DNA of 64,000 nucleotides, taken from positions 5,785,447 to 5,849,446 of the forward strand of contig NZ_CP043538.1 of the NCBI RefSeq assembly GCF_000364445.2, given 5' to 3'. Shown here piece by piece: positions 1-64,000 of the stretch. The notes below the pieces were generated by a model. It searched no databases, was not told where the DNA came from, and saw only the letters and a program-made list of their open reading frames with translations. Each line of letters opens with the position of its first letter. Position 1 is the first letter of the stretch. A program made the position numbers and the translations under genes. This DNA comes from Methylobacterium mesophilicum SR1.6/6 (lineage in GTDB: Bacteria > Pseudomonadota > Alphaproteobacteria > Rhizobiales > Beijerinckiaceae).

Positions 1-377
1 CCGGCACGATCGAGATCGCGCCGCTGGCCTTCATGCGCGGCCGGACCCTGACCAATGCCGTGGTGCTCCTCGACGAGGCGCAGAACACGACCTCCATGCA
101 GATGAAGATGTTCCTCACGCGCCTGGGCGAGGGCTCGCGGATGATCATCACGGGCGATCCGAGCCAGATCGACCTGCCGCCCGGTCAAAAATCCGGTCTC
201 GTCGAGGCCGTCAGCGTGCTGGAGGGCGTCGAGGGGATCGGCCATGTCCGGTTCAAGGATGTCGACGTGGTGCGCCACGACCTCGTCCGCCGGATCGTCA
301 CCGCCTACGAGCGCGCTGCCCACGGCGTCAGCGAGGCCGACCGGAATCCGAACCCCAGGCGCCGGCCGCTGGTGTGA
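1..377 (+). CDS. phoH: PhoH-like ATPase, 3' part only
   Basis: The reading frame is open from the window edge (first full codon at base 3), so the N-terminal part lies outside. The visible ~124 residues are the C-terminal part of a PhoH-family P-loop ATPase. They include a Walker B/DEAQ segment (LLDEAQNTT), the [21 protein letters not shown] stretch typical of the family (PhoL, C-terminal half of RNA helicase-like folds), and a short charged tail. PhoH proteins are linked to RNA metabolism, often together with YbeY. The stop codon overlaps or abuts the start of ybeY, and the order phoH-ybeY-corC-lnt is the usual alphaproteobacterial operon. No start codon is claimed because the gene is partial. 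Confidence 0.93.
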
Positions 378-379
378 TC

Positions 380-859
380 ATGCCGCATGAGATCGATCTC
401 GCCGTCGAGGACGAGCGCTGGGAGACCGCGATCCCGGATCTCGAATCGCTCGTGATCCGCGCCGTGGAGGCCGGGCTGGCCATCGTCCCCGAAAACCCGG
501 CGGGCCCCGTCGCGGTCAGCATCGTCCTGACGGACGACGCCGCCGTCCGGGAGCTGAACCGGACATGGCGCGGCAAGGACAAGCCGACCAACGTCCTCTC
601 ATTCCCGGCGGCCTCTCAGCCTAGGCATCTCGAAGCCGCGACGCCGCTTGGCGACGTGGTCCTTGCTTACGAGACCCTGGTGCGCGAGAGTGCGGAGCAG
701 TCGAAGCCGCTCCAGAATCACCTCGCGCACCTCCTCGTCCATGGCACCCTGCATTGTCTCGGTCAGGACCACGAGATCGGCGAGGCCGAGGCCGATGCCA
801 TGGAAGCCCTTGAGGTCGCGGCCCTTGCGACCCTCGGCATCCCGGACCCCTACGCCTGA
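380..859 (+). CDS. ybeY: Endoribonuclease YbeY (rRNA maturation factor)
   Basis: This is a single-domain zinc metalloprotein of about 159 residues, the normal family length. YbeY acts in 16S rRNA 3'-end processing and ribosome quality control. The zinc signature is clear near residue 125: HGTLHCLGQDHE, the family H-G-x-L-H-x-x-G-x-D-H with three His ligands. Upstream, the LNRTWRGKDKPTNVLSFP segment is also family-typical. I chose ATG at 380. A GTG at 374 overlaps the phoH stop and is an alternative that would add two residues. The gene sits between phoH and corC and is surely cotranscribed with them. Confidence 0.95.
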   Translation: MPHEIDLAVEDERWETAIPDLESLVIRAVEAGLAIVPENPAGPVAVSIVLTDDAAVRELNRTWRGKDKPTNVLSFPAASQPRHLEAATPLGDVVLAYETLVRESAEQSKPLQNHLAHLLVHGTLHCLGQDHEIGEAEADAMEALEVAALATLGIPDPYA

Positions 860-895
860 GCGCACGACGCCCGAACGCTCCCAGATCAGAGAGAC

Positions 896-2029
896 ATGAC
901 CAACGATCGAAGTCGCGGCGCGGCCCTGGCCGCGCCCAGTTCCACCGAGGGCGAATCCCAGACGCGGGAGCCCTGGTACGACCGCCTGCTCCAGGCGCTC
1001 CACCTCAAGCCGCGCGATTCGCTGCGTGAGGGCCTTGAGGAGGCGCTGGCCGAGCCGGATGCCGGCGAGAGCGGCCTTACCCCGCTCGAGCGGATCATGC
1101 TCAAGAACGTTCTGGGCCTGCACAAGGTGCGCGTCGACGACGTGATGATCCCGCGGGCCGACATCGTCGCGGTGTCCAACGATACCAGCCTCGGCGATCT
1201 GCTCAAGCTGTTCCGCACCGCCGGCCATTCCCGTCTGCCGGTCTACGGGGAGACCCTCGACGATCCCCGCGGCATGGTCCACATCCGCGATCTCGTCGAC
1301 CACATCGCCGCCAAGGCCGAGCCGGCCCGCCGCAGCGCCCCGGCCGCCGTCAAGGCCGCGGAGCCTGGCGTCGACGGGGTCGCGGATGCGTCGGTCGCGC
1401 CGCGGGTTCGCCGGGTGGCGGCCCGGCTTCCGCGCGGGCTCGACCTCGGCAAGGTCGACCTGACGACGACCCTGGCGGCCGCGCGCATCCAGCGTCCGGT
1501 CCTGTTTGTGCCGCCCTCCATGCCGGCGATCGATCTGCTGGTGCGGATGCAGGCGACGCGGACCCACATGGCCCTCGTCATCGACGAGTACGGCGGCACC
1601 GACGGCCTGATCTCGATCGAGGATCTGATCGAGGTCGTGGTCGGCGACATCGAGGACGAGCACGACGTCGCCGAGGACAAGCATGTCCAGCGCGTCGACG
1701 GCGAGGGCGAGGTGTTCGTCGCCGATGCCCGCACGCCGCTGGCCGAGGTCTCTGAGGCGACCGGCGTCGATCTGGTGGCGGCGGTCGGTGAGATGGCCGA
1801 GGAGATCGACACGCTGGGCGGTATGATCGTGACATTGGCCGGGCGCGTCCCGTCGCGCGGCGAACTGATCGCCGGTCCGGGCGACCTTGAGTTCGAGGTG
1901 CTCGACGCCGATCCCCGGCGCCTGAAGCGCCTGCGCTTCCACAAGGGCGCGGCGCGGATCGCCACTGTGGTCCCCCTCGCCTTGCCCCCGCCCTCCAGCG
2001 CGCCGGTCACCGAGACGCCGCACCCGTGA
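896..2029 (+). CDS. corC: CorC/HlyC-family CBS-domain protein
   Basis: This soluble 377-residue protein has a tandem CBS pair (from about residue 78, VDDVMIPRADIVAV, to ~245) and a C-terminal CorC/HlyC transporter-associated domain (~residues 285-365). No membrane segments are visible, so it is the cytosolic CorC/TlyC-like type, associated with Mg2+/Co2+ handling or membrane damage, rather than the membrane-bound CNNM type. The two halves of the CBS pair are separated by an Ala/Arg/Val-rich insert of about 60 residues (~140-200) that looks low-complexity. The gene follows ybeY by 36 bases and precedes lnt by 10, so it is part of the same operon. The exact biochemical role of the family is unsettled. 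Confidence 0.9.
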   Translation: MTNDRSRGAALAAPSSTEGESQTREPWYDRLLQALHLKPRDSLREGLEEALAEPDAGESGLTPLERIMLKNVLGLHKVRVDDVMIPRADIVAVSNDTSLGDLLKLFRTAGHSRLPVYGETLDDPRGMVHIRDLVDHIAAKAEPARRSAPAAVKAAEPGVDGVADASVAPRVRRVAARLPRGLDLGKVDLTTTLAAARIQRPVLFVPPSMPAIDLLVRMQATRTHMALVIDEYGGTDGLISIEDLIEVVVGDIEDEHDVAEDKHVQRVDGEGEVFVADARTPLAEVSEATGVDLVAAVGEMAEEIDTLGGMIVTLAGRVPSRGELIAGPGDLEFEVLDADPRRLKRLRFHKGAARIATVVPLALPPPSSAPVTETPHP

Positions 2030-2039
2030 CGGGCGCGGC

Positions 2040-3719
2040 ATGACTCGACTAGCGGACGGCTATGCCCGCTCCTCCGCGGCGCCGGGCGTATCTGCGCGGG
2101 AGCCGGCGTCTGGTCCCCCGCGCGGTGCGGTCCTGGTCATCCTGCGCCTGACCGGATGGCGCCGACTCAGCTTGGCCTGGATCGTCGGCGCGCTCGGGGC
2201 CCTGGCGATGCCGCCTTACGGCATGCTGCCGGCCCTCATCCTTTCCCTGACCGTCGCGGTCTGGCTCCAGGACGGGGCCTCCGCCGGCCTCACGACCCTT
2301 CGGCGATTCTGGCCGTGCTTCCTGCTCGGCTGGGCGTGGGGCTTCGGCTACCTCACCGCCGGCCTGTGGTGGCTCGGACAGGCCTTCCTCGTGGAGGCGG
2401 ACGAGTTCCTCTGGGCATTACCGCTCGGCGTCATCGGCCTGCCCTTCGGGCTAGGCCTATTCTACGGGGCGGGCTTCGGGGCGGCCGGCCTCCTGTGGGG
2501 GCGCGGGCCCGCGCGAATCGCCGCCCTGGCCTTCGGGCTCGGCGGCGCCGAGTGGCTCCGCGGCCACCTGTTCACGGGCTTTCCCTGGAACACCCTCGGG
2601 ATGGCGCTCGCCCAGAACCTCTGGCTGATGCAGTGGGCCGCGGAGATCGGGCTTTACGGCCTGACGATCCTGGCCGTCCTGATCTGCGCCGCGCCCGCGA
2701 CGCTCGCCACCGGATCGCACCCGCGCAGCCGGTACGGTCCCAGCGCGGCGGCCGCAATCGTGCTGATCGGCATGGGTCTCTACGGCGCCGCGCGCCTCGG
2801 ACCGCCCGATCCGGCCGTGGCCGGCGTTCGGCTGCGCCTCGTGCAGCCGAACCTGCCTCAGGACGCCAAGTTCAGGCCCGAGAACCGGGCCGACATCGTG
2901 GACCGCTACATCGAGCTGAGCCAGCGTCCCGTAGGGGCCGGCGAGGCCGAGCCGACCCACATCGTCTGGCCGGAATCCGCCTTCCCGTTCCTGATTCAGC
3001 GCGATCCCGACGCCTTGGCCAAGGTCGCGGCCGGCCTCAAGCCGGGTCAGCACCTGATCACCGGCGCGGCCCGCGCGGAGGAGCCGCTGCCCGGCGAGCG
3101 GCTGCGCTACTTCAACGCCGTGATGGTGATCGGCCCGGGCGGTGCGATCTCCGACACCTACGACAAGGTTCACCTCGTTCCCTTCGGCGAGTACCTTCCG
3201 GCGCCGCTCGACGCCGCCCTGCGGGCGCTCGGCCTGCGCCAGTTCGTGGCGATCCCGGGCGGCTTCTCCGCCGGGTCGGCCGCCGCCCAGCGGATCCTGA
3301 CAGTTCCGGGCCTGCCACCGGTGGCGGCGACGATCTGCTACGAGGCGATCTTTCCCGGTGCGATCCTGCCCGCCGGTCAGGCCGTACCGGTGGCGCCCGG
3401 CCTGATCCTGAACGTCACCAACGACGCGTGGTTCGGCGACACGCCGGGTCCCCGCCAGCACCTCGCGCAGGCACGCCTGCGCGCCGTCGAGGAAGGGCTG
3501 CCCCTCGTGCGCGACGCCAATACCGGGATCTCCGCGGTGGTCGACCCGCACGGTCGGATCGTCGCCCAGACCAAACTGGACGAGGAAACGTGGCTCGATG
3601 CCGATCTGCCCGCCCCGATCATCGGAGGCACCCTGTACCGCCGGATCGGCGACGCTGCCTTCGCCCTGATGCTCGCCGCCTGCCTCGGCGGCGCCCTGAT
3701 CGCGCGTCGGCAACCGTGA
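2040..3719 (+). CDS. lnt: Apolipoprotein N-acyltransferase Lnt
   Basis: This inner-membrane enzyme transfers the third acyl chain onto the N-terminal Cys of apolipoproteins. The N-terminal ~270 residues carry several hydrophobic helices, followed by a periplasmic carbon-nitrogen-hydrolase domain and a final C-terminal membrane helix. The catalytic triad is readable: Glu312 in WPESAF, Lys376 in YDKVHLVPFGEY and Cys433 in TICYEAIFP. Length 559 is slightly above the usual ~510-540, the extra being a ~35-residue Ser/Pro/Ala-rich N-terminal tail. A later start could remove that tail, for example near the hydrophobic stretch after residue 35. It is the last gene of the phoH-ybeY-corC-lnt set. Confidence 0.95.
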   Translation: MTRLADGYARSSAAPGVSAREPASGPPRGAVLVILRLTGWRRLSLAWIVGALGALAMPPYGMLPALILSLTVAVWLQDGASAGLTTLRRFWPCFLLGWAWGFGYLTAGLWWLGQAFLVEADEFLWALPLGVIGLPFGLGLFYGAGFGAAGLLWGRGPARIAALAFGLGGAEWLRGHLFTGFPWNTLGMALAQNLWLMQWAAEIGLYGLTILAVLICAAPATLATGSHPRSRYGPSAAAAIVLIGMGLYGAARLGPPDPAVAGVRLRLVQPNLPQDAKFRPENRADIVDRYIELSQRPVGAGEAEPTHIVWPESAFPFLIQRDPDALAKVAAGLKPGQHLITGAARAEEPLPGERLRYFNAVMVIGPGGAISDTYDKVHLVPFGEYLPAPLDAALRALGLRQFVAIPGGFSAGSAAAQRILTVPGLPPVAATICYEAIFPGAILPAGQAVPVAPGLILNVTNDAWFGDTPGPRQHLAQARLRAVEEGLPLVRDANTGISAVVDPHGRIVAQTKLDEETWLDADLPAPIIGGTLYRRIGDAAFALMLAACLGGALIARRQP

Positions 3720-3737
3720 ACCCCGCGTGAGCCTCAC

Positions 3738-4982
3738 GTGACCCCCGATCGCACCGCTCCGGGCCGGTTCCTGCTCGGGCTCGCGCTGATGCTGGTCGCG
3801 TTCAACCTGCGGCCGGCACTGAGCACGGTCGGCCCCCTGCTGGCGACCATCCGCGACGGGACCGGCTTGGGCGCCGGCGGTGCCGCAATCCTCACGACGC
3901 TACCGGTACTCTGCCTCGGCATTGCCTGCGCCCTGGCCGCGCCGCTGATCCGGCGAATCGGCCCTGACCTCGCCGTGCTGGCGGGATCCACGATCCTGGC
4001 GGCCGGCCTGACGCTGCGCGGCCTCGGCGGTCTCTGGCCGCTCTTCGCCGGGACGGCGCTGGCCGCCATCGGCATCGGGCTCGACAACGTGCTCCTGCCG
4101 GCCCTGGTGAAGCGCGATTTCGCTGCCAGCGGCGGCCTGATGACCGGCCTCTACACCATGACCCTCTGCCTCGGGGCGGCCGCGGGCGCCGGGGCGGCGG
4201 TGCCGGTGGAGCACGCATTGGGCGGGGGCTGGCCCTCCGCTCTGGCGATTTGGTCGCTGCCGGCGCTGGCCGCTGCCTTCCTGTGGATCCCGTTCGCCCG
4301 CCGGACGGTCTCGACCGCCGCGCCCTCCGCCGGGCGACTGCTCCGCAACCCGCTGGCGTGGTGGGTGACGGGCTTCATGGGCCTGCAATCGTCGCTCGCC
4401 TACATCCTATTCGGCTGGCTGCCGCTGCTCCTCCAGGGGCGCGGCCTGACACCGCTGGATGCGGGGCTCTACGCCTCGCTGACCACGCTGGTTCAGGCCC
4501 CCGGCGCTCTGCTGACCGCCATGCTGGCCGCCCGCGCCCGGGATCAGCGGGCCTGGATCATCGCCATCCCGGGGCTCACCGCCGCGGCCTTCCTGGTCCT
4601 CGCCTTCGGGGCGGATTCGCTGCGCATCCCGGCCGCCGGCGCGCTCGGCTTCGGGGTCGGCGGATGCTTCGGCCTCGGACTGACCCTGATCGTGCTGCGC
4701 GCCGCCGACGCGGCGAGCGCCGCGGGCCTGTCGGCCATGGCACAGGGCATCGGCTACACGGGCGCCTGCCTCGGCCCGCTGGTGTTCGGCCTCGCCCATG
4801 AGGCCACAGGCGGATGGGGCGTACCGGGGGCGCTGTTCGTCGGCATCGCCGTCGTGGCGATCCTGATCGGTCAGGCCGCCGGCCGCGACCGAAGGGTCAG
4901 CGCGGCGGAGCCGGAGCCGCAAAATGCCTCCGCTCAGCCGTCGACCGCGCTCCACCCGGCCAACCCGGCCAGCGGCTCCTGA
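3738..4982 (+). CDS. MFS transporter, CynX/NimT (cyanate permease-like) family
   Basis: This 414-residue protein has about 12 hydrophobic segments and an N-terminal FNLRPALSTVGPLLATI stretch characteristic of the CynX/NimT branch of the major facilitator superfamily (cyanate and 2-nitroimidazole transporters and related drug exporters). It starts 18 bases after lnt, so it may be transcribed by read-through, although it is functionally unrelated. Its 3' end overlaps the 3' end of the convergent cupin gene by 49 bases. Substrate is not inferable: no cyanase or other catabolic gene lies beside it. Confidence 0.85.
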   Translation: MTPDRTAPGRFLLGLALMLVAFNLRPALSTVGPLLATIRDGTGLGAGGAAILTTLPVLCLGIACALAAPLIRRIGPDLAVLAGSTILAAGLTLRGLGGLWPLFAGTALAAIGIGLDNVLLPALVKRDFAASGGLMTGLYTMTLCLGAAAGAGAAVPVEHALGGGWPSALAIWSLPALAAAFLWIPFARRTVSTAAPSAGRLLRNPLAWWVTGFMGLQSSLAYILFGWLPLLLQGRGLTPLDAGLYASLTTLVQAPGALLTAMLAARARDQRAWIIAIPGLTAAAFLVLAFGADSLRIPAAGALGFGVGGCFGLGLTLIVLRAADAASAAGLSAMAQGIGYTGACLGPLVFGLAHEATGGWGVPGALFVGIAVVAILIGQAAGRDRRVSAAEPEPQNASAQPSTALHPANPASGS

Positions 4983-5410
4983 TCATAGCGCGCCATCAGG
5001 TCGGTCATCGCGGCCTGATCCGAAAGGCGACCGTTCGCGGCCAGCCGGGCGAGCCCCTCGAAGAATCCCTCACGGCCGAGGGCCGGCGCGAAGCTCAGCG
5101 TGAAGCGCACCGGCCGGTCGCCGCGATTGGCGAAGGCGTGGGAAACGCCGGGCGGGATCAGCGCGAATTCGCCCGGGCCGAGGTCGTGATCCGTCCCCTC
5201 GATGTGAAGCGCGAGCCGGCCGGCCTCCACCTGGAACGTCTCTGTCAGTCGGGCGTGGCGGTGCAATCCGGCGCCGGGCGTGCGCGGATCCATGTCGACC
5301 CGGTAGATGCCAAGCCCGTCGGCCGTCTCGTCGCTGCGCGCCAGATAGGAGACACGCATGCCACCGATGACAGCGTTCGGGCCGAGACGGTGGTGCACGA
5401 CATGCGCCAT
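4934..5410 (-). CDS. Cupin-domain protein
   Basis: This is a small protein (158 residues) with one conserved cupin barrel: GLHRHARLTETFQVEAG carries the first metal-binding motif (HxH..E), and GEFALIPPGVSHAFANRG the second (final His). Such proteins bind a metal and may be dioxygenases, isomerases or sensors; nothing here narrows this. The frame extends upstream to a TTG at 5437. I prefer ATG at 5410 because a GAGGG Shine-Dalgarno sequence lies seven bases before it and the upstream extension falls inside the katA terminator. The gene converges on and overlaps the MFS gene. Confidence 0.8.
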   Translation of the reverse strand: MAHVVHHRLGPNAVIGGMRVSYLARSDETADGLGIYRVDMDPRTPGAGLHRHARLTETFQVEAGRLALHIEGTDHDLGPGEFALIPPGVSHAFANRGDRPVRFTLSFAPALGREGFFEGLARLAANGRLSDQAAMTDLMARYDQEPLAGLAGWSAVDG

Positions 5411-5430
5411 CACAGCCCTCGCCCTCTGTT

Positions 5431-5467
5431 CAAACAAAAATCCCGCGCGGCCGAGTGACCGCGCGGG
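5431..5467 (-). terminator. Rho-independent terminator of katA
   Basis: A perfect 9-bp GC stem (5442-5450 with 5459-5467, loop of 8) is followed on the minus strand by a TTTTTGTTTG tract at 5440-5431. It lies 28 bases after the katA stop and just upstream of the cupin start, so it should separate the two minus-strand genes. Confidence 0.85.
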
Positions 5468-5494
5468 CTCCGAGTGCGATCGAGACCGCCAGGC

Positions 5495-7084
5495 CTACTC
5501 CGCGGCGACCCGATGCGCCTGCGAGCCGTCCGAGTAGGTCTCGGACTGCAGGCGCTTGCCCGGGGCGGCGCGGCCCGGCAGTGGCGGCAGCGCCTTGGCC
5601 TTCTCCAGATCGATCCCGGCACCCTCGGCGACGCGGCGGCCGTAATCCTCGTCCGCGTGCCAGAAGTGCCAGACCATCCGGAGCTGGATCGGCTCGGGGC
5701 ACTGCTTCATATCGGCGACGAGGTTGGCGATCAGGTCGTCGCGCTCCCAGTCCGCGAAGGAGCGGTAGCGAACGCCGGCCTGGGTGTAGTCGTCCTCGCA
5801 ACGCGAGGTTTGATACCGGCCGAGACGGCCCTCCACCGGCTGGTGGTAGTCCTTCGCGGGCTTCGGCGCCTCGCGCAGGCCCTCGGCCAGGGTCGAGGGC
5901 TCGTAGTTGATGTGCTTGTTCGGGCCGGTGCCGTCGACCGTGTAGGCCATCTGACCGTCGCGCTGGTTCGAGTAGACCCTTACGCCCGGCTGCGGCGCGT
6001 TGATCGGCAGCTGCAGGTAGTTGGCGCCGACGCGGTAGCGCTGCGTGTCCGAATAGGACAGCGTCCGACCCTGAAGCATCTTATCGTCCGAAAAGTCGAT
6101 GCCGTCGACCAGCACACCGGTGCCGAAGGCCGACTGCTCGACCTCGGCGAAGAAGTTGTCCGGCACGCGGTCGAGCACCATGCGGCCCACCGGCAGCAGC
6201 GGGAACTGGTCGACCGGCCACAGCTTCGTGTCGTCCAGCGGGTCGAACGACAGGTGGTCGTTCGGGCCGTCCGGCATGATCTGGACGCAGAATTCCCACT
6301 CGGGGAAATTGCCGGCCTTGATGTTGTCGTAGAGGTCGCGGGTCGCGTGGCCGACATCCTTCGCCTGGATCTCGGAGGCCTGCTGCGAGGTCAGGTTGCG
6401 GACGCCCTGCTTCGGCTCCCAGTGAAACTTGCAGAGCACGGCCTCACCCTGGTCGTTGACCAGCTTGTAGGTGTTGACGCCCGAGCCTTCCATCTCGCGG
6501 TAGTTCGCCGGGATGCCCCAGGGCGACTTCAGGTGCGTCACCATGTGGATCGACTCAGGGTGCTGGGCCACGAAGTCGAAGAAGCGCCACGCCTCCTGGC
6601 GGTTCGTCACCGGATCCGGCTTGAACGCGTGGATCATGTCGGGGAACTTGATCGCGTCGCGGATGAAGAAGACCTTCAGATTGTTGCCCACGAGGTCCCA
6701 GTTGCCGTCGACGGTCTTGAACTTGACCGCGAAGCCGCGCGGGTCACGCTCGGTTTCAGGGCTCTCCTTCGCGCCGGCGACGGTCGAGAAGCGCACGAAC
6801 ATCGGCGTCTTGACGCCAGTCTCGTTCAGCACGCGGGCGCGGGTGTACTTGGAGGCCGGCTCGTCGCCGATCTTGCCGTAAGCCTCGAACCAGCCGTGGG
6901 CGCCGGCGCCGCGGGCGTGGACGACGCGCTCCGGGATGCGCTCGCGATCGAAATGCGTGATCTTCTCGATGAACTGGTAGTTCTCGAGCGTCGCGGGGCC
7001 GCGCTCACCGACCGTGCGGGTGCTCTGGTTGTCGCGGACCGGGTGGCCCTGGCGGGTGGTCAGGATCGGGCGTTGATCGCTCAT
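5495..7084 (-). CDS. katA: Monofunctional heme catalase KatA
   Basis: This enzyme decomposes H2O2 to water and oxygen. The 529-residue length fits the small-subunit catalase clade. Key residues are present: distal His56 in [12 protein letters not shown], distal Asn128 in GNWDLVGNN, and the heme-ligand Tyr344 in the [10 protein letters not shown]-x3-Y motif. The protein is typically cytosolic and tetrameric with an NADPH-binding clade architecture; NADPH binding itself cannot be judged here. It is divergent from oxyR across a 135-bp gap that carries an OxyR-type half-site, so peroxide induction through OxyR is the likely control. An upstream GGAGAG supports the ATG at 7084. Transcription ends at a strong terminator at 5467-5431. 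Confidence 0.97.
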
Positions 7085-7206
7085 GCGTACCGTCTCTCCG
7101 TTCTGCGAAGGCTCTCGGTGACAACGGGGCCAGCCTGGAACCGTTCTGGTGCGTGGTTATGACCCCGGTGGAACCCCGAGGCAAATGCATCGTCACAAAG
7201 GTTCTG

Positions 7207-7221
7207 ATAGACGTGATCTAT
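7207..7221 (+). promoter_or_regulatory. OxyR-type operator overlapping the oxyR start codon
   Basis: The sequence ATAG-N7-CTAT is a perfect dyad matching the core of one OxyR half-site (ATAG..CTAT). The final CTAT shares its last two bases with the oxyR ATG at 7220. The position between divergent katA and oxyR suggests OxyR represses its own gene and activates katA. Only one clear half-site was found; the expected second element 22 bp upstream is weak. Confidence 0.6.
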
Positions 7222-8155
7222 GAACCTCGCCGGCCTATCCCTCCGCGACCTTGAGTATGTCGTCGCCGTCGCGGACGAAGGCCATTTCGGCCGAGCGGCG
7301 GAGCGCTCCAACGTCAGCCAGCCGACGCTCAGCGTGCAGGTCCGCAAGCTGGAAACCGCGCTCGGGCTCACCTTGTTCGAACGCTCGAATCGCCGGGTGC
7401 TGCTCACGGAGGCGGGGCAGGTCATCGTGCGGCAGGCGCGTGTGGTCCTGGCCGAGGCGCAGCGGCTCCTCGCGCTGGCCAGCGAGGGGCGCGGCGCTCC
7501 GCTGACGGGGCGACTCGTACTCGCGGCGATCCAGACGCTGGGACCGTATCTCTTCCCGTTGGTGATGCGACCGCTGCGCGAGCAGTACCCGCTGCTGATG
7601 CTCTCGCTGTCCGAATCGCGCACGGCCGAGATCATCGAAGGCCTGCGCGACGGGCGCATCGACGCCGCCCTGGTGTCCCTGCCTGTGGCGCAGCAGGGGC
7701 TGGCGGTCTCGCCCCTCTTCATCGAACCCTTCTGGCTCGCCTGCCCGTCCGAGCACGCCCTCGCCCGCGGCGGCGCCCTCTCGGCGACGGAGATCGCAGG
7801 ACCCGACCTCCTGCTTCTGGACGAAGGGAACTGCCTGCGCGACCAGGCCATCGCGGCGTGCGGCGCCGGCTCCTCGGTCGGCCGCCACGCCACGAGCCTT
7901 GAGACGCTGCGGTCGATGGTGGCGGCCGGTGCCGGATACACGCTGCTGCCGGCCCTGGCCGTGCCGTCCGGGCCGGACCCGACGGGCCTCACGGTGACGC
8001 GGGCGTTCGACGTTGACGGGCTGGGCCGTACCGTGGCGCTGATCTGGCGGGCCAGCGATCCCCGTGGCACGGGGCTCGCCAGTCTCGCGGCCTTCTTCCG
8101 CGCGCATGCGCCGCCCGGCACGGCCGCCTGTCGCGACGGCGATGGGATCCTGTAA
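7220..8155 (+). CDS. oxyR: LysR-family peroxide sensor OxyR
   Basis: This is a 311-residue LysR-type regulator with an N-terminal winged helix-turn-helix (residues ~6-65, including GHFGRAAERSNVSQPTLSVQVRKLE) and a C-terminal substrate-binding-like domain. It carries Cys205 and Cys214 in the context EGNCLRDQAIAAC. This matches E. coli OxyR C199/C208 in spacing and surroundings (GHCLRDQA..C), the disulfide switch that senses H2O2. It is divergent from katA, its probable target. The start codon overlaps an ATAG-N7-CTAT site, consistent with autoregulation. The identity is stronger than a generic LysR call because of the Cys pair and the catalase neighbour. Confidence 0.93.
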   Translation: MNLAGLSLRDLEYVVAVADEGHFGRAAERSNVSQPTLSVQVRKLETALGLTLFERSNRRVLLTEAGQVIVRQARVVLAEAQRLLALASEGRGAPLTGRLVLAAIQTLGPYLFPLVMRPLREQYPLLMLSLSESRTAEIIEGLRDGRIDAALVSLPVAQQGLAVSPLFIEPFWLACPSEHALARGGALSATEIAGPDLLLLDEGNCLRDQAIAACGAGSSVGRHATSLETLRSMVAAGAGYTLLPALAVPSGPDPTGLTVTRAFDVDGLGRTVALIWRASDPRGTGLASLAAFFRAHAPPGTAACRDGDGIL

Positions 8156-8279
8156 GGGGCTCGGCCGGCGAGAAACTGTCAGCCTTGACGGAGATGCGGG
8201 GCCGCCGTGCCGAAACTCCGCCGTGACAGAGCCAATATTGCCGTGTAGCGCGGGTCTTACGCCCGACCGTCTTGAGCGG

Positions 8280-9359
8280 GTGGATACTTCGCCGGTTCCC
8301 TTGCCCTCGCTCCGCACCTTCGGCCTCTGGGTCGCCCTTATCGCCGTCGCAGCCATCGTTTCCTACGGGCTGATGCGCGCGCAGTTTCCGGCTGCGCTGC
8401 TGCTCGGGCCCATGATCGCGGCGATCGCGTTCGGCGTCGGCGGCTCTCGGCTCCGGGTGCCGCGACCGGCCTTCCAGGCTTCGCAAGCGGCGATCGGTTG
8501 CCTCGTGGCGCACGCGGTGACCGGGCAGATCGCCCAGACGCTGCTGGAGGACGGCCCGCTCATCGTCGCCGTGGTGCTGGTGACCGTCGCGGTCAGCGGC
8601 CTCGTCGGCTGGATCCTGACGCGGCTGCGCGTGCTTCCCGGGACCACGGCGGCCTGGGGCTCGTCTCCCGGCGGCGCGTCCGCCATGGTTGCGATGGCCG
8701 AGGATTTCGGGGCCGACCCGCGCCTCGTCGCCTTCATGCAGTACGTGCGCGTCGCCGCCGTCGTGTTCTCGGCCTCGCTGGCCGCGCGGTTCCTCATGGA
8801 ATCTCCCATCCCGGGCGCCGCCGCGGGAGCCGGCGAGGTGACCGGGCCCCTCTCCCTTCTGGCGACCCTGACGGTCGCCGTCCTGGGCGCCGGCGCCGCG
8901 CTCGCCCTGCGGGTGCCGGCTGGCGCGCAGGTCGGACCGATGGTCCTCGGCAGCCTGCTCCACGCCACCGGCGTGGTTCGCATGGCCCTGCCGGTCCCGC
9001 TCCTCGAGATCGCCTATGCCTGCATCGGCATCTATGTCGGCCTGCGCTTCACCCGGGAGACCCTGCGCCTGACCGTCACGGCCCTGCCCGGTATTCTGGT
9101 GGCGACCTTCTCGGTGATCGCGCTCTGCGCGGCCTGGGGCTGGGGGCTGACCCTGCTGCTGCCGATCGATCTCCTCACCGCGGTCCTCGCCACGAGTCCG
9201 GGCGGGCTCGATTCGGTGGCGATCATCGCGGTCGGCTCGAAGGCGGACGTCTCCTTCGTCCTCGCCGTCCAGACGCTGCGTCTGTTCGTGGTGCTGCTCA
9301 CCGGGCCCCTTCTGGCCAAGTGGATCAGCAGGTCCGTACCGGAAACCGCGTTGCGATGA
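8280..9359 (+). CDS. AbrB-family (putative ammonia monooxygenase-type) membrane protein
   Basis: This is an integral membrane protein with about 10 hydrophobic segments in two similar halves, each carrying a family signature (LLLGPMIAAIAFG early, VGPMVLGSLLHATG late, and WGSSPGGASAMVAMAEDFGADPRLVAFMQYVRV between). This is the AbrB duplication family, sometimes misnamed ammonia monooxygenase; its function is unknown, with transport or regulation suggested. The start is uncertain. The frame is open back into oxyR, and I chose GTG at 8280 because the hydrophobic core begins about 10 residues later; GTG 8223 is possible. The stop overlaps the dgkA start (ATGA), so the two are translationally coupled. 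Confidence 0.8.
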   Translation: MDTSPVPLPSLRTFGLWVALIAVAAIVSYGLMRAQFPAALLLGPMIAAIAFGVGGSRLRVPRPAFQASQAAIGCLVAHAVTGQIAQTLLEDGPLIVAVVLVTVAVSGLVGWILTRLRVLPGTTAAWGSSPGGASAMVAMAEDFGADPRLVAFMQYVRVAAVVFSASLAARFLMESPIPGAAAGAGEVTGPLSLLATLTVAVLGAGAALALRVPAGAQVGPMVLGSLLHATGVVRMALPVPLLEIAYACIGIYVGLRFTRETLRLTVTALPGILVATFSVIALCAAWGWGLTLLLPIDLLTAVLATSPGGLDSVAIIAVGSKADVSFVLAVQTLRLFVVLLTGPLLAKWISRSVPETALR

Positions 9360-9703
9360 ATGCTCTGCTCCTCGCCTTCCTGAACTCCTGGCGCGGGCTG
9401 CTTCACGGCGCGCGCACCGAGCGGGCGGTGCGGCAGGAATTGATGCTCCTGGCGCTCGGCGTCCCGGTGGCCCTCCTCCTCGGCACAACCCTCTGGGTCC
9501 GCGTCGCCCTGCTGGTCAGCCTGATGCTGATGCTCGCCGCCGAGTTCCTCAACACCGCCGTCGAGAAGCTCTGCGATCACGTCCACCCTGCGCACCACCC
9601 GATGATCGGCGTCGTGAAAGACTTGGCCTCCGCCGGGACGTTCATGGCGCAGTTGGCGGCGCTGGTCGTATGGGTGGCGGCGCTGGTCGATCGGCTGGGC
9701 TGA
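9356..9703 (+). CDS. dgkA: Diacylglycerol kinase DgkA
   Basis: This is a 115-residue prokaryotic-type diacylglycerol kinase, a three-helix inner-membrane protein that recycles diacylglycerol released by lipid headgroup transfer. The diagnostic active-site helix AAEFLNTAVEKLCDHV (Glu63, Asn66, Glu70) is followed by KDLASAGTF, matching the family K-D-x-x-S-A motif. There are three hydrophobic segments, and the length is normal for the family. The gene overlaps the preceding membrane-protein gene by four bases (ATGA). It lies in a much longer open frame that begins upstream, so it is easily missed if only the longest frame is considered. Confidence 0.93.
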   Translation: MNALLLAFLNSWRGLLHGARTERAVRQELMLLALGVPVALLLGTTLWVRVALLVSLMLMLAAEFLNTAVEKLCDHVHPAHHPMIGVVKDLASAGTFMAQLAALVVWVAALVDRLG

Positions 9704-9791
9704 CCTGCATCGCGTCCCACGCGCTCGCATCCGCTGGCGGGAGGGTCTATCTGGCCGGCAGAGCCCAGTGCGCCGGTCGAGAAGCCAAACC

Positions 9792-11321
9792 GTGACGGAC
9801 TACATCCGCAAGATCCTCACCGCCCGCGTCTACGATGTGGCGATCGAGAGCCCGCTCGACCCCATGCCGCGCCTGACTCAGCGGCTCGGCCGCCCGGTTC
9901 TGCTGAAGCGCGAGGACCTGCAGCCGGTCTTCTCGTTCAAGCTGCGTGGCGCCTACAACAAGATGTCGGGTCTGAGCCCGGACCAGATCGCCCGCGGCGT
10001 AGTCTGCGCCTCGGCGGGCAACCACGCGCAGGGCGTGGCACTGGCCGCCGCCAAGCTCGGCGCGCGGGCCGTCATCGTGATGCCGCGGACTACGCCTTCC
10101 ATCAAGGTCGATGCCTGCCGGGCCCGCGGGGCCGAGGTGGTTCTGCACGGCGATGCCTTCGACGAGGCGCTCGCCCAGGCCAAGGCGCTCGAAGCCGAGC
10201 AGGGCCTCACCTTCCTGCATCCCTTCGATGATCCGGACGTGATCGCCGGCCAGGGCACCATAGGCAAGGAGATCTTGGAGCAGCATACCGGCCCGATCGA
10301 GGCGATCTTCGTGCCCGTGGGCGGCGGCGGGCTCGCCGCCGGAATCGCCACCTTCGTGAAGTACCTGCGGCCTGGCACCAAGGTGATCGGCGTCGAACCC
10401 GAGGACGCCGCCTGCATGGCCGCGGCGCTGGCGGCCGACACGCGGGTCAGCCTGCCCTCGGTCGGCCTGTTCGCCGACGGCGTCGCCGTACGGCAGGCCG
10501 GCGAGGAGACCTTCCGGCTCTGCCGCGCGCACCTCGACGAGGTCATCACCGTGGACACCGATGCCATGTGCGCGGCGGTCAAGGACATCTTCGACGATAC
10601 TCGCGCGGTGTCGGAGCCGTCCGGGGCGCTCAGTCTGGCCGGCGCCAAGCTCTACGCCGAGCGCGAGGGCGGCGACGGGACGCTGATCGCCATCTCGTCC
10701 GGCGCGAACCTGAATTTCGACCGCCTTCGCCACATCGCCGAGCGTGCCGAGATCGGCGAGCAGCGGGAGGTGCTGATCGGGGTCACGATCCCGGAGCGGC
10801 CTGGCGCCTACCGGGCCTTCATCAACGCCCTCGGGCCCCGGGCGATCACGGAGTTCAACTACCGCCACGCGGCCGGCTCGGAGGCGCAGATCTTCGTCGG
10901 GATCAACGTCACCGGCGGCAAGCGCGAGAAGCAGGCGCTCATCGCCACCCTGCGTGAGGCCGGCTACCGCGTCTTGGACATGAGTGACAACGAGATGGCC
11001 AAGGTGCACGTCCGCTACATGGTCGGCGGCCGGGCCGTGGGCGTGGCGCACGAGCGCCTGTTCCGCTTCCAGTTCCCGGAGCGGCCGGGCGCGCTGATGA
11101 AGTTCCTCGACGCCCTCGGTCCGGATTTCGACATCACGCTGTTCCACTACCGCAACCACGGCGCCGATTACGGCCGCGTACTCGCGGGCATCGCTGTGCC
11201 CCCCGCGGAGCGCGCGCGGTTCGACGCTGCGATCGAGGCGCTCGGCTACCCGGCCACCGACGAGACCGAGAATCCGGCCTACCGGCTGTTCCTCGATGGG
11301 GAAAGCGTCGGGGCAGGGTGA
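9792..11321 (+). CDS. ilvA: Threonine ammonia-lyase, biosynthetic
   Basis: This PLP enzyme converts L-threonine to 2-oxobutanoate and ammonia, the first step to isoleucine. The PLP lysine is Lys50 in FSFKLRGAYNKM. A Ser/Gly phosphate loop reads VGGGGLAAG, and the C-terminal third contains two ACT-like regulatory segments (REVLIGVTIPERPGAY and HERLFRFQFPERPGAL), so this is the long, isoleucine-feedback-regulated form. I start at GTG 9792 because the protein then begins VTDYIRKILTARVYDVA as in relatives. A GTG at 9768 is in frame and would add 8 residues. The resulting length of 509 matches the family (E. coli 514). Confidence 0.95.
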   Translation: MTDYIRKILTARVYDVAIESPLDPMPRLTQRLGRPVLLKREDLQPVFSFKLRGAYNKMSGLSPDQIARGVVCASAGNHAQGVALAAAKLGARAVIVMPRTTPSIKVDACRARGAEVVLHGDAFDEALAQAKALEAEQGLTFLHPFDDPDVIAGQGTIGKEILEQHTGPIEAIFVPVGGGGLAAGIATFVKYLRPGTKVIGVEPEDAACMAAALAADTRVSLPSVGLFADGVAVRQAGEETFRLCRAHLDEVITVDTDAMCAAVKDIFDDTRAVSEPSGALSLAGAKLYAEREGGDGTLIAISSGANLNFDRLRHIAERAEIGEQREVLIGVTIPERPGAYRAFINALGPRAITEFNYRHAAGSEAQIFVGINVTGGKREKQALIATLREAGYRVLDMSDNEMAKVHVRYMVGGRAVGVAHERLFRFQFPERPGALMKFLDALGPDFDITLFHYRNHGADYGRVLAGIAVPPAERARFDAAIEALGYPATDETENPAYRLFLDGESVGAG

Positions 11322-11376
11322 GCGTGAACCGGTTTGTCGCTCTCCCGCCCCTCGCATTTGCGGGCGTGACGCAATC

Positions 11377-11446
11377 GCGCATCATCGAGACAGCATACAG
11401 ACGGCGCGCTGCCCCGGGTCGTATTACGACGCTCGCGATGATGCGC
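11377..11446. repeat. Inverted repeat between convergent ilvA and mgtC
   Basis: Perfect 11-bp arms (11377-11387 and 11436-11446, GCGCATCATCG and its complement) flank a 48-base centre holding a smaller GTCGT/ACGAC dyad. It lies between two convergent genes, so it could act as a bidirectional terminator or be an interspersed palindrome. No U-tract is present on either strand. Confidence 0.5.
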
Positions 11447-11462
11447 GGCGTGCCTGGCAGGT

Positions 11463-12122
11463 CTATTCCTCCCCCTCCTCCACCGCCGTGACGTCGGGCA
11501 GCGCCCGCAGCTTCGCCGCGATGGCCTCGAAGCTCGTCCGAGACAGGCGCACGAAGGTGACGGTGACCTCGTCGAGGTCCGGGTCAGCGCTCGGGCGGAC
11601 CGCGAAGGTCCGCACCCGCGAGGCGCGCTCGCCGGACGCCGCATTGAGGGTGTCGATCGACAGGGCTCCCTTGCGGGCTATCAGACGCAGGGTCTGGGCC
11701 CGCATCCGGTCCCGCCAGCGCTCCTCGAACGGCTTGACCCCGGCCAGGATGCCGACGATCAGCGCCGTCGCCGCCAGGGCCGGCACGTAGAGCCCGCTGC
11801 CGATCGACAGGCCGATCGCCGCGACGCCCCAGAGGCTGGCCGCGGTCGTGAGGCCTTTCACCACCTCGCCGCGCAGCAGGATCGTGCCCGCTCCGAGGAA
11901 GCCGATGCCCGACACCACCTGCGCGGCGATACGGGAGGGATCGAGCACCACGTGCTGCATTCCGAGCACGTCGGAGAACCCGAAGGCCGAGACCAGCATA
12001 ATCAGGCAGGAGCCGACGCAGACCAGCATGTGGGTCCGCAATCCGGCCGCCCAGAGCAGGCGTTCGCGTTCCAGGCCGATCACGCTGCCGAAAAGGGCCG
12101 CCAGAGCCAGCCGGGCCACCAT
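11463..12122 (-). CDS. MgtC/SapB-family membrane protein
   Basis: This 219-residue protein has an N-terminal hydrophobic domain of ~4-5 segments with the MgtC signature GSVIGLERE followed by GLRTHMLVCVG, and a soluble C-terminal ACT-like domain (~residues 140-219). The family is linked to Mg2+ limitation and to acid and intracellular survival, and modulates F-type ATP synthase in some pathogens. The ATG at 12122 lacks a close ribosome site. An AGGGAGG lies 23 bases upstream of it, but only 5 bases before an in-frame CTG at 12140, so a non-AUG start adding six residues is conceivable. Confidence 0.85.
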   Translation of the reverse strand: MVARLALAALFGSVIGLERERLLWAAGLRTHMLVCVGSCLIMLVSAFGFSDVLGMQHVVLDPSRIAAQVVSGIGFLGAGTILLRGEVVKGLTTAASLWGVAAIGLSIGSGLYVPALAATALIVGILAGVKPFEERWRDRMRAQTLRLIARKGALSIDTLNAASGERASRVRTFAVRPSADPDLDEVTVTFVRLSRTSFEAIAAKLRALPDVTAVEEGEE

Positions 12123-12201
12123 CTCGCCATTGCCGATCAGCGCAACCTCCCTGACACACCGTCGTCGACGGTCGGAAGTCTCGCGGAATATGAGCCGGCT
12201 A

Positions 12202-13140
12202 TCAAGCGATCCCGAGGGCCGCCTTCTCGATCTCGTAGGCCGCCCTTACGGCCGCTGCGCCATAGGTCCGCTCCAGGCGCCGGACCGTGAAATGTGCCCG
12301 AGCCGTGCTCTGGAAATGGTCCATGAAAGCGGCGTTCACCGCCGCGCCGCCGAACGCACCGAGGATCGGAACCGCCTGCGCGGCGACTTTCTGTGAGACC
12401 ACGAGACCGAACCGGGCCGCGATCTGCGCGGTGAAGCGGATGAGGGCTGGGGCCGATTGGTCGAGGAGTGTCTTGCTGCCGGCGTAGCGCGCTGCTTCCG
12501 CCAGCGTCTTCGCCAAGGCGGCACGAACCGCGAAGTAGCCGCTCTCCGTGAGGGCCGATCCCGCCTCGGTGGCCGCAGCCGCCCGTCCGCCCAGCGCGAA
12601 GACCTGGACGCAGGCCAGTGCGCTCTCGGCTGTTTCCAGATCCTCGCCCTCCTCGCGGGCGATCTCAGCGATCGAGCGCAGCATCAACGTGGTGGAGACC
12701 GGAAGCTCGACCGCCAGCGTCGCGAGGCCGAAGGCGCCCCCGACCGCGCCCGAGAGGGCCGCCATCGCCTTATGCTTGGTCTCGCCGGAGCCGAGCATCC
12801 GCGCGACCCGGCTCTCGGCCTTGGCGGAGGCGGCCACGACACCCTCACCCTCGGCCGGCGCGAGTTCCGTGCGCGGCAGCGTCGCCAGGGCGACGCGCAT
12901 GGCGCCCCGCATGGCGGCCTCCGTGCTGCGGCCGACCGCCTCTGTGATGGGCGCGGGCAGCGAGCGACCGATGATGTCGAGGGGCGCGCCGGCCGCCGCG
13001 GAGAGGCGTGCCGCCAGGCTCGGCCGCTCCAGGATCCGCACGGCCCGGCGGAGGGCGGCGAGGTCGGCCCCGCTCAGGGCGGTCTCGGGCGTGGCCGCCG
13101 GCAGAGTCTCGTCGGCGCGGGTCAGGTCGCTCGTGCTCAT
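12202..13140 (-). CDS. EcsC-family protein
   Basis: This is a 312-residue, Ala-rich, mostly helical protein. The C-terminal half carries the EcsC-family pattern (LVSQKVAAQAVPILGAFGGAAVNAAFMDHF, in part: a Gly/Ala-rich helix then an Asn/Asp-rich turn). The family is named after the third gene of the Bacillus ecs operon; its biochemical role is unknown. ATG at 13140 has AGGAA ten bases upstream and was preferred over the longer open frame. It starts 25 bases after the stop of the AmpG-like transporter gene on the same strand, so the two are probably cotranscribed. Confidence 0.8.
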   Translation of the reverse strand: MSTSDLTRADETLPAATPETALSGADLAALRRAVRILERPSLAARLSAAAGAPLDIIGRSLPAPITEAVGRSTEAAMRGAMRVALATLPRTELAPAEGEGVVAASAKAESRVARMLGSGETKHKAMAALSGAVGGAFGLATLAVELPVSTTLMLRSIAEIAREEGEDLETAESALACVQVFALGGRAAAATEAGSALTESGYFAVRAALAKTLAEAARYAGSKTLLDQSAPALIRFTAQIAARFGLVVSQKVAAQAVPILGAFGGAAVNAAFMDHFQSTARAHFTVRRLERTYGAAAVRAAYEIEKAALGIA

Positions 13141-13165
13141 CCGTGGGTTCCTGGTTCTGTCCCGC

Positions 13166-14551
13166 TCACGCGGCCCCGGGGGCTCGCGCCGTGGAAGGAA
13201 GTTCGGCCCCCGGTATGCGGTTCCCCGGCTCACCCGCGTCCCGTACCGGCACCGCATCGGCCAAGCGGCCGCTCCGTCGCCCGACGGCAAGGGCGAGGAT
13301 CAGGACCGGTATTCCCACCAGCGACGTCATCACGAAGAAGGCCGGATAGCCGATCGCCGCGACGACGAAGCCGGACGAGCCCGCCACGAGCTTGCCCGGG
13401 AGGGCGTAGAGCGAGGAGAACAGCGCGTACTGGGTGGCCGCGTAGGCCATGCTGGTCAGGCTCGACATGTAGGCGATGAGCACGATCCCCGCGAAGGAGC
13501 CGCAGAAATTCTCGATCGAGATGGCCACGGTCAGGCGCCAGATGTCGGCTGGGCCTGCCGACAACCACGCGAAGGCGAGGTGCGAGGACGCGGCCAGGAA
13601 TGCGCCGAGCAGCAGGGTCGGGAACAGCCCGAGGCGGGCCAGCGCCCAGCCGCCGGCGAAGCCGCCCGCGATTCCGATCCAGATCCCGTAGAGCTTGGTG
13701 ACGGTGGCGATCTCCTTCAGGTCGAAGCCGAGGGTGCGGTAGAGGGGGCTCGCCATCACGCCCGACAGGAAGTCTGGCAACCGGTAGAGCGCCACCAGGA
13801 GCAGGATGCCCCAGAGGGCGGTGCCGAAGCGACCGTGGAGCTCGGTCAGCGGCTCGAGCACGGCCCGGCGCATCGACCACAGCCGCGATCGGCCCGGTTC
13901 CTCCACTTGTGCCGCGCGATGCGTGTCGAATGGCGGAGCCAGCAGGGCAGCGATCATCCCGACCAGCATGAGCGCGGCCATGATCAGGTAGGCCAGCGTC
14001 CAACCGCCGGCCGAGGCGATGAACAGCGCGCCGGCGCCGGCGGTGATCAGGCCCAGGCGGTAGCCGAGGTTCGAGGTCGCCGCCAGGATGCCTTGGAAGT
14101 CGCTGCCGGCGGCGTCGATGCGCCAGCCGTCGATGACCACGTCCTGGCTTGCTGCGCAGAACGCCACCAGGAAGGCGCCGAGGCCGAGGAGCGCGAGGTT
14201 GGTCTTCGGGTCCGAGAAGGCCATCAGAACGAGGCACAGAGCGACGGCGGCCTGGGTAGTCACCATCCAGGCCCGGCGACGCCCGAGACGAGCACCCAGC
14301 ACCGGGACGTTGAGGCGGTCGATGGCCGGAGCCCACAGGAACTTCAGCGAGTAAGGCAGCGCCACGTAGCTGAACAGGCCGATCGCCCGCACATCGATGT
14401 CCGAGAAGGCGAGCCGGAGCGTGAAGGTCCCGAGCACAAGGAGCAGCGGCAGTCCCGAGGAGAAGCCCAATGCAAGCATCAGCGCGATGCGCCGGTCCTC
14501 CACGATGTCGCGGAGCCGGAAGCGGTGCGCGGCCGGCGGCTGGTTGGCCAT
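13166..14551 (-). CDS. ampG: AmpG-family muropeptide MFS transporter
   Basis: This 461-residue protein has about 12-14 hydrophobic segments and the features of the AmpG branch of the MFS: an early SSGLPLLLVLGTFTLRL, then GLFSYVALPYSLKFLWAPAIDR, and SQDVVIDGWRID around residue 140. AmpG imports GlcNAc-anhydroMurNAc peptides from the periplasm for cell-wall recycling. ATG at 14551 was chosen because an AGGAG lies nine bases upstream; the open frame extends further to 14650 without such support. The downstream EcsC gene likely shares its transcript. It is divergent from the LOV histidine kinase. No ampD or nagZ is visible nearby. Confidence 0.87.
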   Translation of the reverse strand: MANQPPAAHRFRLRDIVEDRRIALMLALGFSSGLPLLLVLGTFTLRLAFSDIDVRAIGLFSYVALPYSLKFLWAPAIDRLNVPVLGARLGRRRAWMVTTQAAVALCLVLMAFSDPKTNLALLGLGAFLVAFCAASQDVVIDGWRIDAAGSDFQGILAATSNLGYRLGLITAGAGALFIASAGGWTLAYLIMAALMLVGMIAALLAPPFDTHRAAQVEEPGRSRLWSMRRAVLEPLTELHGRFGTALWGILLLVALYRLPDFLSGVMASPLYRTLGFDLKEIATVTKLYGIWIGIAGGFAGGWALARLGLFPTLLLGAFLAASSHLAFAWLSAGPADIWRLTVAISIENFCGSFAGIVLIAYMSSLTSMAYAATQYALFSSLYALPGKLVAGSSGFVVAAIGYPAFFVMTSLVGIPVLILALAVGRRSGRLADAVPVRDAGEPGNRIPGAELPSTARAPGAA

Positions 14552-14756
14552 GGCATGGAACTCCTGAGCCTGCGTGGCCTTGATCCCGCGAAATCGTGGC
14601 AGCCTTACGCCGCAGGTTTTTTCGCTGGATTGTGATGTCTTTTGCCTCAATCTTGATCGAAGCTTGCTTAACGCGGTGCCCCCGTCCTGCGGCGCGCGGC
14701 GTTTCGCAGGCGCCGCCGGTCAAACGGGTGTCGTCGCCTGTGTATGGATTGATGCG

Positions 14757-15833
14757 TTGAGTGTCCGAGCCAAGCCCAGTCCGCCACCCACGGCGCTGGT
14801 CGACGCGTTCGCGCGCAGCCCGTCGCCGATGGTCATCACGGATGCCCGCGCGCCGGACAACCCCGTCGCCTGGGCCAACGATGCCTTCCTGGCGGCGACC
14901 GGCTACGGGGCTGACGAGATCGTCGGGCGCAATTGCCGCATGCTGCAGGGCCCTGCGACTGACCGGGCGACCGTCGAGCGGATCCGCGGAGCGATCCGGT
15001 CGGCGGAGCCGATTTCGGTGGAACTGCTGAATTACCGGAAGGACGGGACGGCGTTCTGGAACGCGATGACCATCACACCGGTCCGCGACGCGGAGGGCGT
15101 GGCGTTCTTCTACGCGGCGCAGGCGGACATGACCCACGTCCACCAGCTCGAACTGATCATGCGCGGGACGAACGACCACTTGGAGCGCTTGGTCGATGCC
15201 CGGACGCAGGACCTGAGCGCCGCGCTGGAGCAGAAGACCGCGCTGCTTCACGAGGTCGATCACCGGGTGAAGAACAATCTTCAGGTGATCTCGTCGCTCA
15301 TGCTGCTCAAGGCGCGCCGGACGCCGGAAGGGGAGGCCCGCGACGCGCTGCAGAGCATGGCCGAGCGGATCGGGGCGCTGTCGACGGCGCACCGGATGCT
15401 CTACTCGGAGGGCGACTGCACGCATTTCAACCTCGGCGAGTTCGCGGCCGAATTCCTGGCCGACATGAACGCCGGCCTCGATCCGGACCGGCGCCGAGTG
15501 GAGGCCGATGTCGAGCCGATCGCGGTCGCGGCCGCGATGGCGGCCCCGCTCGCCCTGCTGATCCACGAGCTGACCGCGAACGCCCTGCAGCACGCGTTCC
15601 CCGACGAGCGCGAGGGCCGCGTCTCCATCGCGGCCCGCCGCACCGAGTCGGGGATGCATCTGACGATCCGGGACGACGGGATCGGGCTCGCGGCGGCTCC
15701 ACCCAACCCGGCGGGCTTCGGGCGCAACCTCGTGGAGATGGTCGTCCGGCAGATGCGCGGAACCATCGCGTGGTCGGATGCCGAGCCCGGCACCACCGTG
15801 GAGATCGATATTCCGATCCGGGGCGCGTCTTGA
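14757..15833 (+). CDS. LOV-domain blue-light sensor histidine kinase (HisKA_2 type)
   Basis: The order is an N-terminal LOV/PAS domain (~residues 10-125), a linker coiled coil, a HisKA_2 dimerisation domain and an HATPase_c domain. The LOV photocycle cysteine is Cys60 in GRNCRMLQGP, followed by the flavin-contact strand ELLNYRKDGTAFWN. The phosphoacceptor is His169 in EVDHRVKNNLQ. The ATP lid is seen as HELTANALQHAF (N box) and IRDDGIGL (G box). It should bind FMN and autophosphorylate in response to blue light, resembling Caulobacter LovK. The start is uncertain: no ATG is in frame before the LOV core. TTG 14757 is the most economical, with GTG 14574 an alternative. The next gene is a response regulator. 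Confidence 0.88.
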   Translation: MSVRAKPSPPPTALVDAFARSPSPMVITDARAPDNPVAWANDAFLAATGYGADEIVGRNCRMLQGPATDRATVERIRGAIRSAEPISVELLNYRKDGTAFWNAMTITPVRDAEGVAFFYAAQADMTHVHQLELIMRGTNDHLERLVDARTQDLSAALEQKTALLHEVDHRVKNNLQVISSLMLLKARRTPEGEARDALQSMAERIGALSTAHRMLYSEGDCTHFNLGEFAAEFLADMNAGLDPDRRRVEADVEPIAVAAAMAAPLALLIHELTANALQHAFPDEREGRVSIAARRTESGMHLTIRDDGIGLAAAPPNPAGFGRNLVEMVVRQMRGTIAWSDAEPGTTVEIDIPIRGAS

Positions 15834-15890
15834 GGATTCGGCCGTGACGCTTCAAGCTCACCGGCTCCCGTGTCGATGAACGGAGTGGAT

Positions 15891-16325
15891 ATGGAGCTGG
15901 GCGACACCAATGCGGCGGCCCTCCGAATCCTCGTGGTCGAGGACGAGGCGCTCATCGCGTTGGAGCTGGAGTGCCTTCTGGACGATCTGGGGCACGTGAC
16001 GGTGGGCGTCGCCGGCAACGCGGCCGAAGCCATCGCGATGGGGCGCTCCACCGCGCCGGACGTCGCCCTCGTGGACATTCATCTGGTCGACGGACCCACC
16101 GGCATCGAGGTGGCCCGGGCGCTGTCGGCGGACCGGCGCACCACGGTGGTGTTCATGACCGCGAACGCCAAGCGCATCCCGGAGGACTTCGCCGGGGCGA
16201 TCGGGGTGATCGCGAAGCCCTATTCGGAGCGGGTCGTGGCCAGCACCCTCGATTACGTCGCGGATCGCCGCGCCGGCCGGCGCGAGCCCAGCTGTCCGGA
16301 CGGCTTCTCCCCGGCTCCGGCCTGA
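15891..16325 (+). CDS. Single-domain response regulator (CheY-like receiver)
   Basis: This receiver-only protein of 144 residues has acidic pocket residues in VVEDEA, phosphoacceptor Asp62 in LVDIHLVDG, the Thr switch in VFMTAN and the conserved Lys in IAKPYS. No output domain follows; the last ~20 residues are a Pro/Arg-rich tail. A short GGAG 5-6 bases upstream favours ATG 15891 over the in-frame GTG 15870 and ATG 15876. It lies 57 bases after the LOV kinase gene on the same strand, so it is its probable partner, comparable to Caulobacter LovR, which acts as a phosphate sink toward the general stress response. That role is an inference from family and context. Confidence 0.88.
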   Translation: MELGDTNAAALRILVVEDEALIALELECLLDDLGHVTVGVAGNAAEAIAMGRSTAPDVALVDIHLVDGPTGIEVARALSADRRTTVVFMTANAKRIPEDFAGAIGVIAKPYSERVVASTLDYVADRRAGRREPSCPDGFSPAPA

Positions 16326-16375
16326 GGCCCTCCACACCGCTCTGAAATCCCCGGAGTCGCGACTGTGCGGCTCGC

Positions 16376-19093
16376 CTAGCCCTTGCCCGCCCGCTCCCGC
16401 TTCAGCCGATAGAGCGCGTCCAGCGCTTCCCGCGGCGTCAGCGCGTCGGGATCGATCGCGTCGAGGAGCGCGCCGAGGGGGTCCTCGGGCGGCGGCTCCG
16501 GCAGCGGCGGCGGAGCCAGGGCGGCGAAGAGCGGCAGGTCGTCGATCCGCGCGCGGGCGGGGCGGCCCCGCTCCGCCTTCTCGAGGCTCTTGAGGATCGC
16601 GCCGGCCCGGGTCACGACGCTGCCGGGCAGGCCCGCCAGCCGCGCCACCTGCAGGCCGTAGCTCCGCTCGGCCACCCCGGGCACGACCTCGTGCAGGAAC
16701 ACGACCCCGTCCCGGTGCTCGGCCACCTTCAGCGTCGCGTTCTCGAGCCGCGCCAGGCGGTCGCCCAGGGCCGTCAACTCGTGGAAGTGCGTGGCGAAGA
16801 GCGCCCGGCAGGCATTGGCCTCGTGCAGATGCTCCAGGCAGGCCCAGGCGATGGAGAGACCGTCGAAGGTCGCGGTGCCGCGGCCGATCTCGTCGAGGAT
16901 CACGAGCGAGCGCCGGGTCGCCTGATTCAGGATCGCGGCGGTCTCGACCATCTCGACCATGAAGGTCGATTGGCCGCGGGCTAGGTCATCGGCGGCGCCG
17001 ACCCGTGAGAACAGCCGGTCGACCCGCCCGATTCGCGCCTCCGCGGCCGGCACGAAGGCGCCCATCTGGGCGAGTACCGCGATCAGCGCGTTCTGGCGCA
17101 GGAAGGTCGACTTGCCGCCCATGTTGGGCCCGGTGATCAGCCGGATCCGTCCGCGGGTGTCGCCGGAGAGATCGCAATCATTGGCGATGAACGGCTCGCC
17201 CGCGTGTCGCAGGGCCGCCTCGACCACCGGGTGGCGGCCGCCCATCACGACGAAGCTCAGCGAATCGTCGACCACCGGCCGCCGCCAGTCGAGTTCGACC
17301 GCCAGTTCGGCGTGGCTCGCGGCGACGTCCAGTCCTGCGAGCGCCTCCGCCACCTCGGCGACGGGCTCGGCCCGCGCGAGCACCCGGGCGGCGAGATCGT
17401 CGAACACCGCGCCCTCCAGGGCGAGCGCGCGGTCGGAGGCACCGGAGATCTTCGATTCCAGCTCACCCAGTTCGACGCTGGTGAAGCGCATCGCGTCCAC
17501 CATGGTCTGCCGGTGGACGAACTCGCTCTGGAGGCCCTTGAGGCAGGCCTCGCCCACGGATTGCGGGACCTCGATGAAGTAGCCCAACAGGTTGTTGTGC
17601 TTGATCCGCAGGGTGCGGCACCCGGTCTGCTCGGCGTACCGGGCCTGCAGGGCCGCGATGACCTTGCGCGAATCCTGGCCGAGGGTTCGCGCCTCGTCGA
17701 TCTCGGGGTGGTAGCCCGCGCGGACGAAGCCGCCGTCGCGCCGGCTCAGCGGAAGCTCGTCGGCAAGGGCCGCCGACAGGGTCGCGATCAGGTCGGGATC
17801 GGCACCGGACAGATGCTCGCCCAGACGGGCGAGATCCTCCGGCAGATCCGGCACGGCCGCGAGGCGTGCCCCGAGATCCGCCGCCACCGCGAGACCGTCC
17901 CGGATGGCGGCGAGGTCGCGGGGACCGGCCCGGCCAAGGCCGGTCCGCGACAGGGCGCGGGCCAGGTCCGGCGACCGGGCCAGGGCATCGCGCAACGCAC
18001 CGCGCAGCCCCCGATCCTCGACGAGATGTGCCACGGCCGCGTGACGCCGGGCGATGGCGGTGAGGTGGGTGAGCGGGCCGGCGAGGTGCTCGGCCAGGAG
18101 CCGCGCGCCGTTGGCCGTCACGGTTCGGTCGATCGTGGCGAGGAGGCTTCCCGCGCGCTCTCCCGACAGGGTGCGGGTGAGTTCGAGATTCGCCCGCGTC
18201 GCCGCGTCGATGGCGAGCGTCGCGCCCGCATCCTCCCGGGTCGGGACCGCCAGGGGCGGCCTCGCGGCGAGCTGCGTGCGGGCGATGTAGAGCAGCGCCG
18301 CGCCGGCCGCCGCGATCTCGGCCCGACTGAACTGACCAAAGCCCTCAAGGGTCGAGACCCCGAACTGCTCGCGCAGACGCCGCTCGGCGGCGGCGGGCTC
18401 CAGTTCGGCCTGGGCCAGCGGTACGATGGCGGCCCGGCTCTCCTGCCAGATCCGGGCGAGGGCCGGATCCGCATGGATCGCCTCCGACAGGACGATCTCC
18501 CGCGGGTCGTGCCGGGCGATGGCGCCCGCGAGGTCGCCGCCGGCCACCTCGCTCAAGGCGAAGCGGCCGGTGGAGATGTCCACCGCGGCAAGGCCGTAGG
18601 CCACCGCCCCCTCCCCGGTCTTGCGGCGGCCGATCGCCAGCAGGAGGTTGGCCCGGGCCGGGTCCAGGAGCCGGTCTTCGGTGATCGTGCCGGGCGTGAC
18701 GAGGCGCACGACCTCCCGGCGCACCACCGATTTCGGCCCGCGTTTCTTCGCCTCGGCGGGATCTTCGGTCTGCTCACAGACGGCGACACGATGATCGAGG
18801 GCGATCAGGCGGTTGAGGTAATCGTCCGCGCGATCGACGGGCACGCCGCACATCGGGATCTCGGATCCCGCATGCTTGCCGCGCTTGGTCAGCACAATGC
18901 CGAGCGCCCGGGACGCGATCTCGGCATCCTCGAAGAATAGCTCGTAGAAGTCGCCCATCCGGTAGAACAGCAGGCAGTCCGGATTGGCGGCCTTGATCTC
19001 GATGTACTGCGCCATCATGGGCGTGGCGCCCACCGGATCGAGGCCGGTGGCGTGCGTCGTGTCGGCGGCGGGGCGGACGGCGGTTCGGGCCAT
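16376..19093 (-). CDS. mutS: DNA mismatch repair protein MutS
   Basis: This is a 905-residue MutS1-type mismatch sensor. The mismatch-probing Phe-x-Glu motif is F49-Y50-E51 in MGDFYELF. The C-terminal ABC-type ATPase carries Walker [16 protein letters not shown] (around residue 650), a QSTFMVEM signature and a Walker [13 protein letters not shown] short proline-rich C-terminal segment precedes the dimerisation tail. It is convergent with the response-regulator gene, with 50 bases between stops, and appears monocistronic. Length and all ATPase motifs are intact, so repair should be functional. Confidence 0.97.
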
Positions 19094-19207
19094 GCCGCCT
19101 CTTAGCAGAGCGCGGGCCGCAAATCAGGACGCGGGCACCGAGGCGGCTGGGGAGAAGCCGCCTCGATGGTGGATGGCAGCGGTTCCGGCGCGCGGAACGG
19201 CCGGTCC

Positions 19208-19501
19208 TCAGTAGCGGGGGCCGTTCGTGGTGTTGCCGAGATTCTGCTGGTGCCCGCGGAGGGCGGGGTTCTTCGCGTTCGGGTTGCCGTGCCGATGCGT
19301 GTTCATGCGGCGCATCCGGCGCTCATGACGGGTGGTGCGATGCCGATGCATCCGATGGTGGCGATGCATGACGACGTGCTCGACCAAACCGCCTTCGACA
19401 AGGCCGGGTTGCGGCATCGCGGGCGCGGCCTGGGCGGCTGCCGTGCCCGCGACAAGACCAGCCGCGAACAGGCCGGCGGTCAAAAGCGTGCGAAAAGACA
19501 T
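19208..19501 (-). CDS. Small secreted His/Arg-rich protein
   Basis: This is a 97-residue protein with a clear Sec-type signal peptide (MSFRTLLTAGLFAAGLVAG..AQAAP, cleavage likely near residue 26). The mature part is very basic, with about ten histidines and many arginines clustered between residues 42 and 72, then an Asn/Gly-rich tail. No family is recognised. The composition suggests metal, nucleic-acid or envelope binding, but no function is claimed. It is a single gene on the minus strand, upstream of mutS in genome order but separated by 114 bases from its start. Confidence 0.65.
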   Translation of the reverse strand: MSFRTLLTAGLFAAGLVAGTAAAQAAPAMPQPGLVEGGLVEHVVMHRHHRMHRHRTTRHERRMRRMNTHRHGNPNAKNPALRGHQQNLGNTTNGPRY

Positions 19502-19822
19502 GATGTGCTATCTCCGATCCGCCCTCATGAGCGACAACCTAAGGGCTGCTGGATTGGAATGTTCCACGGCAATTTAGAAAAATAGACTTTGTCCCAATAG
19601 GAAATCATGGATTATCGGGTGCTCTGATCCGTACGCCCGATGAACGAAGGCAGCAGTGATCAGAACTTAAAGGCGAGATTGAATATCTGATACAATCTTG
19701 TCGTGCGTTGACGCCATCCCCTGCGCGACAGGTTGATGCGCGCCCGGGACAGGACCTGTCCGCGGTCCCGCTCGCTCCGATGATCTCAGGTGACGAAGAC
19801 CTTTTCCGGTCGGAGCAGGTGC
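19502..19822. other. Non-coding gap, 321 bases
   Basis: This gap lies between the start of the small His/Arg-rich gene and the stop of the hydrolase gene, both on the minus strand. It contains an AT-rich stretch (19570-19700) that probably holds the promoter of the small gene, and an imperfect dyad GGACAG/CTGTCC at 19747-19761. No credible coding frame is seen. Confidence 0.5.
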
Positions 19823-20680
19823 TCAGGCCAGGAAGCGCTCAAGATCCGCGGCGATGGCGGCCGGCTCCTCGTGCGTCAGCCAGTGGGATGCGCGCTCGTA
19901 CCAGCGGATCCGGCCGTCGTCGCAGAAGGCGAGGCTCGACTGCGCGAGTCCGGCTTGAAGGGCGGTGTCCCGCTTCCCCCAGAGGATCAGTGTCGGCACC
20001 CGGACCCGGGGCGGTTCGGCCCGCTCCAGCTGGACCAGGGCGCGGTACCAGTTGAGCATCGCCGTCATCGCGCCGGGCTGGCGCCAAGCCGCGACGTAGC
20101 GTTCGAGGTCGGCCGGCGCGAAAGCGCCCGGCCGGCTGGTTCTCACCAGGGCATGCCGCAGGGCGCGGCACCGGTCGGCGGTGAGCAGCCGCTCGGGAAG
20201 TCGGGGAAGCTGGAATAGGCCGACATAGACGCTGCGGAGCCACTGGCCGGGATGATGCCACATGTAGTCGCCGACGATGGCGGGGTGCGGCGCGTTGAGG
20301 ATGGCCAGGCGCTCGATCCGCGCCGGGTAGAGGCTCGCGACCCACCACGCGACGAGTCCGCCCCAGTCGTGGCCGACCAGCCGCACGGTCGGCGCGCCGC
20401 AGGCGTCGGCCAGGGCCACCACGTCGGCCGCGAGCCGGTCGAGGTGATAGGCCGACCGACCCTCCGGCTTGTCGCTGAGCCCGTAGCCGCGCTGGTCCGG
20501 CACGATCACGCGGAAGCCGGCCTCGGCGAGGGGCGCGATCTGGTGGCGCCAGCCGTACCAGAACTCCGGAAACCCATGCAGCAGGATCACCGCCGGCCCC
20601 TCCGCAGGCCCCGCCTCGGCGACATGCAGGGTCACGTCCGGCAGTGCGATCCGGCGAAAGCTGACGCCTGTCACGTCCAT
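19823..20680 (-). CDS. Alpha/beta hydrolase, epoxide hydrolase-like
   Basis: This 285-residue alpha/beta-hydrolase has the epoxide hydrolase/haloalkane dehalogenase layout: oxyanion motif HGFPEFWYGWR (~35-45), PDQRGYGLSDKP, nucleophile Asp105 in VGHDWGG, acid Asp238 in LWGKRDTAL and catalytic His266 in ASHWLTHEEP. A helical cap lies between the nucleophile and the acid, with candidate tyrosines for epoxide activation. An Asp nucleophile argues for epoxide hydrolysis rather than esterase activity, but haloalkane or fluoroacetate substrates are not excluded. ATG 20680 was chosen because the family core begins right after it; the open frame extends to 20803. Confidence 0.82.
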   Translation of the reverse strand: MDVTGVSFRRIALPDVTLHVAEAGPAEGPAVILLHGFPEFWYGWRHQIAPLAEAGFRVIVPDQRGYGLSDKPEGRSAYHLDRLAADVVALADACGAPTVRLVGHDWGGLVAWWVASLYPARIERLAILNAPHPAIVGDYMWHHPGQWLRSVYVGLFQLPRLPERLLTADRCRALRHALVRTSRPGAFAPADLERYVAAWRQPGAMTAMLNWYRALVQLERAEPPRVRVPTLILWGKRDTALQAGLAQSSLAFCDDGRIRWYERASHWLTHEEPAAIAADLERFLA

Positions 20681-20718
20681 ATCGGGCGAGGCTCCGTCAC
20701 GACGCGGGCGCGCGGCGC

Positions 20719-20922
20719 TCAGAACCCGAGCGTGGCACAGGGGCCCGCCTCGGGCGACAGCTGGTCCCGGAGACGATCCGGCGTCGTCCGGGTCAGGAGG
20801 CACAGCAGCACGAAGGCCGCCCCCTCGAGCAGGCCTCCGCCGGCGGGTAACGACATCGCAGTGCTGCCGGGAGCGAAAGCGCGTCCGTCGATCGGCTTCG
20901 AAGGGATGTGGGTCATGGTCAT
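20719..20922 (-). CDS. Small hypothetical protein
   Basis: This is a possible 67-residue protein (MTMTHIPSKPIDGRAFAPG..., ending CATLGF). A GGAG lies three bases before ATG 20922, with a second ATG two codons later at 20916. The middle has one modestly hydrophobic stretch (GGGLLEGAAFVLLCLLT). No family is recognised. It lies 38 bases before the hydrolase gene on the same strand, so it may head that transcript. Coding status rests mainly on the ribosome site and position. Confidence 0.4.
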   Translation of the reverse strand: MTMTHIPSKPIDGRAFAPGSTAMSLPAGGGLLEGAAFVLLCLLTRTTPDRLRDQLSPEAGPCATLGF

Positions 20923-21014
20923 GTGCTCCGCGTGTCTCTCTCGGGAGATCGGCGCGCGGCGCGCCGGGTTACAGGGTCCGCGGTCGCAAGCGTGCGGTGC
21001 CGCACGAGGACCGA

Positions 21015-22748
21015 TCAGCGCACCGGGTCGAGCCAGCGCGCGAGCGCCCCGCCCGAGATGCCCGCGCGGGTTTCGCGGTACCCGAGTTCGGCGGATTCCT
21101 CGAACCGCGACCACGCCCGGAGATCGATTCCGGACAGCTGGGGCTTCAAGACGGCCGTGGCATGGGCCGCGGCCATCAGGCTCTGGGCATCGCTCGACAC
21201 GGTGGCGGCGCGCAGCAGCAGCGGCGCGAGGCCCGGCATCGCCAGGGGCGAGCCGATCAGCTTGCGCATGAGCCGGCCGCTCCATCCCCGCGTCGGCATG
21301 TCCTGGAAGGCTCGGTCGCTCCCGACATCGACGGCCAGGACCGGCCCGCGCTCCATGTCGGCGGCGACATCGGCCGGCAGGTTGTTCATCATGCCGCCAT
21401 CGACCAGGACACCCTCGTCGCAGAGGACCGGCGGCAGCAGGCCGGGGATCGCGATGCTGGCCCGCAGGGCCTTCGGCAGGTCGCCCGACCGGTGAACCAT
21501 CGTGTTGCCGGTGGTGAGGTTCGACGAGACGCAGAAGAACGGCAGCCACAGATCCTCGATCCGCGCGCCGCCGTAGCGCGCGGCGAGGCCGGCATCGACC
21601 TTGGCGCCGCGAGTCAGGGCGTGGAGCGGCAGCGTGTAGTCGTTGATCGGGTTGCTGGAGGCGAAGAACGCCTCGGTCTGCGCGTGGATCTCCGCCGTGC
21701 TCCAGCCCATCGCGAGGCTCGCCGCGATGATGGCGCCCATGCTGGTGCCGCCCACGAAGTCGGGCGCGCAGCCGGCCTCGTCGAGGGCCTTCAGGACTCC
21801 GAGATGGGCTAGCCCCCGCGCCCCGCCGCCGCCGAGGACGAGGCCCCGGGCCGTGCCGCTGACGAGCCGGGCGAGGCGCTCGAGATCCGCCGGGCGGTCG
21901 TCACGCAGCTGAATCCGCAGGGCCGCCCGCAGGGCGGCCACCGCGGGATGCAGGGGCTTCGGGCGCCGCGCACCGGCATCCTGCCGGACCACTAGGTCCA
22001 TGCGGATCCAGTCGGAGCGCACACGCTTCAGGTAGGCCGCCGCCCCCGGCCGCGGCGGCGCGTCCGGCTCGGCCAGCAGCAGCACGTGGTCGCCCCGGCG
22101 CTGACTCTGCCGGCACCAGGGACAATCGATCTCGCGCGCGGCCAGGATCGTGCGCGCGTTCCGGCCCTCGAACTCCTGGAACCACGATTCGTCGGCCCCG
22201 TCAGGCCAGTCGGTGAGGCAGCTGGTCTCCCCCGGCAGGAGCGCGTCGAGGGCTGCGGCGAGCCGCGGCGCGAGCGCGGCCGGGTCGGGACCCTCCGTTA
22301 CCGCGAGGATCGTGAAGACGCGCGGCGCGTGGTGCAACGAATAGCCGTCGTAGATCGCGCGGATGCGGTCTGCCAGCATGCGGGCGAAGTAGAGGAGCGT
22401 GTGCGGATGCTCGGCGATGACCGCCTCGAAGGCTTCGCGGGTCAGCTGCAGACAGTGCGAATCGCGGAGCGCCATCACGGTGGCCGCCCGCGGCGCATCC
22501 GATAAGAGGGCCATCTCGCCGAAGGTCTCGGGTGGCCGGAGGCGCGCGAGCCGCGTCGGCTTCCCGTTGTGATCGCGCGCCGAGACGCCGATCGCCCCCG
22601 AGACCAGGGTGTAGAGCGCATCCCCCCGCGCGCCCTGCTCGAACAGCGTGTGGCCGGCCGGGACGGCGAGCGGCACCATGCGGGCGCGCACCGCCTCGAT
22701 CGCGGCCGCGTCGAGCCCCGCGAGAAAAGGGATCAGGGGCGTGCTCAC
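21015..22748 (-). CDS. Cyclic-nucleotide-binding, patatin-like phospholipase (NTE/RssA family)
   Basis: This is a 577-residue protein. The N-terminal ~130 residues form a cNMP-binding/CAP effector domain (GHTLFEQGARGDALYTLVSGAIGV, in part). A linker follows, then a patatin domain from ~300. Its oxyanion Gly-rich loop is GGGGARGLAHLGVL, the nucleophile is Ser336 in GGTSMGA and the acid is Asp450 in VDGGMMNNLP, so the Ser-Asp dyad is intact. The layout matches bacterial neuropathy-target-esterase homologues that hydrolyse (lyso)phospholipids, with possible allosteric control by cyclic nucleotide. It starts at GTG 22748. It is divergent from the SDR gene across ~200 bases. Confidence 0.92.
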   Translation of the reverse strand: MSTPLIPFLAGLDAAAIEAVRARMVPLAVPAGHTLFEQGARGDALYTLVSGAIGVSARDHNGKPTRLARLRPPETFGEMALLSDAPRAATVMALRDSHCLQLTREAFEAVIAEHPHTLLYFARMLADRIRAIYDGYSLHHAPRVFTILAVTEGPDPAALAPRLAAALDALLPGETSCLTDWPDGADESWFQEFEGRNARTILAAREIDCPWCRQSQRRGDHVLLLAEPDAPPRPGAAAYLKRVRSDWIRMDLVVRQDAGARRPKPLHPAVAALRAALRIQLRDDRPADLERLARLVSGTARGLVLGGGGARGLAHLGVLKALDEAGCAPDFVGGTSMGAIIAASLAMGWSTAEIHAQTEAFFASSNPINDYTLPLHALTRGAKVDAGLAARYGGARIEDLWLPFFCVSSNLTTGNTMVHRSGDLPKALRASIAIPGLLPPVLCDEGVLVDGGMMNNLPADVAADMERGPVLAVDVGSDRAFQDMPTRGWSGRLMRKLIGSPLAMPGLAPLLLRAATVSSDAQSLMAAAHATAVLKPQLSGIDLRAWSRFEESAELGYRETRAGISGGALARWLDPVR

Positions 22749-22954
22749 GCCGTCACCGCCGGATCAGCCGGATGGCGCGGACCTCCCACCGGGCATCGCC
22801 GCATCGTCCCCCGTCCTTCCTCTCGCCCGCCGCCCGTCAAATCATAGTCCACCGGCCGCCCGTCGTGACCGCGTGCGGCATCTGAAACCCGAAACTCTTC
22901 GCGCCGCGGACGCCATCCGCTACAGGCGGACGGAAATTGGACCGGGAGGACGGC

Positions 22955-23704
22955 ATGTCGAGGGCGGATCGGATCGCGATCGTGACCGGGGCGGGGACGG
23001 GCGTCGGCAAGGCCGCCGCCCTGGCGCTCGCCGGCGGTGGCTGGACCGTCGTGCTCTCCGGCCGCCGGCCGGCCCCCCTGGAAGAGGTGGCCGCCCAGAT
23101 CGGCGATCGGGCGCTGCCGGTGCCGACCGACGTGACCGACCCCGCGTCGATCGCCAATCTCTTCGCCCGCACGCACGCGGCGTTCGGCCGCCTCGACCTC
23201 CTCTTCAACAATGCCGGCATCGGTGCACCGGCGGTGCCCCTGGAGGATCTGCCGCTGGAGACGTGGCGACAGGTGGTCGACACCAACCTCACGGCGCTGT
23301 TCCTGTGCACGCAGCACGCCTTCCGTCTCATGCGCGACCAGGACCCCCGGGGTGGGCGGATCATCAACAACGGCTCGATATCGGCCCACGCCCCCCGGCC
23401 GAACTCGATCGCCTACACGGCGACCAAGCACGCGGTGACCGGCCTGACCAAGGCGACCTCGCTGGACGGGCGCGCCTACGACATCGCCTGCGGCCAGATC
23501 GACATCGGCAACGCCGACACGCCTATGGGCGGCAAGATGAAGGCCGGCGTGCGCCAGGCCGACGGGTCGCTCCGCGCCGAGGCGGTGATGGACGCGGACC
23601 ATGTCGGACAGGCGGTCCTGACGATGGCGAGCCTGCCGCTGGAGACCAACGTGCAGTTCATGACCATCATGGCCACCAAGATGCCGTTCGTCGGACGCGG
23701 CTGA
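22955..23704 (+). CDS. Short-chain dehydrogenase/reductase
   Basis: This is a 249-residue classical SDR: Rossmann glycine motif [10 protein letters not shown] (11-20), NNAG at 85-88, and catalytic Ser141, Tyr154 and Lys158 in the S-x12-Y-x3-K arrangement. It has the oxidoreductase fold with NAD(P)H; the Arg-Arg after the second strand (SGRRPA) suggests NADP preference. Substrate cannot be predicted. ATG 22955 has GGGAGG seven bases upstream, and a TTG at 22937 is less likely. It is alone on its strand, followed by a 636-base gap. Confidence 0.88.
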
Positions 23705-24340
23705 AGGCGCGAAGGACGCGGGCATCGCGACGCTCGCCTCCGCCCCATAAGACGCGACAAGAGACGCAACACGAGACGGAGACGGTTGGAGGCGATCCCT
23801 CGAACTGAACTCTCTCGCCCTGAAATGACGCGCCACAACCGGCTGGCGCTGCGGAAACCAGTGGCGTTTCCGGCGCCGGCCCCGGGCCCGCCGACGCCTG
23901 GCCTCCCCGGGCAGGGGTACGCTGTCCGGCAGGGTCTGCGCGGACCGGCACGGCTCATCCAAAGACCTGCGTTTTGAGCCTCGATGCGCCCGCACGCGAT
24001 TGACGGCCCGCGCTATAACTCATACAAATCAGGCGCCGAAGAACGGCTGGGCTCAAATCCGGTCGCCGTGGGGAGAAGACAAGCGCCCGGCGCGCCGACT
24101 TCGATCAGACTGACCTCAAGCTGCTGGCACCTGCTAAGTAAAAAGCACATGCCGTCTCGCATAGTTAATAATAAAAACGCGTCGATTGTCGATGTCATGG
24201 CAAATAGCCCCTTTCAGATGCGCAACGACAACAGCTATTGATGGCTTTTAACCTAGCAATAGCGAAATCATCGATCCTTTGATCCGGATCGGGATCTGTG
24301 TGATCGTCCGGATTTCTAGAACAAGAACGGCGGGGGGATT
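23705..24340. other. Long intergenic region upstream of chvE
   Basis: This region has 636 bases without a convincing gene. The first half is GC-rich; the second (from ~24120) is clearly AT-richer and holds stop codons in all frames. An open frame at 23984-24241 has no ribosome site or recognisable protein and was not called. A promoter-like pair TTGACG (24000-24005) / TACAAA (24023-24028) with 17-base spacing, and a perfect GATCCGGATC palindrome at 24281-24290, could serve the downstream sugar-transport operon. Confidence 0.5.
24000..24028 (+). promoter_or_regulatory. Possible sigma-70 promoter for the chvE operon
   Basis: A TTGACG -35 box and TACAAA -10 box are separated by exactly 17 bases. 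They lie about 310 bases before the chvE start, which would imply a long leader. This is a pattern match only. Confidence 0.25.
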
Positions 24341-25414
24341 ATGTTCGGCAAGCACACGATTCGGAAATTTTTCTTCGGAGCTGCCCTCTTGAGCGGCTTG
24401 GCCGCACCGCCCGCGCAGGCGGCGGGCGGTGATCCGATCGGTGTGGCCATGCCCACGAAGTCGTCCCAGCGCTGGATCGACGACGGCAACAACATCGTGA
24501 AGCTGCTCAAGGCCAAGGGCTACAAGCCGGACCTGCAATACGCCGACGACGACATCCCGACCCAGCTCGCGCAGATCGAGAACATGCTGACCAAGGGCGT
24601 GAAAGTCCTGGTCATCGCCTCGATCGACGGCACGACGCTCAGTGATGTACTGGCGAAGGCAGCGGAGCGCGGCGTGAAGGTCATCGCCTACGACCGCCTC
24701 ATCAAGGGAACAGCGAACGTCGATTACTACGCCACGTTCGACAACTACAAGGTCGGCGTGCAGCAGGCGACCTCGATCGTCGATGGGCTCGGGCTGAAGG
24801 ACGGGAAGGGGCCGTTCAACATCGAGCTGTTCGGCGGCTCACCCGACGACAATAACGCCTACTTTTTCTACGACGGCGCGCTGTCGGTGCTGCAGCCCTA
24901 CCTCGACGCCAGGACGCTGGTGGTGCGCTCGGGCCAGTTCGGCATGGACAAGGTCTCGACCCTGCGCTGGGACGGGGCGACCGCCCAGGCCCGCATGGAT
25001 AACCTGCTCTCGGCCTATTACGGCACCGCGCATCTCGATGCCGTGCTCTCACCCTATGACGGCATCTCCACCGCTATCATCTCGTCGGTGAAGAGCGTCG
25101 GCTACGGCTCGGGCACCATGAAGCTCCCCGTGGTCAGCGGCCAGGATGCCGAGCTGCAATCGGTCAAGTCGATCATCGCGGGCGAGCAGACGGCGACGAT
25201 CTTCAAGGATACGCGCGAGCTGGCCAAGGTGACGGTGGCGATGATCGACGCCATCGAGGGTGGCCGGCAGCCCGAGATCAACGACTCGAAGACCTACAAC
25301 AACGGCAAGAAGGTCGTGCCGTCCTACCTGCTGACGCCGGTGATCGTCACCAAGGCCAACTGGAAGGCGGCGCTGGTCGACACGGGCTACTACACCCTCG
25401 ACCAGCTCAAGTGA
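24341..25414 (+). CDS. chvE: ChvE-type sugar-binding periplasmic protein
   Basis: This is a 357-residue periplasmic binding protein with a signal peptide ([19 protein letters not shown], cleavage near residue 27). The mature protein opens with [17 protein letters not shown] and contains [13 protein letters not shown] and the characteristic [19 protein letters not shown] stretch of multiple-monosaccharide receptors (Agrobacterium ChvE). It should deliver aldoses such as arabinose, galactose, glucose or xylose to the GguA/GguB permease encoded next. A G-rich ribosome site precedes ATG 24341. No gbpR-like regulator is adjacent, and no VirA is present in the window, so a role in uptake rather than virulence signalling is expected. 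Confidence 0.93.
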
Positions 25415-25503
25415 CCGCTGCCGGGCTGCGGCCCGGCCCCCTCCGACCCGCGCCCGCCCGCCGGCGCGGGTTTCGACCGTGACGACCGAGCCGAAGAGCG
25501 CGC

Positions 25504-27039
25504 ATGCAGCCCGTCCTCGAAATGCGGGGCATCTCCAAGACGTTTCCCGGCGTCAGGGCCCTCAACGACGTCAACCTCACGGTCGAACCCGCCGAGATCC
25601 ACGCCCTGGTGGGCGAGAACGGCGCCGGCAAGTCGACGCTGATGAAGGTCCTGAGCGGCGTCTACCCGCACGGCTCCTACGAGGGCGAGATCACCTACGA
25701 GGGCCGACCCGGGCACTTCCGCGACATCTCCGACAGCGAGCGCCTCGGCATCGTCATCATCCATCAGGAACTCGCTCTGGTCCCCTACCTGTCCATCGCC
25801 GAGAACATCTTCCTCGGCAACGAGCCCGCACGCTTCGGAATCATCGACCAGAACCGGGTCTACGCCCGCGCCCGCGAGCTGATGGCGCTGGTGGGGCTCG
25901 ACGAGGATCCCGACACGCTGGTGACCCATCTCGGCGTCGGCCAGCAGCAACTCGTGGAGATCGCCAAGGCGCTCTCCAAGAAGGTCAGGCTGCTCATCCT
26001 CGACGAGCCGACCGCGAGCCTCAGCGAGACCGACAGCGAGGCGCTGCTGCGCCTGCTGCGCCGCTTCAGGGCGCAGGGCATCGCCTCGATCCTGATCTCG
26101 CACAAGCTGAACGAGATTTCCCAGGTGGCTGACCGGATCACCGTCCTGCGCGACGGCACCACCGTCGAGACGCTCGACTGCCGGAAAGCGGCGATCGACG
26201 AGGACCGCATCATCCGCGGCATGGTCGGCCGCACGATGGCGAATCGCTACCCCGTCCGCGAGCCGCGGATCGGCGACCTGCTCCTCGAGGTGCGCGACTG
26301 GACGGTGCGCCACTCGGTCCATGCGGACCGGGTGATGGTGCACAACGTCAGCCTGAACCTGCGCAAGGGCGAGATCGTGGGGATCGCCGGCCTCATGGGA
26401 TCCGGCCGGACCGAACTCGCCATGAGCCTGTTCGGCCGGTCCTACGGCCAGGGCATCGGCGGCAGCGTCCGCATCGACGGTGTCGACGTCGACGTCTCCT
26501 CCATCGACCGGGCCATCGCGGCGGGCATCGCCTACGTCACCGAGGACCGCAAGCAACTGGGCCTGATCCTCGGCGAGGACATCGCCAAGAACACGACCCT
26601 GGCGAACCTGCCTGGCGTGTCCACCGCCACGGTGATCGACACCGACGCGGAGCACCGCATCGCCAGCGACTACCGCACCAAGATGCGCATCCGCTCCTTC
26701 GGGGTGGCGCAGCAGACCGTGAACCTCTCGGGCGGCAACCAGCAGAAGGTCGTGCTGAGCAAGTGGCTGTTCACCGGCCCCAAGGTGCTGATCCTCGACG
26801 AGCCGACTCGTGGCATCGACGTGGGCGCCAAGTACGAGATCTACAGCATCATCAATGAGTTGGCCGACGGTGGCCGGGGCGTGCTGGTGATCTCCTCCGA
26901 GATGCCCGAACTCCTCGGCCTCTGCGACCGGATCTACGTGATGAACGAGGGGCGCTTCGTGGGCGAGTTCCCGCGCGCCGACGCGAGCCAGGAAGCGATC
27001 ATGCGCGCGATCATGCGCTCCAAGGACGTGAACGGATGA
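25504..27039 (+). CDS. gguA: Sugar ABC transporter ATP-binding protein (GguA/MmsA type)
   Basis: This 511-residue duplicated ATPase of the monosaccharide (CUT2) class has an N-terminal domain with intact Walker [11 protein letters not shown]-loop and [15 protein letters not shown] signature plus Walker [12 protein letters not shown]. The C-terminal domain has a degenerate P-loop (GLMGSGRTE), as is normal for this class, but a canonical signature LSGGNQQK and Walker [13 protein letters not shown]. It powers uptake of sugars bound by the upstream ChvE protein. It begins 90 bases after chvE and overlaps the permease gene by four bases (ATGA), giving a three-gene operon. Confidence 0.95.
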
Positions 27040-28265
27040 CCGACATCTCTGTGAGCAAGCCCATGATGTCCCCGACCGAGATCCTGCCCGGCGCCCAGGC
27101 CGGTGGCGAGCCGCAGGCGCGACGGGGGACCTTCAAGACAGCGCAGCTGCGCGAATACGGGCTCGTCTTCGCGCTGGCGGTCATCACCGTGTTCTTCGAG
27201 TACGCGACCGGCGGGGTGCTGTTCCAGCCGCTGAACCTCACCAACCTGATCCTGCAGAACAGTTACGTCGTCGTGATGGCGCTGGGCATGCTGCTGGTCA
27301 TCGTGGCCGGCCATATCGACCTGTCGATCGGATCAGTGGTTGGCTTCGTGGGTGCGCTCGCGGCGCTGCTCATGGTGCGCTTCGGGTTCGATCCGCTGAC
27401 CGCCACGGTCGTGTGCCTCGCGGTAGGCGCGGCCATCGGCGGGTTGCAGGGCTACTTCGTGGCTTACCTCGCCATCCCGAGCTTCATCGTCACCTTGGCG
27501 GGCATGCTGGTCTTCCGTGGGCTGACGCTGGCGCTCCTCCAAGGCGCCTCGATCGGCCCCTTCCCGGAGGTGTTCCAGCTCCTCGCCAAGGGCTTCCTCA
27601 CGAACTTCGCCGGCCCCTGGACGGCCCTCCTGAGCGCCTCCCTGCTCACGGCGATCCTGGTCGGCCTGAATTGGCGGCGCCGGCAGGTGCGGCTCAGGAA
27701 CGGCGGCCCGGCCGATCCCCTTGCGACCTTCATCATCCGCAACGGCGTGACCGCGATCGTGATCCTCGCCTTCGCCTACCAGATGAGCGCCTATCGCGGC
27801 CTGCCCAACGTCCTGCTCGTGATGTTCGTGCTGGTGATGCTCTACCGATTCGTCACCACCCGGACGACGACCGGGCGGCGGATCTACGCGCTGGGCGGGA
27901 ACATCAAGGCCGCGCGGCTCTCCGGGATCAAGACCGAGCGGCTGACCTTCCTGACCTTCGCCAACATGGGCGCGCTGGCGGGGCTGGCGGGCATGATCTT
28001 CGCGGCGCGGCTCAACACCGCGAACCCGAAGGCCGGGGTCGGATTCGAGCTCGACGTGATCGCGGCCTGCTTCATCGGGGGTGCGTCGGCGGCCGGCGGC
28101 ATCGGCAAGGTCTCGGGCGTCGTGATCGGCGCGTTCATCATCGGCATCATGAACAACGGCATGTCGATCCTGGGGATCGGCGTCGACTATCAGCAGGTGA
28201 TCAAGGGCGTCGTCCTGTTGGCCGCCGTCTGCCTGGACGTCCACAACAAGAACAACCGGCACTGA
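27036..28265 (+). CDS. gguB: Sugar ABC transporter permease (GguB type)
   Basis: This is a 409-residue inner-membrane permease with about 10-11 hydrophobic segments after a ~45-residue polar N-terminus. It carries the CUT2-family signature [19 protein letters not shown] and the EAA-like [19 protein letters not shown] stretch. The C-terminal [23 protein letters not shown] is also typical. It forms the channel for the ChvE/GguA system. The ATG start overlaps the gguA stop. It ends the operon and is followed by a 543-base gap; no gguC is present. Confidence 0.94.
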
Positions 28266-28808
28266 TCGGGGCTGGAGCGGACGGCGACGCGTCCGATCGC
28301 CGGGCACCTCCTCCAGTTGCCGCAGGCGATGCAGTCGCGAGCCGGCGACCCCGGGGCGGCAAAGGTGCCGGACGCCGTTTCTCCCGACCGATCGCGGCGG
28401 TGGGGCCGTCGACGAGGCCACGATCGCGGCAGAGATCGGCGCACGGAATCCCAGCGTTTCCCGCTGAAGACATCGGTGGCTCCAACCAATCCGTCCTTGC
28501 GAGCGGAACGAAGCGATCCACGCGGCGCCAAACCACTCGAGGTCGCGCTGCGCGGGTCGCTTGGCTTCGCTCGCGATGACCGTGGGAGACGCCTTGACCG
28601 AAGCGTTCAACCGGCAACCGTATCAGCCAGGCTCAATCACTCAGGACGCGGCCGGGTGTTCCCGACGGCGGATCAACGAGCCGACCGCCGAAGCCGACAG
28701 ACGGGATTCCGGGCTGCGAACAGGCAAGCCCCGCCATCCGGCTTCGCCCGAACCGTTCGGAGACAACGGCCCGGTCAATGGCCGAGGTCGTGCCCGAATG
28801 AGCCGGCG
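28266..28808. other. Intergenic region after gguB
   Basis: This region has 543 bases without a supported gene. Open frames here are shadows with no ribosome site or recognisable protein. It contains one REP-like palindromic element (28493-28580) and otherwise no feature that I can identify. Confidence 0.5.
28493..28580. repeat. REP-like interspersed palindromic element
   Basis: Two arms, TTGCGAGCGGAACGAAGCGA (28498-28517) and the imperfect complement ending TTCGCTCGCGATGAC (28566-28580), are separated by about 40 bases. The shape (GTC-x-TTGCGAGCG...CGCTCGC-x-ATGAC) resembles a class of extragenic palindromes common in Methylobacterium and Bradyrhizobium. It is the only copy seen in this window. 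Confidence 0.6.
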
Positions 28809-29780
28809 TCAGGTCTTGCGCGCGACCGTGAATCGGGCGGCATCCCGCAGGATCCGGGCGCCCTCTCCCCAGGACGAGACCGCGTCCTCGCAAACGCCGA
28901 CGAGGCGGTCGCACTCGGCCCGGGCGCCGTCGATGCCGAGGCGGTCGACCAGCGTCGCCTTGCCGGCATCCTTGTCCTTGCCGGTGGCCTTTCCCATTGC
29001 TTCGGGCGAGGCTTCCCGGTCGAGGATGTCGTCTGCGATCTGGAAGGCCTGCCCCAGAGCGAGGCCGTAGCGCAGCAGGTTCGCCCGCTGGCCCTCGTCG
29101 GCACCGCCCACGATCGCGCCGGCCTCCACCGAGAAGGCCAGGATGGCACCGGTCTTCATCGCCTGCATCCGCAGGGTGTCGTCCACGTCCATGTTGGCCG
29201 CGCCGAAGCGTCCCTCGGCGGTGAGGTCGAGGAGCTGGCCGCCGACCATCCCGCCGAGGCCGGAGGCGCGGGCGAGACCGAGCACGAGGTCGGCGCGAAT
29301 CCGAGGATCCGGCTGCCAGGCCGGATCGGCCACGATCTCGAAGGCCAGCGTCTGGAGGGCGTCGCCGACCAGGATCGCGGTCGCCTCGTCGTAGGCCTTG
29401 TGCACGGTCGGCTTGCCGCGGCGCATGTCGTCGTCGTCCATGGCGGGCAGGTCGTCGTGGACGAGGCTGTAGCAGTGGACCAGCTCGACACCCGCGCCCG
29501 CCGCCAGGGCGGCGGCCTCGGAGCCGCCGAGCATCCGGGCGGTCTCGATCGCGAGGAACGGGCGCAGGCGCTTGCCGCCGCCGAGCACCGCGTGGCGCAT
29601 CGCTTCCATGAGGCGCGGCGGCCGGTCGATTTCGCCGGGGCCGATCGTCGGGCCGAGGCGCTCGACCAGGAAGGTTTCCACCGTCCCGGCGACTTCCGTC
29701 AACCTGTGGGTAAAATCGACGGCGGGCTGGCCTGGCTTGACCGAACCGGTCGGTGCCTGCGTTGAGGGGGTCGGGGTCAT
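28809..29780 (-). CDS. ispA: Farnesyl diphosphate synthase (polyprenyl synthetase)
   Basis: This is a 323-residue trans-prenyltransferase that condenses IPP with DMAPP/GPP to give farnesyl diphosphate. The first aspartate-rich motif DDLPAMD (109-115) has the two-residue insertion typical of bacterial type II FPP synthases, followed by RRGKPTVHKAYDEATAIL. The second motif is FQIADDILD near residue 230. Other landmarks are GGGKRLRP (67-74) and GQLLDL. ATG 29780 is preferred over the upstream TTG at 29816. It is divergent from mtgA. Geranylgeranyl diphosphate synthase activity cannot be excluded, but the DDx4D form favours FPP. Confidence 0.92.
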   Translation of the reverse strand: MTPTPSTQAPTGSVKPGQPAVDFTHRLTEVAGTVETFLVERLGPTIGPGEIDRPPRLMEAMRHAVLGGGKRLRPFLAIETARMLGGSEAAALAAGAGVELVHCYSLVHDDLPAMDDDDMRRGKPTVHKAYDEATAILVGDALQTLAFEIVADPAWQPDPRIRADLVLGLARASGLGGMVGGQLLDLTAEGRFGAANMDVDDTLRMQAMKTGAILAFSVEAGAIVGGADEGQRANLLRYGLALGQAFQIADDILDREASPEAMGKATGKDKDAGKATLVDRLGIDGARAECDRLVGVCEDAVSSWGEGARILRDAARFTVARKT

Positions 29781-29848
29781 CGGGCTTACGTCCGGTCCTG
29801 GCCTTGCGGAAACCAATCGATCGTCAGTTGCACGGGAACGAGATCACG

Positions 29849-30586
29849 GTGGCCGGGGCAGGACGCAGGCGCGAGGCGGCGGGACGCGACCTTCCGCTCG
29901 CGCGCCCGCGGCGCTCCCGCTTTGTCCGCCGGATCGTCGGGGGGCTGTTTCTGCTCCCCGCCATCGGGTTCGTCGTCGCTCTGACGCTGGCGCTCGTCTA
30001 TAGCGCGGTGATGCCGCCGTCGACCCTGATGCTCGGGCGGTGGTTGACACTCCAGCCGGTGAGCCGGGATCCCGTGCCGCTGTCCGCCATCGCGCCGACC
30101 CTGTCGCAGGCGGTGATCGCCTCGGAGGATCAGCGCTTCTGCCTGGACCACGGCGTCGATTTCGGCGCGATCCGTGACGTTGTGGAGGACGACGATTCGC
30201 CGAGCCGCGGCGCCTCCACGCTCGCCATGCAGACCGTGAAGAACGTCTTCTTGTGGCCGGGGCGCTCGTACATCCGCAAGGCCATCGAGATCCCCCTGGC
30301 GCTGGCGCTCGACACGCTCTGGGGCAAGCGCCGCATGATGGAGATCTACCTCAACGTCGCCGAGTGGGGCGACGGGATCTACGGCGCGCAGGCCGCGAGC
30401 CGGCATTGGTTCGGCAAGGATGCGAGCCGTCTGACCTCCGGGGAGGCGGCGCTGCTGGCCGCCGTCCTGCCGAACCCGATCACCCGCAGCGCCGGCCGCC
30501 CCTCCCCGGGGGTCAGACGCCGTGCCGCGCGGATCCAGGCCATGATGGGCCGGATCGAGGGGCTCACCGGCTGCCTGCGGCGGTAG
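29849..30586 (+). CDS. mtgA: Monofunctional biosynthetic peptidoglycan transglycosylase MtgA
   Basis: This GT51 glycosyltransferase polymerises lipid II into glycan strands. It has one N-terminal membrane anchor (~residues 28-53) then the GT51 domain: catalytic Glu93 in ASEDQRFCLDHGVDF, RGASTLAMQTVKN, GRSYIRKAIEI and KRRMMEIYLNVAEWGDGIYG. The length of 245 from GTG 29849 matches E. coli MtgA (242). The open frame begins earlier at 29753, but that extension crosses the divergent ispA start. No transpeptidase domain follows, so it is monofunctional. Confidence 0.93.
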   Translation: MAGAGRRREAAGRDLPLARPRRSRFVRRIVGGLFLLPAIGFVVALTLALVYSAVMPPSTLMLGRWLTLQPVSRDPVPLSAIAPTLSQAVIASEDQRFCLDHGVDFGAIRDVVEDDDSPSRGASTLAMQTVKNVFLWPGRSYIRKAIEIPLALALDTLWGKRRMMEIYLNVAEWGDGIYGAQAASRHWFGKDASRLTSGEAALLAAVLPNPITRSAGRPSPGVRRRAARIQAMMGRIEGLTGCLRR

Positions 30587-30648
30587 CAGGCGCCGGACCG
30601 CCTCTGTAAGACGAGCGGGAGAAGCGCGACACCCGGGACCGACATACG

Positions 30649-31293
30649 ATGAGCGACGCCGTCTACGACCTGACCCTGGAGCGCATCGCCCTCATCCGCC
30701 GGATGGTCGTCGCCTGGGGCGGCGCCGAGCCGGGCGCGCCGACGATTCACCCGGAAGCGCCCTATGGCAGCCTCGACCGCGACGGCGACATCGCCAACGT
30801 GACCGGCGACGACGAGGGGGCGGAGGAGGAGCACCGGGCGCTCGAGGACGGTCTCGCCGTGTTCGTGCAGAACGCGCAGCTCAAGCCCGGCCGGTACCAG
30901 TATCACAACGCTCTGGCGAAGCTCGATCCGGGCGCGGTCGGCGATGTCTTCCGGGACGCCGAGACCGGCGAGACGCCCGAGCACATCACCTTCGCGGTGA
31001 CACCGGAGCACCTCGCGCTGATTCCGCGGCTCAGCTTCGGCTGGGATGCGGCGCAGGGCGTGCCGCGGGTGGATCCGCAGCGGCCGTATGGTGGCGACGG
31101 TTCCTATATCGCTGCCATGAAGCGGCACCTCGCCGCCGTCCCGCAGGCGGCGGCGAACGATGACGAGGATGCCGAGACCCGCCTCGTCCGGCTTCACCGG
31201 GAATCGCAGCCGGCCTTGCAGATCTTCCTGCGCTATGCCGACCTCGGGCCGGGCGACTTCCGGCTTTCCGGCGGAGGTTGGGGACCCGCCTGA
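30649..31293 (+). CDS. Hypothetical protein with internal duplication
   Basis: This is a 214-residue acidic, soluble protein that I do not assign to a family. It consists of two homologous halves. Residues 5-40 (TLERIALIRRMVVAWGGAEP..., ending EAPYG) match 114-147 (TPEHLALIPRLSFGWDAAQG..., ending QRPYG). A second block, HRALEDGLAVFVQNAQLKPG (62-82), matches HRESQPALQIFLRYADLGPG (173-192). Each half thus has L-x-LI-x-R, W, PYG and L-x-PG landmarks. No signal peptide or membrane segment is present. It follows mtgA by 62 bases on the same strand. Function is unknown; the duplication suggests a small repeated fold, possibly binding symmetric ligands. Confidence 0.75.
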   Translation: MSDAVYDLTLERIALIRRMVVAWGGAEPGAPTIHPEAPYGSLDRDGDIANVTGDDEGAEEEHRALEDGLAVFVQNAQLKPGRYQYHNALAKLDPGAVGDVFRDAETGETPEHITFAVTPEHLALIPRLSFGWDAAQGVPRVDPQRPYGGDGSYIAAMKRHLAAVPQAAANDDEDAETRLVRLHRESQPALQIFLRYADLGPGDFRLSGGGWGPA

Positions 31294-31389
31294 CGCCACC
31301 GCGGGGTCGACGGACTCGGATCGGCAGCGGCTCCCGCGTCTGGCCGGCGCGCCTGTTCGTCGGCATGCGCCGAGCGAACCCCGGGGGCA

Positions 31390-31413
31390 GCGGCACGCTC
31401 GGGAGCGTGCCGC
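31390..31413. terminator. Perfect hairpin between convergent genes
   Basis: An 11-bp perfect stem (31390-31400 with 31403-31413) with a two-base loop lies between the stop of the duplicated hypothetical gene and the stop of argG. No T-run follows on either strand, so it may be a bidirectional pause or terminator, or an extragenic palindrome. Confidence 0.45.
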
Positions 31414-31470
31414 GAACCGGATGGCTTCGCTCCGCCCGCAGGGACGATGGCGCTGTCGATCGGCCGGAGA

Positions 31471-32715
31471 TCAGCCCTCGCGCTTCCTGCGCTGCGCCAG
31501 GGTCCGCAGCCGGAGGGCGTTGAGCTTGATGAAGCCCGCCGCGTCGCGGTGGTCGTAGGCGACTGCCCCTTCCTCGAAGGTCACGAGATCCTGGTCGTAG
31601 AGCGAGTGCGGGCTCTCGCGACCGATCACGTGGACGCCGCCCTTGTAGAGCTTCAGCCGCACGGTGCCGGTGACCTTCTCCTGGCTCTTGTCGATCAGCG
31701 CCTGGATCATCTCGCGCTCCGGCGAGAACCAGAAGCCGTTGTAGATCAGCTCCGCGTATTGCGGCATCAGCTGGTCCTTGAGGTGGGCGGCGCCCCGGTC
31801 CAGCGTGATCGACTCGATGGCCCGGTGCGCCGGCAGCAGGATCGTGCCGCCGGGCGTCTCGTACATGCCGCGGCTCTTCATGCCGACGAAGCGGTTCTCC
31901 ACGAGGTCCAGGCGCCCGATGCCGTTGGCGCGGCCGAGCTCGTTGAGCTTGGCCAAAAGGCTCGCGGGCGACAGCGCCTCGCCGTCGATCGAGACGGCGT
32001 CGCCGCGCTCGAAGCCGATCGTGACGATCGTCGGCTGGTCGGGCGCCTCCTCGGGGGAGAGGGTGCGCGAGTAGACGTAGTCCGGCACCTCGACGGCCGG
32101 ATCCTCAAGCACCTTGCCCTCCGAGGAGGCGTGCAGGAGGTTGGCGTCCACCGAGAACGGGCTCTCGCCGCGCTTGTCCTTGGCGATCGGGATCTGGTGC
32201 TGCTCGGCGAAGGCGATGAGCTGCTCGCGGGACCGCAGGTCCCATTCGCGCCAGGGGGCGATCACCGTCACGTCGGGCTTCAGGGCGTAGTAGCCGAGCT
32301 CGAACCGGACCTGATCGTTGCCCTTGCCGGTGGCGCCGTGGCAGACCGCGTCGGCCCCGACCCTCTCGGCGATCTCGATCTGCTTCTTGGCGATCAGCGG
32401 CCGCGCGATCGAGGTGCCGAGCAGGTAGACACCCTCGTAGACGGCGTTCGCCCGGAACATCGGGAAGACGTAGTCGCGGACGAATTCCTCGCGCAGGTCC
32501 TCGATGAAGATGTTCTCGGGCCTGATGCCGAGGAGTTCCGCCTTGCGCCGGGCGGGCTCCAGCTCCTCGCCCTGGCCGAGATCGGCCGTGAAGGTCACCA
32601 CTTCACAGCCGTAGGTTGTCTGCAGCCACTTCAGGATGATCGACGTGTCGAGGCCGCCGGAATAGGCCAGCACGACCTTCTTCACGGGGCTCTTGGCTGG
32701 GACGGACATGCTCAT
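31471..32715 (-). CDS. argG: Argininosuccinate synthase
   Basis: This enzyme ligates citrulline and aspartate with ATP in arginine biosynthesis. The ATP pyrophosphatase P-loop AYSGGLDTS is at residues 18-26, followed by the family landmarks [19 protein letters not shown] and [13 protein letters not shown]. Length 414 fits the ~400-445 range of type I ArgG. Two ATGs (32715 and 32709) are possible and differ by two residues. It is monocistronic, divergent from a DsbA-family isomerase gene. Confidence 0.97.
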
Positions 32716-32920
32716 TCCGGGACTGGGCGAGGGATCTGGCGCTGCGTCTGCGGCTTATCGCGGGTGTCACCGACCTGCAACCGGCGCGCCATCTCGTGCG
32801 TAGGCCGTTGCCGGAGGATCGGCCGCGTTTCGCCTCACGGCGGCCTTGCGGCCGTGCGTAAGTTGGCCCGGGCGTTGCCAGTCGTCATCGCCGCGAGCGT
32901 GTATCGGAGAAGCGAAGTCT

Positions 32921-33547
32921 ATGGCGCGCCAGCCAATTTTGGAGTTCTGGTACGAATTCGCCTCCACGTATTCGTACCTTGCGGCGATGCGCGTCGAGGC
33001 AGCCGCCGCGGAGGCCGGCGTCGCTATTCGCTGGCGGCCGTTCCTCGTGGGCCCGCTCTTCGCCTCGCAGGGCTGGACGACCTCGCCGTTCAACCTCTAC
33101 CCGGCCAAGGGCAAGAACATGTGGCGGGACGTGGAGCGCGAGGCGGCGCGCCTCGACCTGCCGCCGCTGACCCGACCCGCCCAGTTCCCCCAGAACAGCC
33201 TCAGCGCCGTGCGCGTCGCCGTCTACGGCCAGGACCAGGACTGGCTCGTGCCGTTCACCAAGGCGGTGTTCCGCGCGAGCTTCGCCGAGGGGCGTTCGAT
33301 CGCGGAGCCGACGGCGGTCGCCGAGATCCTCGATTCGCTCGGCCTCGACGGGACCCAGACCGTGCGCGCCGCCGCCGCCGAGTCCAACAAAACCAAGCTG
33401 CGGGTCTGCGTCGAGGAGGCGCGCTCGCGCGGGATCTACGGCGCGCCGACCTTCCTGGCCGATGACGGCGAGCTGTTCTGGGGCAACGACCGGTTGGAAC
33501 TGGCCCTGGCCTGGGCCACCGGCGACCGGCCGAAGGGGCTCAAATAG
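32921..33547 (+). CDS. 2-hydroxychromene-2-carboxylate isomerase-like DsbA-family protein
   Basis: This is a 208-residue thioredoxin-fold protein of the HCCA isomerase/kappa-GST branch. The N-terminal strand LEFWYEFASTYSYLAAMRV replaces the CxxC with a Ser, typical of glutathione-dependent isomerases. RWRPFLVGPLFASQGW and the C-terminal GIYGAPTFLADDGELFWGNDRL (in part) also match the family. In naphthalene pathways NahD isomerises 2-hydroxychromene-2-carboxylate, but no aromatic-degradation genes are near, so the natural substrate is unknown. ATG 32921 begins the family core. It is divergent from argG. Confidence 0.88.
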   Translation: MARQPILEFWYEFASTYSYLAAMRVEAAAAEAGVAIRWRPFLVGPLFASQGWTTSPFNLYPAKGKNMWRDVEREAARLDLPPLTRPAQFPQNSLSAVRVAVYGQDQDWLVPFTKAVFRASFAEGRSIAEPTAVAEILDSLGLDGTQTVRAAAAESNKTKLRVCVEEARSRGIYGAPTFLADDGELFWGNDRLELALAWATGDRPKGLK

Positions 33548-33648
33548 GATCCGGTTTAGGATCCCGTTCATCCCGGTTCGCCATCAAACCGACTCGACCC
33601 CCTGGTTCCGGTCAGGCTCCGCTTCGGTGCGGCCGGAGCGGGACAGCG

Positions 33649-34353
33649 ATGCCCCGGACGAGCCCCATGCCCATTTCCCGACGCCTTCTCGTCACCGCCG
33701 GCGCTCTGCTGGGTACGGGGATCGGCCGCGCAGCCGCGCAATCCTACGGCCAGCGCGTCGCGGTCACCGGCGACGACGGCAAGGCGGTGGCGAACTCGAT
33801 GCTGCCCGGCGAGATCACCGGGCAGATCCCGGCCCTGCGCGGCGTCACCTATGTCGGCCCTCGGGACGCTGGAGCCACGCTCTACGAGTTCTTCGACTTC
33901 AACTGCCCGTACTGCCGGAAGGCCGCCGCCGACGTCGTCGCCCTCCACGACAGCGACGCGGAGCTGCGCATCGGGCTTGTCCACAACCCGATCCTGTCGC
34001 CTCAATCGGCACAGGCCGCCAAGGTGATGCTGGCCGTGCAGCGCAGGCTCGGCTCCGACGCCGCGTGGCGCTTCTATCAGACGCTCCTCGGCAAGCCCGG
34101 CCGGATCGACGGGCCAGGGGCGCTGGCCGCCGCGGCCGCGATGGGGATCCCGCAGGCGGAGGTGGAGGAGATCGCCGACAGCGAGGAGGTCCGCGCGGCG
34201 TTGAAGAGCCAGATGCGGATGGCCGCCGATCTCGGGCTCTACGCCACGCCCTCCTACGTTCTCGGCAACAGCGGTATCCTCGGCCATCCGGGCGCCCGTG
34301 CCATGGCGAAGATGATCGCCAGCGTGCGGCGCTGCGACCGGCTCGCCTGCTGA
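33649..34353 (+). CDS. DsbA-family thiol oxidoreductase, exported
   Basis: This is a 234-residue protein with a signal sequence containing a twin-Arg start (ISRRLLVTAGALLGTGIGRAAA). The mature protein is a DsbA-like thioredoxin fold with active-site C86-P-Y-C89 in FFDFNCPYCRK and a cis-Pro loop in YATPSYVLG. It is likely a periplasmic disulfide oxidase or isomerase, similar to the Com1/BdbD-like or ScsC-type proteins common in alphaproteobacteria. ATG 33649 or ATG 33667 are both possible. It is 101 bases after the isomerase gene on the same strand, and the two are probably unrelated in function. Confidence 0.88.
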   Translation: MPRTSPMPISRRLLVTAGALLGTGIGRAAAQSYGQRVAVTGDDGKAVANSMLPGEITGQIPALRGVTYVGPRDAGATLYEFFDFNCPYCRKAAADVVALHDSDAELRIGLVHNPILSPQSAQAAKVMLAVQRRLGSDAAWRFYQTLLGKPGRIDGPGALAAAAAMGIPQAEVEEIADSEEVRAALKSQMRMAADLGLYATPSYVLGNSGILGHPGARAMAKMIASVRRCDRLAC

Positions 34354-34570
34354 GTCCTGTCCCGCGTCACACTTCCGCCGTCCTGGCGCGCAGCGAGGCG
34401 CGCCTCGCGTGTTGCGTGCGGCTATGCTGGCATGCTAGGCGGTCGCCGCGCCGCGAGGGCAGTTCTCGACCCTGCCCGCTGCCGGCGCGATCCCACGTCC
34501 CGAACGGTCTCGCACCGCGCTCCCGCTGGAGCGCTTGGAGCGGGCGGGCAACCAGAGAAGAGAGCGACGG

Positions 34571-35143
34571 GTGGCGCAGAACGGTTCCGAGGCTGGTCCC
34601 CTGGTCGCAGGCGTGGCGGGCCGGTACGCTTCCGCCCTATTCGAGCTCGCGCGCGACGAGCGCCAGGTCGACGCGGTCGCCGAAGCCCTCAATCAATTCG
34701 ACACGCTGCTGAAGGAGAGCGCGGACCTGCGCCGCCTCGTCCGCAGCCCGGTCTTCAGCGCCGAGGAGCAGGCGGCCGCCGTCGGCGCCGTGCTCGACAA
34801 GGCGGGGATCGGCGGCTTGGCGGGCAACTTCATCCGCCTCGCAGCCTCGAACCGTCGCCTCTTCGCCCTGCCCGACATGATCGCCGCGTTCCGGACCCTG
34901 GTCCAGGATTCGAAGGGCATCGTCCGCGCCGAGGTGCGGGTCGCCGAGAAGCCCTCTGACACGGTGATCGAGGAGATGAAGGCGTCCCTGCGCGACATCG
35001 CCAAGGCCGACGTGGACCTCGACCTCGTCGTCGACCCGAGCCTGATCGGCGGCCTCGTCGTGAAGATGGGCTCGCGCATGGTCGACGCCTCGCTCAAGAC
35101 CAAGCTCAACGGTATCCGCCTCGCGATGCGGGCCGCGCGGTAA
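34571..35143 (+). CDS. atpH: ATP synthase F1 subunit delta
   Basis: This is a 190-residue OSCP/delta subunit, the stator link between F1 alpha and the b subunits. The N-terminal helical domain includes GVAGRYASALFELARDE, and the C-terminal part carries VVDPSLIGGLVVKMGSRMVDASLKTKL, in part the signature of the family. GTG 34571 is used as the start; the frame is open 12 codons further up to 34535. It is the first gene of the atpHAGDC operon, the usual alphaproteobacterial arrangement in which F0 genes are encoded elsewhere. Confidence 0.95.
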   Translation: MAQNGSEAGPLVAGVAGRYASALFELARDERQVDAVAEALNQFDTLLKESADLRRLVRSPVFSAEEQAAAVGAVLDKAGIGGLAGNFIRLAASNRRLFALPDMIAAFRTLVQDSKGIVRAEVRVAEKPSDTVIEEMKASLRDIAKADVDLDLVVDPSLIGGLVVKMGSRMVDASLKTKLNGIRLAMRAAR

Positions 35144-36730
<1,587 letters not shown>

Positions 36731-36737
36731 GGCGCCG

Positions 36738-36846
36738 CCCCTCCCCCTTGCGGGGAGGGGTTAGGGGTGGGGGGGATGCAGGAGGCACCGTGCCGCTCCA
36801 TCCTGAACCACCCCCACCTCCGGCTCCTCCCCACAAGGGGGAGGAG
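36738..36846. repeat. Palindromic element between atpA and atpG
   Basis: This is a composite palindrome beginning 7 bases after the atpA stop. A first hairpin has perfect 9-bp arms (36738-36746 / 36752-36760, CCCCTCCCC type). A G-rich run (36763-36775) faces a C-rich run (36808-36820). A final hairpin has perfect 9-bp arms CTCCTCCCC/GGGGAGGAG (36824-36832 / 36838-36846, loop ACAAG). It shares the G-rich/C-rich pair and the last hairpin with the element at 39277-39445, so both belong to one repeat family. Confidence 0.75.
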
Positions 36847-36878
36847 AGGCCCTTTCAAATGGACCTGGACCTCACCCG

Positions 36879-37769
36879 ATGGCGAGCTTGAAGGACCTGC
36901 GCAACCGCATCACCTCGGTGAAGGCGACGCAGAAGATCACCAAGGCCATGCAGATGGTCGCGGCCGCCAAGCTGCGCCGGGCGCAGATGGCCGCCGAGGC
37001 CGGGCGCCCCTACGCCGAGAAGATGTCCGCGGTGCTCGGCAACCTCGCGGGCAACCTCGTGGGGGGCGTCGGTGCCCCGAAGCTCCTGTCCGGCACGGGC
37101 TCGGAGCAGACGCATCTGCTGGTCGTCTGCACCGGCGATCGTGGTCTCGCCGGCGCGTTCAACTCGTCGATCGTCCGCCTCGCGATCCGTGAGTATGCCC
37201 AGAAGCTGACCGCCGAGGGCAAGACCCTCAAGATCATGACGGTCGGCAAGAAGGGTCTCGACATGCTGCGGCGGCAGTATCGCGACCAGATCGTCGAGAG
37301 CATGGACATCCGCGGCAACCGGCCGGTGGATTACGAGTTCGCCGCCGAGATCGCCGACAAGATCCTCACCCGCTTCGAGGCCGGCGAGTTCGATGTCGCG
37401 ACCCTGTTCTACTCCGAGTTCCGCTCGGTCATCTCGCAGATCCCGACTGCGCAGCGCCTGATCCCGGCCGAGCTGCCCGAGGCCGACACGAGCGCGAAGG
37501 CGACCGCCGGCAACGCGGCCCTGGAATTCGAGCCCTCCGAGGAGGCGATCCTCGAGACGCTGCTGCCGAAGAACCTGACGGTGCAGATCTACCGGGCGCT
37601 CCTGGAGAACGCCGCCTCCGAGCAGGGCGCGCGCATGAGCGCCATGGACTCGGCGACCCGCAACGCGGGCGAGATGATCAAGAAGCAGACGCTGATCTAC
37701 AACCGGACGCGTCAGGCCATGATCACCAAGGAACTCATCGAGATCATCTCGGGTGCGGAAGCCCTCTGA
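36879..37769 (+). CDS. atpG: ATP synthase F1 subunit gamma
   Basis: This is the 296-residue central-stalk rotor subunit. The N-terminal helix [31 protein letters not shown] (in part) and the C-terminal helix [36 protein letters not shown] (in part) form the coiled coil, with the Rossmann-like domain ([19 protein letters not shown]) between. Its length is normal for alphaproteobacteria. The gene is preceded by the palindromic element and has no obvious Shine-Dalgarno sequence immediately upstream, so translation may depend on local structure. Confidence 0.98.
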
Positions 37770-37783
37770 GGCACGCGACCTGA

Positions 37784-39265
<1,482 letters not shown>

Positions 39266-39276
39266 GGCTGCCCACT

Positions 39277-39445
39277 CCCCTCCCCGCTGATCTCAGGCCT
39301 GCCTGAGATCAGAATTGGATTTTCCTAGATTGGGCAAGCCCGATCTAGGTGGGGAGGGGCCGGGGGTGGGGGTGGTGCAGGATCGAGCGATCCAGTGCCT
39401 CCCGCACCACCCCCACCTCCACCTCCTCCCCGCAAGGGGGAGGAG
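39277..39445. repeat. Complex palindromic element between atpD and atpC
   Basis: This is a ~170-bp nested structure. Outer arms CCCCTCCCC/GGGGAGGGG (39277-39285 / 39351-39359) enclose two inner palindromes: a perfect 10-bp-arm dyad 39289-39310 (GATCTCAGGC) and a 12-bp-arm dyad 39324-39349 (CCTAGAT-x-GGGC) with one mismatch. It is followed by a perfect 14-bp stem 39365-39378 / 39404-39417 and a 9-bp stem 39423-39431 / 39437-39445. The last two modules resemble the element between atpA and atpG. Confidence 0.78.
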
Positions 39446-39475
39446 AGCGTGTCGCGGATCCGGAATCGTCCTGAG

Positions 39476-39877
39476 ATGGCCACCTTCCACTTCGATTTCG
39501 TCGGCCCCGAGCGGACGCTGTATTCCGGCGAGGTGACCGCCGTTCAGCTGCCCGGCACCGAGGGCGAGATGACCGTGATGCCGGGCCACGCGCCCGTGCT
39601 GACCTCTCTGCGCGTCGGCGTCATCGTGGTCACCGAGAGCCAGGGCAGCGGCAAGCGGATCTATGTCCGCGGCGGCTTCGCCGATATCGGGCCGACGGCC
39701 GTCACCGTGCTGGCCGAGCGCGCCGCCCCGATCGAGGAGCTGACGCACGAATCCCTCGACCGGGACATCGAGGCCGTCGAGATGCAGCGCGACGCCACCG
39801 AGGACCTGCAGAAGCGCGAGGAGCTGAACGGCCAGATCGTCCAGCTGCAGGAAACCAAGGCGCTCCTGAAGCTCTGA
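39476..39877 (+). CDS. atpC: ATP synthase F1 subunit epsilon
   Basis: This is a 133-residue epsilon subunit. It has an N-terminal beta sandwich (FDFVGPERTLYSGEVTAVQLPGTEGEMTVMPGHAPVLTSL, in part; the GEMTVMPGHAP motif is diagnostic) and a C-terminal helical hairpin with the charged segment HESLDRDIEAVEMQRDATEDLQKREEL (in part), which in other bacteria inhibits ATP hydrolysis. ATG 39476 was chosen over the earlier open frame, which would translate the palindromic element. It is the last gene of atpHAGDC. Confidence 0.96.
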   Translation: MATFHFDFVGPERTLYSGEVTAVQLPGTEGEMTVMPGHAPVLTSLRVGVIVVTESQGSGKRIYVRGGFADIGPTAVTVLAERAAPIEELTHESLDRDIEAVEMQRDATEDLQKREELNGQIVQLQETKALLKL

Positions 39878-39917
39878 GCGAGGGCGCATTCCGCCGGAGT
39901 CGACGCCGGTTCGCGCC

Positions 39918-39943
39918 AGAGCCCGCGTCGCAACAGGGGCTCT
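39918..39943. terminator. Hairpin at the convergent atpC/cca end
   Basis: A 7-bp perfect stem AGAGCCC/GGGCTCT (39918-39924 / 39937-39943) lies after the atpC stop and overlaps the last base pairs of the cca stop codon. It lacks a U-tract, so it is only a candidate terminator. Confidence 0.35.
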
Positions 39944-41186
39944 AGGTCTCGCGGGCGCCCTCCAGCGCCCGCTCCAGCAATTCGGCCCGTACGTGGCTCC
40001 CCATTGGGCAGCCGCGCGCCAGCCAGTCTTTCCGGGCCGCCGCCAGGCCGCGGCCGATCGCGGGTCCGGGCGCGACGCCGGCGGCGACCAGATCCGCGCC
40101 GGCCAGCGGAAAGACCGGCGCACCGCCCTCCCCGCCCAGATCCGCGAGTGCCCGGCACCCTTCGTCCGTGACCGTGGGCCGCGGCTCGCCCGACAGGATC
40201 AGCAGCGTTTCCCGCAGGAGCGCGTCCCCGTGCTCGGCCGCCAGGCTCCGCGCGTCGGTGCCTCGGATCTCTACGCGGCCGTGCAGGGATGCCAGGGCCT
40301 GCGCGTAGCCGATCAGCCGCCCGTGCTCCTGTTTCGAGAGGCGCAGTCGCTCCCGCAGGCGGTCCGCGTCCGGGGGACTTCCGACGGCGAGGGCCGCGAG
40401 CCGCATCACGGGTGACAGCGACGCCGCGGCGGCCCGCTCCAGCCGGCCGTGTTCGCCGACGCCCCCCGTAATCCGCTGGAGCAGCCCGGTCGCGCCCAGC
40501 GTCGCGACCATGGCCGGACCGCCCTCGGCGGCCAGGAGCTTCAAAAACTCCGCCCGCACCCGTTCCCGCGACAGGCGGTCCAGGGCATCCCGCGCCGCCA
40601 CGCAGGCGGCGAGCGCCGCGGCATCCGGCGCCCCGGTCCCGAAGCGCGCGTGGAAGCGGAAGAACCGGAGGATCCGCAGTGCGTCCTCGCGGATGCGCGT
40701 GGCCGGGTCGCCAATGAAGCGGACGCGCCCCGCTTCCAGGTCGACGAGGCCGCCGACCGTATCGTGCAGGACGCCGTCGGCCCCGAGCGACAGCGCGTTG
40801 ACGGTGAAGTCGCGCCGCTCGGCGTCCCGGGCGAAATCGCTGCCGAACCGCACGACCGCATGGCGGCCGTCCGTCTCGACATCCTCGCGCAGGGTCGTGA
40901 CCTCGATCGGCCCGTCCTCGGTCACCAGGGTGACGGTGCCGTGCTCGATGCCGGTCGGCACCGCCTTCAGACGAGGCGTCCGACCGGCTTGCGCCATCAC
41001 CGCGTCGGGCAGCAGCGTGGTCGCCAGATCGATATCGGCGGACGGCGTTCCGAGCAGCGCGTCGCGCACGCAGCCTCCGACGAGGCGGGTCTCGGCGCCG
41101 GGAAGGGCGAGGGCGGCGAGCGCCCGCCGCACGCCGGGACGCTCCAGAAGGGCCGACAGACCTGCGCGGGCGAGGGAACGCCTCAC
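39942..41186 (-). CDS. cca: CCA tRNA nucleotidyltransferase
   Basis: This is a 414-residue class II nucleotidyltransferase that adds or repairs the 3' CCA of tRNA. The head domain has RLVGGCVRDALLG and the metal-binding DIDLA. Then come RRDFTVNALSL, GRVRFIGDPATRIREDALRILRFFRFHARF (in part), and a C-terminal helical body. It begins with GTG at 41186, overlapping the stop of the small membrane-protein gene (GTGA). It is part of a four-gene minus-strand cluster with DUF6111, Nudix and DUF1285 genes that is conserved in related bacteria. The alternative poly(A) polymerase role is unlikely. Confidence 0.92.
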   Translation of the reverse strand: MRRSLARAGLSALLERPGVRRALAALALPGAETRLVGGCVRDALLGTPSADIDLATTLLPDAVMAQAGRTPRLKAVPTGIEHGTVTLVTEDGPIEVTTLREDVETDGRHAVVRFGSDFARDAERRDFTVNALSLGADGVLHDTVGGLVDLEAGRVRFIGDPATRIREDALRILRFFRFHARFGTGAPDAAALAACVAARDALDRLSRERVRAEFLKLLAAEGGPAMVATLGATGLLQRITGGVGEHGRLERAAAASLSPVMRLAALAVGSPPDADRLRERLRLSKQEHGRLIGYAQALASLHGRVEIRGTDARSLAAEHGDALLRETLLILSGEPRPTVTDEGCRALADLGGEGGAPVFPLAGADLVAAGVAPGPAIGRGLAAARKDWLARGCPMGSHVRAELLERALEGARET

Positions 41187-41440
41187 CGGAAGCCTCCCGG
41201 AACCAGACGGCCATTCTCCATGTGGGTTGGGACGTAGCCGCCGGCCCGGCGCTCCGAGAACAGGCCCTCGTAGACGAGCGTGCCGATGACCACCGCCAAG
41301 CCGGCGAGGACGAGCCGCCAGAGATGGGCATCCCAGTGGACGCGCCGCAGCGGATTTCGGCCGACAAGCACGAGGTAGACCACGAACAGGGCGAAGGGGA
41401 TGAGGAAGAGGCCGAACTCTTCGAGGACGCGACGCAGCAT
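41183..41440 (-). CDS. Small membrane protein, DUF6111-like
   Basis: This 85-residue protein has two hydrophobic segments (~9-27 and ~43-60) separated by a basic loop, and a polar C-terminus with the notable end YVPTHMENGRLVPGGFR. This resembles the alphaproteobacterial DUF6111 family, which is uncharacterised. It sits between the Nudix gene and cca, overlapping cca by four bases, so it is translationally coupled to it. The conserved tail and context suggest a real membrane protein; the function is unknown. Confidence 0.75.
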   Translation of the reverse strand: MLRRVLEEFGLFLIPFALFVVYLVLVGRNPLRRVHWDAHLWRLVLAGLAVVIGTLVYEGLFSERRAGGYVPTHMENGRLVPGGFR

Positions 41441-41453
41441 GGCCCTTCGTAGC

Positions 41454-42125
41454 CTATCCCGCCGAGCGGCGGACCGCGCCGGGTTCCGGTTCCGGGTAGA
41501 GCCTCTCCCGGAGGTTGTTGAGGATCCCGGCGGTCACGCCCCAGATCAGCCGCTCGCCGAACGTCAGGGCATAGAAATACCGGGTCCGGCCCTGCCACGA
41601 CCGGGAGCGCAGGCGATAGCGGTCCCGGTCCATCAGCACCGCAAGCGGCACCTCGAAAACCTCCGCCACCTCCGTCGGGTTCGGCCGGAAGGTCGCGTCC
41701 GGAGCAACGAGGCCGATCACCGGCGTCACCAGGAAGCCGGTGCCCGACAGGTACGGGTCGAGATAGCCCAGGAGGCGCACTGCGGCTGGCGGCAGGCCGA
41801 TCTCTTCGTGAGCCTCCCGCAGGGCTGCATGGGCGGGACCCGGATCGGACGGGTCGATCTTGCCGCCGGGCAGCGCGACCTGCCCGGAATGGTCGCGCAG
41901 ATTGGCGGCGCGCTCCGTCAGGATCAGGCTCGGGCCGCCCGCGCGCAGGATCACGGGCGCGAGGACGGCGGCGCGCCGATGCGGCGGCGGCGGGATCACG
42001 GCCGAGCCGTCCGGATCGAGGCTGTGGTCGCCGCGGGGATTCGATGTCGGATCGTCCGGTCCCGGCGGATCCGAAGACAGGCCGGAGGCCGCCCGGGCGA
42101 GGAAATCGGCGAGCGGGTCGCTCAC
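41454..42125 (-). CDS. Nudix hydrolase, CoA pyrophosphatase type
   Basis: This is a 223-residue Nudix protein. The Nudix box GGKIDPSDPGPAHAALREAHEEIGL contains the G-x5-E-x7-RE-x2-EE-x-G pattern with REAHEE catalytic glutamates; the first Glu position is Asp/Ser-rich as in CoA pyrophosphatases. Upstream, the LTERAANLRDHSGQVALPGG segment matches the NuCoA signature of coenzyme A diphosphatases. The first ~45 residues are a Pro/Asp-rich linker. It starts at GTG 42125, overlapping the DUF1285 stop by four bases. It probably hydrolyses CoA or oxidised CoA; other nucleotide diphosphate substrates are possible. Confidence 0.87.
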   Translation of the reverse strand: MSDPLADFLARAASGLSSDPPGPDDPTSNPRGDHSLDPDGSAVIPPPPHRRAAVLAPVILRAGGPSLILTERAANLRDHSGQVALPGGKIDPSDPGPAHAALREAHEEIGLPPAAVRLLGYLDPYLSGTGFLVTPVIGLVAPDATFRPNPTEVAEVFEVPLAVLMDRDRYRLRSRSWQGRTRYFYALTFGERLIWGVTAGILNNLRERLYPEPEPGAVRRSAG

Positions 42126-42706
42126 GCGGCTGCGGCCGGCGCGATGGTATGGAAGACGCCGCCGGCCCACAGGCCCAGACAGGTCTGCCCGTCGACGCTG
42201 CGCTCCTCGGCGAGATCCACGAGATCGTAGGTGAGGGCCCGGGTCACCAGGGCCCAGAGGTTGCGGCGCACGTGGAGATATGGCTTCAGCGCGCCGTCCG
42301 AGGCCTCCTCGAAGCGCAGGGTGTGCTCGGCGTCGACGCTGACGAGGTCGTCCACGTTCGTGCGGAACGACATGCGCCGGTCCGGACCGGTCCCGTCCAC
42401 CGCCATCTCCACCGCCACGAAGGCCGCGTCCTCGACGGTGATCCCGACGCTCTCCACCGGGGTGACCAGCACCGTGCGCCCGTCCGGCTCGCGCCGCAGG
42501 ATGGTGGCGAACAGCTTGACCAGCTTGTCCCGGCGAATCGGCGAGCCGTTGTGGTGCCAAGTCCCATCGGACGCGATCCGGATGTCGATCTCTCCGCAAT
42601 AGGGCGGGTTCCAGCGCTCGACCGGTGGCGAACCCCGCTTTGGTAGGTCGCCCAGGGCCGCGCTCAGGCGGCTCAAGGTCGGATCGGGGGCGATGTCCTC
42701 GTTCAT
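42122..42706 (-). CDS. DUF1285-family protein
   Basis: This 194-residue soluble protein has the DUF1285 pattern: PPVERWNPPYCGEIDIRI, then SDGTWHHNGSPIRRDKLVKLFATILRREPDG, in part, with EVGITVEDAAF-like and HTLRFEEASDG-like segments and a final YDLVDLAEE. The family is uncharacterised and found next to Nudix and cca genes in alphaproteobacteria, as here. ATG 42706 is favoured; an in-frame upstream start at 42742 lacks support. It is the first gene of the four-gene cluster and coupled to the Nudix gene by a GTGA overlap. Confidence 0.83.
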   Translation of the reverse strand: MNEDIAPDPTLSRLSAALGDLPKRGSPPVERWNPPYCGEIDIRIASDGTWHHNGSPIRRDKLVKLFATILRREPDGRTVLVTPVESVGITVEDAAFVAVEMAVDGTGPDRRMSFRTNVDDLVSVDAEHTLRFEEASDGALKPYLHVRRNLWALVTRALTYDLVDLAEERSVDGQTCLGLWAGGVFHTIAPAAAA

Positions 42707-42797
42707 GAGCCTGTAGATAGCACCAGGCGCGCCGGCAGCCATGGCTGCCCGACCGGTTCCGCCGGCACGCCCGCGTCGACACTGTCGCCTCGACCGG

Positions 42798-44015
42798 TCA
42801 GGCCGGCCCGGCGCCCTGGGTGTTCACCGTCAGGGCGTAGAGCGACTGGCTCGCCGCCATGAACAGACGGTTCCGCTTCGGGCCGCCGAAGGTGATGTTG
42901 CCGCAAACCTCGGGCAGGCGGATCCGCCCGATCAGCTTACCCTGCGGCGACCAGACCGTGACGCCGTTGTAGCCGACCGCCCTCCCTGCGTTGCTCGATG
43001 CCCAGAGATTGCCGTCGACGTCGGCCCGCAGGCCGTCGGGTCCGCACTTGATCCCGTCGACGACGCAATCCGCGAACAGACGCGTGTTCGACAGAGCAGC
43101 GCCGCTTCCGACATCGAAGGCGTAGATCTCGCCCTTGCCGCCTGGACCTGTATCGCCAGGTCCCTTGCCGGTGGAGCAAACGTAGAGGATGCGGTGATCC
43201 GGCGAGAAGCACAGGCCGTTCGGGTCCGGAACCTGATCGTCGGCGAGCACGCGGTCGATCCGGCCGGACGGGTCGACTCGGTAGACCGCGTTGGACAGCG
43301 TCCGACGCTTCAGGACGGTACCGGCCGGCTTCCCCAGCCGCGGGTTCAGATGGCCCTGCGGGTTCGAGGGGCCGCCCGCCTCGTCCGGCAGGCCCTCGTA
43401 GAGCTGACCACCGTAGGGCGGATCGGTGAACCAGTACGACCCGTCCGCGTGCTGGACCACATCGTTAGGGGAATTGAGCGGCTTGCCCTCGAAACTGTCA
43501 GCCAGCACCGTCGCCGACCCGTCGAGTTCGTAGCGCACCACGCGGCGCGTGGCGTGCTCGCAGGAGAGCTGGCGGCCCTGCCGGTCGAAGCTGTTGCCGT
43601 TGGAGTTGTTGCTGGGCGCGCGGAAGACCGAGACGTGCCCGTCATCCTCCAGCCAGCGCAATTGGCGATTGTTGGGGATGTCGCTCCAGACCAGAAAGCG
43701 GCCGACGCTGTTCCAGGCGGGCCCCTCGGCCCAGAGGGCCCCGGTCCAGAGGCGGCGGATGGCGCTGTTCGGAACCACGTAGGGCGCGAAGGCCGGGTCC
43801 ACCGTAATCACGTCGGGATCGGTGAAGTAGGTGGCCGGGGCCGCGCCGGGTCGGAAGTCGCGCGGTGGTGACGTGACCGTGCTGGGCGGCTCCGGCTGCG
43901 CCGCGCCGGATCCCGCGCTCGCCAGCACGGCGCTGGCTCCGGCCAGGACGGTGCGACGGGACGGTGTGAGGCTGCCGTTGGCGGATCCCGGCATCTTCGG
44001 TTCCCTCAGTCTCAT
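42798..44015 (-). CDS. SMP-30/gluconolactonase-like protein, exported
   Basis: This is a 405-residue beta-propeller protein with a Tat-type signal (SRRTVLAGASAVLASAGSGAA, around residues 19-39). The propeller has the SMP-30/gluconolaconase/LRE landmarks: GALWAEGPAWNS, SDIPNNRQLRW, SPNDVVQHADGSYWFTDPPYG (in part), DPNGLCFSPDHRILYV, and DGLRADVDGNLWASS. The Glu, Asn and Asp metal ligands expected for a lactonase are present in these motifs. It likely hydrolyses a sugar lactone in the periplasm; the true substrate is unknown. The G-rich ribosome site is ~14 bases upstream. Confidence 0.88.
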   Translation of the reverse strand: MRLREPKMPGSANGSLTPSRRTVLAGASAVLASAGSGAAQPEPPSTVTSPPRDFRPGAAPATYFTDPDVITVDPAFAPYVVPNSAIRRLWTGALWAEGPAWNSVGRFLVWSDIPNNRQLRWLEDDGHVSVFRAPSNNSNGNSFDRQGRQLSCEHATRRVVRYELDGSATVLADSFEGKPLNSPNDVVQHADGSYWFTDPPYGGQLYEGLPDEAGGPSNPQGHLNPRLGKPAGTVLKRRTLSNAVYRVDPSGRIDRVLADDQVPDPNGLCFSPDHRILYVCSTGKGPGDTGPGGKGEIYAFDVGSGAALSNTRLFADCVVDGIKCGPDGLRADVDGNLWASSNAGRAVGYNGVTVWSPQGKLIGRIRLPEVCGNITFGGPKRNRLFMAASQSLYALTVNTQGAGPA

Positions 44016-44087
44016 CGATGAACCCCCTCCCAGTGGACACGGTCGCCTCTATCCGGGGAGCCTTGCGCCGGCGTGAGGGCGGCGCGA

Positions 44088-44513
44088 TCAGCCGGGGCGT
44101 CGCCGCAGGATCTTCCAGACGCCGTCCGCCGAGGCCAGCAGGCGTGTGCCCTCCCGGACGTCGCCGCGCATGAAGACCAGGGAGCCGGTCCGCTTCACCA
44201 CCTGCGGGCGAATCTCGATCCAGTCGCCCAGCCGACCGACGTCGATGAACTTCATCTCAAGTTGGATGGTCACGCAATTCGCGCCGTCCGCGGCCCGCAT
44301 GGCGGTCTCCCCGAGGGCGCGGTCGGCGAAACTCATGAGCATGCCGCCGTGGACGACACCGATCAGGTTGGCGTGCTTCTGGTCGGCCTGGAACGCGTAG
44401 GCGCCGTCCGCGGCGCGCAGGTGCAGCGGGCCGACATGGGCGATGAAGCCCTTGTCCTCTACCGGGGACCAGCCCTCGGAGGCGGGATCGAAGCTGCTCG
44501 TATCGATGGTCAT
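44088..44513 (-). CDS. PaaI-family hotdog thioesterase
   Basis: This is a 141-residue single hotdog-fold domain. The helix-start motif HANLIGVVHGGMLMSFADRALG matches the PaaI/YbgC-like acyl-CoA thioesterases (HGG plus Asp in the following helix), and VTIQLEMKFID forms the central strand. It probably hydrolyses acyl- or aryl-CoA thioesters. It is followed on the same strand by the SMP-30 gene after a ~70-base gap and preceded by hrpB 45 bases upstream, so a shared transcript is possible without an obvious shared pathway. Confidence 0.85.
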   Translation of the reverse strand: MTIDTSSFDPASEGWSPVEDKGFIAHVGPLHLRAADGAYAFQADQKHANLIGVVHGGMLMSFADRALGETAMRAADGANCVTIQLEMKFIDVGRLGDWIEIRPQVVKRTGSLVFMRGDVREGTRLLASADGVWKILRRRPG

Positions 44514-44558
44514 AAGTCCCGTCCGTGATGTCGAAACTGGAGGATGTGCCGTGACCGG

Positions 44559-47021
44559 TCAGGTGCCCCGCGGCTTCGCCCGGCGTGTGGGCGCCTCGCT
44601 GAGCGGATCCTCCGGCCAGGGGTGGCGGGGATAGCGCCCGCGCATCTCCGCCCGCACCGCCGCCCAGGAGCCGCGCCAGAAGCCCGGCAGATCTCGGGTG
44701 ATCTGGATCGGGCGCTGCGCGGGCGACAGCAGATGCAGCACGAGCGGCCGTCCGCCGGCCTGCGGGTGACGGTCGAGGCCGAAGAGCTCCTGCACCCGCA
44801 CGGCAAGCACCGGTTCCTCGGCGCCATAATCCACCGGGACGCGCGAGCCGGTCGGCACTTCGACATGGGTCGGCGCCGCGGCGTCGAGCCGGCCGCGGAG
44901 CTGCCAGGGCAAGAGCCCCTGCAGGGCGCCCGCGAGGTCGTCGGCCGTGATCGTCGACAGGGTGGTTCGTCCGTCGAGCGCCGGTGCGAGCCAGTCCGAA
45001 GCGGTGGCGGCGAGCGTCTGGTCGGAGAGGTCGGGCCAATCGGCTCCCTCGGCCGCGTGCAGGAACCGCACCCGGGCGCGCCATTGCGACAGGGCGGGCG
45101 TCCAGGGAAGGCGGTCGAGGCCGAGAGCCGCGATGCCGGAGGCCAGGATCGCGGCGCTTTCCGGTGTGGCCGGCACCGGTAGGGGACGCGCGCCGAGGTT
45201 GATGTTGCCGAGGCGACGGACGGCGCGTGCCCTCAGGGCGGCGACCTGCGGGTCGAAGATGATCTCCGTGCGCGCCGTGATCCGGTCGGCGAACAGCCGC
45301 TCGATCGCGTCCGCCTCGATCGCCGCCGCTGCGAGGATCCGGGCATTGCCGGCCGCTCCGGCGAGATCGGCGACCACCAGGAACGTCTCCCGCGCGAGGG
45401 GGCTCGCCGGGTCGATCCGGCCGGCCCGGCCGCTCGCCATGACGTACTCGCCGTCCCGGCCCCGGGAGCGGGCGACGCGATCCGGATAGGCGAGCGCCAG
45501 GAGCGGTCCAGCCGCCGCCGGCGCGGCCGGCTCGGCCTGCCGGCCTCCGCCCGCGCTGCGCGCCCAGCTTTCGGCCAACCGGCGCATGTCCCCGGCCCGA
45601 CCGCCCCTCTCGCGGCGAAACCGCTCCAGACGCGCGTCGAGGTCGACGCCGTCGCCGCCGAGCCCGCGCTCGACAAGGACCGCCGCGAGGTCGGCGGCGG
45701 CTTGAGCCTGGCCCTGTCCGGCCGCCGCCGTCACCATGCGGGCCAGACGCGGCGGCAGCGGCAGGGCCCGGAGCCGCGCGCCGATCTCCGTCAGGCGGCC
45801 GTCCGCGTCGAGCGCCCCGAGGTCGGCCAGCAGGGTGCGGGCCTCGGCCAGAGCCGGCGCTGGCGGAGGATCGAGGAACGCGAGGCTCCGCGGGTCGGCT
45901 ACGCCCCAGGCGGCGCAGTCGAGGAGCAGCCCGGCGAGGTCCGCCGACAGGATCTCGGGCCGCGTGAACGGTTCGAGGGCGTTGGTTCCGGCCTCGGACC
46001 AGAGCCGCCAGCACAGGCCCGGCTCGGTGCGCCCGGCGCGGCCGCGGCGCTGATCCACGGAGGCGCGGGATGCGCGCGCGGTCACGAGCCGGGTCAGGCC
46101 GAGGTCGGGCTCGTAGACCGGCACCCGCGCGAGCCCGGAATCGATGACGATCCGCACGCCCTCGATGGTCAGCGAGGTCTCTGCGATGCTGGTGGCGAGC
46201 ACGACCTTGCGGGTCCCGGCGGGCGCCGGGGCGACGGCGCGATCCTGCTCGGCGGGCGTGAGCGCGCCGTAGAGCGGCGCGAGCTGCACCGCCGGCTCGA
46301 CGCGCTCGGCCAGGCGTTCGACGGTCCTGCGGATCTCCGCCTGCCCGGGCAGGAAGACCAGGATCGAGCCCGGATCCGACCGGAGGGCGCGGAGCGTGAC
46401 CTCGGCGACCGAGTCCTCGATCCGCCGGTTGGGGTCGCGCTCCACGTAGCGCGTCTCCACCGGGAATGCCCGGCCCTCGGAGGCCACCACCGGGGCATCG
46501 CCCAGGATCCGCGACACGCGGGCGCCGTCGAGGGTCGCCGACATGACCAGGATCCGCAGGTCCTCGCGCAGGCCTCCCTGCGCGTCGAGCGCCAGGGCGA
46601 GGCCGAGATCGGCGTCGAGGGAGCGCTCGTGGAATTCGTCGAACAGGACCGCCCCGATGCCGGCGAGTTCCGGATCGTCGAGGATCATCCGGGTGAAGAC
46701 GCCCTCGGTGACGACCTCGATCCGGGTACGGGCGGAAATCTTCGAGCCGAGCCGCACGCGCAGGCCGACCGTGCCGCCCACCGCCTCGCCCAGCGTCTGC
46801 GCCATGCGGGACGCGGCCGCCCGGGCGGCGAGCCGTCGCGGCTCCAGCAGGATGATCTTGCGCCCGTCGAGCCAGGGCGCCTCCAGCAGGTCGAGGGGCA
46901 CCCGCGTCGTCTTTCCGGCGCCCGGCGGCGCCACCAGGACGGCCGCGTTCCGCCCTGCGAGCGCGCGATGCAGATCGGGGAGCGCCGCCTCGATCGGCAG
47001 CGCGGTTGTGGGGCCGGCCAT
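44559..47021 (-). CDS. hrpB: ATP-dependent helicase HrpB
   Basis: This is an 820-residue DExH-box (DEAH/RHA) helicase of the HrpB type. Walker A is APPGAGKTT (~32-40), motif II is DEFHERSLD, motif III is SATLD, and the helicase C-terminal domain has TSIAETSLTIEGVRIVIDSG and DQRRGRAGRTEPG (motif VI). An HA2-like region and the HrpB-specific C-terminal domain (around LPWQLRGRLDAAAP) follow. ATG 47021 gives the usual family length (~810-820); the open frame extends to 47162 without support. The family role is likely RNA-related but undefined. Confidence 0.92.
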   Translation of the reverse strand: MAGPTTALPIEAALPDLHRALAGRNAAVLVAPPGAGKTTRVPLDLLEAPWLDGRKIILLEPRRLAARAAASRMAQTLGEAVGGTVGLRVRLGSKISARTRIEVVTEGVFTRMILDDPELAGIGAVLFDEFHERSLDADLGLALALDAQGGLREDLRILVMSATLDGARVSRILGDAPVVASEGRAFPVETRYVERDPNRRIEDSVAEVTLRALRSDPGSILVFLPGQAEIRRTVERLAERVEPAVQLAPLYGALTPAEQDRAVAPAPAGTRKVVLATSIAETSLTIEGVRIVIDSGLARVPVYEPDLGLTRLVTARASRASVDQRRGRAGRTEPGLCWRLWSEAGTNALEPFTRPEILSADLAGLLLDCAAWGVADPRSLAFLDPPPAPALAEARTLLADLGALDADGRLTEIGARLRALPLPPRLARMVTAAAGQGQAQAAADLAAVLVERGLGGDGVDLDARLERFRRERGGRAGDMRRLAESWARSAGGGRQAEPAAPAAAGPLLALAYPDRVARSRGRDGEYVMASGRAGRIDPASPLARETFLVVADLAGAAGNARILAAAAIEADAIERLFADRITARTEIIFDPQVAALRARAVRRLGNINLGARPLPVPATPESAAILASGIAALGLDRLPWTPALSQWRARVRFLHAAEGADWPDLSDQTLAATASDWLAPALDGRTTLSTITADDLAGALQGLLPWQLRGRLDAAAPTHVEVPTGSRVPVDYGAEEPVLAVRVQELFGLDRHPQAGGRPLVLHLLSPAQRPIQITRDLPGFWRGSWAAVRAEMRGRYPRHPWPEDPLSEAPTRRAKPRGT

Positions 47022-47182
47022 CGCGGCCGCTGATGGCGCGGCGCGGCGCCGAGCGCAACCGTCCCGGCCGCCGTGTGACGCCGTGCGGGAAACGATACCG
47101 GTCGATCGGCCCGCCCCCTGGCCGACGCCGCGTGCCGACGCGATGGTACGTCGTGGATACAAAAGACAACCGAGAGGACCCT

Positions 47183-47812
47183 ATGCGACATCCTTGCCGC
47201 GTGCTCGCCGTCGCGCTGGCCGCCCTGCCCCTCGCGCTCAGCGCGGCCCGGGCACAGGATCGGCTGCCGACCATCCCGCCGCAGGATTACACGCCGGAGC
47301 AGAAGCAGGCGGCCGAGGCGTTCCAGCAGGCGCGCGGGAAGCCGCCCTTCGGACCCTTCGAGCCGCTGATGCACTCGCCCGAGGTGATGAGCCTCGCCCG
47401 GTCCATGGGGGACTACCTCCGCTACAAGCCGAAGATCGGCACCACCCTGTCGGAGCTGGTGATCCTGATGACGGCGCGGCGCTGGACCCAGGATTACGAG
47501 TGGTACGTCCACGCGCCGATCGCCGAGAAGGCCGGGATCGCACCCGCGATCGTGGCGGCGATCCACGACGGCCGCCGCCCGGCGGCGATGAGCGACGACG
47601 AGACGATCGTCTACGACTTCACGGCCGAGCTGCAGGATAACAAGCGCGTCTCGGACGCCACCTTCGCCCGGGCCGAGGCCCGGTTCGGCAAGGCAGGCGT
47701 CGTCGATCTGGCGGCCATCTCGGGCTACTACACCTTCCTGGCGATGGAGCTGAACGCAGCGCGCTATGCGATTCCGCAGGACGGCAAGCCGCTGCCGCGG
47801 ATGCCCGAATGA
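47183..47812 (+). CDS. Exported carboxymuconolactone decarboxylase-like protein
   Basis: This is a 209-residue protein with a Sec signal (VLAVALAALPLALSAARAQ, cleavage near residue 24) followed by an AhpD/CMD-like alpha-helical domain (TTLSELVILMTARRWTQDYEW, then PAIVAAIHDGRRP). The usual AhpD CxxC is absent, and Glu/His of the CMD type (ELVIL, YEWYVH) are present, so a decarboxylase-like or simply structural role is more likely than peroxidase recycling. ATG 47183 has AGAGG six bases upstream. It is divergent from hrpB. A short terminator-like hairpin follows at 47836. Confidence 0.82.
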   Translation: MRHPCRVLAVALAALPLALSAARAQDRLPTIPPQDYTPEQKQAAEAFQQARGKPPFGPFEPLMHSPEVMSLARSMGDYLRYKPKIGTTLSELVILMTARRWTQDYEWYVHAPIAEKAGIAPAIVAAIHDGRRPAAMSDDETIVYDFTAELQDNKRVSDATFARAEARFGKAGVVDLAAISGYYTFLAMELNAARYAIPQDGKPLPRMPE

Positions 47813-47818
47813 ACGGCC

Positions 47819-47859
47819 TTATCCACAGTGGTTAGACGGCGAAATCGCCGTTTTCCACA
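47819..47859 (+). promoter_or_regulatory. Two DnaA-box-like sites
   Basis: TTATCCACA at 47819-47827 is identical to the E. coli consensus DnaA box. TTTTCCACA at 47851-47859 differs by one base in the same orientation, 32 bases away. Two sites flanking a small hairpin could be a DnaA-controlled regulatory region; they are too few for an origin. Confidence 0.4.
47836..47854 (+). terminator. Small hairpin with T-run after the CMD gene
   Basis: A 6-bp stem ACGGCG/CGCCGT (47836-47841 / 47846-47851) with an AAAT loop is followed by a short TTT run, 24 bases after the stop of the carboxymuconolactone-decarboxylase-like gene. It is weak but well placed. Confidence 0.5.
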
Positions 47860-47962
47860 GGCTGGAATGGGGCCAGCCGGGACGATCGGGCACCCGTTGA
47901 CCGAACGTTAACCAATGTGGCTTGTTCTCTTTTCGTTCACGGGTGGAACGAAGGAGGCCCCG

Positions 47963-48211
47963 ATGCTGACCCAAGCCGCTGCCGCACGCGACGATCAGGC
48001 CTGCCCGGTTGAGGCCATCAGCGCCGCCTATCTCGGTTTCGCCGGCGGCGATGCCGGGATCGCGCTGCGTTGCGCCATCGCAGACGCCCTCTCGGACCTG
48101 ATGGAGGCGGAGCGGCGCACCCGCGAGCGCAGCCGTCTTATCTCCCGCGGCTATGTCCGGGAGATGCCCGACGCGGGGCTGGCGCTCCGAAGCGCGGCCC
48201 CGGCGTCATGA
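47963..48211 (+). CDS. Small hypothetical protein
   Basis: This is an 82-residue Ala/Arg-rich protein (MLTQAAAARDDQACPVEAIS..., ending RSAAPAS). It has a perfect AGGAGG ribosome site six bases before ATG 47963, which is the main reason to believe it is translated. It is mostly helical, with a charged MEAERRTRERSRL segment in its middle. No family is recognised and no signal peptide is visible. The upstream region holds a possible promoter and the DnaA-box-like sites. It stands alone and faces the Anbu gene. Confidence 0.6.
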   Translation: MLTQAAAARDDQACPVEAISAAYLGFAGGDAGIALRCAIADALSDLMEAERRTRERSRLISRGYVREMPDAGLALRSAAPAS

Positions 48212-48392
48212 CGCTGATGCCGCTTCAGGTGCGGCGCCTGGGGAGGACGGGCATTCGGGCCCGTGTATGCCCGAACCTGTGCGGGCAAGCGGATCCACCG
48301 TAGCCCGTTCATCGGTGGCGATACGCGGGCCTCCGTCCCAGGGAGGGCGCCCGCCCTGTAGCCCGTCGAGAGGCGATCGATCGGCGCCGGCT

Positions 48393-49142
48393 CTAGGTGG
48401 TGGGCCCGTAGGGCGGACGCGGGATCGCCCGGTGCGCGGCCCGGAGCGCCGCTGACCAGCGCTCGCGCAGGTCGTGGAAGTAGCCCTCTCCGGCCTCGAT
48501 CCGGTGATTCACCTCCAGCGTCAGCGCGTTCCGGCGCGCCACCGCGATGTCGATCGGCAGGCCGACACCCAGGTTCGACCGCATGGTCGAATCCATCGAG
48601 ACGAGGCTGACCTTCAGGGCGTCGTAGAGGTCGGTCGTATACTTGACGGCCCGGTCGAGGATCGGCTTGCCGTACTTGTGCTCGCCGATCTGCAGGAACG
48701 GCGCGTCCGTGCTGCACTCGATGAAATTCCCCGCCGAGTAGATCAGATACAGCCGCATCTCGCCGGTCCCGATCTGGCCGCCGAACAGCAGCGAGATCGA
48801 GAAGCGGATGTTGGCCGCCTCGAACCCGTCCTTCTCGATCGACCGCACCCGGCGGATGGCCCGGCCGATGAGCTGCGCCGCCTGGAACATGGTCGGCGCC
48901 TCGACGAGCTTCTGAGACGGCTCGCCGTCCTCCTCGCCGGGCACCCCCTCCTGCAGCAGGCTGAGGACCGACTGGGTGATCGACAGGTTGCCGGCCGAGG
49001 CCAGCATCATCACCCGCTCGCCCGGCACGTTGAAATGATGCAGCTTCCGGTAGGTTGAGATGTCGTCGAGCCCCGCATTGGTGCGGGTATCGGCGACCAT
49101 CACCAGACCGTCCTCGACCAGAACACCGACGCAGTAGGTCAT
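48393..49142 (-). CDS. Anbu: proteasome-type (HslV-like) protease
   Basis: This is a 249-residue Ntn-hydrolase of the bacterial proteasome-related family Anbu (COG3484). After Met removal the N-terminal nucleophile would be Thr2 (MTYCVGVLVEDGLVMVADTRTN; the ADTRTNAG turn is the family equivalent of the proteasome beta-subunit motif), and the lysine partner lies in the RKLHHFN segment. It is the last gene of the ATP-grasp / alpha-E / transglutaminase / Anbu cluster on the minus strand, with 44 bases after the transglutaminase stop. Anbu assembles into oligomers in other bacteria, but its natural substrates are unknown. It probably degrades products made or modified by the upstream genes. Confidence 0.9.
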   Translation of the reverse strand: MTYCVGVLVEDGLVMVADTRTNAGLDDISTYRKLHHFNVPGERVMMLASAGNLSITQSVLSLLQEGVPGEEDGEPSQKLVEAPTMFQAAQLIGRAIRRVRSIEKDGFEAANIRFSISLLFGGQIGTGEMRLYLIYSAGNFIECSTDAPFLQIGEHKYGKPILDRAVKYTTDLYDALKVSLVSMDSTMRSNLGVGLPIDIAVARRNALTLEVNHRIEAGEGYFHDLRERWSAALRAAHRAIPRPPYGPTT

Positions 49143-49186
49143 CGTCTTCAGGCTCTCGTGCGGCCGGCGGACCGGTGTCGGAACGA

Positions 49187-50014
49187 TCAGGATTGGGCGG
49201 CGGCCCTGCCTTGCTCGACCCGGAGCTTCACGTCCAGTGTCTCGGTGCCGCCGCCGGTGCGGCTGCCGCGGATCGGCGCCGCGCCGAGGTAATCCAGTCC
49301 GGTCGCCACGCGGATGTAGTTGTCCGACGGGCTCACGTCGATGCAGGGGTCGAACGCCACCCAGCCGAGATCGGGCACCAGGGCCTCGACCCAGCCGTGC
49401 GGCGCCTCGACCTCCGCCTGCCCGTCGTCGCGGGCCCGGTAGCCCGCGACGTAGCGGGATGGGATGCCGATATGGCGGGCGGCGGCGATGAAGACGTGAG
49501 CCAGATCCTGGCAGACGCCCGTTCCCGCCGCGAAGGCCTTGGCGGCTGGGACAGCACTGGTGGCGGGCCCCGGCTCGTAGGTGACCGCGCCGTGGACCGC
49601 GCCCATCAGACGATGGAGCAGGGCCAGGATCGCGGCGTCCCCGTCCGTGGCGACGCGCTCGGCGAAGGCGTGCAGCTCCGGGCTGGCGGCGCACAGGTCC
49701 GTGTCGCGCAGGAAGAACTCGTCCGGCAGGCGCTCCACCGTGCCGCGCACCACGCCGTGGGTGTCGTCGGTGTCGACCTCGCCGGTGACCCGGATGGTCA
49801 GGGCGTCGGCCGGTTCGTCCGGGGTGAACCAGTGCACCTTGTTGCCAAAGCCGTCCTCGCGGGCGGTGAGGCGCCCGTCGACCGTGGTGTCGATCCGCCA
49901 CGTGCGGACATACTGGCCGTCATGGTCCCGGGGCGTCAGGCGCAGGACCTGCACCAGTCCGCGGGCCGGTTGCTCGTAGGTGTAGATGGTCTCGTGGACC
50001 ACGCGGATGCGCAT
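49187..50014 (-). CDS. Transglutaminase-like cysteine protease
   Basis: This is a 275-residue protein with the bacterial transglutaminase-like N-terminal region (RVVHETIYTYEQPARG, LRLTPRDHDGQ) and the core domain. The catalytic triad is intact: Cys168 in GTGVCQDLAHVF, His206 in APHGWVEAL and Asp222 in FDPCID. It has no signal peptide. Such proteins cleave or form isopeptide bonds. It lies directly between the alpha-E and Anbu genes and is a standard partner in this conserved cluster. An inverted-repeat region of ~120 bases separates it from the alpha-E gene. Confidence 0.9.
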   Translation of the reverse strand: MRIRVVHETIYTYEQPARGLVQVLRLTPRDHDGQYVRTWRIDTTVDGRLTAREDGFGNKVHWFTPDEPADALTIRVTGEVDTDDTHGVVRGTVERLPDEFFLRDTDLCAASPELHAFAERVATDGDAAILALLHRLMGAVHGAVTYEPGPATSAVPAAKAFAAGTGVCQDLAHVFIAAARHIGIPSRYVAGYRARDDGQAEVEAPHGWVEALVPDLGWVAFDPCIDVSPSDNYIRVATGLDYLGAAPIRGSRTGGGTETLDVKLRVEQGRAAAQS

Positions 50015-50042
50015 GCGCCGAGCCTGTGCGTGTTCGTCAGAG

Positions 50043-50081
50043 CATCATCCCGGCCGGTGGCTGCCGGGCTTCGGGATGATG
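50043..50081. repeat. Palindrome upstream of the transglutaminase gene
   Basis: Perfect 10-bp arms CATCATCCCG/CGGGATGATG (50043-50052 / 50072-50081) enclose a smaller CCGG-based hairpin. It lies just upstream (minus strand) of the transglutaminase start. It could be an extragenic palindrome or a regulatory structure. Confidence 0.5.
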
Positions 50082-50099
50082 ATGCACAATCGAGAGGCT

Positions 50100-50138
50100 G
50101 AGGCGCCGGCCCGGATGCCGCATCCGGGCCGGCGTCTC
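50100..50138. repeat. Long near-perfect hairpin at the alpha-E stop codon
   Basis: 18-bp arms with one mismatch (50100-50117 / 50121-50138), loop of three bases, overlap the TGA stop codon of the alpha-E gene. It is very GC-rich and stable, so it would form a strong structure in RNA and may limit read-through into the transglutaminase gene. No T-run follows on the minus strand. Confidence 0.6.
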
Positions 50139-51084
50139 AACCGACCAGATACTGCTTGGCGATCGCCTCGCCCACCCTGTTGTTCTCGGCGATGAACGCC
50201 TCCACGAACTCGTGCAGCCCCGTGGCGAAGACCCGGTCGATGTCCTCGCCCTCAAGTTTCGCCAGCATGTTGCCGGCGAGCCGCTGGCTCGGGCCGCGGC
50301 GGCCGTAGGCATCGGCGATGAGGTCGAGATACTCGACGATCACGCCGTAGCAGTTCGAGAAGGAGCGCGGCATCTGCTTGTTGAGCATCAGAAGGTCGGC
50401 CACCAGCAGCGGCTTGATGCTCTCCCGGTAGACCCAGTGATAGGCGTTGAAGGCCGAGACCTCGCGCAGGATCGTGGTCCACTGGAAGTAGTCGAGGCTG
50501 CCGCCCACCGTCTCGTCGTGCGGCAGCAGAATCTGGTACTTGACGTCGAGGATGCGGGCGGTGTTGTCGGCACGCTCGATCGCGGTGCCGAGGCGGGTGA
50601 ACCAGAAGGCGTCGTTGCGCAGCATCGTCCGGAAGGCCGAGCCGTCGAAGGTCAGCGAGACGGTCTTCACCCAGTCGAGGAAGCGGCCGAACTCGTCGCG
50701 GTTGAGGTCCTTGCCGGCGTAGTTGCGCAGTTCCAGCCACGCGCCGTTGATCGCGTCCCACATCTCTGTGGTGAGCGCGGTGCGCACCGAGCGGGCATTC
50801 TCGCGGGCCGCCTCGATGCAGGAGCGGATCGAGGACGGATTGTGCGGGCTGAAGGCCAGGAAGTCGCAGACCGTGTCGGCATTCACCGCGCTGTAATGGG
50901 TCTTGAACGCGTCCGCGTCGCCGGCCGAGGCGAGGGCGGAGTCCCACTCGTTGCTCTCGCCGCCGCCGTAGCTCGACGGCAGCGAGGCGAAGCGGTGCGC
51001 CGCGTCGAGGATGCGGGCGACGAAGTCGGCGCGCTCGACGTAGCGGGAGAGCCAGAAGAGGCTGTCGGCAGTCCTGGAAAGCAT
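50137..51084 (-). CDS. Alpha-E domain protein
   Basis: This is a 315-residue all-helical protein of the alpha-E (DUF403) family, with the diagnostic N-terminus MLSRTADSLFWLSRYVERAD and an inner DEFGRFLDWVKTVS segment. Alpha-E proteins always pair with circularly permuted ATP-grasp enzymes and are thought to act as partners in peptide synthesis. It begins 65 bases after the ATP-grasp stop and ends inside a long hairpin. No catalytic motif is assigned to it. Alternative fusions of the two families exist; here they are separate. Confidence 0.9.
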   Translation of the reverse strand: MLSRTADSLFWLSRYVERADFVARILDAAHRFASLPSSYGGGESNEWDSALASAGDADAFKTHYSAVNADTVCDFLAFSPHNPSSIRSCIEAARENARSVRTALTTEMWDAINGAWLELRNYAGKDLNRDEFGRFLDWVKTVSLTFDGSAFRTMLRNDAFWFTRLGTAIERADNTARILDVKYQILLPHDETVGGSLDYFQWTTILREVSAFNAYHWVYRESIKPLLVADLLMLNKQMPRSFSNCYGVIVEYLDLIADAYGRRGPSQRLAGNMLAKLEGEDIDRVFATGLHEFVEAFIAENNRVGEAIAKQYLVG

Positions 51085-51149
51085 TGTCTTTCAGCCAAAT
51101 CGCGTGGAGACCGAACGCCGCGCCGTGAACCACCCTGACGTCAGCGACA

Positions 51150-52583
51150 TCAGGCGTCGAGCACCCAGGTATCCTTCGTCCCGCCGCCCTGGCTGGAGTT
51201 GACCACCAGGGAGCCCTCTTTCAGCGCCACGCGGGTCAGGCCGCCCGGCACGATGCGGATCTGGTCGGCCCCATTGAGCACGAAGGGCCGCAGATCGACG
51301 TGGCGCGGTGCCACGCCGGAGGCCACGAAGGTCGGGCACGTCGAGAGCGACAGGGTCGGCTGGGCGATGAAGCCGTCGGGGGCGTGGCGGAGCTTCTTGG
51401 CGAAGTCATCGAGCTCGCGCTTGCTGGCGTGGGGGCCCACGAGCATGCCGTAGCCGCCCGAGCCGTTGACCTCCTTCACCACCAGCTCCGACAGGTTGTC
51501 CATCACGTACGCGAAAGCGTCCTTCTCGCGGCAGCGGTAGGTCGGCACGTTGTGCAGGATCGGCTCCTCGCCGGTGAAGAACTTCACGATCTCCGGCATG
51601 TAGCTGTAGACGGCCTTGTCGTCCGAGATGCCGGTGCCGACCGCGTTGGCCAGCGTTACGGAGCCGCGCTCGTAGGCGTTCATCAGGCCCGGCACGCCCA
51701 GCACCGAATCCGGGCGGAAGACGAGGGGATCGAGGAAATCGTCGTCGAGGCGGCGGTAGATGACGTCGACCTTCCGCGGACCCTCGGTGGTGCGCATGTA
51801 GACCACGTCGTCCTTGGTGAAGAGGTCGGACGCCTCCACCAGCTCGACGCCGAGCTTGTCGGCCAGGAACGAGTGCTCGTAGAACGCCGAGTTGTAGCGC
51901 CCGGGTGTCAGCAGCACGACCGTCGGGTCACGGGTCGCTGAGCCCGGGGCAAGGCTCCGCAGGGTGGCGAGCAGCGCATCGGGGTAGTTCTCCACCGGCG
52001 CGACGCGGTGCTTCGAGAACAGGTCCGGGAACAGGCGCAGCATCACCTCCCGGTTCTCCAGCATGTAGGAGACGCCGGACGGGATCCGGGCGTTGTCCTC
52101 CAGCACGAAGAAGTCGTTCTCGCCGGTGCGGACGATGTCGATCCCCGCGATGTGGACGTAGAGGTCGTGGGGCACCCGGAAGCCGCGCATCTCCATGCGG
52201 TAATGGGCGTTGCGATAGACCAAGTCGGCGGGGATGATGCCGGCCTTGATGCACTCTTGGGCGCCGTACACGTCCTTGAGGAACAGGTTGATGGCGGTCA
52301 CCCGCTGCTTCAATCCCCGCTCCAGGAAGGCCCATTCCGGCTTGGTGATCACCCGCGGGATGATGTCGAACGGGATCAGGCGCTCGGTCGATTCGTTGTC
52401 GCCATAGACCGCGAAGGTGATGCCGATCCGGCGGAACAGCAGCTCCGCTTGGCTGCGGCGGGTATTGAAATGCTCGGGCGGCGTCGAGTCGAGCCAAGCC
52501 TTGAGCTGGCCGTAGGCGTCGCGGACGGCGGCCGGTTCGGCGGCGTCGATGCCGTTCATCTCGTCGAAGGCCGTCACCGCCAT
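51150..52583 (-). CDS. Circularly permuted ATP-grasp enzyme
   Basis: This is a 477-residue protein of the CP-ATP-grasp type 2 (DUF404/407) family. Landmarks are the RRIGITFAVYG and RLIPFDIIPRVI segments, then YRMEMRGFRVPHDLYVHIAGIDIVRT (in part), LEDNARIPSGVSYMLENREV and VVKEVNGSGGYGMLVGP, a glycine-rich ATP loop. Such enzymes ligate amino acids or peptides with ATP, predicted to make a small peptide or peptide tag. ATG 52583 has a GGAGGAG ribosome site. It is the first gene of the four-gene cluster with alpha-E, transglutaminase and Anbu. Confidence 0.91.
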   Translation of the reverse strand: MAVTAFDEMNGIDAAEPAAVRDAYGQLKAWLDSTPPEHFNTRRSQAELLFRRIGITFAVYGDNESTERLIPFDIIPRVITKPEWAFLERGLKQRVTAINLFLKDVYGAQECIKAGIIPADLVYRNAHYRMEMRGFRVPHDLYVHIAGIDIVRTGENDFFVLEDNARIPSGVSYMLENREVMLRLFPDLFSKHRVAPVENYPDALLATLRSLAPGSATRDPTVVLLTPGRYNSAFYEHSFLADKLGVELVEASDLFTKDDVVYMRTTEGPRKVDVIYRRLDDDFLDPLVFRPDSVLGVPGLMNAYERGSVTLANAVGTGISDDKAVYSYMPEIVKFFTGEEPILHNVPTYRCREKDAFAYVMDNLSELVVKEVNGSGGYGMLVGPHASKRELDDFAKKLRHAPDGFIAQPTLSLSTCPTFVASGVAPRHVDLRPFVLNGADQIRIVPGGLTRVALKEGSLVVNSSQGGGTKDTWVLDA

Positions 52584-52679
52584 CTCGCTCCTCCCGTACG
52601 CTCCCGCTCTTGAGGCAAGAGGCGCGCCACGCCGTCATGGCTATATCCGCGCTCGACAACGCTCAAGCCGGCTGGAGGA

Positions 52680-53426
52680 TCAGATCAGCTTCAGGCCTTT
52701 CAGGCTCGCATGTCCGTTTCGGCCCAGGATCACGTGGTCGTGCACGACGATCTTCAGCGGCGCCAGCACGGCGACGATCTCACGGGTCATCGCCACGTCC
52801 GCCGTCGAGGGGGCCGGGTCACCCGAAGGATGGTTGTGGGCCAGGATGATCGCGGTCGCCGAGAGCTCCAGCGCCCGGCGGGCGACCTCGCGCGGATAGA
52901 CCGGGGTGTGGTCGACCGTGCCGCGCCCCTGCACCTCGTCGGCGATGAGGTGGTTGCGCTTGTCGAGGAACAGGACGCGAAATTCCTCGCGCGACGCGAA
53001 GGCCATGGTGACGCGCAGGTAGTCGTGGAGGGCGGACCACGAGTCGAGCAGGGCGCGGTCCCGGATCGCCCCGCGGGCGAGTCTCCGGGCGGCGGTCGCG
53101 ATCACCTTGAGGTCCGAGGCGACCCCGGCGCTCACGCCGTCCACCTCCATGAGGCGGGCGGGCTCGGCGCTGAGGACTTCGGCGAAGCTTCCGAACCGGG
53201 CGACCAGCGCCTTGGCCAGCGGCTTGACGTCCCGCCGCGGGATCGCCCGGAACAGCACAAGTTCCAGCAATTCGTAATCCGGAAGCGCGTCGCCGCCTGC
53301 GGCCGCGAACTTCTCACGCAGGCGATCGCGGTGGCCGTGATAGTGCGGCGGCTCCTTCTCGACGGATGCCGGGACGGCGCTGTCGGCGAAGAGACCCGCC
53401 TCACCGTCCTCCGTCCGCGGCGTCAC
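52680..53426 (-). CDS. radC: RadC-family JAB domain protein
   Basis: This 248-residue protein has an N-terminal helix-hairpin-helix ([27 protein letters not shown], in part) and a C-terminal JAMM/JAB domain with the zinc motif [14 protein letters not shown] (H-x-H, S, D) and the upstream Glu in SREEF. Despite its name it is not clearly a repair protein; a protease-like or nucleic-acid role is unresolved. It starts at GTG 53426, six bases after the map stop, so it is cotranscribed with map. An isolated nearby position to the Anbu cluster on the same strand may be coincidental. Confidence 0.9.
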
Positions 53427-53432
53427 GGCCGG

Positions 53433-54260
53433 TCAGGCGGCCGGATTGACGGGCTGGTGCAGCCCCTTGGGCGAGATCGTGAAGATCTCCACGCCGGTCT
53501 CGGTGACGGCCACGGTGTGCTCGAACTGGGCTGAGAGTGAGCGGTCGCGGGTCACGGCGGTCCAGCCGTCGCCCAGCACCTTCACGGCGGGGCGCCCGAG
53601 GTTGATCATCGGCTCCACCGTAAAAAACTGGCCGGGCTTGAACGGCACATCGTAGCTCGCCTCGACGTAGTGCAGGATCGTCGGCGCGTCGTGGTAGGTC
53701 CGCCCGAGGCCGTGGCCGCAGAAGTCGCGCACCACGGAGCATCGCTCGCTCTCGGCATAGCTCTGGATCGCCCGGCCGATGTCGTTGGTCGAGCCGCCGG
53801 GCTTGACCGCCGCCACGCCGCGCATCAGCGCCTCGTAGGTGATCTCGCACAGGCGCTGCGCCTTGCGCGGGACCTCGCCCACATAGGCCATCCGGCTCGA
53901 ATCGCCGTGCCAGCCGTCGAGGATCAGGCAGATGTCGAGGTTGACGATGTCGCCCTCGCGCAGGGGCTTGTCGTTGGGGATGCCGTGGCACACGACGTGG
54001 TTGATCGAGGTGCAGATCGATTTCGGATAACCACGGTACAGCAGCGACGCCGGGTAGGCGCCGTGATCCATGGCAAATTCGTAGGCGAGCTTGTCGAGCG
54101 CCTCGGTGGTGACGCCGGGCTGCGTGGCCTCCATGAGCAGGTCGAGGGCCTCGGCCGTGAGGCGACCCGCCCGGCGCATGCCTTCGAATCCCTCGGGCCC
54201 GTGGATCGGCGGCTCCGGGGCGCGGCGCGTGCCCTGCGCGGTGGCCTGTTCCTGCTGCAT
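53433..54260 (-). CDS. map: Methionine aminopeptidase, type I
   Basis: This enzyme removes the N-terminal methionine from nascent proteins. All five metal ligands are identified: Asp109 (NLDICL), Asp120 (HGDSS), His183 (CGHGLG), Glu216 (TVEPMI) and Glu247 (QFEHTV), with the spacing of E. coli MAP. Length 275 includes a ~20-residue Gln/Ala-rich N-terminal tail. ATG 54260 is used; the open frame extends far upstream without support. It shares a transcript with radC. Confidence 0.96.
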   Translation of the reverse strand: MQQEQATAQGTRRAPEPPIHGPEGFEGMRRAGRLTAEALDLLMEATQPGVTTEALDKLAYEFAMDHGAYPASLLYRGYPKSICTSINHVVCHGIPNDKPLREGDIVNLDICLILDGWHGDSSRMAYVGEVPRKAQRLCEITYEALMRGVAAVKPGGSTNDIGRAIQSYAESERCSVVRDFCGHGLGRTYHDAPTILHYVEASYDVPFKPGQFFTVEPMINLGRPAVKVLGDGWTAVTRDRSLSAQFEHTVAVTETGVEIFTISPKGLHQPVNPAA

Positions 54261-54474
54261 GGTTGGGACTTTTCGCGGCGTCGTCTGAGGGTCGTCCGCC
54301 CTATGTACGGTGTGGCGCGCGGCAGGCCAAGACGCGCCGGACCGAGATGCGTGACGCCGTCGGCGGGCGAGGCTTGCGCCGGTCGCGGGGCTGGCGGCAT
54401 AAGCGGCCGCAAGGCGCCCGGGAGCGCGCGGGCAGATTCGCCGCGCGGTCGGTTGCGAGGCAGGCGAGGGCCGG

Positions 54475-54732
54475 ATGGCAGGCAAGGCGGTACCGCACTT
54501 CCACAATGAGCCGGGCGTCCCGGTGATCACCGTGGGCGTGAAGGAGTTCATGTGCATCGGCGCGCTGCCGCCGTTCGATCATCCGCACGTGTTCCTCGAC
54601 ATGGGCGCGGACAACGAGATCATCTGCCAGTACTGCTCGACGCTCTACCGCTACCGCGCGGGCCTGAAGGCCGACGAGGCGGAGCCGCACTCGTGCGTGT
54701 GGCACGACGACGCCAAGCTCGCGGCGGAGTAG
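54475..54732 (+). CDS. Zinc-finger domain protein (zf-CHCC family)
   Basis: This is an 85-residue protein homologous to the zf-CHCC/NDUFS6 zinc-finger family of alphaproteobacteria and mitochondria. The conserved block HVFLDMGADNEIICQYCSTLYRY has the CxxC pair; an upstream Cys (FMCIG) and nearby His residues (DHPHV) complete the ligands. The family is linked to complex I assembly in mitochondria; the bacterial role is not settled. It is divergent from map across ~215 bases and is followed after 12 bases by the monooxygenase gene. Confidence 0.87.
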   Translation: MAGKAVPHFHNEPGVPVITVGVKEFMCIGALPPFDHPHVFLDMGADNEIICQYCSTLYRYRAGLKADEAEPHSCVWHDDAKLAAE

Positions 54733-54744
54733 GCGCCGCCCGCA

Positions 54745-55938
54745 GTGCCCTCGGACCTTCGACCTCTGCGGATCGGGATCGTCGGGGCCGGGATCGGCGG
54801 GCTCACGACGGCCCTGGCGCTGTCGGATGCCGGTCATTCCGTCACGGTCATCGAGCGCCGGACCGGCTTCAGCGAGGTCGGCGCCGGGATCCAGATCTCG
54901 CCCAACGCGAGCCGGGTCCTGGCCGCCCTCGGCCTCTCGGCGGCCCTGCGCCGGGCGGCGAGCGAGCCGCCGGCCGTGGAGGTGCGCGCCCTGGACAGCG
55001 GCCGCCGCATCGGCGGCGTCACCCTCGGGCCGCGGGCGCAGGACCGCTTCGGCGCGCCCTATTACGTGATCCATCGCGCCGACCTGCAGACCTTGCTCCT
55101 GGATGCTCTGCGGAGCCGGCCGGCGATCCGCCTGATGATGGGCCGCGCCGTCACGGGCCTGTCCGAGACAGACGTCGAGGCGCGCCTCACTGTCGAGAGC
55201 GCCGGCGGGCCTCAGGTTCTCGGGTTCGATCTCGTGATCGGGGCGGACGGTCTGCGCTCCCGGCTGCGCGCGCATCTCGACGCGGCGCCGCTGCGGCCGG
55301 GTCGGGCGGCCGCGTGGCGGGCCCTCGTGCCGATCGAGGCGGCGCCGGAGGCCCTGCGCGGCGGGACGACCGGCCTCTGGCTGGGGCGGGGCCGGCACGT
55401 GGTGCATTACCCGGTGCGGGACAGCCAGTTCCTCAACGTCGTCGCAGTGGTCCCGGAGGCGGTGGGTGACGAAGGTTGGGGCCGGCTCGGCGAGCCAGCC
55501 GTGCTGCGGGCGCATTTCCGCGGCTGCGCCGGGCCGCTGCGCGACCTGCTGACGTTGCCCGATTCGTGGCTAGTGTGGTCGCTGGCCGACCGGGCGGTTG
55601 CCCGGCCGATCGCGCGCGGCCGGCTCGCTCTGATCGGCGACGCGGCCCACCCGGTCCTGCCATATCTGGCACAGGGCGCCGCCCTGGCCATCGAGGATGC
55701 CGCGGTGCTGACATGGGCCCTCGCCGAGCATCGCGACGTGCCGGCGGCTCTGTCGGCGTACGCCGAGCGCCGTGCCGCGCGGGTCCGTCGCGTCCAGAAG
55801 GCCGCGCGCAGCAACGGCCGCACCTATCACGCCGGCGGGCTCCTGGCGTTCGTGCGCGACGCCGTGATGGCCCGCCTCGGCCCGGACGGCATGCGCGAGC
55901 GCTACGCTTGGCTCTACGGCTGGACGCCGCCCGCTTGA
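54745..55938 (+). CDS. FAD-dependent monooxygenase (salicylate hydroxylase/UbiH-like)
   Basis: This is a 397-residue class A flavoprotein monooxygenase. The FAD dinucleotide motif is GIVGAGIGGLTTALAL (10-25), the middle GD-type motif is LVIGADGLRSRLR, and the second FAD contact is LIGDAAHPVLPYLAQGA. Substrate could be an aromatic acid (salicylate-type) or other phenol; nothing else in the window narrows it. It begins at GTG 54745, 12 bases after the zinc-finger gene and likely cotranscribed with it. The C-terminus is basic. Confidence 0.88.
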   Translation: MPSDLRPLRIGIVGAGIGGLTTALALSDAGHSVTVIERRTGFSEVGAGIQISPNASRVLAALGLSAALRRAASEPPAVEVRALDSGRRIGGVTLGPRAQDRFGAPYYVIHRADLQTLLLDALRSRPAIRLMMGRAVTGLSETDVEARLTVESAGGPQVLGFDLVIGADGLRSRLRAHLDAAPLRPGRAAAWRALVPIEAAPEALRGGTTGLWLGRGRHVVHYPVRDSQFLNVVAVVPEAVGDEGWGRLGEPAVLRAHFRGCAGPLRDLLTLPDSWLVWSLADRAVARPIARGRLALIGDAAHPVLPYLAQGAALAIEDAAVLTWALAEHRDVPAALSAYAERRAARVRRVQKAARSNGRTYHAGGLLAFVRDAVMARLGPDGMRERYAWLYGWTPPA

Positions 55939-55971
55939 TCGCGCCCGCGGCCCCCGCTACCGAGGGCGCGG

Positions 55972-56058
<87 letters not shown>

Positions 56059-56192
56059 CAGGCCCGCGCCGCCGACGCCGTCCGCCTTTGCGCGGGGCAC
56101 GCCGCTGCGCGAGCACGATCCGTCGCATTTGAGCGACCCATGCAACGACCGCTTGTCGGCTTCGTGTCACGATCGTCCGGAGGAGATTTCGG

Positions 56193-56441
56193 ATGATCGA
56201 GGCTGTACGCACCGCCACCACCGGGATGACCCAGGCGGCCGACCGGTTCGGGACCGCCGCGCAGACCATCGCGTCGAGCGGCGCACCGGTCGGCGCCACG
56301 GCGTTGGCTCCCGCCGACCGTGTGGATCTGTCCGGCGCCGCTGCCGAGCTGATCGGCTCGAAATCCGCCTTCGCGCTGAATGCGGCCGTGGCCCGCACCG
56401 CCGACCGGATGACCGGCCAGCTCCTCGATGTCAGCGCCTGA
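56193..56441 (+). CDS. Miniature flagellar-rod-like protein
   Basis: This is an 82-residue protein. The N-terminal half (MIEAVRTATTGMTQAADRFG) resembles the first helix of FlgB/FlgC-type rod proteins. The C-terminus VDLSGAAAELIGSKSAFALNAAVARTADRMTGQLLDV, in part, resembles the rod C-terminal motif in which FlgC and related proteins end. It thus looks like a rod protein with the entire middle missing. An AGGAG ten bases before ATG 56193 supports expression. No other flagellar gene is in the window. It overlaps the convergent DUF1275 gene by 11 bases. Such short proteins are seen in other Hyphomicrobiales, role unknown. Confidence 0.65.
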   Translation: MIEAVRTATTGMTQAADRFGTAAQTIASSGAPVGATALAPADRVDLSGAAAELIGSKSAFALNAAVARTADRMTGQLLDVSA

Positions 56442-57129
56442 GGGCGGGCAGCGCCAGACCGGCGAGAATCGCGGCTGCCGCGAACAGCAGGCCGACACCG
56501 ACGAGCCGGTAGGCGACCACCCCGACAAGGCCGCCCGCCAGGAACGCGCCGACGGTGACGAGGTGCAGCCGAAGCCGTTCCGGATCATGCGGCTTCATCG
56601 GCCCGGCCCCGGTCGCGCCGCGATCCAGCCAGCGGGCCAGCTCGATGCCGATGTCGGTGACGATGCCGGTCACGTGCGTGGTCCGCACCCGGGCCTCGGA
56701 GATCTTGGTCACGACCGCGTTCTGAAGGCCGAGTACGAAGCTCAGGCCAAGAACGAGGACGTGGCTCCGGGCGGGGTCATGGAGCGGCAGCACGAGCAGG
56801 CCCGTGCCGGCAAGGAGTGCCGCCTCGGCGCAGACGCTGTACGCATAGGCTCCGACGTCGGCCCTTCGGCGCCGATGGCGAATCAGCAGCGTCGATGTCG
56901 CGGCACCCAGGACGAACAGGACGACGATCAGCAGCGCCTGCGCCGCCAGGACGATGTCGCCCGTGCCGGTTCGGTCCGAGATGGCCGAGATGTTTCCGGT
57001 CATGTTCGAAGCGTACAGGCCGACCGCGTAGAATCCCGCGGTGTTCAAGGCTCCCGCCACGGCCGCCAATGACAGGGCGAGATGCCGGTCGGCCTCAGGT
57101 GTGCGCGTCTCGCCGTCGTGGACCAGCAT
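56431..57129 (-). CDS. YoaK/DUF1275-family membrane protein
   Basis: This 232-residue integral membrane protein has about six hydrophobic segments and the DUF1275 landmarks AGALNTAGFYAVGLYASNMTGN and LSFVLGLQNAVVTKISEARVRTTHVTGIVTDIG (in part). The family is widespread and uncharacterised, with transport suspected. It is alone on its strand and converges with the mini-rod-like gene. Confidence 0.85.
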   Translation of the reverse strand: MLVHDGETRTPEADRHLALSLAAVAGALNTAGFYAVGLYASNMTGNISAISDRTGTGDIVLAAQALLIVVLFVLGAATSTLLIRHRRRRADVGAYAYSVCAEAALLAGTGLLVLPLHDPARSHVLVLGLSFVLGLQNAVVTKISEARVRTTHVTGIVTDIGIELARWLDRGATGAGPMKPHDPERLRLHLVTVGAFLAGGLVGVVAYRLVGVGLLFAAAAILAGLALPALRR

Positions 57130-57227
57130 GAGCTCGCCGTCAGCAAGGGCGTCGAGGAACGGGCTGGCGGCCGAGGTCGATCGGGACGTTCATGTCGCTC
57201 AGCCGCCGCACATCCCGACCTGAGTCA

Positions 57228-57245
57228 GGCGACGACATCGTCGCC
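57228..57245. repeat. Small perfect hairpin
   Basis: 8-bp arms GGCGACGA/TCGTCGCC (57228-57235 / 57238-57245) with a two-base loop lie upstream of the DUF1275 start. It is a short palindrome, possibly part of a larger extragenic element with the one at 57289-57338. Confidence 0.4.
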
Positions 57246-57288
57246 GGATTCCGGAGAAGCCTTCGGGAGTTTCGCCCGACGGGCCTGA

Positions 57289-57338
57289 ACACTTGGTTCA
57301 TGCCCGGCCGCTCGGTACGCCCCTCTTCGACCAAGTGT
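57289..57338. repeat. Inverted repeat
   Basis: Perfect 9-bp arms ACACTTGGT/ACCAAGTGT (57289-57297 / 57330-57338) are separated by 32 bases. It lies just downstream of the stop of the glycine-rich protein gene and in the 222-base gap before DUF1275. A larger interspersed element is possible; no second copy was found. Confidence 0.45.
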
Positions 57339-57351
57339 CGCGGTTTCGGCC

Positions 57352-57717
57352 CTACCAGCCGCGATAGCCGTAGCCACCGTCCCAATCGCCGTGCCCGTGG
57401 CGAGCGGGGCCGTAGCCCACCGGCACGCTCTCGTACGTGACGACTCGCCGGGTGGCATAGACCGGAGCCTCCTCTTCATAGACGCGGTAGGCGGGCGCGG
57501 GCCGAACCGCGACCGGCGCTGGAGCGTAGCCGTAATCCGCATAACCGTAGCCCGGCGCCGCGTGGGCCTGCGTCGCGGCACCGATCAGGGCACCCGCGGC
57601 GAGGCCTCCGATGATGCCCGCCGCGATCGCGCCGCCGCCGCGGGCTTCGGCTTGCGTAGAGGCCAGGGAGCCCGCGCCGATCAGCGCGGCGGCCGAGAGC
57701 AGAGCGATGCGTGTCAT
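57352..57717 (-). CDS. Exported glycine-zipper-like protein
   Basis: This is a 121-residue protein with a Sec signal (ALLSAAALIGAGSLASTQAEA, cleavage near residue 24), then a Gly/Ala-rich transmembrane-like zipper (GGGAIAAGIIGGLAAGALIGAA), then a Tyr/Gly/Pro-rich tail ending GGYGYRGW. This is a common envelope protein type in Hyphomicrobiales. ATG 57717 has GGAG seven bases upstream. It is 265 bases from thiE, in a monocistronic position. The function is unknown; membrane-stress or surface roles are speculative. Confidence 0.8.
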   Translation of the reverse strand: MTRIALLSAAALIGAGSLASTQAEARGGGAIAAGIIGGLAAGALIGAATQAHAAPGYGYADYGYAPAPVAVRPAPAYRVYEEEAPVYATRRVVTYESVPVGYGPARHGHGDWDGGYGYRGW

Positions 57718-57982
57718 GACCTGTCTCCAGATGAAGCGCGGGAGCCCCGGGGCGTCCCGGATCACGGGAGGCAACATCTCACGGCCACGCTGCACCGGGT
57801 CTGAAGCGCGCCTGCAGCCACCGTTCAGCTTGCATAGGCCGCTTCGATGCATCCTGATGGAGACGGGTCTCGGAAGGTCGGACGGACTGGCAGCGAAGCG
57901 TTTGCGCGACTCATGCGGCGATCGAGGCGCGTGCTTCGCCGGATCGCGGGGCCAAGCCGCGCCATCCGCGCCGCCGAGGGTC

Positions 57983-58636
57983 TCACGCCTCCCGTGTCGT
58001 CGCGGAGCGGGCGGTCGCCCAGGAGCCGAGGAGCCGGGTCGCGGCGGCGGTCGGATCCGCGGTCCGCATCAGGCCGCCCATGACGGCGACGGCGGCCGCA
58101 CCGGCGTTCCGGCATTCCGCGATCCTGTCCGCCTCGATCCCGCCGAGAGCGATCACCGGCACCCCCGTCGCCGCGGCCGTCGCGACACCCTCGGGACCGA
58201 GCGCGGGGCCGTAGCCGGGCTTGCTCGCCGTCGCGTAGATCGGGCTGAGCGTCACGTAATCGGCGCCGGCCGCCGCTGCCCGTGCAGCCTCCTGCAGTGA
58301 ATGGGCCGAGATGCCGATCAGCGCCCCCTCCCCCAGCGCGGCCCGCGCGGCCGCGACCGCCTCGGGCCCCGTGCCGCCGCCGAGATGAAGGCCGTCGGCT
58401 TCGAGGGCGCGCGCCAGCGCGATGTCGCCGCCCACCGTCAGGAACCCGCCGACCGCGCGCACGCGCGCCGAGACAGCCGCGCCGAGGCTGCGGCGCGCAA
58501 CCGCGTCCAGATCCTTGTCGCGGAACCAGATCCAGCGGCCGCCACCGTCCAGGATCGCCTGGACGGTCTCGGCGAGGGGACGCCCGCGGCCGTGCCGGTC
58601 CGTCACCGCCAGCAGCGACGACGGCAGAGCCCTCAC
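57983..58636 (-). CDS. thiE: Thiamine phosphate synthase
   Basis: This is a 217-residue TIM-barrel enzyme joining the thiazole and pyrimidine halves of thiamine. Family landmarks are [10 protein letters not shown] near residue 37, [11 protein letters not shown], and [11 protein letters not shown] (the phosphate-binding S-H-S loop), followed by [20 protein letters not shown] and [12 protein letters not shown]. It starts at GTG 58636, overlapping the thiG stop by four bases. It is the last gene of thiOSGE. The RDKDL motif is a variant of the usual R-x-K and could indicate a ThiE-like paralogue such as TenI, but the operon position favours ThiE. Confidence 0.88.
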
Positions 58637-59436
58637 GAGCCCACGAGGCCGAGTTGCGGACTCGATGGCTCGGCGCGGCCGCGCCTCGGAATCCGTCCGG
58701 CCAGATGCGCGTCGCGCCCAGCCTCCACGGCCCGGCCCATGGCGCGCGCCATGCGCACCGGGTCATCGGCCTTGGCGACCGCCGTGTTGATCAGGCAGGC
58801 GGAGGCGCCGAGTTCCATGGCGATCACCGCGTCCGAGGCGGTGCCGATCCCGGCATCGACCACGACCGGCACCTTGGCACGGCGACAGATCAGCTCGAGG
58901 TTGGCGGGGTTGGCCACACCCATCCCGGAGCCGATCAGCGAGCCCATCGGCATCACGGCAGCGCAGCCGAGATCCTCCAGGCGCTGGCAGACGATCGGAT
59001 CGTCGTTGCAATAGGGCAGCACCACGAAGCCCTCGTCCACGAGGTGGCGGCAGGCCTCGATCAGCTCGGTCACGTCCGGATAGAGCGTCTCCCGGTCGCC
59101 GATGACCTCGACCTTGATCCAGTTGGTGTCGAGAGCCTCCCGGGCCAGCTCGGCGGTCATGATCGCGTCGCGTGCAGTCTCGCAGCCGGCGGTGTTGGGC
59201 AGGAAACGCTTGCCCTTGAGGATCTTCACCGTATCCGAGCCGTGGCCCTGGAGAGAAACCCGGCGAATCGAGGCCGTCACCACCCCGGCGCCGCTGGCCT
59301 GCACGGCATCGCGCATGATCGCCTGGGTGGGGTAGCCAGCGGTGCCGATGAACAGCCGGGACGACAGGTTCACGCCGGCGATGGTCAGGCTGTCCTCCCC
59401 GCTGTCGGGGTGCAGCGGCGTGACGGTTCGGTCCAT
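58633..59436 (-). CDS. thiG: Thiazole synthase ThiG
   Basis: This 267-residue TIM barrel makes the thiazole phosphate from DXP, the ThiS thiocarboxylate and dehydroglycine. The Schiff-base lysine is Lys108 in [10 protein letters not shown]. Other landmarks are [50 protein letters not shown] (in part) and [16 protein letters not shown] 59436 has GGGAGG six bases upstream; an in-frame TTG at 59442 is less likely. It sits two bases after the thiS stop and overlaps thiE. Confidence 0.95.
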
Positions 59437-59438
59437 TC

Positions 59439-59651
59439 TCAACCTCCCTGCATGGCGCGGACGATCTCGACGCGGTCGCCCTCCACGATCGGCGTCTCGC
59501 CCCAGTCCCGGCGGCGCAGCACCCGACCGTTCAGCGCGATGGCGACGCCCTGCGGACTCTCGATCCCCGTCTCCTCCGCCTCCAGGCGGAACAGGGTGTC
59601 GACGGTGTCGGCCTCCCGCTCGCGGGGCTCGCCGTTGATGAAGAGCCTCAT
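59439..59651 (-). CDS. thiS: Sulfur carrier protein ThiS
   Basis: This is a 70-residue ubiquitin-like protein ending in the diagnostic Gly-Gly (VRAMQGG), which is adenylated and thiocarboxylated to carry sulfur for thiazole synthesis. The short length and central [15 protein letters not shown] strand fit ThiS. ATG 59651 overlaps the thiO stop (ATGA), and its stop is two bases before thiG. It was found by reading the short frame between thiO and thiG rather than the much longer overlapping open frame. Confidence 0.94.
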
Positions 59652-60871
59652 GCCGATTCCCTCAGAGGCTCGGCCCGTCCGAACCGTGCCCGTCCGAAGG
59701 GCCGGGCGATGGCCGGCAACGTGCCGTGCGTCACCAGCTCGGCGATGGCTTCGGCGGTGGCGGGGGCGAGCAGATAGCCGTTGCGATGGTGACCGGTGGC
59801 CACGACCAGGCCGGGGGCGAGTTCGTCGAGGATCGGCGCGTCGTCGTCCGAGGTGGGTCGGTAACCGCACCAGACCGCCTCGACCTCCATCTCCTCGATG
59901 CCGGGGAGGACACGCCGAGCCCCCTCCAGCAGCGCGTAGAGTCCACCCGCGGTCACGCCTGGCCGGAAGCCGCAATCCTCCACGGTTGCGCCGACGATGA
60001 GCTGGCCGTCGCTTTTCGGGGCCATGTGGACCTGCTCGGTCCAGACCATCCGGGCAAGCCCGCCCGTGCGCGCGGTGGTGCGGAGGGCGAGCGATTGTCC
60101 TTTCAGCGGTCGGACCGGCAGGGCGAGGCTCTCCGGCAACAGGCCTCCCTCTCCGCTCCAGGCGCCGGATGCCAGAATGACGGTGCCGGCCGCTATGTCG
60201 TGCTCGCCGGCACGGATGCCCGTTACGCGGCCCCCCGACCAGTCGAGACCGCTGACGGGCGTCCGCTCGGCGAGGAGCACGCCGGCCCGGCGACAGGCCT
60301 CGCCGAGGGCGGCCATGACCAGCCGGGGATCGACCTGATGGTCCAGGTTGCAGTGGATCCCGGCGGTGACCGACGGGCGCAGGCCCGGCTCCAGCCGCCG
60401 TACCTCGCTGCCCGGGAGCCAAGTCGCTTCGAGCCCGGACCGCCTCTGGAGATCGTAGCGGAAGCGCAGGCGCTCGACCTCATCCCGGCCGATCGCCAGC
60501 ACCAGGGTGCCGTCCGGACGATAGTCGATCGCCCCGCCCGACTCGGCCTCCAGGGCATCGCGGAAATCCGGCCAGAGCCGGAGCGACTCAAGGGCGAGCG
60601 GCAGCAGCGGGTCCGAGCCGGGCTCGTGCTCGGCGGCCGGCGCCAGCATGCCTGTGGCCGCAAGGCTCGCCCCCGCCCCGATCGTCTCCCGCTCAAGCAC
60701 CGTCACGGTGCGTCCTGTCCGGGCGAGCCGCCACGCGATCGACAGCCCGATCAGCCCGCCGCCGACCACGGCGATGTCGGTGCGGGCCGGCAGAGCAGCT
60801 GACGCACCGAAGCCGTCCGCGCTGCGGCGGCGGCCGATCGGTGAGTCGGGACGGTTCAGGGGCACTGGCAT
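59648..60871 (-). CDS. thiO: Glycine oxidase ThiO
   Basis: This is a 407-residue FAD-dependent amino-acid oxidase that converts glycine to iminoacetate (dehydroglycine) for ThiG. The FAD motif is [16 protein letters not shown] near residue 35, followed by [17 protein letters not shown], and C-terminal [34 protein letters not shown] (in part) typical of ThiO. The ~30-residue N-terminal tail before the FAD fold is unusual and a later start cannot be excluded. It is the first gene of thiOSGE, directly preceded by a TPP riboswitch and a short GC hairpin that overlaps the ribosome site. Confidence 0.9.
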
Positions 60872-60951
60872 CTCCGCGGATTGCCGCCGCGGGGATCGGG
60901 CCGTGCGCTTCTGTGAGAAGCTGTGGCCTACCCTGCGGGCGGCCGCGGTCC

Positions 60952-61050
60952 AATCCCTACGCCGGTATGAGCCGGATCAGGTTCAAAGGATTTCCGCGCC
61001 GCAGGTCCTGACGGACGTGCCAGCGGTTTCTCAGCCCCTTGCCGGGGATC
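60952..61050 (-). ncRNA. TPP riboswitch (THI element) upstream of thiOSGE
   Basis: On the minus strand, CTGAGA (61034-61029) is followed by CCTTTGAACCTGATC (60989-60975) and then TACCGGCGTAGGGA (60967-60954), the conserved THI-box core. The outer P1 strands GATCCC (61050-61045) and GGGATT (60957-60952) pair. A GC-rich variable P3 lies between. The expression platform appears to be a hairpin (CCGCGG at 60892-60887 with CCGCGG at 60879-60874) covering the GGAG just before the thiO start, so TPP likely blocks translation. Confidence 0.93.
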
Positions 61051-61068
61051 TCCCTGGAACGGGTACAG

Positions 61069-61097
61069 ATGTGGTCGCCGGAAGGCTTGTGGTCAAC
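61069..61097 (-). promoter_or_regulatory. Possible promoter of the thi operon
   Basis: On the minus strand, TTGACC at 61097-61092 is followed after 17 bases by CACATC at 61074-61069, directly upstream of the riboswitch. The -10 match is poor; placement is the main support. Confidence 0.3.
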
Positions 61098-61624
61098 CCC
61101 GTCCTTCGGGGCGCGACCAGTGGCGGCGACATCCGTATCGCTGCCGTCACCAAAAGGCGCCGAGATGAGGACGCGATCGCGACGGCGACGGACAGGCTCA
61201 GAGCACGATGCGTCTCGCCCCAAAGCCCGACGTCGCGGGCGAGCGTGCGATCCGCGACGCGTTGCCGGCCCGGAGGGCGAGGTCACGCCGGTGGCGTCGT
61301 GCAGAAGTCCATATGCTCGTGCCGGCGGGCAAGCGCAGCGCATCCCAACACGGATATGCGATCTCGATGCTTGATGGACCGCAGACGAGCGCGTGTGGAA
61401 TCATCGATCGAGCAATAAATTATCAATATTAGTTCTTTTATTTCAGCATATTTATGCTATTAAAGGCTGATATATTGCTGAGAATGGGATTTAGTCGTTC
61501 AAAAATCAGAATCATTCTCCAAGATTTTCCCCATCTTCTCGGAGTTGATAATGCAACGGCTTTCCGTTCATGATGCGTCAGCTTGAATCAGCGCCTCTTT
61601 GAGCGCTCTTTTCTCAGGTCGGTC
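61098..61624. other. Intergenic region before the glycosyltransferases
   Basis: This region has about 530 bases without a supported gene. It changes from GC-rich (to ~61400) to conspicuously AT-rich (61410-61560), marking the start of the atypical segment. It holds a small AGCATA/TATGCT palindrome at 61445-61458 and probably the promoter of the first glycosyltransferase. Confidence 0.5.
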
Positions 61625-62785
61625 ATGGAAGAATTCAGTGCAACGGTTTGTCTTTCGATGATCGTGAGGAATGAAGCGCCAGTTATAAAGCGTTGCTTGG
61701 ACTCGGTAATCCCCTTTATCGATCACTGGATTATCGTCGATACGGGATCGACCGATGGAACACGGGAGAAGGTCCAAGCGGCGCTGGCTGGTCTGCCGGG
61801 GATGCTCGTGGAGCGGCCCTGGGTGGATTTCGCCTTCAATCGGAACGAGGCGCTCACGTTGGCGCGGCCCCATGCCGACTACTCGCTGATCATCGACGCC
61901 GCCGCCGAACTCATCATTCCGGACGATTTCGTGCTTCCGAATCTGCAGGATGCTGGATACACTTTCCAAATCGTGAAAAATCGAATTCAATACAGGCGGA
62001 TCCAGCTCGTAAGTAATAAATTGAACTGGTGTTATCGGGGTGTCATTCACGAGTTTCTGGAATGTTCCGGCAATCCGGAGACACCGGCGCTGCCGTTGTT
62101 CATGCGCTACGGCGACGACGGGGCGCGGCATCGCGACCGAGTGACCGAACTGCGCGACATTGCGGCGATGGAGAAGGCTCTATCGACCGAAGCAGATCCG
62201 TTCCTGATCTCACGCTATACGTTCTATTTGGCAAGATCCTACCGCGATACGGGCCAGCATTTCAAAGCTCTCGACCACTTCTTGCGGCGAGGCGAATTTG
62301 GATTCGACGAGGAAGAGGTTTACCTGAGTCTGCTCGAGGCCGTGTGTATCATGGAGAAGCTCGGCGCACCGGCCGAAACCGTTTTGAAGATGTATGATCA
62401 GATCATACCAATCTGTCCGGACCGCGCTGAGGCGCGTTACAGTGCGTGTCGTTATCTGAGATCGCAAGGGAAGTTCGCGACGGCACTGTCCTACGCGGAA
62501 GCGGGCATCGCTTTAGATGTGCCCGCTGAAGGTGTCAGCATCGATACGTCCGTATATAAATACGGTATGTTGCATGAATTGGCCGATAGCGTATTCCATC
62601 TTGGAAAATACCGACTTTGTATATCGGCATGTTTGAAAATCATGAGGCAAGCCGATGTGACACCCGATATCCTTCAGCGAAGCATCACCTTGGCTCGTGA
62701 GGCGCTGGCCAAATTGACTGATCCTGCCTGGGGCTGTCAGCCGGTACCTTACACATCGGACTTTATGCCGGATTGGCAAATTTGA
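61625..62785 (+). CDS. Family 2 glycosyltransferase-like protein with altered DxD
   Basis: This is a 386-residue protein with an N-terminal GT-A domain (CLSMIVRNEAPVIKRCLDSV, IVDTGSTDGT) and a C-terminal TPR-like helical region (from ~205). The catalytic acidic motif is altered: positions 91-95 read DAAAE, where the paralogue 1.5 kb downstream has DADDD. Metal binding by the usual DxD is therefore doubtful. ATG 61625 is preferred over TTG 61583. The AT-rich surroundings and lower GC in the C-terminal half suggest acquisition. It could still be a non-catalytic partner or act on a different substrate. Sugar and acceptor are unknown. Confidence 0.85.
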   Translation: MEEFSATVCLSMIVRNEAPVIKRCLDSVIPFIDHWIIVDTGSTDGTREKVQAALAGLPGMLVERPWVDFAFNRNEALTLARPHADYSLIIDAAAELIIPDDFVLPNLQDAGYTFQIVKNRIQYRRIQLVSNKLNWCYRGVIHEFLECSGNPETPALPLFMRYGDDGARHRDRVTELRDIAAMEKALSTEADPFLISRYTFYLARSYRDTGQHFKALDHFLRRGEFGFDEEEVYLSLLEAVCIMEKLGAPAETVLKMYDQIIPICPDRAEARYSACRYLRSQGKFATALSYAEAGIALDVPAEGVSIDTSVYKYGMLHELADSVFHLGKYRLCISACLKIMRQADVTPDILQRSITLAREALAKLTDPAWGCQPVPYTSDFMPDWQI

Positions 62786-63134
62786 AGACCGTTGGGCTCG
62801 CGTATCCGAATGCGAGGGCAGCAGTTCCAAGATACGTCGGAGCGTGCGGGCTCAATCTGCTTCCGCAGAATTTCTCCAGCAGTTTGATATCCGCTACAAT
62901 TGATCAAGATCGTTCTCTCTCTGAACGAGCCGCGTTATCGTTTTGTACTCCACGAGGAATATTGCCACACAATCGGATTTTCTACCAGGAAATAACATGA
63001 TTTTTATTTAACAGATAAAAGAATAAGTAAGCTTTATAAACTAGAACTTCAAATTTACTTCGCAATCAGTCTTGAGATAGACAGTTGCGGCCGCAATGAT
63101 CGCGGCGTTCTCGGTATACCGGGGGATTCATAGC
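62786..63134. other. Gap between the glycosyltransferases
   Basis: This gap has 349 bases, AT-rich from ~62995 onward, without a supported gene. It likely carries the promoter of the second glycosyltransferase; a weak TTTAT/ATAAA dyad lies near 63003-63019. Confidence 0.45.
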
Positions 63135-63719
63135 ATGAACGCATCTGACCAGACAATATGTTTGTCTATGATCGTCAAAAACGAGGCGCACGTTATTACA
63201 AGATGCTTGGACTCTGTTCGGCCATTTATTGATCATTGGATTATCGTCGACACAGGCTCCACGGATGGAACCCAGGACGTGATCCGCACCGCGATGATCG
63301 ATATGCCCGGCATGCTCGTCGAACGGCCGTGGGTCGACTTCGCGTTCAACCGGAACGAGGCCTTGAGCCTAGCTCGGTCACGGGCCGAGTACTCGCTGAT
63401 CATTGACGCCGACGACGACCTGATCGTTCCCCCAGGATTCGTCATGCCCGAATTGAGCGACATCGCCTATCAGCTGGAAATCGTCGATGATCAAACAAGC
63501 TATTGGCGCAACCATCTTTTGAACAATCGAGTGGATTGGCGTTATCGTGGCGTCGTACATGAGTTTCTGGAGTGTTCCGATAAGCGTGAGGTGGAGGCTC
63601 TATCGCTGAAAATTCGGCGTGGCAAGGACGGAGCACGTCATCTCGATGATGCGACCGCCCAACGCATGATTGCTGTCTTGGAGCAGGCGTTGAAGACCGA
63701 GACGGATCCATTCATGTAA
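63135..63719 (+). pseudogene. Family 2 glycosyltransferase truncated by an IS66 element
   Basis: 194 codons of a glycosyltransferase collinear with the gene at 61625: identical blocks CLSMIV-NEA, RCLDSV-PFIDHWIIVDTGSTDGT, LVERPWVDFAFNRNEAL and YRGV-HEFLECS. Here the metal motif is intact (DADDD, 91-95). The frame stops at TAA 63717-63719, and this stop is formed by the first bases of an inserted element (GTAA at 63716). The paralogue continues for another ~190 residues (DPFLISRYTFYLARSY...), so the C-terminal TPR part is lost. ATG 63135 aligns with the paralogue's start. The truncated product contains the complete GT-A core, so some activity is conceivable. Confidence 0.85.
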
Positions 63720-64000
63720 TTACCCACGGGGTAGCTTGGTCGTCGGTTGAACGCCCGCGGCTGCGCTCCTGCCGAGCCAAGCTTGCCTCTTGCGCGGGTC
63801 GTCTCTTGCGCGGGGCGAATTTCGCTGATTCCTTCGTGGGATGGGCCGCAGCGAACTGGAACGGCTGAGCCGCGAGGAGCTGATCGAGCTGGTGCTGCGG
63901 CTGCAGCGGCCAGAGAAGACCTCGCGGACCTCGTCCAAGCCGCCCGCGACCGATCGCAAGGAGCAGCGGGAGCACTCAAAGCCCGGCGGCGCCAAGCCCG
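63716..64000 (+). mobile_element. IS66-family insertion sequence, left end (runs off window)
   Basis: The boundary is inferred from the break in homology between the two glycosyltransferases at 63716. The element begins GTAATTACCC; IS66-family termini typically start GTAA. The transposase reading frame begins at 63841. The right end, the matching inverted repeat and the expected 8-bp target duplication (candidate CCATTCAT, 63708-63715) lie outside the window. Confidence 0.8.
63841..64000 (+). CDS. IS66-family transposase, N-terminal fragment
   Basis: The first 53 residues are visible before the window ends. The coiled-coil-like start (SELERLSREELIELVLRLQ) is followed by KTSRTSSKPPATDRKEQRE and SKPGGAKP, the N-terminal signature of IS66-type DDE transposases of the single-gene subgroup, which lack tnpA/tnpB accessory genes. 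No accessory gene is seen between the element end and this start. The element cuts the glycosyltransferase gene at 63716. Confidence 0.85.
   Translation, partial: MGRSELERLSREELIELVLRLQRPEKTSRTSSKPPATDRKEQREHSKPGGAKP

Follow-up and report, generated by a model that had tools for sequence, protein, structure and literature searches.

A four-gene Anbu operon of Methylobacterium mesophilicum SR1.6/6 with a conserved sigma54-type footprint upstream of its ATP-grasp gene

Introduction

Anbu operons described in print (PMC5666114, PMC6376114) contain the same four families in the same order as the locus reported here, with the same Anbu residues Thr1, Asp17, and Lys32(33), and the families often co-occur in one operon (PMC5666114), as an earlier note on this DNA had stated. 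Structures of Anbu have been solved, and its substrate is treated as unsolved in the Anbu papers. In one study, neither peptidase nor amidase activity was detected for Yersinia Anbu, nor did it bind specifically to its operon partners, and the ATP-grasp protein of the same operon released phosphate from ATP (PMC6376114).

Published expression data connect a gene cluster of Pseudomonas putida, PP_2685-2688, with nitrogen supply. Anbu, the transglutaminase-like protein, and the ATP-grasp ligase are named there, PP_2687 is presumably the alpha-E protein given its position, and a nitrogen-responsive promoter lies ahead of the ATP-grasp gene (PMC7801951, PMC8050072). On nitrate relative to ammonium, log2 fold changes were 4.44 for PP_2685 (proteasome beta subunit) and 3.99 for PP_2688 (circularly permuted ATP-grasp), and a PP_2688 promoter reporter was induced 3.7-fold upon nitrogen depletion (PMC8050072). 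A second study reported changes under nitrogen limitation of 14.66-fold for PP_2688, 11.04-fold for PP_2687, 12.61-fold for PP_2686, and 1.12-fold for PP_2685, with NtrB/NtrC as the putative regulator (PMC7801951). Since an rpoN mutant retained the induction (19.61-, 16.02-, 14.16-, and 1.45-fold in the same gene order), as it did that of the urt genes (PMC7801951, Table 2), it is doubtful whether the induction in P. putida depends simply on RpoN. The B. cenocepacia cluster I35_5080-83, which comprises the ligase, alpha-E, and transglutaminase-like families, is listed as dependent on sigma54 and NtrC, and the available text names no Anbu for it (PMC5491218).

The four-gene Anbu operon type is already described, and the present locus adds an ordinary instance of it. 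The links to nitrogen and to sigma54 are likewise published; what is new here is the footprint in Methylobacterium, for which our literature search found no publication stating it. Two features set the locus apart from the published Anbu operons, namely this sigma54-type footprint and a 122-nt palindromic gap between the alpha-E and transglutaminase-like genes that is absent in the nearest species.

Methods

The window, meaning the whole stretch of 64,000 nt that was analyzed, was taken from a genome consisting of one 6.56-Mb contig. Open reading frames (ORFs) were compared with Pfam and with solved structures, and the start of the Anbu gene at 49142 was set by homology. Distribution was examined in a phylum sample of 199 genomes that included the present genome and four others of its genus, and 151 Anbu loci were fetched, comprising 80 named loci and 71 from the phylum sample. 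Residues of the transglutaminase-like protein (TG) were tallied in 124 near-full-length TGs at Anbu-bearing loci, with the window included and with truncated or stop-containing sequences dropped, and a TG tree of 83 rows was built with column 168 masked. The search for a fifth conserved gene also clustered flanking ORFs of at least 80 aa. The sigma54 consensus is TGGCACGN4TTGCW; sites were scored out of 12 in the 300 nt upstream of the ATP-grasp gene in 62 named loci with a usable start, and the scan itself required the GG and GC. The ORFs following all 23 strict sites (TGGCNCGN4TTGC) in the genome were inspected, and 10 were chosen for family scans.

Results and discussion

All four genes proved real and intact, lying contiguously and in order on the minus strand: a circularly permuted ATP-grasp ligase of 477 aa as operon gene 1 (51150-52583), an alpha-E protein of 315 aa (50137-51084), a TG of 275 aa (49187-50014), and Anbu of 249 aa (48393-49142), with intergenic gaps of 65, 122, and 44 nt. 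Pfam assigned the ligase to PF14403/PF04174 (CP_ATPgrasp_2, E 9.4e-165), the alpha-E protein to PF04168 over residues 1-313 (E 4.9e-95), the TG to Bact_transglu_N (E 5.6e-23) and Transglut_core (E 8.9e-21), and Anbu to Proteasome (E 2.4e-6). Residues 17-475 of the ligase matched the solved structure 3n6x (E 6.6e-202), and five distinct solved Anbu sequences aligned across nearly the full length of Anbu (E 1.1e-77 to 1.7e-59). Read from the sequence, the TG has C168, H206, and D222, and Anbu has a Thr after the initial Met, with T1, D17, and K32 present (numbered after Met removal); across 150 Anbu sequences, window included, position 1 is Thr in 149 and Ser in one, and D17 and K32 occur in all 150. 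The closest named relatives by Anbu are Methylobacterium. The earlier note's description of a complete minus-strand array with an intact TG triad and an N-terminal Thr in Anbu is thereby borne out, and we agree with it that the system is one of unsolved product and substrate.

Anbu is widespread, occurring in 76 of the 199 genomes of the phylum sample, and alpha-E occurs in 115; both are present in 75, Anbu only in 1, alpha-E only in 40, and neither in 83. Because 75 of the 76 Anbu-bearing genomes also have alpha-E, the association in gene content exceeds chance. The pattern suggests that Anbu was added to an alpha-E core. The four genes are contiguous and ordered in 101 of the 151 fetched loci, and the remaining 50 include ones truncated at contig ends, Anbu genes that stand apart from the other three, and rearranged loci. 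The present genome also holds a paralogous locus (L124:2738-9463; C1 about 206.7-213.5 kb) that, like the B. cenocepacia cluster (PMC5491218), has the ATP-grasp, alpha-E, and TG families in common with the Anbu operon. It differs in lacking Anbu and in its fused genes, and encodes a large TG, a fused ATP-grasp/alpha-E protein of 846 aa, and a TG with its Cys kept.

Upstream of the operon, radC (52680-53426, minus strand) is separated from the ATP-grasp gene by 96 nt and is itself preceded by a minus-strand gene (53433-54557) that we take to be a methionine aminopeptidase look-alike. Of the 80 named loci, 31 and 30, respectively, have these genes close to the operon, against 0 of the 71 phylum loci, so they are probably chance neighbors. 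No fifth conserved gene emerged among 77 intact loci (L033-L057 excluded), in which the best-shared flank matched 24 others, and at the locus itself no AAA+ unfoldase was found in the Anbu operon, unlike the arrangement of HslUV and the proteasome. These observations bear on an alternative in which the ligase, possibly with the TG, tags or crosslinks proteins and Anbu acts as a small proteasome or de-tagging enzyme. Anbu is indeed a homologue of the proteasome and HslV, but no conserved neighbor that might encode a tag or unfoldase was seen at the operon, and the listed fold relatives of the ATP-grasp ligase, namely glutathione synthetase, glutathionylspermidine synthetase, and YgiC (7-12% identity to the ligase here), act on small molecules. 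Protein tagging, a hypothesis published in the introduction of PMC6376114, is on balance unlikely.

The earlier note had missed both the published nitrogen-limitation induction in P. putida and a conserved sigma54-type -24/-12 site, TGGCGCGCCTCTTGCC (52614-52629, minus strand), which was located by scan and alignment and would serve as the promoter of the operon. The site begins 46 nt upstream of the ATG of the ATP-grasp gene, within the gap between radC and the ATP-grasp gene, and scores 10 of 12 against the consensus, with GG at -24 and GC at -12, 10 nt apart. Sites scoring at least 9 were found in 50 of the 62 named loci (5.1 in shuffles), at least 10 in 41 (0.68), and at least 11 in 16 (0.02). 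At the threshold of at least 9, they were present in 25/25 Methylobacteriaceae, 0/10 Bosea-like loci, and 25/27 others. Mean column identity across the 25 Methylobacteriaceae was 0.90 within the site, 0.47 before it, and 0.54 after it; TGG and TTGC were invariant in these sites, and a MAFFT alignment made independently of the scan found the same columns fully conserved. Of the 55 upstream regions from phylum loci that lie outside the genus, 17 scored at least 10 (1.05 expected). The ten Bosea-like loci (L059, L061, L063-L068, L074, L097) have neither a sigma54-type site nor the TG Cys, and carry a different conserved upstream block.

The motif alone proves nothing, because the strict form occurs 23 times in the genome, fewer than its reversed control (33). 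Most of the strict sites also sit within long open frames and are putative promoters; the 10 ORFs scanned after them encode a urea-type UrtA, DctA, a flagellar hook-type protein, two family-5 and one family-3 solute-binding proteins, an ABC ATPase, a DUF2628 protein, a DsbA-like protein, and one protein without a match. The search for rpoN gave one match. Several results weigh against a nitrogen- and sigma54-controlled module, including this want of enrichment, the missing sites in the Bosea-like loci and in 38 of the 55 phylum regions (none at 10 or above), and the outcome of a P-II positive control, in which one gene had a near-site that lacked the -12 GC and the second gene had no site. A simple pattern search found no NtrC-type dyad within 500 nt upstream, and the paralogous locus had no sigma54-type site within 400 nt. 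The P. putida data cut both ways, since the rpoN mutant kept the induction of PP_2686-2688 and PP_2685 barely changed in the wild type (PMC7801951). Induction was shown in P. putida, and for the Methylobacterium operon we infer use of sigma54 from the footprint.

The same evidence is relevant to the reading that the ligase makes a small peptide, which the TG and Anbu mature or recycle, with no link to nitrogen and with the sigma54-like site being incidental. Iyer et al. 2009, as cited in PMC5666114, put forward a system for peptide synthesis, and many lineages bearing the operon are without the site; the conservation of the footprint, however, lies far above that in shuffles, and the operon of P. 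putida responds to nitrogen limitation, so we regard this reading as improbable. Regulation of the operon by nitrogen limitation through a sigma54-type promoter is, in our judgment, probable, and the footprint points to ammonium limitation as the condition under which to look, in a genus that is easily grown.

The earlier note had placed weight on the intact TG triad, which the comparison of relatives does not sustain. The TG of the window retains its Cys, but among the 124 TGs position 168 is Cys in 102, Pro in 9, Ala in 6, Gly in 6, and Ser in 1, leaving 22 Cys-less, and H206 and D222 are present in 124/124. On the TG tree, 4 changes are required to explain the Cys-less state (bootstrap 4-5), one of them in L035/L047, the sister clade of the window's own clade; the joining of Bosea and Salinarimonas on this tree is weak (90/59) and comes with a long-branch warning. 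Of the 120 listed database proteins closest to one Cys-less TG, the Cys is missing from 30 (27 Gly, 2 Ser, 1 Ala), 11 of these 30 contain no cysteine at all, and G166, D170, H206, W208, and D222 are present in all 120. At loci without Anbu, the Cys is absent from 5 of 33 TGs and H206 and D222 are present in 33/33. Because the Cys was lost on at least four occasions in relatives that all retain H206 and D222, and because dN/dS of the TG stays low, a complete triad says little about how the TG works. We read this pattern as selection that keeps the His/Asp pair, the thiol being optional in some lineages. A narrow literature search found nothing on Cys loss in the TG of Anbu loci. One Bosea-grouping TG comes from a genome bin labelled Methylobacterium (L061), and the label is probably wrong.

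A tentative reading follows in which the TG is not essentially a cysteine hydrolase or transglutaminase. It might act through the invariant His206/Asp222, binding a conjugate or performing chemistry free of an enzyme thiol, so that the Cys can be lost; hydrolysis within the module would then fall to Anbu, and the system would be a sigma54- and nitrogen-controlled amide cycle. Such recurrent loss of the Cys next to an invariant His/Asp pair is a caution against taking the TG to be the cutter; it also supplies natural Cys-less TGs to compare and directs attention to Anbu as the hydrolase.

Building on the gene content, residues, and conserved promoter-like footprint computed here, we put forward an overall explanation to which we give about even chances, combining an intact Anbu module, a sigma54-type promoter, a nitrogen-limitation response, and amide ligase/hydrolase chemistry. 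The promoter ahead of the ATP-grasp gene would read the four-gene module, probably under nitrogen limitation. The ATP-grasp and alpha-E proteins might convert a carboxylate into an activated acyl phosphate and couple this to a peptide- or polyamine-like amine, a step modelled on the fold relatives glutathione synthetase and glutathionylspermidine synthetase. The TG would bind the conjugate and, in proteins that retain the Cys, might go on to cleave it or transfer it, and Anbu would hydrolyze the amide bond via its N-terminal Thr. The net effect would be that amide conjugates are made and broken under nitrogen shortage, recovering or storing nitrogen. This proposed chemistry, with its conjectural reaction, substrate, and division of labor, is possible but doubtful; a common ligase fold is no proof of reaction, and peptidase or amidase activity was not detected for Yersinia Anbu (PMC6376114).

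Two palindromes lie between the alpha-E and TG genes on the minus strand. Hairpin A (50096-50142; arms 50096-50118 and 50120-50142, 91% complementary) overlaps the alpha-E stop codon, and hairpin B (50043-50081; arms 50043-50052 and 50072-50081) lies in the gap; RNA folding z-scores against shuffles were -6.96 and -3.60. In hairpin A, 5 of 14 pairs are changed on both sides across the window, L010, L011, L034, and L036; for the whole structure, shuffles gave 2.2 such changes and reached the observed level in 9 of 500. The earlier note was right that the palindromes are strong, and its further suggestion that they may set different expression levels for the genes on either side, which such folding and paired changes would favor, is quite unlikely. 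The nearest relatives (L004-L009, L033, L044) have a hairpin-free junction of 21-22 nt, stems of at least 9 bp occur at similar rates across the three junctions (17, 12, and 16 of 101 loci), and no terminator-like T run was found at the palindromes. As the nearest relatives lack them and the other junctions are about equal in this respect, the palindromes are a dispensable insert and not a core part, and perhaps stabilize RNA in this strain. A gap of at least 100 nt of any sequence at this junction needs 10 changes on a tree of 50 loci.

Elsewhere in the window are a tRNA-Leu (TAA) gene (55972-56058, plus strand) and a TPP riboswitch (60936-61064, minus strand; Rfam RF00059, 57.9 bits).
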